DNA of 32,497 nucleotides from Singulisphaera sp. (GTDB lineage Bacteria > Planctomycetota > Planctomycetia > Isosphaerales > Isosphaeraceae), in contig DAIDJG010000500.1 of NCBI GenBank assembly GCA_027451445.1, forward strand, positions 1 to 32,497, in the 5' to 3' direction. Under the pieces are notes generated by a model, which saw nothing but the letters and a program-made list of their open reading frames with translations, ran no database searches and was not told the origin of the DNA. Shown one piece after another: positions 1 through 32,497 of the stretch (the first letter of the stretch is position 1; each line of letters starts with the position of its first letter). Both the position numbers and the translations under genes were made by a program.

Positions 1-181
1 CACTCCACCTTACGCCGCGACTGCCGAGACCGGAACGGTCTTCACCACCTCCCTCGTCATCGCCCCACCATCCACGTCGCAACCGGTGAGCTGGCCCCCA
101 CTGGCCCGAAAAAGTGGTACCCAGCCGGACTGAAACCGACACTCAGCCACGAATTATCAGACTGACGCAGAGCGAGACGGC

Positions 182-829
182 GTGGGCGGATGGGGTTACG
201 ACCGGTTTTCGCGAACGTTCGCACGAGCAGGAGACCGTTTCACCTGGAGGTCGGTCGGATTTGAGCAAACCGAGCAACACCCGGTCGTCAACGTATCGTG
301 GAATGACGCTATCGCGTTTTGCGAGTGGCTCACGCGGGAAGACGGGACCCGTCAATTCCGACTCCCCACCGAAGCTGAATGGGAATACGCCTGCCGGGCA
401 GGAACCGCTTCACGTTATTCATGGGGCGATTCCGCGGAGTCACTGATCGGAAAGGAAAACATTGCGGACCAATCCCTTGCCCATGTGTTGGCACCGGGGG
501 TCGGACAGATAAACATGATTCGGCAAGCCGCCCCCTGGGACGATCATCAGCCGTTTAGCGCGAGAGTAGGGAGTCTTCAACCCAATCGTTTCGGCCTGTC
601 CGACATGCACGGCAATGTGTGCGAGTGGGTGGAAGACTGGTTCGAGGAAACACGTTTTCTGAGCGATGGCGCGTCCGCCTCACCCGCGGCCGAGAGCGAG
701 AAAGTGTTTCGAGGTGGATCATGGGGTTATGGCCCTGCAAACTCCCGATCAGCAAGCCGACACCATTTCGCGCCATCAGACCGCTGGTGTAACCTTGGCT
801 TCCGCGTGGTCTGTGAAGAAAGGCAATAA
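182..829 (+). CDS. 5'-truncated SUMF1/FGE-sulfatase domain protein (probable remnant)
   Basis: The product carries the C-terminal two thirds of a formylglycine-generating-enzyme-like (SUMF1, C-type-lectin-fold) domain. Visible family motifs in order are HPVVNVSWNDAIAFCEWL, RLPTEAEWEYACRAGT, GLSDMHGNVCEWVEDWF, VFRGGSW and NLGFRVV. The only usable start is GTG at 182, but recognisable family sequence (YQTDAERDG) continues upstream in the same frame to about 152. A TGA at 131-133 then closes the frame, so the N-terminal strand and signal peptide are missing. The two copper-binding cysteines of true FGE, which would lie after the RGGSW motif, are absent (GYGPANSRSASR). It is therefore unlikely to be an active sulfatase activator even if expressed. 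SUMF1-domain proteins are numerous in planctomycetes and many are non-catalytic. I read this as a degraded gene copy; the GTG start may be only nominal. Confidence 0.6.
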   Translation: MGGWGYDRFSRTFARAGDRFTWRSVGFEQTEQHPVVNVSWNDAIAFCEWLTREDGTRQFRLPTEAEWEYACRAGTASRYSWGDSAESLIGKENIADQSLAHVLAPGVGQINMIRQAAPWDDHQPFSARVGSLQPNRFGLSDMHGNVCEWVEDWFEETRFLSDGASASPAAESEKVFRGGSWGYGPANSRSASRHHFAPSDRWCNLGFRVVCEERQ

Positions 830-971
830 CTGCGTCGTTCAGCCCCGTTGACGCAGCTCTCACGGACCGCCGTCCAACGCGTGCGAAAGCTACCGAACCG
901 GGCCAACTCAATAAACCCCTTCCCCTAAAGGACCGATAACAAAAACTCTATATACTATAACTGGATCTAAT

Positions 972-1100
972 AAATGTGTTCGCGAGATGCACGCCCGCTT
1001 CGGCATCAAGAGCCCGAACGGAGTAACGGCCCATCTGACGGGGCTGGTTCGGAAGGGTTGGATCGGCACGGCGCAGTTCGAGAGACGGGTGAGACCTTGA
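972..1100 (+). pseudogene. LexA N-terminal DNA-binding domain remnant
   Basis: In this frame the translation reads VREMHARFGIKSPNGVTAHL followed by TGLVRKGWI. This closely resembles the winged-helix recognition region of LexA-type SOS repressors (family pattern: REI..FGI.SPNGV..HL.AL..KG.I). No helix 1 precedes it and no start codon with a ribosome site is visible. The frame ends with TGA at 1098-1100, long before any dimerisation or Ser/Lys autoprotease domain. It is a short stranded piece of a LexA-like gene, consistent with the decayed neighbourhood. Similarity is judged by eye only. Confidence 0.5.
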
Positions 1101-1202
1101 GGCGATCCCGGAAGGGGTCGAGTGCGTTGTCGGGACGGCGGCCGAGATGGTGAGGGGAGTGTTCGGAGTTTCGGACCGGCCGAAAGGTCGCGCCGGCTAC
1201 GC

Positions 1203-1676
1203 TTACCCGAAAAAACGCGATAGCGCAGCGATCCAGGGCAACCATTGCCCGATGCGGTCTTTGAGCACCGCTTGAATGCAGTCGAGCACAAGAAGGGCAG
1301 TGCGGAAGGTGAAACAGAACGTCAACCAGTCGCGCGCACGCTTCGTGCGATACTTTTGGCGCGTGAGGAGATAATCCTTTAGGAGTTCCTGGAGGGCGGG
1401 TTCGTAAACCTCATCACGCACTGTTTTGGGGAGGGCGAATTGAAACAAATCCCACGCTCGGGGGAGACGCGAAAAAATAACGTTCATACTGGCAAGTCTA
1501 TTGATAAGTATGTTAGTAAAAATAACTATGAACGCAATATTTGCAATAACACCCGTGCGCGCAATCCACTTTTCTCTTGATAAATCGAACATGAAGAATA
1601 GCGCGACATTTACGCTGACAACTGCGGCTACCAACGGAAGGAGCCTCAAAAACAAGCGACGTGCGTCCGTCTTCAC
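1203..1676 (-). CDS. Conserved membrane protein paired with PadR regulator
   Basis: A 157-residue protein with two hydrophobic helices near the N-terminus (about residues 9-31 and 41-60), then a charged cytosolic-looking region rich in Arg and Lys. A further moderately hydrophobic segment lies near 120-140 (motif RARDWLTFCFTFRTALLVLD). It starts 3 bases after the PadR gene stop, so the two are almost certainly co-transcribed and translationally coupled. I recall similar PadR-membrane-protein pairs in planctomycete genomes, but no function is assigned. By analogy with PadR-controlled transporter operons it may be the regulated target or a partner of the regulator; this is inference only. Confidence 0.65.
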   Translation of the reverse strand: MKTDARRLFLRLLPLVAAVVSVNVALFFMFDLSREKWIARTGVIANIAFIVIFTNILINRLASMNVIFSRLPRAWDLFQFALPKTVRDEVYEPALQELLKDYLLTRQKYRTKRARDWLTFCFTFRTALLVLDCIQAVLKDRIGQWLPWIAALSRFFG

Positions 1677-1679
1677 GGC

Positions 1680-1991
1680 TTACGCTCCGCGGAGTCCAAG
1701 ACTCCCCTTGGCAAAGTAAAACTCACGAGTTTCCTCCCAAGTCCGGACACCATGTCCAGTCGCCGTGTAGACTCGTTCCTTGACCGGAATCCCGTCGATC
1801 ATCTCCTGTTCGTACCGGCCCTCAACGTGCCCACCCTCTTCGAGCCGCGCCATCAGCTGATAGAAGCTCGCGAGCGACTTGTTCACACCCTCGTTCTTCA
1901 GCGTCTCCCGAAGCTGAACGCCGGACATCTCGCCGCTTAGCAAGGCGCCGAGCACGAGGAATTGCAGGTGCGTGAGTGTGGGCAAAGGCAT
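1680..1991 (-). CDS. PadR family transcriptional regulator
   Basis: A small winged-helix repressor of 103 residues. The N-terminal part reads LTHLQFLVLGALLSGEMSG (helices 1-2), then a recognition helix with SLASFYQLMARLEEGGHVEG and the typical wing ending in RVYTATGHGVRTWEE, as in PadR proteins that read Y.LT..G. I start at ATG 1991 because GGGGGG lies 4-9 bases upstream; an upstream in-frame ATG at 2018 has no comparable site. The gene overlaps no neighbour and is followed at once by the membrane protein gene, forming a two-gene unit. PadR proteins usually repress an adjacent efflux or membrane gene and release on ligand binding; the ligand here is unknown. Confidence 0.8.
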   Translation of the reverse strand: MPLPTLTHLQFLVLGALLSGEMSGVQLRETLKNEGVNKSLASFYQLMARLEEGGHVEGRYEQEMIDGIPVKERVYTATGHGVRTWEETREFYFAKGSLGLRGA

Positions 1992-2317
1992 GATTCCCCC
2001 CAGTAGGTTGTTCCCCATGTAAGGTCAGCTTATACAGGAAGGGCGTGCCAGTCAAGACTTGCGGGGGAAAGTTGGCCCACGAGCCGCATTCCTGCATGCG
2101 ATTAGTTGGCTGAGATCGTCCAGGCGCCCGGTCATCCTACGGCCCATTCGCACCCAATCACAAACGGCCCTACACGATCCCGCCGCATCAACTTGCTGAG
2201 AGTCGTCCGATCCCTCCCGAGCCCGCTAGCAGGCACCCTGTTCGATTCTGGACGGTCTCTCGCCTATGCTGGTCTACCCGACCTCGAACCTTATTGCGGT
2301 GTGCTCGGCGAAGTCTC
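1992..2317. other. Gene-free stretch upstream of PadR
   Basis: No coding sequence with recognisable motifs, codon structure or ribosome site was found on either strand. The segment just above 1991 must hold the promoter of the padR-membrane protein pair, but no clear -35/-10 set stands out. Confidence 0.4.
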
Positions 2318-2632
2318 TCAGTTAAACGCTGGATTCAGCTTGTCGGACTCGCCCGGCCCACGCCCAAACGAGCATGACCCCTTGAAGCCCATACAGATCG
2401 CATATAAATAATAAATATCATCCGTCGAAAAGTCGATTTCTACGCTCACCATGAGTTCTCCTCGCATCCTGTCGTATCCATCCACGCTCTCAAGCAAGTG
2501 CTTCCCGTAGAAAACGGCGGCTTGCCTGTGATTGTTTATTTGAATACCAATAATAATTCTAGCTTCAAGCAACTCCTCGAAGAGATTCGACTGGCTTCGA
2601 AGTCGATCTCGCAGCGTACCACGCGGTATCAT
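2318..2632 (-). CDS. Hypothetical small protein of the mobile block
   Basis: A 104-residue frame starting at ATG 2632 with GGAG about 9 bases upstream, downstream of and co-oriented with the helicase-like gene. The composition is plausible for a real protein (acidic and aromatic stretches such as VSVEIDFSTDDIYYLYAICM), and local base composition is AT-richer than the chromosome, as in the rest of the block. I recognise no family. It could equally be a chance frame, since a 185-base AT-rich gap with a hairpin repeat separates it from the helicase gene. Confidence 0.3.
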   Translation of the reverse strand: MIPRGTLRDRLRSQSNLFEELLEARIIIGIQINNHRQAAVFYGKHLLESVDGYDRMRGELMVSVEIDFSTDDIYYLYAICMGFKGSCSFGRGPGESDKLNPAFN

Positions 2633-2738
2633 CGGTTCTCCATCAGGACCGAAGTCGTACGGCTCGTCTACATCGGGCGGAATTACATTGTTTATCGTTA
2701 TATATTATCACATAGTTAGATCTGTAATCGTATTAGTT

Positions 2739-2791
2739 CTTCGGGGGCTGGCGCCCCCGAACCCAGGTGAGCCAGGTTGGTGTGTGGTGGC
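2739..2791 (+). repeat. Hairpin-plus-tail repeat, copy A
   Basis: A perfect 9-bp stem (TTCGGGGGC / GCCCCCGAA) with loop TGGC is followed by the conserved tail CCAGGTGAGCCAGGTTGG and then GTGGTGG. The same unit occurs on the opposite strand at 4968-5025. The stems differ in sequence but stay paired. A second small inverted repeat (GTGGTG ... CACCAC, about 2785-2802) follows at once. It may act as an element-specific terminator-like structure between the helicase-like gene and the downstream small ORF, although no T-run is present. Confidence 0.7.
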
Positions 2792-2817
2792 GAACTTTCA
2801 CCACCTGCCATCCGACC

Positions 2818-4656
2818 TCAGCTCACCGCTTCCCACCCACTTCTCTTACCGCTCGGCCTCATCGCTAATCCAATGATTTCAAGATCTGTTAATATTCGGC
2901 GAACGGTGCTTTCCGGAACACCCGTCGCCCTTGCGAGCGTGCTTGCGTGGATTTTGTCGACCTTAACGCTCACTTTTGCTTTAGGGGGTCGGGCGCTAAC
3001 GCTCACTTTCGCTATAAGAGAGGGATTCTCTTCTGTACTTGATTTAAGAGCAGAACTGAGCGTTAGCGTACGCAGCGCTTCCAGAACCCTTAAAGATTTC
3101 GTACTTAGGTTTGGCGGGGGGTGTGCGAGCGGGAGCTCAAGGGGCTCGTCAGAGATTACGAAGACGCGGCCAGGGATCGACCCGATCACCTGCGAGAGTC
3201 GGCCTCCCTGCAATTCTCGATAGGCCCGCTGCCAGGCATCGTTCAGATAGCCCCGACCGACGACAGGGAGAGGGTCGCCACTCTCAAACCGGCCCTCCCA
3301 GACGAGTGCCCCCCACTCTCCGACCTCATCGCTCCCGTCGAGCTCCCCAGATTGGGTCAATCGCTTCATGACCTCCATGGGGTTAACCGGGGGCGCTCCC
3401 ATCAGCAGCGTGAGATCGCAATCCTCGAGACTCTCTCCGCCGACTTGGCTCCATTCGGCCATCCTGACGCGTTCTCTCTCCGCGGAACGCAAGGCGTTCA
3501 ATATTTGCGCATGTTTATTATTCTTGTTCGAGTGCACGATTCCCACCGTTGCCTCCGGAGAGATGACCAGATAGCCTCGGATCAGCTTTGCAATGGCGCC
3601 GGGCCGCATGCTCTGAGTCGCACGCAAGGGAACTTGAAGAGCCTCGATCGGCTGACACGCTACCGCGATATGGTGCGCAGGCATTCCGACGGCCGCGCTC
3701 AGCCGCTCTGGAGTGAGCGTCTGATCAAGAACCAACACCGGTTGTCTCAGTTTGCGTGGATACCAGAACGCTGCTAGATATAATAAATCATCAACAAATG
3801 TTAAATCTAAACGATTGATGTGGCCAAGCACCGCCGCGTTGCAAAGCCTAACAATGTGTTTCGACAGATTCACACCGCGATTGTCCAAAACACCTTTTAA
3901 GCTGGCCTCCCAGCCGTCCGGGGGCTCCCAACGTCGGGGCAACTTGACACGATGATTCCACTCTTGCTGGGTAATCCATAATAATGAATGCGCAAAACTA
4001 TTAAGTTCACTAAAATAATTATATTTTTTATTATTATTATCTAATAATCCATTAACCTTGCACTGGTGTGAGGCTTCAGCAAGCAACAAGAGGCTATCTT
4101 TCGCCTCTGAAATCGGCATCGATTCTGAGAGAGCCGGGCAGAGAACGTCCAAGCCAGCCACGTTAACGAGGAAGACGGCCTCCCGGCCCTCAGATTCCTT
4201 GACCAGATCGGTATAAGTGGCGCGAGCTTTATTCATGATAACGTGAAATGCCAAACGTGCCTTGTCTAATTTGTCAAAGTACTCACATCCTGCCTTGTGT
4301 GGACAGACGATGCAAACCGAACCTTTCGGAGACAGCCCTAGTTCTACAGCACGGACGATTTCATGCATATTTTTGCAATTACCATTTCTGAAATTTCTAA
4401 TAACCTCTTTGCGCGATGGATACAAATCCGCCGCTGCGTCAGGTATGAGTTCCTCAATAACCTTGAGAATCGCGTTCCCTTCAACCTGCGACTGACAAAT
4501 GATCAAACTACTTTCAAGTCTTAACTTTTGGATCGTCTGGACGCACAGTCGGATCGCGTCGCGACTAGCGCAAGGGGCTGAATCAAGGCTAAGTCGCTCA
4601 TTCGGAATCGCGTGAGCCCAAATGGCGACTCGCGAATTAACAAATAATTCCGACAT
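2818..4656 (-). CDS. DinG/XPD-related helicase-like protein lacking Walker A
   Basis: A 612-residue product immediately downstream of the primase (27-base gap), so probably its partner in element replication. Four cysteines at residues 94, 115, 118 and 124 (C-x20-C-x2-C-x5-C, with CIVCPHKAGC) look like the Fe-S or zinc cluster between motifs Ia and II of DinG/XPD-family helicases. The C-terminal half has features of the second RecA domain, including VLVLDQTLTPERL, EDCDLTLLMGAPP and a final VFVISDEPLELPL. Residues about 570-612 form a winged-helix (ASTLARATGVPESTVRRILT). I find no GxxGxGK(T/S) loop, and the expected DEAH position reads VNVAGLD, so ATPase function is doubtful. Either the N-terminus is truncated or the protein has been repurposed. 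The start is ATG 4656. The DNA is AT-rich, with tracts of AAT codons, compared with flanking genes. The helicase assignment is inference from pattern, not a search. Confidence 0.55.
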   Translation of the reverse strand: MSELFVNSRVAIWAHAIPNERLSLDSAPCASRDAIRLCVQTIQKLRLESSLIICQSQVEGNAILKVIEELIPDAAADLYPSRKEVIRNFRNGNCKNMHEIVRAVELGLSPKGSVCIVCPHKAGCEYFDKLDKARLAFHVIMNKARATYTDLVKESEGREAVFLVNVAGLDVLCPALSESMPISEAKDSLLLLAEASHQCKVNGLLDNNNKKYNYFSELNSFAHSLLWITQQEWNHRVKLPRRWEPPDGWEASLKGVLDNRGVNLSKHIVRLCNAAVLGHINRLDLTFVDDLLYLAAFWYPRKLRQPVLVLDQTLTPERLSAAVGMPAHHIAVACQPIEALQVPLRATQSMRPGAIAKLIRGYLVISPEATVGIVHSNKNNKHAQILNALRSAERERVRMAEWSQVGGESLEDCDLTLLMGAPPVNPMEVMKRLTQSGELDGSDEVGEWGALVWEGRFESGDPLPVVGRGYLNDAWQRAYRELQGGRLSQVIGSIPGRVFVISDEPLELPLAHPPPNLSTKSLRVLEALRTLTLSSALKSSTEENPSLIAKVSVSARPPKAKVSVKVDKIHASTLARATGVPESTVRRILTDLEIIGLAMRPSGKRSGWEAVS

Positions 4657-4683
4657 AATATCATGTAATATTATTAAAAATGA

Positions 4684-5976
4684 TTATATTAAAAATCCAC
4701 GATCTTTGTTGGTTCGATAGGCGTCATCCACCTTCTTACGGAGTTCGGCTTCCGTCCAGGGTGGTATACATTTTGAATTATAGTTATTTTTGATGATATC
4801 AAGAAAATATTCAGGAGTGAGATCGAATCCAGGGCCGGCAAGAAAGCAGGCCAGGAAGCAATCATCCGATCCGCGGCTCTCCTGGATTGCCGGTGGAAGA
4901 GAATTGAGGAAGGCGATTACCCTCTCTGTCCGGGAGCGCCGGACTCTTCTCCGTGTCCCTCCGCTACCCACCACCCCAACCTGGCTCACCTGGGGTTTGG
5001 GGGGCACCAGCCCCCCAAAGGGTTCGTTCGCTTGATATACCTTGATCTCTAAGGTGCAAATAACGTCTAGATTCGACTGTCGTATTTGTGAAGTGTAGTC
5101 GATAGCTTCGGCAGGCATTACGCATGGGTCTACACCGTCCGTCCGAAGGATGGCTTCGACTGCCTCATCATCGGCGAGCCAGTTTCGGCCGTTCCACACT
5201 TGTGGATAGTGGAAGCGCTTATGATGTCTTCCAGGCAGCCGAACCCACGTTCCAAATCCGCCATCGCGCACACCGGGACTCTTGGGGAACGCTTCAGGCG
5301 ATTGATCGAGTTCGAATTGCTCCCAATCTCGGATCAACCATTTACCGAAAGAGAATGCGTGCGCCGTGGGAATAGGCCGATCGAAGATGATGTACAGATG
5401 ATATCCACCGCGTCCGTTTGACTCAAGCAAAAGGGGATTCAAACCGAGCTGAGCGGCAGCGTCGTGCCAATGGAGTGCGGCCCGTAGGTTGGCGTAGGCG
5501 TCCACAGAGTCCGAATGGCGGTCGATGTCGAGCGCAATCCAGCGGGAGAAACACTCGCCAGCGACCTGGGCGGCGCAGTGAAGGCCGATGACATCATTGG
5601 CGCTGGTTGCGCGGAAATGGGCGACCAGCTTTCTATGGGTCAGGGGATTCTTGGCGGTCTTCGGTTTGACCCCGGACTGGGTATCGTAGTAAGCGCCGTG
5701 ACAATCTCGCCTGTTCACTAGCCATGAGTTGGCCCACTCAGCCAACGGCTCTGCGTGGTCACTCCACGGACGGTAACGGTCATAGCGACGCAATTCGTAT
5801 GTGATTGTTGCGTCGATGAATTCCTCGAAGCCGTCTCCATCGTCCTCCCCGCTCCCTGTGATGTAATCGTCAGGGTCGGGTTCGGGAAGGGTCCGGTCCA
5901 ACGGGAGCGCAGAGGTCCACCGTGTTGAAAACCGTTGATTTTCGGTGGACCGAATGTTAGATTTGAAGTTGCCCAA
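4684..5976 (-). CDS. Archaeo-eukaryotic-type primase of a mobile element
   Basis: A 430-residue replication primase. Catalytic-type motifs are visible: ALDIDRH (residues 148-154; the two Asp of the AEP active site), SNGRGGYHLYIIFD (186-199; the sxH-type motif with His193), EAFPK (228-232) and FGTWVRLPGRHHK (241-253). This motif order matches the AEP group found in TOTE and other mobile contexts. After a linker, residues about 350-430 (FLNSLPPAIQ ... PPWTEAELRKKV) resemble the PriCT helical domain. The linker at 319-340 is encoded by a hairpin repeat that also occurs at 2739-2791. The best start is TTG 5976 with AAGGAG about 12 bases upstream; no ATG fits better. It is followed by the helicase-like gene and preceded by HTH genes, the layout of an integrated plasmid- or satellite-like element. 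Confidence 0.8.
   Translation of the reverse strand: MGNFKSNIRSTENQRFSTRWTSALPLDRTLPEPDPDDYITGSGEDDGDGFEEFIDATITYELRRYDRYRPWSDHAEPLAEWANSWLVNRRDCHGAYYDTQSGVKPKTAKNPLTHRKLVAHFRATSANDVIGLHCAAQVAGECFSRWIALDIDRHSDSVDAYANLRAALHWHDAAAQLGLNPLLLESNGRGGYHLYIIFDRPIPTAHAFSFGKWLIRDWEQFELDQSPEAFPKSPGVRDGGFGTWVRLPGRHHKRFHYPQVWNGRNWLADDEAVEAILRTDGVDPCVMPAEAIDYTSQIRQSNLDVICTLEIKVYQANEPFGGLVPPKPQVSQVGVVGSGGTRRRVRRSRTERVIAFLNSLPPAIQESRGSDDCFLACFLAGPGFDLTPEYFLDIIKNNYNSKCIPPWTEAELRKKVDDAYRTNKDRGFLI
4968..5025 (-). repeat. Hairpin-plus-tail repeat, copy B, inside the primase gene
   Basis: Read on the minus strand this is TTTGGGGGGC-TGGT-GCCCCCCAAA (10-bp stem), then CCCCAGGTGAGCCAGG, TTGGGG and TGGTGG. The tail matches copy A at 2739-2791 almost base for base, while the stems differ by paired changes. 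It is read in frame as FGGLVPPKPQVSQVGVVG in a linker of the primase, between the catalytic and PriCT-like domains, so the protein stays open. Confidence 0.75.
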
Positions 5977-5994
5977 GCTTCTTTTGGTCTCCTT

Positions 5995-6028
5995 GAAAAG
6001 ACCACCGTTTCGCAGACGGTGGCTTTTC
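5995..6028 (-). terminator. Intrinsic terminator after the small HTH gene
   Basis: A hairpin of GAAAAG(A)CCACCGT with ACGGTGGCTTTTC and a 7-base loop. T- and A-rich arms on both sides make it usable in either direction. On the minus strand it lies directly behind the stop of the 69-residue HTH gene at 6032 and just ahead of the primase ribosome site, so it may limit read-through into the primase. Confidence 0.65.
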
Positions 6029-6031
6029 TTA

Positions 6032-6241
6032 TTAGTGGATCAAGATGTTCTCTCTCTCGATCAGTCCCGCACTGATCATCCTTCGTCCGAGTCGAGCCAG
6101 GTGCTTACGCTCGATTGTCCGGTAATGCCCAACCCTGACGACAGGAACGCGTGTCTGTGGATCATCTAGCAGGCGTCGTATGCGCCAGTCTGGCAGCCCG
6201 AAATGACGGGCCAAGTCGCCGACTGTGAGGGATGGGCTCAT
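6032..6241 (-). CDS. Small helix-turn-helix (excisionase/MerR-like) protein
   Basis: A 69-residue DNA-binding protein. The order VGDLARHFGLPDWRIRRLLD followed by PVVRVGHYRTIERKHL is the helix-turn-helix plus wing of HTH_17/MerR-like proteins used as excisionases and element regulators. The start at ATG 6241 is strongly supported by GGAGGG six bases upstream. It lies between the larger HTH gene and the primase on the same strand, in the usual place of a recombination-directionality factor or copy-control regulator. Which of these it is cannot be told from sequence alone. Confidence 0.65.
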   Translation of the reverse strand: MSPSLTVGDLARHFGLPDWRIRRLLDDPQTRVPVVRVGHYRTIERKHLARLGRRMISAGLIERENILIH

Positions 6242-6334
6242 TCGTTACCCTCCGATGAGATCGCGAGTAAGTTAGGTTTCTGCATTTTGCCGCGCTTCGG
6301 CTCTCGTTGCAAGAGCGAAATAATCAAGTAAATA

Positions 6335-6769
6335 TTACCCGATCTTGCTCTTTTGAGTCCTGCGCTTCTTGCCGCTGGCTTCCTTTTCGCGAGCACGCCC
6401 CAGCGCCCCACTATCTAACGATTGCGTAACCGTGCATGCTTTCTGGCCTGGCGTGTTGCGGTTCGGGTCGACAGGGAGCAGGCCGTGTTCCTTGATCCTC
6501 ACGACCTCTCGGGCCGAAATGCTCCAAAGTTCGGATCCGCCGCGCTTCTCGATCTTCTTGACGGCCTGGATACGACCGAGACGGCACCACTCCCTTACCG
6601 TGTAGGCTGATTTATTGAACATATTAGCCGTTTCTTCCACGCTGTACCATTCGCGTTGGCTATCGGGATTTCTTGAGACAAGGCCCAGTAGCCTCTCCAT
6701 TTTCGTGTCGAGAGCCGTTACCTTGTCCTGTAAGGCCGAAAGCCGATCGTCGATCATGGTTGCATGCAT
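6335..6769 (-). CDS. Helix-turn-helix DNA-binding protein with N-terminal coiled coil
   Basis: A 144-residue protein. Residues 5-30 (DDRLSALQDKVTALDTKMER) form a short heptad-patterned coiled coil, probably for dimerisation. Residues about 40-90 (WYSVEETANMFNKSAYTVRE, then WCRLGRIQAVKK) form an HTH_17-type excisionase-like domain with conserved EE.A....S..TVR.W...G.I. The last 40 residues are basic and disordered. ATG 6769 and ATG 6757 (residue 5) are both possible starts. It is the element gene nearest to the tRNA-derived attachment site at 7100-7140, which fits a role in excision or element regulation; no integrase is seen beside it. Confidence 0.65.
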   Translation of the reverse strand: MHATMIDDRLSALQDKVTALDTKMERLLGLVSRNPDSQREWYSVEETANMFNKSAYTVREWCRLGRIQAVKKIEKRGGSELWSISAREVVRIKEHGLLPVDPNRNTPGQKACTVTQSLDSGALGRAREKEASGKKRRTQKSKIG

Positions 6770-6782
6770 CTAGAGCCTACCC

Positions 6783-7099
6783 TTACTGAAGCACGTGCCA
6801 AAACCGGAAGAGAGTCCACTGCGATCCAGTATGGGCAGAATGCAGGCTACATGTCAACACGAAAATCAGCAGAGAATCGAATAAGATATGAGCATATATA
6901 GTGTCTGCGGTGCGGCCCCTCTGTCCTGTTTTCTCGGGTGTCCAAATTCCACAGCAATTCCACAGCGCTTCTGGACATCTCGAATCCATCCGGTTACCAT
7001 GCGGAGCCATCGCAAAGGAGTCGTAAAGTGTGTTAGAGTAGCCTGTTACAACGCGGAATCCCTTTGAATCCAACGTGTATCCCCTGCGGTTCGGCTACC
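6783..7099. other. Gene-free stretch between the HTH gene and the att site
   Basis: Minus-strand frames are open here, but none shows a family motif or a ribosome site. This would be the element end carrying the promoter of the HTH gene and possible recombinase arm sites. I see no convincing repeat set. Confidence 0.35.
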
Positions 7100-7140
7100 T
7101 TCTCAGCCTAGGGACCGGGGTTCGAGTCCCCGTGGGGGTA
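7100..7140 (+). other. 3' fragment of tRNA-Glu(CTC): probable attachment site
   Basis: The sequence TTCTCAG has the form of an anticodon loop (T33, anticodon CTC, purine 37). The 3' anticodon strand CCTAG and a variable loop follow. Next come a perfect T-arm (CGGGG-TTCGAGT-CCCCG), a 3' acceptor strand TGGGGGT and discriminator A, without encoded CCA. The 5' half of the tRNA is absent: the bases before the anticodon loop cannot pair with CCTAG, and there is no D-arm of correct length. A tRNA truncated to anticodon loop-to-3' end is the classic core of tyrosine-recombinase attachment sites. Confidence 0.6.
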
Positions 7141-7154
7141 TTCCGAAGCGAAAT

Positions 7155-7187
7155 AAGGGGTTAGGGCGAAAGCTCCACCCCTTTTTT
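7155..7187 (+). terminator. Intrinsic terminator behind the tRNA-Glu fragment
   Basis: The stem AAGGGGT/ACCCCTT encloses a GGGC-GAAA-GCTC tetraloop hairpin and is followed by a run of T. It sits 15 bases after the tRNA discriminator base, as expected for a tRNA gene's own terminator. Its survival next to only a 3' tRNA fragment suggests this side is the original chromosomal flank. Confidence 0.75.
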
Positions 7188-7557
7188 CGCGCGCTTTCCC
7201 GCAGATGAGTTACACATCGGTCACGCGGCGCAACTGAGCGGAGCCGTCCAGGGCGAAGAAGCCTTGCCACGGCCTCGATCCTTCGAGATCCGGCTCGATG
7301 CTCCGCTCGCTACGACGCAAAGGCGTTGCTCGGACTGATCGGACGAGATAGGTTGCGGTTCAGCGCTGGCCGCGGGAGAAGGCCGCTGTCATCGTCGAGG
7401 ACGGGTCGGTTCCAAGGGTGACGAGTTCGAGGGCGTTGTCTACGAAGAGGCCCGATAACCGAACCAAGCCGTCGATGAACTTCGCTCGTGGGAGCCTCCA
7501 GCCAAAAGGAACGAGTGGCGGGCGACCAAGAAGACAGCGAAGAAGGAGGAACGGACG
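7188..7557. other. Gene-free stretch before the HTH-PIN module
   Basis: About 370 bases without a recognisable gene on either strand. Its right end must hold the promoter of the module starting at 7558. No clear promoter or operator palindrome could be picked out. Confidence 0.35.
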
Positions 7558-7917
7558 ATGCCCCGAATAACGAAGCCCGAACGATCCTCCACTCCGAAAG
7601 CCAAATCGCAGCCCGTCACCGAGAACGGTCCGGCGAGTGAGGTACTCACACTTTCCGAGGCCGCCGCGTACCTCAGGTTCCCGGAAGCCGACATCCTCCG
7701 GCTAGTCGACGAGCAGGGATTGCCGGCCCGCAGACTCGGCGATGACTGGCGGTTCTCCAGATCTGCTATCCAGCAGTGGCTGTCCACTCCGCCCCCGCGC
7801 GAAAGCAAGGAAGCCCAACTGGCCGTGGCGGGCGCCTGGAAACACGACCCGTATGTCGAAGCTGAACTGGAAGAAATCCTCAAGAGGCGGGGCAGGTCCA
7901 CTGAGGACGGGGAATGA
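7558..7917 (+). CDS. HTH_17 (excisionase-type) DNA-binding protein, putative antitoxin
   Basis: A 119-residue protein with a disordered basic N-terminus (1-28) and an HTH_17/MerR-like domain at about 29-77. The domain shows LTLSEAAAYLRFPEADILRL, then GLPARRLGDDWRFSRSAIQQ, where the arginine-rich wing and final helix match the family. A C-terminal acidic tail (EAELEEILKRRG) is of the kind that wraps a toxin in antitoxins. The ATG is preceded by AAGGAGG. Its stop overlaps the ATG of the PIN-domain gene (ATGA at 7914-7917), so the two are translationally coupled. It probably neutralises the PIN toxin and autoregulates the pair; the role is inferred from layout. Confidence 0.7.
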   Translation: MPRITKPERSSTPKAKSQPVTENGPASEVLTLSEAAAYLRFPEADILRLVDEQGLPARRLGDDWRFSRSAIQQWLSTPPPRESKEAQLAVAGAWKHDPYVEAELEEILKRRGRSTEDGE

Positions 7918-8330
7918 TCATCTTGGACACCGATGTCCTTACGTTTCACCTCCTCGGTCATCCGCGTGTGCTTCAGCGCCGCCGAGAGGCCCACGATGAA
8001 GTCGTGATCACGCTCATCAGCCGAATCGAGACGCTGCAAGGTCGGTTTGCGACACTGCTGAAGGCCGCCGATGGGGAGCAACTACTACGTGGACAGCATC
8101 GGCTTGACAAGTTGGAGCTGGACCTGAGGCCCTTCCGCGTCCTTCCGGTCACGGATCACGTTGCATCCGAATTTGATCGGCTTCGCGCGAACAAAGGTCT
8201 GAGGAAAATCGGCAGGGCCGACTTGCTCATAGCAACGATCGCCCTGACCCATGTCGCCACGCTCGTCACTCGCAACGTGAAGGACTTTCGGCTCGTGCCG
8301 GGCCTGACGATCGAGAACTGGCTCGACTGA
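7914..8330 (+). CDS. vapC: PIN-domain ribonuclease, VapC-like toxin
   Basis: A 138-residue PIN-domain protein of usual VapC length. The acidic metal-binding residues are in place: Asp5 in ILDTDVLT, Glu39 in TLISRIETLQGR, Asp103 in IGRADLLIA, and Asn121/Asp124 in LVTRNVKDFRLVPGL. PIN toxins of this group cleave tRNA or rRNA with magnesium. The gene overlaps the upstream HTH_17 gene by four bases, the standard antitoxin-first layout. The antitoxin differs from the common VapB AbrB, RHH or Phd types. The protein looks intact, with all catalytic acids retained. Confidence 0.85.
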   Translation: MIILDTDVLTFHLLGHPRVLQRRREAHDEVVITLISRIETLQGRFATLLKAADGEQLLRGQHRLDKLELDLRPFRVLPVTDHVASEFDRLRANKGLRKIGRADLLIATIALTHVATLVTRNVKDFRLVPGLTIENWLD

Positions 8331-8655
8331 ATCGGGAAGCTGCTGTCCATGACGGTACTCCGTGAGCTGATCGACATCCCGGAGCATGTTCAGAAGGCCG
8401 TGGGAGCGCTGGCGCACAGGCTTCGTTTTGTCGTTTGCGTCGGAATCACCGCGACATCTGCAATCGCGGGGCGCCGACATCACATTCCGTGCGCTGAGGC
8501 GCACGCGGAGACCTGCGCCTTCCCGAAGTCGACGTACGCCGCCTCGACGACTTCAAGTTTAAAGTGCACCGTCTTTCGGCTCATTCGATGACACGGCACG
8601 ATGCCAACCCGACGGATACCGGTTCCGGATCGCCGCTCACGTCAAGGAAGCCCGA
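8331..8655. other. Gene-free stretch
   Basis: About 325 bases between the PIN toxin stop and the stop of the minus-strand TPR-type gene. Frames are open by chance on both strands, but none carries a motif or ribosome site that I can support. Confidence 0.35.
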
Positions 8656-9780
8656 TCACTTTTGGCGATAGGGTTTCCCCGCCTCGTATAGCGCAAGTCG
8701 GTCGCTCGCCGCCCTCCAACGCATACCGGTTGCCGTCATGCGTTCAAGTGCTTTCCCGGACCAGTGCACGGCGGCCTTGAAATCGGCGGCTTCCGCAAAG
8801 GCGGCGGCAAGCGTATCGAGGACCACGGGATTGTTCCATTTGGTAAGTTCGGCCGCACGCACGGCAGATTCGACGGCGGCCTTTCCATCGCGAAATCGCG
8901 CGTCGGGGCAAGTCGCCAGGAGCCACGCGCGGCCTCGGTGCGTGTCCCAGAGCGCAGGATATCGATGGATCTCTTTGCTTAAGGCGTCGAGCGCCTGCGC
9001 GTACTTCCTCATGGCTTCCCAGGTGCGCCAATCGATTTCCTGAGCCGGCAATGGCGGGTCGGGAGCCACAGGCGTACGGGGATGAGCGACACCGTACTCG
9101 CACTTCTTGACATGACGTTGGTAAGCGTCCGCACAAAGTGCGGCGAAGCGCAAATCGCGCTTCAGCCGATCCAGCCACGCCGCACGCGCAGTCACGGCCG
9201 CTTCCTCAGTGAGCGACTCGTTCGCCTCCGCGGTGGAGGACTCGATACGTCGAATGCTTTCGGACAGTTGTTGCACCGAACTCCTGGCGTTGGCCTCGTG
9301 CTGCGCAGCATTGACGAGTTTGTGAAAGTGACGCTCGCGCATCCGCCAGGTCTCCCAACCATTGACCTCCCATCCCAGCTCGAGCCCCACGACCGCGACC
9401 GCGAGCATGGCCGCGGTCAGACGAAATCGAATGGCGGAGTTTCCGGAAATCGGGCTCCCGAGCCGGGCCGACAACGATCGGCAACCCGTGCCCCACATCA
9501 TGAGGAGCAACACCGCGAGCACGAAGAAAACGAAGAGGAGCACGACGACCACAAACAGGTCGAGGGGCTCGAAGATCGACAGGAATCCGTACGGGGTGAA
9601 AGGCGACAGATGGCCGTAGGTCCATCGGATTAATTTACGAACAGGAGCTTCGCTAGAAGGACCCAGTTCGAGCCAGTAGAATTGAGAAGGTCGAGTCAAC
9701 CAGATCGCGACGATGAGCGCATCGGCAGCCAACGCACAACTGATCAAAGCTGTGGTAAGGACTTTGCGAGCGGGCCGCAT
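8656..9780 (-). CDS. Membrane protein with C-terminal TPR-like region
   Basis: A 374-residue protein starting at ATG 9780 with GAGGAA nine bases upstream; the frame is open further upstream but without a site. Three hydrophobic segments are seen: about residues 8-27, a long pair near 70-100 (VVVVLLFVFFVLAVLLLMMW) and about 120-140. A charged helical stretch with coiled-coil character follows (residues 150-210). The C-terminus (about 280-370) has the planctomycete TPR-like pattern WLLATCPDARFRDG, then VLDTLAAAFAEAADFKAAV. The function is unknown; such tails usually serve protein contacts. Confidence 0.65.
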   Translation of the reverse strand: MRPARKVLTTALISCALAADALIVAIWLTRPSQFYWLELGPSSEAPVRKLIRWTYGHLSPFTPYGFLSIFEPLDLFVVVVLLFVFFVLAVLLLMMWGTGCRSLSARLGSPISGNSAIRFRLTAAMLAVAVVGLELGWEVNGWETWRMRERHFHKLVNAAQHEANARSSVQQLSESIRRIESSTAEANESLTEEAAVTARAAWLDRLKRDLRFAALCADAYQRHVKKCEYGVAHPRTPVAPDPPLPAQEIDWRTWEAMRKYAQALDALSKEIHRYPALWDTHRGRAWLLATCPDARFRDGKAAVESAVRAAELTKWNNPVVLDTLAAAFAEAADFKAAVHWSGKALERMTATGMRWRAASDRLALYEAGKPYRQK

Positions 9781-10289
9781 CGCTTCCTCACAGGGGTGGC
9801 CTTCCGGGCGGTCTCCCAATGATACACGCGTGCGTCCTGGAACACACCGTTCAACTTCGACGCGAAAACCGCGGGCTCCCGCAAACTCCCGATCTTTCAC
9901 CGTTAAAGTCAGCCGAAGCGCTCGGAACCCGAGGAAATCGACCCGTCGAGCTTCATGGTAACCCTTTGCCAGATTGATTTTAGACGAAACGTAACCGCAA
10001 ACGGACCAAGAACCAACGCGTGATCACATTAAGCGAGCAACTCAGCGATCGGCGATCGAGTTGCCAGGCGGCGATCTTCAGAGAGCTTCGACGTTGCGGC
10101 GCCCGTCGTAGCTCTTTTTGTTGCGCTTTTCCAGGATCCCTGGCGCATCTTCCACCCGCCTCGCGCCAAATCGCGATCGAGAGTCTGGCGTGTACCCGTT
10201 TTTGAAACACTGGTTCGGCAATCCCAACGTGGACGAGGAAACCATGCCGAGCGATCGTTCACGCCAAGTTTTCGGGGGATTGGTGACCG
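9781..10289. other. Divergent intergenic region with a 28-bp inverted repeat
   Basis: About 500 bases between two divergent membrane-protein genes, so it must contain both promoters. At 10037-10064 the arms GCAACTC and GAGTTGC enclose GATC-GGC-GATC, an almost fully palindromic structure that could be an operator or a hairpin. Nothing else is recognisable. Confidence 0.4.
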
Positions 10290-11861
10290 ATGGTCAGCAC
10301 GGATCTGTCGCAGGAAAGACGCAAGGCAAGATTCTGGGATTGCGCAGCGGCGGTTTTCTTCGTCTTCATTGCGCTGTGGTTCATCGATCATCTGGCCCAG
10401 TCGCTTCTGATACGTCTGCACACCGTTTGGGACGGCCAGCGGCTCGCGCCGGTGTTCGCGGTGTACGACGGCTACCGGCTCTACCCCAAAGCTGGTGAGG
10501 GGCCGAGCGTGGGTTATACATACGGGCCGCTTTCGGTCCTGGCGTACTTCCCCACAGTCCTCGCGTCCGACCCCACGTCGGCACTCCTGGTGTCCTATGG
10601 GCTGACGCTGGTCTACTCCTTTGGTCCCGTTGTCGCCCTGCTGGCTCTGAGTGCCAAGGGGGGTGTCCGGCGCTTCGGGGCGGTGGCGGTGGGCGTACTC
10701 GTCTTCGGGATTCTGACGCGGAACCCTTCACTCAGCTACAGCACGACGAGCCCCGTTCATGACGCCGTGGCGCTCGGTTTGGGGCTGCTGGCATGTCTTT
10801 CGCTGCTCGGCTGCGAAGATGCCGGATGGGGCCGACTGACCCTGTCGGCGACAGTCGCAATCCTCGCCGTGGCGGCCAAGCAGAATGCTGTGTTCGCGCT
10901 ACCCACACTTGCGCTCTACACCCTCGTCGCTTTTGGGCGCAAGAACGCGCTCCGTTACGTCGCGTTGCTGGTCGGGCTCGGGTTGGTGCTTACGTTCGTC
11001 TTGGTAGGCCTCTATCGCCTGGGACCACTCGTTCATTACTTGCTGACCGTCCAGGGAAGCATGGGCATCGTCTGGCAACGCTTCAGCGAGCTGATCCGCT
11101 TCGCGGTTTACACGTCCCTTCTTCCTTTGCTTCTGATCGGCTCCGCACTTTTTCTCAAGTCCAGCCCGAGTGAGGCCGACACCCCTCCGGAGTCCGTCCG
11201 AAAGCGACTCGCGAAGAACCCCTGGGTATTGCCGTTCATGATCTGTCTGGGCAACGTGCCGATCTCGGTGCTCGGGGCACTCAAGGCCGCGGGTAACTCG
11301 AACGCATTAAGTTACTCTTTCTACTTTCTGGCTGCGGCCGCGGCATCCCTCGTCACGCAACTCATCGCGCAAGGAGTCGCCGTTGCGCCGGAGCTGGGCC
11401 GCCGAGTGGGTCTGACAATCGCGGCACTCGCGACGAGCCAGTGGCTCTGGGTGCAGTTCGTCAGCGCTCCGGCCCCCATCCCGCTCCGATGGTCAAAGGC
11501 GTTGCAGGAGCTACGGACCAATCCCAGCCAGATCGCTTTCGAATATGCCAAGCGACATCCCGGTTCCGTCTATTTCCCGTGGAATACGCTCTCGGTCCTG
11601 ATGGCCGAGGGACGCCTCGATACCTCGGAAGATGCGCTGCTCTACATCCCGCCGGCAGCGTTCAACCCGGCCGATCCCAACAGAGGAGCTGTCCTCCCCA
11701 ACGATCCCGAGTACATCGCGTTTCCACCTCAGTACGAAACCGCCCTGGGGCAGAATGCCGTGCTGCGGCGCTTCCCGAACTATCGTCGCCACGTCAAGGT
11801 TCCCGGATTGGACCGTTTTGACGTCTACGCCCGCAGCGATGGGCGTTCTCGCACTCCCTGA
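10290..11861 (+). CDS. Polytopic GT-C-type membrane glycosyltransferase-like protein
   Basis: A 523-residue protein with roughly 9-11 hydrophobic helices and a soluble C-terminus (about residues 420-523). The first helix (18-38) is followed by a periplasmic loop reading VYDGYRLYPKAGEGPSVGYT and then YGPLSVLAYFP. This resembles the catalytic loop region of GT-C fold lipid-linked sugar transferases (families GT39, GT83 and GT87: tyrosine-rich loop before the second helix). No exact DD or DE motif of ArnT or PMT is present, so the donor and acceptor cannot be named. The start is ATG 10290 with GGGGGA upstream. It probably acts in cell-surface glycan assembly. The family assignment is tentative. 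Confidence 0.6.
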   Translation: MVSTDLSQERRKARFWDCAAAVFFVFIALWFIDHLAQSLLIRLHTVWDGQRLAPVFAVYDGYRLYPKAGEGPSVGYTYGPLSVLAYFPTVLASDPTSALLVSYGLTLVYSFGPVVALLALSAKGGVRRFGAVAVGVLVFGILTRNPSLSYSTTSPVHDAVALGLGLLACLSLLGCEDAGWGRLTLSATVAILAVAAKQNAVFALPTLALYTLVAFGRKNALRYVALLVGLGLVLTFVLVGLYRLGPLVHYLLTVQGSMGIVWQRFSELIRFAVYTSLLPLLLIGSALFLKSSPSEADTPPESVRKRLAKNPWVLPFMICLGNVPISVLGALKAAGNSNALSYSFYFLAAAAASLVTQLIAQGVAVAPELGRRVGLTIAALATSQWLWVQFVSAPAPIPLRWSKALQELRTNPSQIAFEYAKRHPGSVYFPWNTLSVLMAEGRLDTSEDALLYIPPAAFNPADPNRGAVLPNDPEYIAFPPQYETALGQNAVLRRFPNYRRHVKVPGLDRFDVYARSDGRSRTP

Positions 11862-12320
11862 AGAGCGCCGCACGGGACTCGACGACGCCCGCTCGGCAGT
11901 CGGCCCACGCTGGCCAGGTGCGGGCGCTCAGTCCGATTCTCGGGTCAGCCTTTCGTGGTTTTGAGGGGGAAGGGCTACAAACCGCTCGGCGGGCGTCCCG
12001 GAGATGTTTCCCAAACGCCACAACGCCCGGATTTTTCGGCGGCCGGTGTCCATAGAATCGTCGCTGATTAAATCCTCAATTTTTTCCTTTGACAAAAGAA
12101 CCGATAACCGTATTATGTCCTTAACCTCTGACTGCATCCACCTATGCTCGGTCCAATGCCAGCACCCACACAAAAATCCTTGCCCGATGGTAAGAAACCT
12201 TTTGACCGGCCAACCCTGACTGTCGTACGCTGAGGGAAAGTGTCCTCATTCTGCGCCTTTGCGCGCTGAGGCCGGTGGTTAAGAACGTCAGCCACAACCC
12301 AATGTAGGGGGAGATGGACG
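11862..12320. other. Intergenic region upstream of the DUF1549-DUF1501 operon
   Basis: About 460 bases without a supportable gene. A weak promoter-like pair, TTGACC near 12199 and TACGCT 18 bases later, lies about 100 bases before the operon. GGGGGAG precedes the ATG at 12321. The promoter call is low confidence. Confidence 0.35.
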
Positions 12321-13994
12321 ATGAAAGCGGGTCGTCTCTGGCGATTGCCTTGCCGAAGCATGGCGGCGTTCGCCATTCTGGCGGGTCTGGGCGCGGGCAT
12401 GCTGGTGGCGGCTGATGCGCCCACCAAGCCCGAAGCTACGGAAACAAAAGAGAAGGTCGCAGAGGATGCCGGGAAGACGCCGAAGTCGACCCCAACCAAA
12501 CTCGACTACATCGATGAGATGATCCGCGAGGCCTGGGAACAGGCCAATGTGAAGCCCTCGAAGATGTGCACCGACGAGGAGTTCCTCCGCCGCGTGTACC
12601 TCGACATCCTGGGCCGCATCCCCAACATTGAAGAGGCGAACGGATTCCTCAAGTCGAAGGAGTCGGGCAAGCGAGCCAAGCTCGTCAATTATCTGCTCGA
12701 GCAGCCGGATTACGCCAAGAACTTTGCGACCCAGTGGTCGATCCTGCTCGTTGGGCGAGGCCGGCAGGAGCGCCAGGTCGACAAGGGTGAGCTCACGGCC
12801 TGGGTGCGCCGGCAGATCACGGCCGAACGGCCCTGGCACGAGATCGTCTATGACCTGATCACGGCTAACGGCTCGAACAAGGAGAACGGGGCGGTCAACT
12901 ACACGCTGGCCCACCTCGAATTCGGCGCGGTGCCGCTGACGTCGATCACGACCCGCGTCTTCCTCGGCCAGCAGATTCAGTGCACCCAGTGCCACGACCA
13001 TCCGTCGAACGACTGGAAGCAGGCCGACTTCTGGGGCATCAACGCGTTCTTCAAGGGCATCCACCGCGAAGACGTGATGAAGGAGACCAAGACCGGTGCC
13101 GAGGTCTACGACCACACCGATCTCTCGGACAACCCGGTCGACTCCTACGCCAGCTACGACAAGCGCAATGGGTTGGTGGGCATCGCTTTCCCGCGATTCC
13201 TCGACGGCCGCAAGATCCCCCAGGGGACCGAGGTGACCAACCGCCGCGAGGCGCTCGCGAAGTTTGTGGCCGATCCCAAGAACATGGACCTGGCGCGGGC
13301 ATTCGTGAACCGGATGTGGGGCCACTTCATGGGTCGCGGGTTCGTTCAGCCGGTCGACGACTTCGGCCCGCACAACCCGGCCAGCCATCCCGAGCTGCTC
13401 GACAAGCTCGCGGAAGAGTTCCAGGCCAGCAACTACGACATGAAGGCGCTCATCCGCTGGATCACCGCAAGCGAGGCCTACAACCTCACGAGCATGATGA
13501 CCAAGGCCAATGAGAAGGATGAGACCCTCTTCAGCCACATGTCGCTGAAGCCGATGACCCCCGAGCAGCTCTTCGACTCGCTGATCACGGCCACCGCAGC
13601 CCACAAGGCCAGCGGCGGCGACACGAGCAAGCGGCGCGACGAGTGGCTCAAGCAGTTCGTCTTCACCTTCGCCAACGACGAAGGCGAGGAAGGCTCGAGC
13701 TTCCAGGGGACGATTCCCCAGGCCCTCATGATGATGAACGGCGACCTCATGGAGCAGGCCGTCAGCGGCAAACCGGGAAGTTTCCTCAACGACCTCGCGG
13801 CCCACGCCAGCAGGAAGAGCGGTGTGTCGACGATGGTCAACGAGATGTTCCTCGCCGCCCTGAGCCGGTATCCGACCACGGCTGAGAAGAACAAGGCCTC
13901 GTCGGCTCTTCAGAGCTCACCCGACACGGCCTATATCCTGGAAGACCTCTTCTGGGCCCTGCTGAACTCGAACGAGTTTGTCCTGAACCACTAA
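12321..13994 (+). CDS. Secreted DUF1549/DUF1553 protein
   Basis: A 557-residue planctomycete-type exported protein. A signal peptide covers about residues 1-32 (hydrophobic AAFAILAGLGAGMLVA, cleavage near AADA). DUF1549 runs from about 60 to 230, starting YIDEMIREAWEQ and containing RRVYLDILGRIPN. It contains CTQCHDHP (Cys221, Cys224, His225), a cytochrome-c-like CxxCH that is commonly seen in this family. DUF1553 occupies about 270-555 (ARAFVNRMWGHFMGRGFVQP, then DDFGPHNPASHPELLD). The start is supported by GGGGGAG upstream. It is transcribed with the DUF1501 gene 97 bases downstream. These pairs occur in many copies per planctomycete genome; their biochemical role is not settled. Confidence 0.9.
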   Translation: MKAGRLWRLPCRSMAAFAILAGLGAGMLVAADAPTKPEATETKEKVAEDAGKTPKSTPTKLDYIDEMIREAWEQANVKPSKMCTDEEFLRRVYLDILGRIPNIEEANGFLKSKESGKRAKLVNYLLEQPDYAKNFATQWSILLVGRGRQERQVDKGELTAWVRRQITAERPWHEIVYDLITANGSNKENGAVNYTLAHLEFGAVPLTSITTRVFLGQQIQCTQCHDHPSNDWKQADFWGINAFFKGIHREDVMKETKTGAEVYDHTDLSDNPVDSYASYDKRNGLVGIAFPRFLDGRKIPQGTEVTNRREALAKFVADPKNMDLARAFVNRMWGHFMGRGFVQPVDDFGPHNPASHPELLDKLAEEFQASNYDMKALIRWITASEAYNLTSMMTKANEKDETLFSHMSLKPMTPEQLFDSLITATAAHKASGGDTSKRRDEWLKQFVFTFANDEGEEGSSFQGTIPQALMMMNGDLMEQAVSGKPGSFLNDLAAHASRKSGVSTMVNEMFLAALSRYPTTAEKNKASSALQSSPDTAYILEDLFWALLNSNEFVLNH

Positions 13995-14020
13995 GCGATG
14001 ACACGAAGAACGAGAACGTG

Positions 14021-14050
14021 AGCGGCCGCCTCATGGCGGGGCAGGCCGCT
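14021..14050 (+). other. Intercistronic hairpin
   Basis: AGCGGCC-GCC-TCAT-GGC and GGCCGCT form an imperfect but long GC-rich stem-loop between the two operon genes. There is no T-run, so it is more likely an mRNA stabiliser or attenuating structure than a full terminator. It could set the relative amounts of the DUF1549 and DUF1501 proteins. Confidence 0.5.
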
Positions 14051-14091
14051 TCTAACCGCCTCGGCAACGAGGCTCTGGGGGGAATCGAGCG

Positions 14092-15384
14092 ATGTCTGAC
14101 CTGACCCTTCCGAGCGGCATGACCCGCCGGCATTTCATGGGCCACATGGCGACGACGGCCATGGCCCTCCCCGCCGTTCACTTCTTCGGCTCGCTGGCCC
14201 AAGTGCACGCGGCAGCGAAGAAAGCCTCGAAGAGCTGCATCGTCCTCTGGATGGGCGGCGGTCCCAGCCACATGGATACCTGGAACCTCAAGCCCGAAAG
14301 CGAGAAGAACGGCGGCCCCTTCAAGCCCATCGACACCGCCGTCCCCGGCATCCAGATCAGCGAGCACCTGCCGACGATCGCCAAAAACTTCAAGCACATG
14401 AACATCATCCGGTCGTTGAACTCCAAGGAGGGGAACCACGACCGCGGCACGTACATGCTGCACACCGGCTATCAGCCGAACCCGACCGTCGTTCACCCCG
14501 GCTTCGGGTCGTACATGTCGGTCGAGCTGGGCGAGAAGCTGCAAGGGTTCGACCTGCCGCACTGCATCGCGATCAACTCACCGAGCGTGGGCGCGGGCTT
14601 CTTGGGGATGTCGCACTCGCCCTTCGTGGTGAACAACCCGACCGCGAAGATCACGAACCTCGAGCCCCCCGAAGAGGTTGCGAAGTACGGCAACCTCCGC
14701 ACGGGCCGTCGTTTGGCGATGCTCGACACGGTCGAGCGGAGCTTTATCAGCCAGAAGCGCGGTCAAGGGGGCATCGACCATCAGGCCGTCTACAAGAAGA
14801 CGATCGCGATGATGACCTCCAAGATGAAGGACGTCTTCAAGCTCGACCAGGAGCCGGCCCAGTTGCGCGACGCCTACGGCCGCAGCTCGTTCGGCCAGGG
14901 CTGCTTGATGGCTCGGCGGCTGGTTGAGGCGGGCGTGAGCTATGTCGAGGTCTCCCTCGGCGGCTGGGACACCCACGCCAACGCGTTCGAGACCCTCTCG
15001 AAGAACCTCCACCCCACGCTCGACAAGGGCATGGGCACGTTGCTGGCCGACCTCGAACAGCGCGGCCTGATCAACGATGTCATGGTCGTCTGGATGGGCG
15101 ACTTCGGCCGCACCCCGCGCATCAACCAGAACAACGGCCGCGACCACTGGCCGAATAGCTGGTCGATCGTCATTGGCGGCGGCGGCATGAAGGGCGGCCA
15201 GATCGTCGGTGCCACCGATAAGGACGGCGTCGATATCACCGATCGCCCGATCGGCGTTATGGACGTCATCGGCACGATGACCAAGACCATGGGCATCGAC
15301 GTCGCCACCCAGTACACCACCCCGCGCGGTCGGCCGATCAAGATCGTCGACGGCGGCACGCCGATCAAGGAGCTCGTGGGCTGA
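14092..15384 (+). CDS. Tat-exported DUF1501 protein
   Basis: A 430-residue protein of the alkaline-phosphatase-like DUF1501 family. A twin-arginine signal is visible at residues 9-45 (TRRHFMGHMATTAMALPAVH, then cleavage near VHAAA). Family landmarks follow: SCIVLWMGGGPSHMDTWNLK, SEHLPTIAKN, EGNHDRGTYMLHTGY, SLGGWDTHANAF and VWMGDFGRTPRIN, then GRDHWPNSWS. Conserved Asp and His residues in these blocks match metal-site positions of the sulfatase/phosphatase superfamily. It follows the DUF1549/DUF1553 gene on the same strand and ends in a strong terminator, so the two form one transcription unit. The substrate is unknown. Confidence 0.92.
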   Translation: MSDLTLPSGMTRRHFMGHMATTAMALPAVHFFGSLAQVHAAAKKASKSCIVLWMGGGPSHMDTWNLKPESEKNGGPFKPIDTAVPGIQISEHLPTIAKNFKHMNIIRSLNSKEGNHDRGTYMLHTGYQPNPTVVHPGFGSYMSVELGEKLQGFDLPHCIAINSPSVGAGFLGMSHSPFVVNNPTAKITNLEPPEEVAKYGNLRTGRRLAMLDTVERSFISQKRGQGGIDHQAVYKKTIAMMTSKMKDVFKLDQEPAQLRDAYGRSSFGQGCLMARRLVEAGVSYVEVSLGGWDTHANAFETLSKNLHPTLDKGMGTLLADLEQRGLINDVMVVWMGDFGRTPRINQNNGRDHWPNSWSIVIGGGGMKGGQIVGATDKDGVDITDRPIGVMDVIGTMTKTMGIDVATQYTTPRGRPIKIVDGGTPIKELVG

Positions 15385-15415
15385 GAATCGCAGCCTTGCG
15401 AGAGCGATCTTTCAC

Positions 15416-15454
15416 AACGACCCGCCGTCTCATGACGGCGGGTCGTTTTGTTTT
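15416..15454 (+). terminator. Strong intrinsic terminator of the DUF1549-DUF1501 operon
   Basis: A perfect 14-bp stem, AACGACCCGCCGTC with GACGGCGGGTCGTT, with loop TCAT, followed by TTGTTTT. It lies 31 bases after the DUF1501 stop. The A-tract on the left arm makes it partly usable for the converging minus-strand exporter operon too. Confidence 0.92.
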
Positions 15455-15540
15455 GGTCCATCGAGCGTTGTAGGGCTCCTTCGATCCCGGGAGATCCAAA
15501 ATGAAACGGCCGTGCGTCCGACAAACGCGACGGGCCTGAC

Positions 15541-16455
15541 TCACTCCTGAATCTGAACTTCCACCCGTTGCCCCAGCTTCAGCGGTGTGGCCTCGCCGAA
15601 CGCGATCTTGACGGGTAGAACACGGGCATCAATCGGCCGTCCCGGATCCTCGGGCCGGATCCGCCGGGGTACAACCTCATCGGGGATCTCCTCGACGGTC
15701 CCTACCCAGGACGCGTTTGGGAAACCCTCAGCGGTGATCGTCACACCCGCGCCGAGCGCGATGCGACCCGTGTCGAACTCGTCGACCTCGGCCTCAATGC
15801 GAACGCGCTGCAGGTCGGCGACCGTCACGACCCTCGCGGCGATTTCGATGGTTTCGCCCGCGTTCACATGGCGCTGAGTGACCACGCCGTCGATGGGAGC
15901 GACGATGCGCGTTTTGGCTAACGACGCGTTGATATGCTCGCAGTCGGCGGCGGCTCGCGCTCGGCGGGCGCGGGCGCCGTCGAGGCCGCGGCGGTTGATG
16001 TCGATATTTTGGACCGTCCCCGCGCGGCGGGCCAGCAGCGACTCGTCGCGTTGTAGCTCGCGCTCGAAGTAGCGGATGTCCGCGTCGGCCTCGGCGACTC
16101 GGGCGCTGGCCTCGGCGAGCGTGGCTTTCAAATCGTCGGCGTTCAATTCGGCGATGAGGTCCCCTTTGTGAACGACGGACTTCTCCTGGACATTCAAGCG
16201 GACGATCCGGCCCGCCGCTTCCGTGCCGACAACGACTTCGGCACCTGGGTAGGCGACGACCCGCCCCTCCGCGAGCACACGCTTGAGCTCAACCGGCTGC
16301 AACGGGCCTGGTTCGGCCGGCTTGAGCCGTCGGCTGTTCTCCGCGATCCATGACGGTAGCCGCGCTTCCAGCGTGCGGCTCTGTGCGACCAAGCCCGTTG
16401 CCAGGAGCAACCCCGCGCCGGGGACGACCAACCACAACAGCGAACGCACGGACAT
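15541..16455 (-). CDS. HlyD-type membrane-fusion protein of an ABC exporter
   Basis: A 304-residue periplasmic adaptor. The start at ATG 16455 is fixed by AAAAGGAG eight bases upstream; an ATG at 16473 has no site. The N-terminal helix (4-22) anchors it. Next comes a lipoyl-like half motif (GTEAAGRIVRLNVQEKSVVH), an alpha-helical hairpin (about 90-165), the second lipoyl half (IVAPIDGVVTQRHVNAGETI) and a beta-barrel (VEDF-like region 195-260, EVDEFDTGRIALG). It links the inner-membrane ABC pump with the outer membrane. It is the last gene of the TetR-permease-ATPase-adaptor operon, 37 bases after the ATPase, and resembles DevB/MacA. The substrate is unknown. Confidence 0.88.
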   Translation of the reverse strand: MSVRSLLWLVVPGAGLLLATGLVAQSRTLEARLPSWIAENSRRLKPAEPGPLQPVELKRVLAEGRVVAYPGAEVVVGTEAAGRIVRLNVQEKSVVHKGDLIAELNADDLKATLAEASARVAEADADIRYFERELQRDESLLARRAGTVQNIDINRRGLDGARARRARAAADCEHINASLAKTRIVAPIDGVVTQRHVNAGETIEIAARVVTVADLQRVRIEAEVDEFDTGRIALGAGVTITAEGFPNASWVGTVEEIPDEVVPRRIRPEDPGRPIDARVLPVKIAFGEATPLKLGQRVEVQIQE

Positions 16456-16492
16456 CGGACGACTCCTTTTCATGAGACGTTTCGAAAATGGC

Positions 16493-17164
16493 TCAGTTCT
16501 GGATCACGCCGTCAGCGATATGAGCAACTCGGTCCGCGACCCCGCGAACCTTGGGGTCGTGCGTGACGATCAGGAGCGCTCGGTTCTCGCGTTTCGCAAG
16601 GTCGCGAAACAGCTCCAAAACCTGGGAACCGACCTGCGAGTCGAGGTTGGCCGTCGGCTCGTCGGCAAGGATAATCGGCGCCGAGCCGGCGAGGGCGCGG
16701 GCGATCGCCACACGTTGTTTCTGGCCGCCGGAGAGGTCACGAGGGAGAAAATGGGCACGATCCGTGAGGCCAACCGCCTCGAGCACGCGAGCGGCCTCAA
16801 TCCTCGCGGATTTGCCCTTGAGCCCTTTCAGGTTCAGGGTGTACTCGACGTTCTCGGCGGCGGTGAGTGCAGGGAACAGGTTGAACTGCTGGAACACGAA
16901 CCCGATCGACGTGCGGCGGAGCCACGGCAATCGGTCCGGCCGGTTGGGATCGACCGCGCGCCCCTCGATCGCCACGCGCCCGGATGTCGGCGTGAGCATG
17001 CATCCCAGGATCGTCAAGAACGTCGTCTTGCCCGACCCCGACGGTCCCTCCAGCGCCACGATTTCGCCGCGGGCGAGGGACAACGAGGCCCCTCGGAGCA
17101 CCGAGACCGACTCCGTCCCTTCGCGAAACGTTTTCACCACGTCAGCCGCTTCCAGCACGTTCAT
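16493..17164 (-). CDS. ABC exporter ATPase (MacB/LolD/DevA type)
   Basis: A 223-residue nucleotide-binding subunit. Walker A GPSGSGKT is at 40-47, Q-loop Gln92 in FVFQQFNLFPALT, signature LSGGQKQRVAIARAL at 144-158, Walker B IILADEP at 164-170 followed by TANLDS, and the switch His in VTHDPKV near 206. Length and order match lipoprotein/MacB-like exporters whose permease has four helices and an extracytoplasmic domain. It works with the permease encoded 88 bases upstream and the adaptor downstream. The start at ATG 17164 has only a weak GGGG site, which suggests partial coupling to the permease. All catalytic motifs are intact. Confidence 0.93.
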   Translation of the reverse strand: MNVLEAADVVKTFREGTESVSVLRGASLSLARGEIVALEGPSGSGKTTFLTILGCMLTPTSGRVAIEGRAVDPNRPDRLPWLRRTSIGFVFQQFNLFPALTAAENVEYTLNLKGLKGKSARIEAARVLEAVGLTDRAHFLPRDLSGGQKQRVAIARALAGSAPIILADEPTANLDSQVGSQVLELFRDLAKRENRALLIVTHDPKVRGVADRVAHIADGVIQN

Positions 17165-17252
17165 CGTCGTTTACCCCATGATTTGTCTCAGAGCGCACCG
17201 CGAGCGCAACCGCTCGACCGGCGGCAACTCAGGTCAAAAGCAAAGACACGCG

Positions 17253-18380
17253 TCAGCCTCGGAAGACGAGCGCGGGGTCGAGCGAGGCGACCCTTCGGAA
17301 CGAGATGGCTGAGGCCGCCAGGCAGAGCCCGAGCGTCCCCGCGAAGACGACGAACGCGAAACTCGGCGTCAACGACAGCTTCAGGTCGATGCCCGCCATG
17401 ATCGGCCGCAGGCCCGACGTCATCAGCGCTCCGAGTGCGAACCCAACCACTGCGGCGATCACCGCCTGCTTGGCGATGATGGCGTAGATCTGGGCGTTGC
17501 CGCCGCCGATCGCCTTTACCGTCGCAAACTCCTTGATGTGCTCCATCGTCGACGTATACAGGGTTTGGGCGACCACGACGACGCCGACGAGGCAGCCGAG
17601 GAAGACCGTCATCACCATGTTGAGCCCGAGCCCGGTGTTGTCGGTCCAGTACGACCGCGACCGCACGGCCCAGGCGTCGCGGGTCCAAACGTTGTTGTAG
17701 GGCAGCCGATGCTGGATCGCCGCGGCCACCGCCGGCGCATCGGCGCCGGGGGCGAGCTTCACGAGAATGTAGGTCGTCCGGTTGTGCAGGCTCTGGCGGT
17801 CGAGCGATTGAGCCACGCGGTAGTCGAGGAACGCGATCGGGTTCGTTGTGAACGAGCGGGCCTCGGCGGTCCGGCCGATGATCTTGAGCCGCTGACCGTT
17901 GAACTCGCGGTAGTCGCCCACGGCAAACGGCCCGAATCGTTTGGTGGCCGAATCGTCAAGGATCACGTACTTTCCCCGTCTCAGGTCGCGGGCATCGCCG
18001 GTGCTAATCCGCCAGGGGAGGTTCCAATGCGTGAAATCCTCGAGGGCGTAGAGCACCGCGTTTTCCGTGGCACCGCTCGGGAGCGCGACCCGTCCGAACC
18101 AGACGATCAAATTGTCGGCCCTCGCCACGCCCGGTACCGACCGCACGCGCTGGACCATCGTTTCGGAGAACGTATTCGAGAAGTCGACGTTCGGCGTGTT
18201 GCGCGCCGAGACCCAGAGGTCGGCGTCGATCTTCTCGATCGTCACGGAGGCGTTCGCGAGCAGGCCCTCGAACAGTCCCACCTGCACGAAGACGAGCGTC
18301 ACCGCGAAGGCGACGCCGGAAACCGTGATCAGGAACCGCACCTTATCGTGGAACAGGATCTTTCGTGCCAGGTCGACCAT
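17253..18380 (-). CDS. ABC exporter permease (FtsX/DevC type)
   Basis: A 375-residue permease with the FtsX/MacB layout: helix 1 at residues about 15-36 (FLITVSGVAFAVTLVFVQVG), a large extracytoplasmic domain (about 40-250), and three C-terminal helices (about 260-285, 310-335 and 345-365). The coupling stretch TMEHIKEFATVKAIGGGNAQ lies after helix 2, as in DevC-like proteins. It starts 3 bases after the tetR stop, so the regulator and the pump are translated from one message. It pairs with the ATPase and adaptor downstream and probably exports a lipid, peptide or other hydrophobic compound. The compound cannot be read from sequence. Confidence 0.9.
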   Translation of the reverse strand: MVDLARKILFHDKVRFLITVSGVAFAVTLVFVQVGLFEGLLANASVTIEKIDADLWVSARNTPNVDFSNTFSETMVQRVRSVPGVARADNLIVWFGRVALPSGATENAVLYALEDFTHWNLPWRISTGDARDLRRGKYVILDDSATKRFGPFAVGDYREFNGQRLKIIGRTAEARSFTTNPIAFLDYRVAQSLDRQSLHNRTTYILVKLAPGADAPAVAAAIQHRLPYNNVWTRDAWAVRSRSYWTDNTGLGLNMVMTVFLGCLVGVVVVAQTLYTSTMEHIKEFATVKAIGGGNAQIYAIIAKQAVIAAVVGFALGALMTSGLRPIMAGIDLKLSLTPSFAFVVFAGTLGLCLAASAISFRRVASLDPALVFRG

Positions 18381-18383
18381 TGG

Positions 18384-19031
18384 TCAATCCTCCGCTTTCA
18401 AGAGTCCGCGCAGGGTCGCGTCGATCAAGAGCCGGGCCGCCGCCTTGATCGGGCGAAAGGTCAGGGCCGGGTCATCGCCTTTCGTCAGGTGGAGCGCCAC
18501 GAGGCCATGCCCGCCGCTCCAGATCACCTGCGCGACCAGGTCAGCATCTTTGCATTCCGGGCGAAACCGCCCTGTCGCGATCGCCTCCGCGACCGTCGCG
18601 CGGAGAAACGCGTACGCGTCCAGGTCCGGGTTGCTCCGGTCGATCGGAAACTGCGCCGGGTCGGGCGCAGGATGGTTGGACATGAACATAAAGCGATAGT
18701 GATGCGGGTTCTCCATCGCGAAATCGACGTACGCCTCGCCGAGCCTGCGCAGCCGGTCGACCGGGTCGGCGACCTTGGCGATGCGTTCGAACCGGGCACG
18801 GAGGGCGCCGAAATCCTGCTCGCAGATGGCGAAGATCAATCCCTCCTTGCTGCCAAAGTGATTCAGAATCGTGGGGGCGGAGTACCCGGCCGTGCGTGCG
18901 ACGGCCCGGAGCGAGACCTCGTCATAAGGTTGCGAGATAAACATCGCCCGCCCCGCATCGATGAGCGCAGCGCGCACGCGGGCACGCTCTTGCTCGCGTC
19001 TCTCTTTCGCGGACACGATGGGACTCTCCAC
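18384..19031 (-). CDS. TetR family repressor of the exporter operon
   Basis: A 215-residue TetR protein. The HTH lies at about residues 20-65 (ALIDAGRAMFISQPYDEVSL, then RAVARTAGYSAPTILNHFGS and KEGLIFAI). The C-terminal ligand domain has MENPHHYRFMFMSNHPAPDP and resembles the WHG-type C-terminal family. GTG at 19031 is the best start; no upstream ATG fits. It is the first gene of the exporter operon and overlaps nothing, with the permease starting 3 bases after its stop. Three operator-like repeats upstream (19051-19099) suggest negative autoregulation of the whole operon, with induction by a substrate of the pump. Confidence 0.9.
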   Translation of the reverse strand: MESPIVSAKERREQERARVRAALIDAGRAMFISQPYDEVSLRAVARTAGYSAPTILNHFGSKEGLIFAICEQDFGALRARFERIAKVADPVDRLRRLGEAYVDFAMENPHHYRFMFMSNHPAPDPAQFPIDRSNPDLDAYAFLRATVAEAIATGRFRPECKDADLVAQVIWSGGHGLVALHLTKGDDPALTFRPIKAAARLLIDATLRGLLKAED

Positions 19032-19050
19032 GTCGCTTGGCGCAGGATGC

Positions 19051-19099
19051 TTAACGCTGTTCGTTAACTTTACACTGTTAATTTACTTAACGGTGTTAG
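19051..19099. promoter_or_regulatory. Three-copy TetR operator array, 18-bp period
   Basis: Three 13-base imperfect palindromes, TTAACGCTGTTCG (19051-63), TTTACACTGTTAA (19069-81) and TTAACGGTGTTAG (19087-99), share the consensus TTAAC(R/S)STGTTAA-like core and start exactly 18 bases apart. They lie 20-68 bases upstream of the tetR start and 128-176 upstream of the divergent molybdoenzyme gene. The surrounding DNA is unusually AT-rich, as expected for the promoter itself. Binding by the adjacent TetR protein is inference. Confidence 0.65.
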
Positions 19100-19226
19100 C
19101 AAAGTCAAGGGGTGGGTCGTTGCTGTGGGAACGCGCTTGGGTTAGTTTTCATTGATGCGGGATCGGCGCAACGTGTTTTGAGTCGACAATGGTTGGACGT
19201 CTCGCCAGCCGTGGGAGTTGATAGAC

Positions 19227-20486
19227 ATGTCGGACGTTATGCCTCGTCGCCACTTCCTCGGTGCGGCCGCTCTCGCTGGACTCGCCGCAGGACTTCCCAG
19301 CCGCGACGCGACTGCAAACACCAGCAACCTCGACGACGCCAGCACCTTTTGCACCGCTGCCGAAACTCCGACGGCGTCCCCGTCGTTTCTGACCAAAGCC
19401 ACCGAGTTCGTTGACGTCAGCCGGGGCAACCCCAAGCCCTCGACGCTCCAGGGCGACGCCCGCTCCCAGGCGAGGCTCACGAACGAGACCTGGCGACTGG
19501 AGATCGTCTCCGACGGCTCCGCCGAGATGGCCAAACAGTTTCGTCTCGAGGACGTCACGGCGCTCGATCTCCCCAAGTTGCAAGAACTCGGTAAGACGCA
19601 CGGCATCCGGTTCTTGAAGGCGATGCAATGCAACAATATCCCCGTCCCACTCGGGCAAGGGCTCTGGGAGGGGGTGCCGCTCCGCGATGTGCTGCGGCTC
19701 GTAGGCAAGGTGAACAATGTACGACGTGTTTACTACTGGGGGTTCCACAACAACGACCCCGCGCAGCTCTTTCAGTCATCGCTCGGCTTCAACCAGGTGA
19801 TGGAGACACCGCCCTGGGATCTGCCGCCGCTGATTGCCTACCGGCTGAACGGCGAGGAGATCCCCCCGGCGCGCGGGGGACCGGTGCGGATGGTCGTCCC
19901 CTGGGCGCACGGGTTCAAGTCGATCAAGTGGCTCCAGCGCATCGTGCTCACGAACGACTACAAGGCGAATGACACCTACGCCCTCCAGAACAACGACCCC
20001 GACTCCTATCTGAAGACCGCGGCCTACGCCAGCAAGGGGACAGCGACATTCCCGAGCGGCGGACCGGTCGTCATCGAGGGGACCGCGATGACCGGCTGGT
20101 CGGGACTGAAACGCGTCGAATACTGGCTGCGTCCGGACGCCGGCACGGGGGGCAAGCTCGACGACAACGACCCCGCCTGGGAATCGGCGCAATGGCTCCC
20201 GTGCGATATCACGCCGCCCGCCGACGATTGGGAAGCCGTCCTTCCCGAAGGAACGTCGCCCAGGAGCGTTTGGGGCTTCGATCCCGTTACTGGCAAGCCG
20301 AAGGATTGGCCGTTGCGCTTCAGCGTGTGTTCGTGGTCCGTCACATTCCGCGACCTGAAGCCGGGCGCTTACGAGCTCCGGACCCGCTCGGTGGACCTGA
20401 ACGGGTTCGCGCAGCCCGAGCCGCGAACGTATCAGAAATCGGGGCTGAATCGCATCCAGTGCAAGCTGTTCACGGTCAATGCGTGA
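19227..20486 (+). CDS. Tat-exported sulfite-oxidase-family molybdoenzyme
   Basis: A 419-residue periplasmic oxidoreductase. I start at ATG 19227 because GGGAG sits nine bases upstream; a TTG nine bases earlier lacks one. The N-terminus PRRHFLGAAALAGLAAGLPS is a twin-arginine signal. The molybdopterin domain contains the conserved cysteine ligand in FLKAMQCNNIPVPLGQG (about residue 135) and WEGVPLRDVLRLVG. GGPVRMVVPWAHGFKSIKWL is the typical SUOX-fold cofactor pocket, and a C-terminal Mo-cofactor dimerisation domain (about 290-419) ends in ELRTRSVDLNG. Relatives oxidise sulfite or reduce other S- or N-oxides; plant nitrate reductase shares this fold. A nitrate cluster nearby makes nitrogen chemistry possible but unproven. 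Confidence 0.85.
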   Translation: MSDVMPRRHFLGAAALAGLAAGLPSRDATANTSNLDDASTFCTAAETPTASPSFLTKATEFVDVSRGNPKPSTLQGDARSQARLTNETWRLEIVSDGSAEMAKQFRLEDVTALDLPKLQELGKTHGIRFLKAMQCNNIPVPLGQGLWEGVPLRDVLRLVGKVNNVRRVYYWGFHNNDPAQLFQSSLGFNQVMETPPWDLPPLIAYRLNGEEIPPARGGPVRMVVPWAHGFKSIKWLQRIVLTNDYKANDTYALQNNDPDSYLKTAAYASKGTATFPSGGPVVIEGTAMTGWSGLKRVEYWLRPDAGTGGKLDDNDPAWESAQWLPCDITPPADDWEAVLPEGTSPRSVWGFDPVTGKPKDWPLRFSVCSWSVTFRDLKPGAYELRTRSVDLNGFAQPEPRTYQKSGLNRIQCKLFTVNA

Positions 20487-20582
20487 ACGCGTTCGAGATG
20501 CGGCCATCCGGGTTGATTCCGCCCGAGCGTTGCGTCATCCTGATGCGAAATGCGCATGAGGAACCGTAGCACGCTTGGGACG

Positions 20583-21251
20583 ATGGCCATGTCAATTCAA
20601 GTTGTGTGTTCATGCGGCCGGACGATGCATGCTCCGGACTCAGCAGGCGGCAAGAAAGGGCGCTGCAAGGGGTGCGGGGCCGTCTTGCAAATCCCGGGCA
20701 CCGAAATGGTGGGGGCCGACACGATCCTGGGTGATCCCCAGGGCGTTGCCCGCTCGTCCGTCAGCCCCATGAGCTCCGCACCGCCGCCCTTACCGTACGC
20801 AGACACCATCCAGGACGAGGCGAACGACGACACCGAGGTCGAGGAGACGGACCTTGCGCCTTTGCTCTCGAGAGTCTCGAGCCGCACTCTCTCGCCATCG
20901 CAGCGCAAAGCCGCTGCTCCCAGCGGCTCCCCGGCCGCGTCCGGAAGCGTACCTCCCGAGCCGTGGTATTACGAGCGGCTCATCACGGTGGCGAACTTCT
21001 GGCATAGCCTCGGTAACATCGTCCTGTACGGTGGAATCGGCATCGGCTGCCTGGTGGTGGTCTTGGGGATCATGCGAGCCACTGAAGGTCGTGAATCCTC
21101 TCTCGATTTCGCCATCCCCACACTACTCACGGGTGTTGGAATCGCATTCGGTGCCGCCGTGAACGGGACGCTGATGCTGATTATCGGTCTGAGCCTCTAC
21201 GTCGCGGTGGACGCCGCGCGGAATGTGAGGGCGTTGCGCTATCGCGCGTGA
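20583..21251 (+). CDS. Zinc-ribbon membrane protein
   Basis: A 222-residue protein. Starting at ATG 20583, an N-terminal CxC...CxxC ribbon is visible (CSCG, then RCKGCGAVLQIP), which is common at the start of planctomycete proteins. A disordered Pro/Ser/acidic linker (about 35-130) and two membrane segments follow (about 145-170 and 182-215, the second ending GLSLYVAVDAARNVRAL). Upstream ATG 20550 is in frame but no better supported. It sits 96 bases after the molybdoenzyme gene on the same strand and converges with the response-regulator gene 44 bases away. No function can be assigned; the fold suggests a membrane-bound sensor or scaffold. Confidence 0.6.
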   Translation: MAMSIQVVCSCGRTMHAPDSAGGKKGRCKGCGAVLQIPGTEMVGADTILGDPQGVARSSVSPMSSAPPPLPYADTIQDEANDDTEVEETDLAPLLSRVSSRTLSPSQRKAAAPSGSPAASGSVPPEPWYYERLITVANFWHSLGNIVLYGGIGIGCLVVVLGIMRATEGRESSLDFAIPTLLTGVGIAFGAAVNGTLMLIIGLSLYVAVDAARNVRALRYRA

Positions 21252-21295
21252 GTCCGGCGCGGTGCGCGACGCAAAGTCGTCGGTAGTGCGACGCT

Positions 21296-21940
21296 TCAAG
21301 ACAGCATCGTGCGTCCGTTCAGAGGCGGTTCGGCGGCCAGGTCGAGGCCGACCTTCAGGCGAACGAGCTCGGCGAGGCTGGTGACCTCCAGCTTCTTCAT
21401 CAAGTTGGCCCGCCGCATTTCCACAGCGCGGGGCGTGATCTCGAGGCTGGAGGAGATCGACTTGTTCGGTTTGCCCGACAAGACGAGTTCGAGCACGTCG
21501 CGCTCTTTCTTGGTGAGCCGTTGGAACCGCTTCCGGACTGCCTCGCGATCCGCAATCAGCTTTCGCCGCTGTGTGTCGACCTGAATCGCGCGCAGGACGC
21601 GGTCGAGCAGATCCTGGCGATTGAACGGTTTTTCGACGAATTCGACGGCCCCTGATTTCATCGCGCGGATTGCCATCGGCACATCGGCGAATGCGGTGAT
21701 GAAGATGACTGGCATCGCTTCCCCGCGCGCTACGAGCGACTCGTAAAGATCGAGCCCGCTCATACCGGGCATGCGTACGTCGAAGACCAGGCAGCCCGGC
21801 CCTTTCGGGGCGAACGCCGCCAGAAACTCGGAGGCCGAGGCAAAAATGGCCACGCGGAGACCCACGGTCGTCATCAGGAAACCCAGCGAATCCCGCATGT
21901 CCGCGTCGTCGTCAACGATGTAAACCGTGGGCTCCTGCAT
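21296..21940 (-). CDS. FixJ/NarL-like response regulator
   Basis: A 214-residue two-domain regulator. The receiver domain (about 4-120) has the acidic pocket DDD at 10-12, phospho-acceptor Asp54 in LVFDVRMPGMSG, Thr/Ser near 82 and Lys104 in FVEKPF. The output domain (about 140-200) is a LuxR-type HTH (LTKKERDVLELVLSGKPNKS, then ISSSLEITPRAVEMRRANLM). The start at ATG 21940 gives the standard receiver N-terminus (PTVYIVDDDADMRD); the frame is open further upstream over the kinase gene. Its 5' end overlaps the kinase gene by 29 bases, so the pair is co-translated. It probably controls the nitrate transporter and its own operon. Confidence 0.92.
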   Translation of the reverse strand: MQEPTVYIVDDDADMRDSLGFLMTTVGLRVAIFASASEFLAAFAPKGPGCLVFDVRMPGMSGLDLYESLVARGEAMPVIFITAFADVPMAIRAMKSGAVEFVEKPFNRQDLLDRVLRAIQVDTQRRKLIADREAVRKRFQRLTKKERDVLELVLSGKPNKSISSSLEITPRAVEMRRANLMKKLEVTSLAELVRLKVGLDLAAEPPLNGRTMLS

Positions 21941-23459
21941 CTTCAACACCTGTGGAGGGAAGCGTGAACCGAAATGTCGTGCAAACTTGGGGCTCAGACT
22001 CGACGACCCATTGGCCGTGGTGGCCTTCGACAATCGTCCGACTGATCGAAAGTCCCATGCCCATCCCTTCATCACGAGTGCTGAAATAGGCATCGAAAAC
22101 TCGAGGCAGTCGCTCCGCCGGAATGCCCTCTCCATTGTCCCGGACAACGAACGAAACGGCGTCAGCGCCCGCTCGTTCGGTCCGTATAACTACTGACGGC
22201 TCAGGTGTTTGCGCATGTGACAGTGACTCGAAGGCGTTGCGGACCAGGTTCACCAGAACCTGCTGGATCTGGATCGGGTCGCCCCATAGCCAAGGCAAGT
22301 CCGATGCCAGCTCAACCTTGAGCCCGATTCCGCGCCTCCGTGCCTCGTCGCGGAAGAATTCCTCGACCTCGGAGACAAGACGATTGGGCTCGATCCGTTC
22401 GCGCGCCGGTGCGTGGCGCGTGACGAAACGGCGGATCCGCTTCACGATCTGACCGGCTCGCAGCGTTGTGGACAGGATCTTTTCGAGCGCGGCCTTTGCG
22501 GCGTCCACGTTCGGTTCCGGGGCCGAGAGGGTCACGAGGCAGCCCTCGGCGTAGTTCGCGATCGCACCGAGCGGTTGGTTCAGCTCGTGCGCCAATCCAC
22601 TCGCCATCTCGCCGATCGTCGTCGTGCGCCCGACGTGGCTGAGCTGCTCGACGAGGGTACGCTGGCGCTCGTCGGCGCGGGTCCGTTCTCGGACCTCGCA
22701 TTCCAGGTCGCGGTTGGCCGCCTCGAGCGCCAGGGTCCGTTCCCGGACTCGGTGCTCCAGCACGTCGCGGGCTTCGCGCAGGCTGGCGAGCTGGCGTTCG
22801 ATCAGACGGGTCGCGGGGCGGAGGATGAATTGCCCGATCCCCCCCAGGCCGACGAGCACCAGAGCGGTGAGGATCCGTTTGGTCCAGACCAGCCAATCGA
22901 CCCGGGCGCGTGCCTCGCGTTCGAAGAGGCCGACGATCCGGTCCATCTGGACGAGGTACGAGCCTTCGAGTGCCAGAATGGTCCGCTGATCGTCATGGAT
23001 CGCCGCAGGATCGGGCGCAGCGAGCGTCTCGTCCCGGATCAGGCGTGCGGCGGCCTCGCGAATCCGGGTGAAAGACGGCTCGAGCGCATCGAACGCCTCG
23101 TCGACGGTGGCACTGTTCGCACCTGGGAGCGACGGCGGACGGTCGCGTCGACGCAGTTGCTCGTGCGCAGTGGTCCAGGTCCGCAGAACCTCGTCAAGTT
23201 CCGCGGAGTGTCGCCGGCGATCCTCCTCGGACCTCGCCGCATCGAGCGCCAGCGCGGCCTTGGCAATGCGCTGGCTCAGCATGCGTTGCCGGCCCGCAAC
23301 GTTGATCACCGGCGCATCGGTCATCAACCTGAGCAAGGGAGGCTCGATCACCACCTCGTCCAGCAGAACGAGCACGGCCACCCCAACCAGCGCGGTCCGG
23401 AAACGCCGGTTGAAGTGGCCCGCAGAATCATCTCGTGCAAGATCGGCAGGATCAATCAT
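21912..23459 (-). CDS. Sensor histidine kinase with PilJ/NarX-like input domain
   Basis: A 515-residue membrane kinase. Helix 1 is about residues 21-40. A periplasmic PilJ/NarX-type domain follows (about 45-190), with VINVAGRQRMLSQRIAKA at 51-68, close to the P-box that binds nitrate in NarX and to PilJ motifs. Helix 2 is about 195-215, then a coiled coil (225-275), the HisKA region with His291 in LAHELNQPLGAIANY, the N-box with Asn407 in LVNLVRNAF, G1 DNGEGIP (440-446) and G2 GMGMGLSIS. The kinase signature is FixL/NtrB-like. It overlaps the regulator gene by 29 bases and lies 161 bases after the NarK-type gene, so it probably senses nitrate or nitrite. Confidence 0.9.
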   Translation of the reverse strand: MIDPADLARDDSAGHFNRRFRTALVGVAVLVLLDEVVIEPPLLRLMTDAPVINVAGRQRMLSQRIAKAALALDAARSEEDRRRHSAELDEVLRTWTTAHEQLRRRDRPPSLPGANSATVDEAFDALEPSFTRIREAAARLIRDETLAAPDPAAIHDDQRTILALEGSYLVQMDRIVGLFEREARARVDWLVWTKRILTALVLVGLGGIGQFILRPATRLIERQLASLREARDVLEHRVRERTLALEAANRDLECEVRERTRADERQRTLVEQLSHVGRTTTIGEMASGLAHELNQPLGAIANYAEGCLVTLSAPEPNVDAAKAALEKILSTTLRAGQIVKRIRRFVTRHAPARERIEPNRLVSEVEEFFRDEARRRGIGLKVELASDLPWLWGDPIQIQQVLVNLVRNAFESLSHAQTPEPSVVIRTERAGADAVSFVVRDNGEGIPAERLPRVFDAYFSTRDEGMGMGLSISRTIVEGHHGQWVVESEPQVCTTFRFTLPSTGVEDAGAHGLHR

Positions 23460-23620
23460 CGGAGGGTCGCTTGATCACCCTTGCGGCAGTCGGGCGCGAC
23501 CGGAGGTAGGCACGTGCCGACCGCGCAAAACCACGCTCGACCTGTTCGATCACAAAGCCACAACGCGCAGCTTCGCCGATCAGTCGAGCGTGATCAACCG
23601 GCTGAAATCGCGGTTTTCGA

Positions 23621-24937
23621 TCAGGGCGTTGCGTCGGCGACTGCCCAGGGGAGGCCCGGGGCAACCGCGGGCTCAGCCGCCTCAGCTCGCTTGATTCCCA
23701 GGACCGTCACGTGCAGCCAGGCGAGACTCCACACCGTCAGAACCAGCAGAGCGATGAACGCCGACTGCGGCACGCCGGTGGCTCGACCGAGCGCTCCGAA
23801 TACGGGCGGCAGGAAAAAGCCCCCGAGGGCGCCAAGCATCCCGACAAGCCCCCCCACAGCGCCCACGTCATTGGGAAAAAAATTCGGCACGTATTTATAA
23901 ACAGAAGCTTTGCCAATTCCCATGCCGCAGCCGACGACGAACATAAGAGTCGCAAATGCGAAGGGGCCGAGACGGTAGGAAATACCCCAGTAGGTCCGGT
24001 ACGGGACCGACAGCGCAATGAGCGCGAGCGTCATGGAGATGAAGACTGCATACGTCACCACGCGGGGGCCATAGCGGTCCGAAAGCCAACCGCCGAGCGG
24101 ACGGAGCAGGCTGGCGGGCAGGATGAACGTGGCCGTCAGCAGCGCCGCGGTGCGGAGCGAGACGTGGTACGTGTCCTTGTAGAAGGTCGGAAGCCAGCCG
24201 GACAGTGCGACATAAGCGCCGAAGACGACGACATAGTAAAGGCTGAAACGCCAGACCCGCATATACTGCAACGACGCCAACATCTCGCCGAGCGGACGAC
24301 CCTGGCCGGGCTTCGGATCGGGCGCGGGGGCCAGCGCCATGGTCAGGATCGCCATGACCACGAGAAGGATCGCGTAAAGAGCCGGGATAAAACGCCAGCC
24401 GCCCGGGATCACGCCCCCCAGCAGTCCCGCCGCCGGGATCGCCGTCAACACGGCGGGGAAGAGGCCGACCAGGAGTTTCGTTCCCGACGCCCCCACGTTC
24501 CCCGCGCCGAACGTCCCCAGCGCGAATCCCTTCTGGGAAGCCCCGAACCAGGCCGAGTTCCACGCGATCCCCGCCGTAAACGCGTTCCCGGCGAGCCCGA
24601 AGAACAGGGAACAAAGCAACATTTCATTATACGTCGTCGCCCGGCTGAAAAGGTACGTGGGGATCGTCGTCAACAGCAACAGAAATGCCATCACATTTCG
24701 GCCGCCGAACCGGTCGGCCCAGATGCCGAAGTTCAGTCGCAAGAGTGCTCCAGCGAGGATCGCCGTGGCGATCAGCCACTCGACCTGCGATGCGCTGAGT
24801 CCCATCGTCTCCTTGATCCTGGGCGCAAGCACGCCGAGCATCAACCAGACGTTAAACAGAAGCGTGAAGGCGATCGTCGACAGGGTCAACACTTTCCAGG
24901 GCGAGGTCGCCTGACCCCGCGAGGACTCGAGACTCAT
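23621..24937 (-). CDS. narK: NarK-type nitrate/nitrite transporter
   Basis: A 438-residue 12-helix MFS permease. The start at ATG 24937 is chosen because GGAGCG lies upstream and helix 1 follows at once (STIAFTLLFNVWLMLGVLAP); the longer open frame upstream has no site. Nitrate-signature glycine-rich motifs are present after helices 5 and 11: GTFGAGNVGASGTKLL and KASVYKYVPNFFPNDVGAVG, then GLVGMLGALGGFFLPP. The substrate-site Arg in ALLRLNFGIWADRFGGRN and the conserved phenylalanines fit the NNP (nitrate-nitrite porter) family. It is the first gene of the minus-strand trio with the sensor kinase and regulator. Whether it carries nitrate, nitrite or both is not decided by sequence. Confidence 0.9.
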   Translation of the reverse strand: MSLESSRGQATSPWKVLTLSTIAFTLLFNVWLMLGVLAPRIKETMGLSASQVEWLIATAILAGALLRLNFGIWADRFGGRNVMAFLLLLTTIPTYLFSRATTYNEMLLCSLFFGLAGNAFTAGIAWNSAWFGASQKGFALGTFGAGNVGASGTKLLVGLFPAVLTAIPAAGLLGGVIPGGWRFIPALYAILLVVMAILTMALAPAPDPKPGQGRPLGEMLASLQYMRVWRFSLYYVVVFGAYVALSGWLPTFYKDTYHVSLRTAALLTATFILPASLLRPLGGWLSDRYGPRVVTYAVFISMTLALIALSVPYRTYWGISYRLGPFAFATLMFVVGCGMGIGKASVYKYVPNFFPNDVGAVGGLVGMLGALGGFFLPPVFGALGRATGVPQSAFIALLVLTVWSLAWLHVTVLGIKRAEAAEPAVAPGLPWAVADATP

Positions 24938-25608
24938 AGGATCGCTCCGCGAATCGGTGGATCGAAAAGGCGAACCAGGGAGAGGGTCCGCGAACAAGGA
25001 CCAGGCGTTGGGAGTTTGCGGGCAGGATGGAAATACGGCCGCGTCGCGCCGCGACCGCCTGGGAGAGGAGGAGCATCGCCGTGCGGACGGCAACCCAGAA
25101 AAGCAAAGGTCATGCCGCCTCGTCGCAGGCCAGCCCGAAGCGCGCAAACTCCTGCGGAGAACGGACATCGCCGTTCGGAATTGCTCACCGATCACTTCGG
25201 TAAACCGAAGGTCCGCGACTCCGAATCCGCGGGACGAACCTGTTTCGCTGCCCAAACGTCTGGCATTTCTGCCGAACGCGCAGTCAATTCAAGATTCTTC
25301 GCCAAACGATTGCGCGGAACCGTCTCTGCGAGGCCGTCGGTGCAGGGACGGTGTTGAGGCAGGAGTGCAGGAAATGACGTGCTGTCGCGAAACGAGAGCA
25401 CGGGTGGTGGCGGGGCGAACGGGCGACTATCGCTGATCTAACACGGCGCTTCCTCAACCAGCGTCCGCTCGCCGTCAGATCCCAAGGTCCATTCGTCGGG
25501 GATACCGCCTTCTTCGTCCCCAACATCCTCAGACTCGGCCGACCGGTCCGTGCCCCAATGGTGTCTGGCGAGATGTGTCATCACGGTGGAGGCTTCTCAA
25601 CGTGACGA
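24938..25608. other. Long upstream region of the nitrate cluster
   Basis: About 670 bases with no supportable gene; minus-strand frames here are open but lack motifs. It must hold the promoter of narK. I found no convincing sigma-54 or FNR-type site by eye. Confidence 0.4.
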
Positions 25609-25643
25609 GGGTTCCTCGGTCGAATTTCTCGAGCGAGGAACCC
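25609..25643 (-). terminator. Hairpin terminator behind the DUF1559 gene
   Basis: GGGTTCCTCG and CGAGGAACCC form a perfect 10-bp stem with a 15-base loop, 16 bases downstream of the DUF1559 stop on the minus strand. The T-run is poor, so it may act as a processing or stabilising hairpin rather than a complete terminator. Confidence 0.6.
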
Positions 25644-25658
25644 CCAGTGGGTCGACGA

Positions 25659-26702
25659 TCAGAAGGCACTGGCATCAACGACTTCACCGTTGGCGCGGGT
25701 ACCGAGATTCCACCACGTATACATATTGATTGAGGTTTTGACGAATCTGACACTGCCGTCGGCCATCAAAACATTCGTACCGCCGGAGTGATTGCTCGAG
25801 GCATTGGCGTAGTTCATCCCTTCGGCCCAGCCGCCGCCGCCCCCCTTGCATGCGCCCCATCGGTACTGGGTCGAGTTCGGGGGCACGATGGTGTTGAACA
25901 TGGAGTCACCCATCGTCCCCACGAACCAGAGGCAGCCAACCGAGTTATTCAGTGTGCCGGTGAGGTAGCTCGTCGTGCACGTGGCGAGGGCGCCGGATTG
26001 GAGGGCGGTGACGCCGACCGTGTTTACGTCCGCGTAGCCGGGAGCGCCTGTACTCATGACGCCATTGGTTCGTTTCGCGGGGGTGTTCGAATTGTCGCCC
26101 ACGAGCATCTCGCTGAACGCCACGGTGTTCGAGGTTCCATCGGTGACATCGCGAATGCCGTAGCAGGCCCCGTACGAGAACAACCCGGTCGATGTCGAAC
26201 TGTAGGAGATGCTGGTCGTCCCCATCGAACCAACGTAACTATTGATATTAATAAGTCCGTTATTGGCCTGGGCCGTGCCCGCGTTGCCGTCGGACGGACA
26301 CAAGAATGTGTTGATCTTGGTGACCCACGCCGTCTGGTTCTGGTTGGTGTTTCCGGCTGGTGTACCGCCCGGACCCGCGATTGAGAAATTGATCGCGTTG
26401 TAGATCTGCGCCTGTTCCATGTACGAGAGCATTTGAGCCTGGGCGCTCACTCCGTTCCACAGACCCGTGCAGCCCTGACTACCCTGGTTGCAGCTTCCGC
26501 CGAGGGGGAACTTGTCGTTGCTCTGATGGTAGTTGTGCAGGCCCAGGCCGATCTGTTTGAGATTGTTCACGCACTGCGCACGCCGGGCGGCCTCGCGGGC
26601 TGCCTGGACCGCCGGCAGCAATAGGGCGATCAGGACCGCGATGATCGCGATCACGACGAGTAACTCGATCAAGGTAAAGCCGCGTTTCACTCTCACGTTC
26701 AT
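25659..26702 (-). CDS. DUF1559 prepilin-like (type II secretion G-like) protein
   Basis: A 347-residue protein starting at ATG 26702 with GGGAG eleven bases upstream. The N-terminus is a type IV prepilin signal: basic MNVRVKRG, cleavage G|FTLIE, then the hydrophobic helix [20 protein letters not shown]. The family block [20 protein letters not shown] with [14 protein letters not shown] follows. The C-terminus carries the H-x9-DG motif of the family ([17 protein letters not shown]). Such proteins are exported and assembled by type II/IV pilus-like machinery and are multiplied in planctomycetes; their function is not established. The small lipoprotein gene upstream on the same strand is a frequent companion. 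Confidence 0.92.
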
Positions 26703-27013
26703 TGCAAACTCCCGAAGCTGGAATCGACCGCGAATCCGGCGGTGGGACAACAAGACACACAACGAGCGTGTCGCCGCCGGCCCACAACCTCTGAACCACC
26801 TCACCCAGCACTTCCCAGGATGAGAGGCCCGCACCCGTCGGGCACGCGGCCAACTCAAATAAGCACTGGGGAACCCCCGCTCGTTCCCCAGGTTGCGTGT
26901 GTGGAGAGGAAAACCCTCTCTGGAAAGCCAATGAATACTTAGCGGATCTTATGCTCGGTGGTCGTCGCGCGAGGAACGACGTTGCGGCCCTCGATCAATC
27001 CTGACCCAGGGGC
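26703..27013. other. Gene-free spacer between lipoprotein and DUF1559 genes
   Basis: About 310 bases with no recognisable gene. Its right part (minus strand) probably carries the DUF1559 promoter; no clear motif was identified. Confidence 0.35.
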
Positions 27014-27214
27014 CTACTTCTTTTTTTGCTCCGCCTTGTGCGCGTCGGCCGTTGCCTTATCAGCCGCAGCTTGCTGCGCCTTCTGCTCTTCCGTCTGATT
27101 CACCGATTGCGGTGCCGTGCTGCTTGTTTCGCCGCAACCGACAAACGCCAGACACCAGGCCAGGCACAATCCCGCGACCCAAGAGACCGTTGCCGAGGAC
27201 GAAGTTCCGCGCAT
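27014..27214 (-). CDS. Small lipoprotein
   Basis: A 66-residue product starting at ATG 27214 (MRGTSSS). A signal peptide has hydrophobic VAGLCLAWCLAF, then lipobox FVGC followed by GE, so the mature protein is lipidated at that Cys. The rest is a short linker and a Lys/Ala/Glu-rich helical tail (EEQKAQQAAADKATADAHKA). It lies upstream of the DUF1559 gene on the same strand, as often seen in planctomycetes. An ATG 15 bases upstream (27229) is also in frame. The function is unknown. Confidence 0.7.
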   Translation of the reverse strand: MRGTSSSATVSWVAGLCLAWCLAFVGCGETSSTAPQSVNQTEEQKAQQAAADKATADAHKAEQKKK

Positions 27215-27916
27215 AGAAGAACCCTCCACTCTTCACCGAAGGACTAAAAAAACAAGCAACCGTTTTAACGTTTGAGTTGACAATACCGCCCGATGTGAGC
27301 GTGCAAATCACTCGCCACAAAACGGGGGATAGTCCAGGAGCCGGGGCGAAAATCAGGCTGGGAATCAATCCTTCCGGGGGGGGTAAACCAACAGCCTCAC
27401 GGCTTGAGGTCGAACGTCTGTCGGCCTCAGAGCCCGCGAAGAGCGGAACCTCATGTCAACGGTTACCGCCGAGAATGGTTCTCGAACCCGAGAGGACGTC
27501 ATCCAATTGGGGAGTCGCGCAGCAACGTTGACCCAACAGGGGGGGTGAGAGTCGCGTGGCCACTAACGAGCGGACACTGTTCGCACAACCGCAGGACATT
27601 GTAGTGCTTGCACGCCAGAATGGAAGCCCTCACACTCCCTTCATCGAATGATTTTTTTGCGTACGCGGCGAACTGTGCCCGCACGACGACTCGACACCGA
27701 ACTTCGGCGGACTGCCTCGTGTCGACACAGCAAAGGGTGAAAGCCCGTCGTAACCCAAGTCATGACGCAACCTTGCGCGAGGCCGAGAATGCGTCCGGAC
27801 ATGGCGAAGGTGATCGTCGAGCGTCCTCGTTTCGACTCGCACGCGAGGGGTACTCGAAACGGTCGCCGCGCGCCCTTCAGCGCACGGCGATCGATGAACT
27901 CCGGCAACGTGAAGGA
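27215..27916. other. Non-coding or degraded stretch
   Basis: About 700 bases where frames are open on both strands but none shows a recognisable family, signal peptide or ribosome site. It borders the pseudogene cluster starting at 27917 and is probably decayed DNA. It also includes the lipoprotein gene's promoter near 27215-27260. Confidence 0.35.
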
Positions 27917-28120
27917 ATGAAGGGCCTTTGGCGGAGTAGGTCAAAGCTCCTGAACGAGCATCTCGGTGCACTCCGACGCTACCTGGATTCCCAGGTGGGC
28001 CGACCCTGGAAACGGTGTTCGCCGAGATCTGCGCCCCCATCAACCGAAACTCTGCGGTTCAGGACCATGTTCGGGACAACGTCGCCGCCTTTGTGGCGAC
28101 GCACGCCATCGTGATCAATG
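27917..28120 (+). pseudogene. Frameshifted small conserved protein gene
   Basis: From ATG 27917 one frame gives MKGLWRSRSKLLNEHLGALR, then RYLDSQVGRPW. The continuation is in the next frame from about 28012: TVFAEICAPINRNSAVQDHV, then RDNVAAFV. The two halves join into a pattern I recognise from a widespread small protein family (LGPLRRYL...VGRPW.KV..EI......VQ.HV..H...FV). A single base is missing at 28010-28012. After about 28110 the similarity fades. I do not know the family's function. Confidence 0.55.
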
Positions 28121-28431
28121 GCGGCTCTTGCCGAGGGGACGGCGGCGGAAACGATGGCGAGCCGCTACGCCGGTTCGGCGGGATCCGCGCCATTTCTTCC
28201 AGGGGCGTGGCACCTGGTTCAACTCCGTCCCTTGCCGCTCATGACCGTCGGTCGCGCCGAGCGCGACGTTTTGCTCGACCGCCCGATCCCCAGGCTTTCG
28301 CCGCACAACGCGCGTAAGCATTATGGGTCTACCGTTTACGCCGCGAGCCGACGACGGCTTACCCCAAAAAGAACTGCCCCAGTTCCCGATTCTGGCCACG
28401 CTTTGGTAGGCGAAGCTACCGTGGAGACGAT
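28121..28431. other. Gene-free stretch before the PARG-like pseudogene
   Basis: About 310 bases with no supportable gene; probably degraded DNA between two pseudogenes. Confidence 0.35.
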
Positions 28432-29297
28432 ATGTCCTCGCGCACGCACAGAGCCCAGATTGCCCAAGAGACGCTCGCGATTCTCAACACGGGATCGTAT
28501 CGCAGCCCTTCGGGGCAGATTGTTTCCATCGCGGAGGCTCTGAGCGCAGCACGACTTGGTTCACGGCTCTATACGCCGGACCAGTTCGCGGACGTTTTCC
28601 AGCAACGCGACCAGATCCTGATCGCGAACGGGGAACGGTCTCCGGCCGATATCGAAGTCGTGAACGAGACGACGCTTCACGCCGCGCAGCGGTTGATCCG
28701 GGATTTCAGTTCGCCGGTGCTGGCCCTGAACTTCGCCTCGGCGAAGAATCCTGGCGGCGGGTTCCTCAAGGGGAGCCAGGCCCAGGAAGAGAGTCTCGCG
28801 CGTGCTTCGGGCCTCTACGCCTGAATCAATCCTCAGCAGGCGATGTATGAGGTCAATCGTTCGTATCCATCATGCCTCTACACCGACCACATGATCTATT
28901 CGCCAAGCGTGCCAGTGTTCCGGGACGATGATGACAACCTTCTCGACGCCCCCCGTACACGGTCTCGATACTGACCAGCCCCGCCGTGAATGCGGGAGCA
29001 GTCCGGAGGAACGAACCGAACAACCGTGCCCGTATCGGACCCATGACGCGCGCGAGGATGGAAAAGGTGCTCTCGATCGCCGTCATTCACGGATACCAAG
29101 CCCTCGTGCTGGGCGCCTGGGGTTGCGGCGTGTTCGCCAACGATCCCCAAGATGTCGCTGGCGGCTTCGCAGAACACCTGACAGGCAACGGAAGGTTTGC
29201 TGCGGCATTTCAGCACGTGGTCTTCGCCGTGTGGGACCGAACGCCGGAACGAGCCGTCCTTGGACCGTTCGAACGGGTGTTCGCGCAGAGACACTAA
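28432..29297 (+). pseudogene. Broken PARG-like macrodomain gene (TIGR02452 type)
   Basis: The first frame (28432-28824, 130 residues) starts SSRTHRAQIAQETLAILNTG and reaches the ADP-ribose-binding motif LALNFASAKNPGGGFLKGSQ, then AQEESLARASGLYA. This is the signature of microbial poly(ADP-ribose) glycohydrolase-like proteins (GGG-x6-8-QEE, catalytic Glu pair). A TGA at 28822-28824 follows, yet the same frame continues with family sequence NPQQAMYEVNRSYPSCLYTD, then HMIYSPSVPVFRDDDDNLLD. At a six-C run (28949-28954) the frame slips and continues at 28956-29297 (SPAVNAGAVRRNEP, LVLGAWGCGVFANDP, FEHV-like end) to TAA. Two independent lesions mean a dead gene. The intact ancestor would have been about 285 residues and would have removed ADP-ribose groups. 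Confidence 0.85.
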
Positions 29298-30535
29298 GCT
29301 CGACTTCTGCCGTTTTTCGGGTTTCACTGAGGCAAGCCTCCGCGGTGCAATGAGAGGTATGGACCCATCCCTACATCGCACTCACGGAGGCTGCCATGAC
29401 TATCGTATCCGATCGACGTCGCTCACGACCCTCTTAGAAACAGATTCGGGCACGGCTTCGCGCTTTCCGACGCCAAGCCGAACGTAAAGCAAGGATCGCG
29501 CGGCGCCGCCTTCAACGCAATCACGAGCAACTTCCCAAGCCTGTTCGTAACATTTTCGATCCTCTCGAATCGGCGTTTTCGCGCCCCACGCATCGACGGT
29601 TCGTGCTCCTCGCCTTGGCCGCTATCCTCTCTTTGGGTGGCCGCACGATTTGCAACCTGCTTCGCGTGTTGGGCGTCGTGGCGCCCGGACATCCGAGTAC
29701 ATACCACCGCGTGTTCTCGCGCGACCGGTGGTCGCTCGCACGCCTGGGTCGTTCCTATGTGGCAGCGGTCCTCGCTCGATTTGCCCCCACCGGTCAGATT
29801 CTTTTGGCCGGCGACGATACGGTCACGGAACATCCTGGACCCCATGTCTACGGCAAGGGTTGCCATCGTGACCCGGTTCGCTCCACTCACTCCTACACGG
29901 CCTTTCGCTGGGGACATAAGTGGGTCGTCCTCGCCCTCTTGATCCCCGTCCCTTGGGCAACCCGACGCTGGGCCTTGCCGCTCTTGGTCGCACTTTATCG
30001 ACCCGAGGAGGAGAACCAGAAACAGGGGCGACGGCACAAAACACCGTCCCAACTGCTCGGTCAAATGATTCGCATTCTTATGCGATGGTTTCCGGAACGG
30101 AATTTCATGGTCGTGGCCGATGGCGGCTATGCGACCCACGAATTCGCCGAACTCGCCGCGCGATCGAAACGGCGACTCACCTTGGTCAGCTTGTTCTACC
30201 CCAACGCCAACCTCGTGGGACCGACACCGGAGTACTCGGGCAAGGGCCGTCCACGCCGCAAGGGAGAGCGCCTTCCCAGCCCGAAGAAAGTTGTCGAAGG
30301 CGCCACAGAACGGCAACGTCTGAAAGTCTCCTGGTACGGCGGAGGTCAACGCAAGGTCGAGACCGTGACCGGGACCGCACACTGGTACAAGAAGGCTCGT
30401 CCTCTGGTGGAGTTGCGCTGGGTCTTCGTCCACGACCTGACTGGGACGCATCGCGACTCCTATTTCTTCACCACCGACCCGACGATGACGGTTCAGTCGT
30501 TGATCGAGACCTACACCGGCCGCTGGAACATTGAG
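29298..30535 (+). mobile_element. Truncated IS element with YREK-type DDE transposase
   Basis: The element begins within about 30 bases after the PARG-like stop and is recognisable to the catalytic Glu codon at 30533-30535. The transposase starts at ATG 29396 (GGAGG upstream), but codon 14 is TAG (29435-29437); sequence beyond it (KQIRARLRAFRRQAERKARI) is clearly the same protein. Catalytic motifs are LLAGDDTVTEHPGPHVYGKG (first Asp), VVADGGYATHEF (second Asp) and YTGRWNIE (Y-x2-R-x3-E, the third acid). The C-terminal part after the Glu and the right inverted repeat are missing. The IS4/IS701-like assignment is by motif only. Confidence 0.8.
29331..29395 (+). repeat. Inverted repeat ahead of the transposase start
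   Basis: GGCAAGCCTCCGCGGTGCAA (29331-) and TCGCACTCACGGAGGCTGCC (-29395) are imperfect inverted copies of about 22 bases with a 21-base gap, ending directly at the ATG of the transposase. It encloses the ribosome site GGAGG and could hide it in mRNA, a known way for IS elements to limit transposase made from outside transcription. It may also represent a terminal region of the IS. Confidence 0.55.
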
Positions 30536-31150
30536 CTCGGCAGCGTCACGTCCCAGGTGAACTCGCTCATCGCCTCGGCCAACTCGACGCTCGGCGGCAT
30601 CTCATCAACCTTGAGCGGCGCTACCGGCAATGCGACCGGCGTCCTCTTTGCCGCGCTCGGCCAAGTCGACGGCTTGATCGGCAGCGCGGAGTTCATCGAG
30701 GGCGAAATTGTCGGCGAAGTGAACGGCCTGGCCGGCATGATCGCCCCCACGCTCGGGTCCGTCACCGGCGAGCTCAACACTGCGCTCGGCGACATCAGCT
30801 TGACGCTGGGCAGCGTCACCACGGAATTGAACACGCTCATCGGCACCGTAACCGCCGCGGCAGGCGGCTCGTCAGCCGCTCTGAACACGGCGATCAGCGC
30901 GGTCTCCTCGACACTTGGCACGGTCACCACGCAACTGAACGGACTGACCGGCGAGGTCAACACCATTCTCGTCGGCCTCCCGACCGAACTGGCGGGGGTG
31001 ACGGGCAGCTTGGGAACCGTCATGGGCGACGTGAATACCACGCTCGGAAGCTTGACCGGGACGGTGAGCTCGCTTGAGGTCAGTCTCACCTCGGAGTTGA
31101 ACACTCTGCTCGGCGCCGTCACAGGCATTCTGGGCGGAATCAGCCTCTGA
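29603..31150 (+). CDS. Chimeric ORF: transposase body fused to a repeat-protein tail
   Basis: From GTG 29603 the frame is open for 515 residues. Residues 1-311 are the DDE transposase core (see the IS entry), and the amber codon lies upstream at 29435. At residue 312 the sequence changes abruptly from YTGRWNIE to LGSVTSQVNSLIASA and continues as about 205 residues of low-complexity repeats to TGA 31150. The junction (30535/30536) falls in GAGCTC. Restart at 29603 without a visible ribosome site is doubtful, so the fusion may not be made; a GTG so deep in the transposase is only nominal. Deletion between an IS and a neighbouring repeat gene explains the layout; an assembly joint is the alternative. 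Confidence 0.6.
   Translation: MLLALAAILSLGGRTICNLLRVLGVVAPGHPSTYHRVFSRDRWSLARLGRSYVAAVLARFAPTGQILLAGDDTVTEHPGPHVYGKGCHRDPVRSTHSYTAFRWGHKWVVLALLIPVPWATRRWALPLLVALYRPEEENQKQGRRHKTPSQLLGQMIRILMRWFPERNFMVVADGGYATHEFAELAARSKRRLTLVSLFYPNANLVGPTPEYSGKGRPRRKGERLPSPKKVVEGATERQRLKVSWYGGGQRKVETVTGTAHWYKKARPLVELRWVFVHDLTGTHRDSYFFTTDPTMTVQSLIETYTGRWNIELGSVTSQVNSLIASANSTLGGISSTLSGATGNATGVLFAALGQVDGLIGSAEFIEGEIVGEVNGLAGMIAPTLGSVTGELNTALGDISLTLGSVTTELNTLIGTVTAAAGGSSAALNTAISAVSSTLGTVTTQLNGLTGEVNTILVGLPTELAGVTGSLGTVMGDVNTTLGSLTGTVSSLEVSLTSELNTLLGAVTGILGGISL
30536..31150 (+). repeat. Repeat-rich tail (TLGSVTxELNTLIG-type units)
   Basis: Some 204 codons encode about 12 to 15 degenerate units of 13-18 residues, e.g. 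TLGSVTGELNTALGDIS, TLGSVTTELNTLIGTVT, TLGTVTTQLNGLTGEVN and SLGTVMGDVNTTLGSLT. Spacing of Leu, Val and Ile suggests an amphipathic helical or coiled filament. It lacks Cys and charged patches. It is the 3' end of an older gene whose start was lost. The codon composition is ordinary GC-rich, unlike the AT-rich mobile block. Confidence 0.7.
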
Positions 31151-31161
31151 CCCGGCCAATG

Positions 31162-31214
31162 GTTCTCGATCGCCGAAAGCCCGACGTCCCCCTCAGGCAC
31201 CGGCGATCGAGAAC
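31162..31214. terminator. 14-bp inverted repeat between converging genes
   Basis: GTTCTCGATCGCCG (31162-31175) and CGGCGATCGAGAAC (31201-31214) are perfect inverted copies with a 25-base loop, placed between the stop of the repeat-tail ORF and the stop of the metallophosphoesterase gene. There is no T-run. A shared bidirectional transcript end is the likeliest role. Confidence 0.55.
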
Positions 31215-31266
31215 ACCTCGCCCAACGAGAGAGGCCGGTGCTGCGCCGACGAGATGCGCTTCGCCG

Positions 31267-32466
31267 TCAATTCGCCCGTGCTTCTTGCACGTAGACGGGG
31301 CGAGCGCCCACTTCCAGCACCGAGACCTCCGGCGGGCAGAGGAAGCGGATCCGAGGCGCCTGACCGCGCTCGCAGCCGACGCCTCGGCTCACGTAAATCG
31401 CGTTCGAGCCTAGCGTGTGCAGGCCCCCTGCGGCCACGACTCTGGGGACCTGCGTCAGCGTCAGCGGCGGCCCGAACCCCGGTATCACGATCTGACCACC
31501 GTGCGTGTGTCCCGCGACCACCAGGTCGATCCGCGACCGCTCGCGTAACGAGAGCGCCACATCCGGCCGGTGGGTCAGCAGGATGCGAATGTCCCCGTCG
31601 CCCGTTTCGGTCTCCAGGCGCTCAACAACCTTCTGCGCCTCGGGCGTCGTTGTTTTCAAGGCAACGCCGCCAATGGTGAGCGTGCGGTCCCCCACTGTAG
31701 TCTGCGCGATCTCGTTGACGAGCAGGCGGACCTCCGACGATCCGATCAGGTACCGTAGGTGTTCTCCGCCCCCGTCCGTGTCGCCCAGGACCAGGTACAC
31801 GCCGCCCGGCGCTGAAAGGCGTTCCAACAGCGCTTTCAAATCAGGCGACGTCGCGTCGAACTGTTCCCGGTTCCCCTGGAACACGTCGCCGGGGATCAGG
31901 ATCACGTCGGGCTTCTGAGCCATAAGGCGCTCGACGGCGGTGCGCTCATAGTCGGTCACGCGGCTCGTCTGGAGGTCGGTCATGACGGCGATCCGGACAC
32001 TTCGCTGTCCCTCGCGCGCCGGCGGAACGTCGACGGTGGCCGTCTCGATCTGCAACCGGAACGGCTCGATCCAGGTGGCATAGATTCCGACCAGGATCAT
32101 CACGAGGCTCGCAGCCGACGCCACCCGAACAGGGACCGTCATCGCGCAAAACCTCCTGCCGTTTCCGGGGAGCGACGACGCGGCCAGCATCGCGATCCCC
32201 ACCAAAGGCAGCAACACCGTGAGATCGATGTAGATCAGGTGAATCAAACCAAAGTTATGAACGCCCGCCCGACTTAAGAGGACGCACTTCGGAATCATCA
32301 ACACGCCCGTGACCCCGGCGGCCCAGAGCGCGCCGCCCAGATGAAGGTACGCGCGCCCTTCTCTCCGACTCCGCGCGCGAGCGATCAACAGGCTGCCGCC
32401 CGCAACGGTCGCATCGAAGAGGGTCGACGCGATCACCAAAATAAGAAACGGCGCGTGTGGATCCAT
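31267..32466 (-). CDS. Membrane-anchored metallophosphoesterase, divergent
   Basis: A 399-residue protein starting at ATG 32466 (an in-frame TTG at 32487 is weaker). Four hydrophobic helices occupy about residues 5-28, 44-65, 75-98 and 115-134. The phosphoesterase domain (about 155-395) then faces outward, as in YkuE/YaeI-like enzymes acting on lipid substrates. Motifs are MTDLQ (162-166), PGDVFQG (192-198), GDTDGG (228-233), LTHRPD (297-302) and GHTHGGQ (319-325). Two canonical ligands are changed: D-x-H reads D-L-Q, and GNH(D/E) reads GDTD. The late His motifs are intact. Nothing is known of its partners; upstream sequence is outside the window. Confidence 0.82.
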   Translation of the reverse strand: MDPHAPFLILVIASTLFDATVAGGSLLIARARSRREGRAYLHLGGALWAAGVTGVLMIPKCVLLSRAGVHNFGLIHLIYIDLTVLLPLVGIAMLAASSLPGNGRRFCAMTVPVRVASAASLVMILVGIYATWIEPFRLQIETATVDVPPAREGQRSVRIAVMTDLQTSRVTDYERTAVERLMAQKPDVILIPGDVFQGNREQFDATSPDLKALLERLSAPGGVYLVLGDTDGGGEHLRYLIGSSEVRLLVNEIAQTTVGDRTLTIGGVALKTTTPEAQKVVERLETETGDGDIRILLTHRPDVALSLRERSRIDLVVAGHTHGGQIVIPGFGPPLTLTQVPRVVAAGGLHTLGSNAIYVSRGVGCERGQAPRIRFLCPPEVSVLEVGARPVYVQEARAN

Positions 32467-32497
32467 GCCTGTCGTTCCGAATGCCAAAACGGCTCAA

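Follow-up and report, generated by a model that had tools for sequence, protein, structure and literature searches.

Single-strand initiation on the IncQ plasmid RSF1010 provides the closest described arrangement to the one reported here. Its site ssiA is 40 nt long: a hairpin of 21 nt precedes a tail of 13 nt, and a GTG occupies nt 31–33 (PMC4434180). RSF1010 carries one such site per strand, ssiA and ssiB, both read by the primase RepB' (PMC4434180; PMC4538821). A GTG is also read by the helix bundle of the pRN1 primase (PMC8076596), NrS-1 PrimPol shows a preference for GTGA or GTGG (PMC8718748), and pRN1 possesses an essential stem-loop 3' of its replication gene (PMC4234260). The pRN1 and RepB' primases have a PriCT-1 domain in common, and the bacterial chromosomal archaeo-eukaryotic primases (AEPs) of one large group are almost always found within integrated mobile elements (PMC5862659). 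Palindromic DNA is also known from repeat families. The Rickettsia palindromic elements (RPEs) are about 150 bp long and occur in dozens of copies per genome in unrelated genes (PMC10969869), and most REPs have a GTAG or CGTC tag adjoining the stem (PMC3733652).

The window analyzed in this study, 32,497 nt in length, is contig C500 of the 10.9-Mb genome of a Singulisphaera sp., which is assembled in 622 contigs. The G + C content is 44–56% over much of the first 7 kb compared with about 60% past 7 kb, and the low-GC stretch ends at a partial copy of tRNA-Glu(CTC) (Table 1), indicating an integrated mobile element. The intact tRNA-Glu(CTC) gene is located on another contig (C418), and the fragment is probably the attachment site of the island. 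Just beyond the island edge, genes for an HTH_17 protein and then a PIN-domain protein form a VapBC-like toxin–antitoxin pair (7558–8330, +). Elsewhere in the window, a DDE_5 transposase frame (29603–31150, +) continues into a long repetitive tail rich in Leu, Ser, Gly, and Thr and is perhaps a fusion with another gene.

Table 1. Coordinates of the hairpin-plus-tail units and of the surrounding features of the island.
Feature	Position	Strand	Remarks
Copy 1 hairpin	2740..2761	+	22 nt; 9-bp stem TTCGGGGGC/GCCCCCGAA, loop TGGC
Copy 1 tail CCCAGGTGAGCCAGGTTGG	2762..2780	+	GTGA begins 6 nt past hairpin
SF2-helicase-like protein, 612 aa	2818..4656	-	C-terminal winged-helix region
Iteron-like cluster TAACGCTCA x3	2964..3065		copies 2964+, 2997+, 3057-; copy 1 about 200 bp away
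AT-richest 100-bp windows of first 9 kb	3941..4050		24–30% GC; between hairpins
Second AT-rich stretch	4611..4740		28–30% GC; spans start of 612-aa gene and end of primase gene
AEP-TOTE/CAPP-like primase	4684..5976	-	Pfam AEP-TOTE, E 3e-10
Copy 2 tail CCCCAGGTGAGCCAGGTTGG	4976..4995	-	GTGA begins 7 nt past hairpin; in-frame linker peptide PQVSQVG
Copy 2 hairpin	4996..5019	-	24 nt; 10-bp stem TTTGGGGGGC/GCCCCCCAAA, loop TGGT; within primase coding sequence
HTH_17/excisionase-like protein	6335..6769	-	same island
tRNA-Glu(CTC) 3'-half duplicate, about 40 nt	7101..7143 (approximate)	+	right edge of low-GC island

The island contains two inverted copies of a unit composed of a GC-rich hairpin of 22 or 24 nt and an identical 19-nt tail (copy 1, 2740–2780, +; copy 2, 5019–4976, -). 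Both hairpins are perfect with a 4-nt loop, and the tails of these mirror-image units, which are 2.2 kb apart, face inward. An 18-mer of the tail is identical at 2763–2780 (+) and 4976–4993 (-). With up to three mismatches to this 18-mer allowed, dinucleotide shuffles of the window gave a mean of 0.02 matches each, and two matches were obtained in none of 100; the exact inverted 19-nt match by itself was obtained in 1 of 200 Markov shuffles. The presence of two inverted copies with a common tail, as described in the initial annotation, was borne out.

The two copies differ at none of the 19 tail positions and at about five positions in the hairpin part. Compared from the loop toward the base, the two stems show a single double substitution (C:G to G:C), and one T:A pair is added. 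The initial annotation had taken compensatory stem changes as a sign of selection on, or replication through, structure. Pairing is indeed kept, but the claim rests on a single double change, and a stem change that keeps pairing was reached in 247 of 500 shuffles. One covarying pair is therefore suggestive, weak when taken alone, and no proof; it is plausible that structure was selected for or passed through during replication. Folding of both strands at the hairpins is good (z -2.4 to -3.8). Hairpin and tail can in addition be enclosed by an outer stem, four or five pairs long (GTTC/GAAC and ACCC/GGGT), but these stems are unrelated between the copies and may have arisen by chance. The immediate flanks of the hairpin stems are AGTTC/CCCAGG and AACCC/CCCCAGG. 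A duplicated coding segment or intergenic hairpin that has no present function would fit the occurrence of only two copies, unconserved in relatives. This explanation appears improbable, since the tail is identical at 19 of 19 positions while the flanks are fully diverged, and since the stem changes keep pairing.

Copy 1 is intergenic and lies about 40 bp past the stop codon of the 612-aa helicase-like gene, on its 3' side. This position and the good folding of both strands would suit an RNA-level signal, in which copy 1 would be the 3' end hairpin (a terminator or stabilizer) of the primase–helicase transcript and copy 2 a transcript hairpin within the operon. However, both hairpins lack a following T run on both strands, and Rfam and terminator scans returned nothing for either unit. 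The invariant tail would also be left unexplained, and copy 2 lies in the middle of a gene. We regard an RNA-level role as very unlikely, the least probable of the explanations considered.

Copy 2 is coding and is read in frame in the primase gene as FGGLVPPKPQVSQVGVVG (residues 320–337). In an AlphaFold2 model, the 430-aa primase comprises a catalytic domain (residues 73–297), a linker of low confidence that is predicted to be disordered (302–344), and a confidently modeled four-helix bundle (349–422), and the hairpin-encoded peptide falls in the disordered linker. The in-frame reading of one copy in the linker between two primase domains was thereby confirmed, with the boundaries corrected from the 319–340 of the initial annotation. 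The catalytic pattern of the primase is intact (DID, GGYH, and RLPGRHH). The closest solved catalytic domain is that of CAPP (Z 21.7), RepB' (3h25) gave a Z score of 8.4, and Foldseek aligned the primase to full-length RepB' (3h20) with an E value of 9e-5. The best structural matches of the helix bundle alone include RepB' (Z 6.5) and the primase subunit PriX, with Foldseek E values above 1. Taken alone, the scores for residues 349–422 are weak, but two aligners placed primase helix bundles first or close to it, and PriCT_1 appeared among the sequence relatives of the bundle at a sub-threshold E value of 0.019. The C-terminal domain of the primase is a probable helix-bundle domain, which in pRN1 is the GTG-reading part.

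The linker was also compared with those of two aligned relatives, L169 and L093, in which a primase domain is likewise joined to a helix bundle. In both, the linker falls short by about 33 residues and lacks the peptide; the hairpin unit explains about half of the difference. The suggestion that residues 319–340 are an insertion is accordingly plausible for the hairpin-encoded stretch, and the peptide is not a feature that these homologs share.

To determine the copy number of the unit, exact, mismatch, hairpin-only, and covariance-model searches were applied to the 10.9-Mb assembly. They found two copies and no more, both in one replication module, and a genome-wide repeat family was thereby ruled out. 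The covariance model produced no convincing match in either of two genome samples, one of 392 spanning the phylum and one of 382 spanning the class, the weak matches listed for both having no matching hairpin plus tail, and nothing convincing was found for the unit in 45 genomes at the family level. The exact tail was matched seven times in 85,000 GTDB species contigs and once in viral contigs, in no case with the hairpin. Plasmid and phage DNA searched with the unit gave chance-level matches alone, and a search with the primase protein returned one plasmid protein with the C-terminal domain only and none from phages. Among about 60 related primase loci, no comparable inverted hairpin-plus-tail pair private to an element was found, and the paired hairpins present there are mostly tandem or genome-wide repeats. 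The missing pair in these loci is weak evidence either way, because the relatives are only 30–45% identical. At L145, a dense array of CCCCCTCCCTGAAGGGAGGGGG hairpins (11966–13522) lies directly 3' of a related primase gene.

These searches bear on the likeness to Rickettsia palindromic elements that the initial annotation had proposed. With two copies found and no convincing further one in the genomes searched, a Rickettsia-like or REP-like mobile palindrome loses its chief argument, and the likeness did not hold up. Of the two outcomes named in the initial annotation as refuting it, the lack of other copies in the genome was observed, and a peptide common to the homologs was not. A low-copy form of this explanation would have a REP-, MITE-, or RPE-like palindrome jump twice into the island, once in frame into the primase linker, with the bulk of the family residing in an unsampled donor genome. 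Other planctomycete genomes of this class do carry inverted hairpin-plus-tail repeats throughout. A different, REP-like hairpin, CACAGGGCNNCCGCCCTGTG (CACAGGGC..GCCCTGTG), occurs at L146 (11857–12098) and in the genomes G446, G440, G455, and G559, often as inverted pairs about 100–150 bp apart, and its copies number 34 to 147 per genome across four species; it is absent from the Singulisphaera genome itself. Such families in neighboring planctomycetes leave room for a donor with many copies of the unit. The longer primase linker, of which the unit makes up about half the excess, would also fit an insertion, which the predicted disorder would allow to be tolerated, and the GC content of the island is below that of its surroundings. 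On the other hand, the 10.9 Mb contain only two copies, the genomes sampled from phylum and class yielded none, the exact tail with hairpin is absent from the species and viral contigs, no GTAG or CGTC tag adjoins the stem, and no target-site duplication was seen. Low-copy mobility is rather unlikely, although it is the nearest competitor of the explanation that we prefer.

By analogy with known systems, we propose, tentatively and at less than an even chance, that the adjoining primase uses the units as element-specific single-strand initiation (priming) sites, one per strand; we place this explanation ahead of the low-copy mobile palindrome. The only two copies in the genome, one on each strand, are located in a replication module beside an AEP primase. 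The stem varies with pairing kept while the tail is invariant, and the AT-richest DNA and the iteron-like triplet are situated between the hairpins. The AT-richest stretch is a possible unwinding region. The TAACGCTCA triplet spans 102 bp inside the 3' part of the 612-aa coding sequence; triplets like it are common in repeat-rich planctomycete loci.

Several features argue against priming. No comparable private pair was found at the related primase loci, copy 2 is coding, and the units are far apart. The sequence 5' of the hairpin differs between the copies, although in ssiA this flank is touched by RepB'. Furthermore, the closest catalytic domain is that of CAPP rather than RepB', and the neighboring helicase-like protein has a degenerate Walker A motif. 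In this 612-aa protein the place of Walker A reads APCASRD, whereas ATGSGKS is kept in the relative L097 (comparison by eye), and the protein may be an inactive or repurposed helicase. The loss of Walker A makes the DNA-opening agent of the module uncertain. The GTG in the tails is weak evidence for priming, since the triplet is common.

The winged-helix end of the 612-aa protein could bind DNA, which would also be compatible with the units being bound or processed, as double-stranded DNA, by another protein of the element (origin binding, nicking by a relaxase or HUH enzyme, or recombination), with the hairpin extruded as a cruciform. The inverted layout, the perfect GC-rich hairpins, and the identical flank that a protein could read are consistent with such sites. 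No relaxase or HUH gene was recognized among the selected reading frames of the first 8 kb, and the ends of IS200/IS605-type elements are in direct rather than inverted orientation, both of which count against this role. It is quite improbable, slightly more so than a duplication without function. Integron attC sites and IS605 ends were dropped as candidates for their wrong layout, as was a diversity-generating retroelement, no reverse transcriptase having been recognized.

If the units are priming sites, we infer the following order of events during any replication of the island. The helicase-like/winged-helix protein would open the AT-rich module, and each displaced strand would fold its own hairpin, leaving the tail exposed. 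The tail's GTG(A) would then be gripped by the helix bundle of the primase, with a primer made immediately 5' of it by the catalytic domain. Primer extension would copy the hairpin and leave the module on either side, since inverted sites with inward-facing tails would send the two primed strands outward, each in the opposite direction.

A further and rather unlikely proposition is that an integrative planctomycete element carries a private, primase-specific hairpin pair, one member of which is folded into the coding sequence of the primase that reads it. We know of no such overlap of signal and reader in RSF1010-type or pRN1-type replicons. To our knowledge, the start sites of synthesis are known for very few such primases, and a two-site, one-per-strand candidate signal beside its enzyme makes the question testable with short oligonucleotides. 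A DNA structure needed for replication may, in this case, dictate part of a protein linker.

Compared with known systems, the units share with the REP/BIME repeats of planctomycetes and other bacteria a short GC-rich hairpin, a conserved flank, and an arrangement in inverted pairs, but they number two rather than tens to hundreds, have no GTAG or CGTC tag, and include one copy in a gene. As in the RPEs, palindromic DNA is read in frame within a protein; the unit is about 45 bp rather than about 150 bp, is present in two copies instead of dozens, and affects one gene. With pRN1 and its ORF904, the island has in common a stem-loop just 3' of a replication gene, a winged helix in a replication protein, and a primase with a probable helix bundle, and the GTG reading of pRN1 would apply here by analogy. 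In contrast, pRN1 has a single large 100-nt stem-loop where the island has two short hairpins, inverted and each with the conserved tail, and its SF3 helicase is fused to the primase. Relative to RSF1010, the GTG lies 6–7 nt past the hairpin rather than 4 nt, the sites are separated by 2.2 kb, and one of them is coding; the helicase is SF2-like rather than RepA-type, and the element is an integrated island rather than a plasmid. A scan of an IncQ plasmid for a strict 21-nt hairpin with GTG at +4 yielded no paired sites, and in an IncQ1 plasmid we read, by eye and by folding, an imperfect and unannotated hairpin CCCTACCCGAAGGGTGGGGG followed by CGGTGTG in the same layout. In geometry, the units correspond to ssiA and ssiB of RSF1010 in having one hairpin plus tail per strand, a hairpin of about 21 nt, and a GTG in the 3' tail, and in each system the primase, composed of a catalytic domain, a linker, and a probable helix bundle, is encoded by the element itself.
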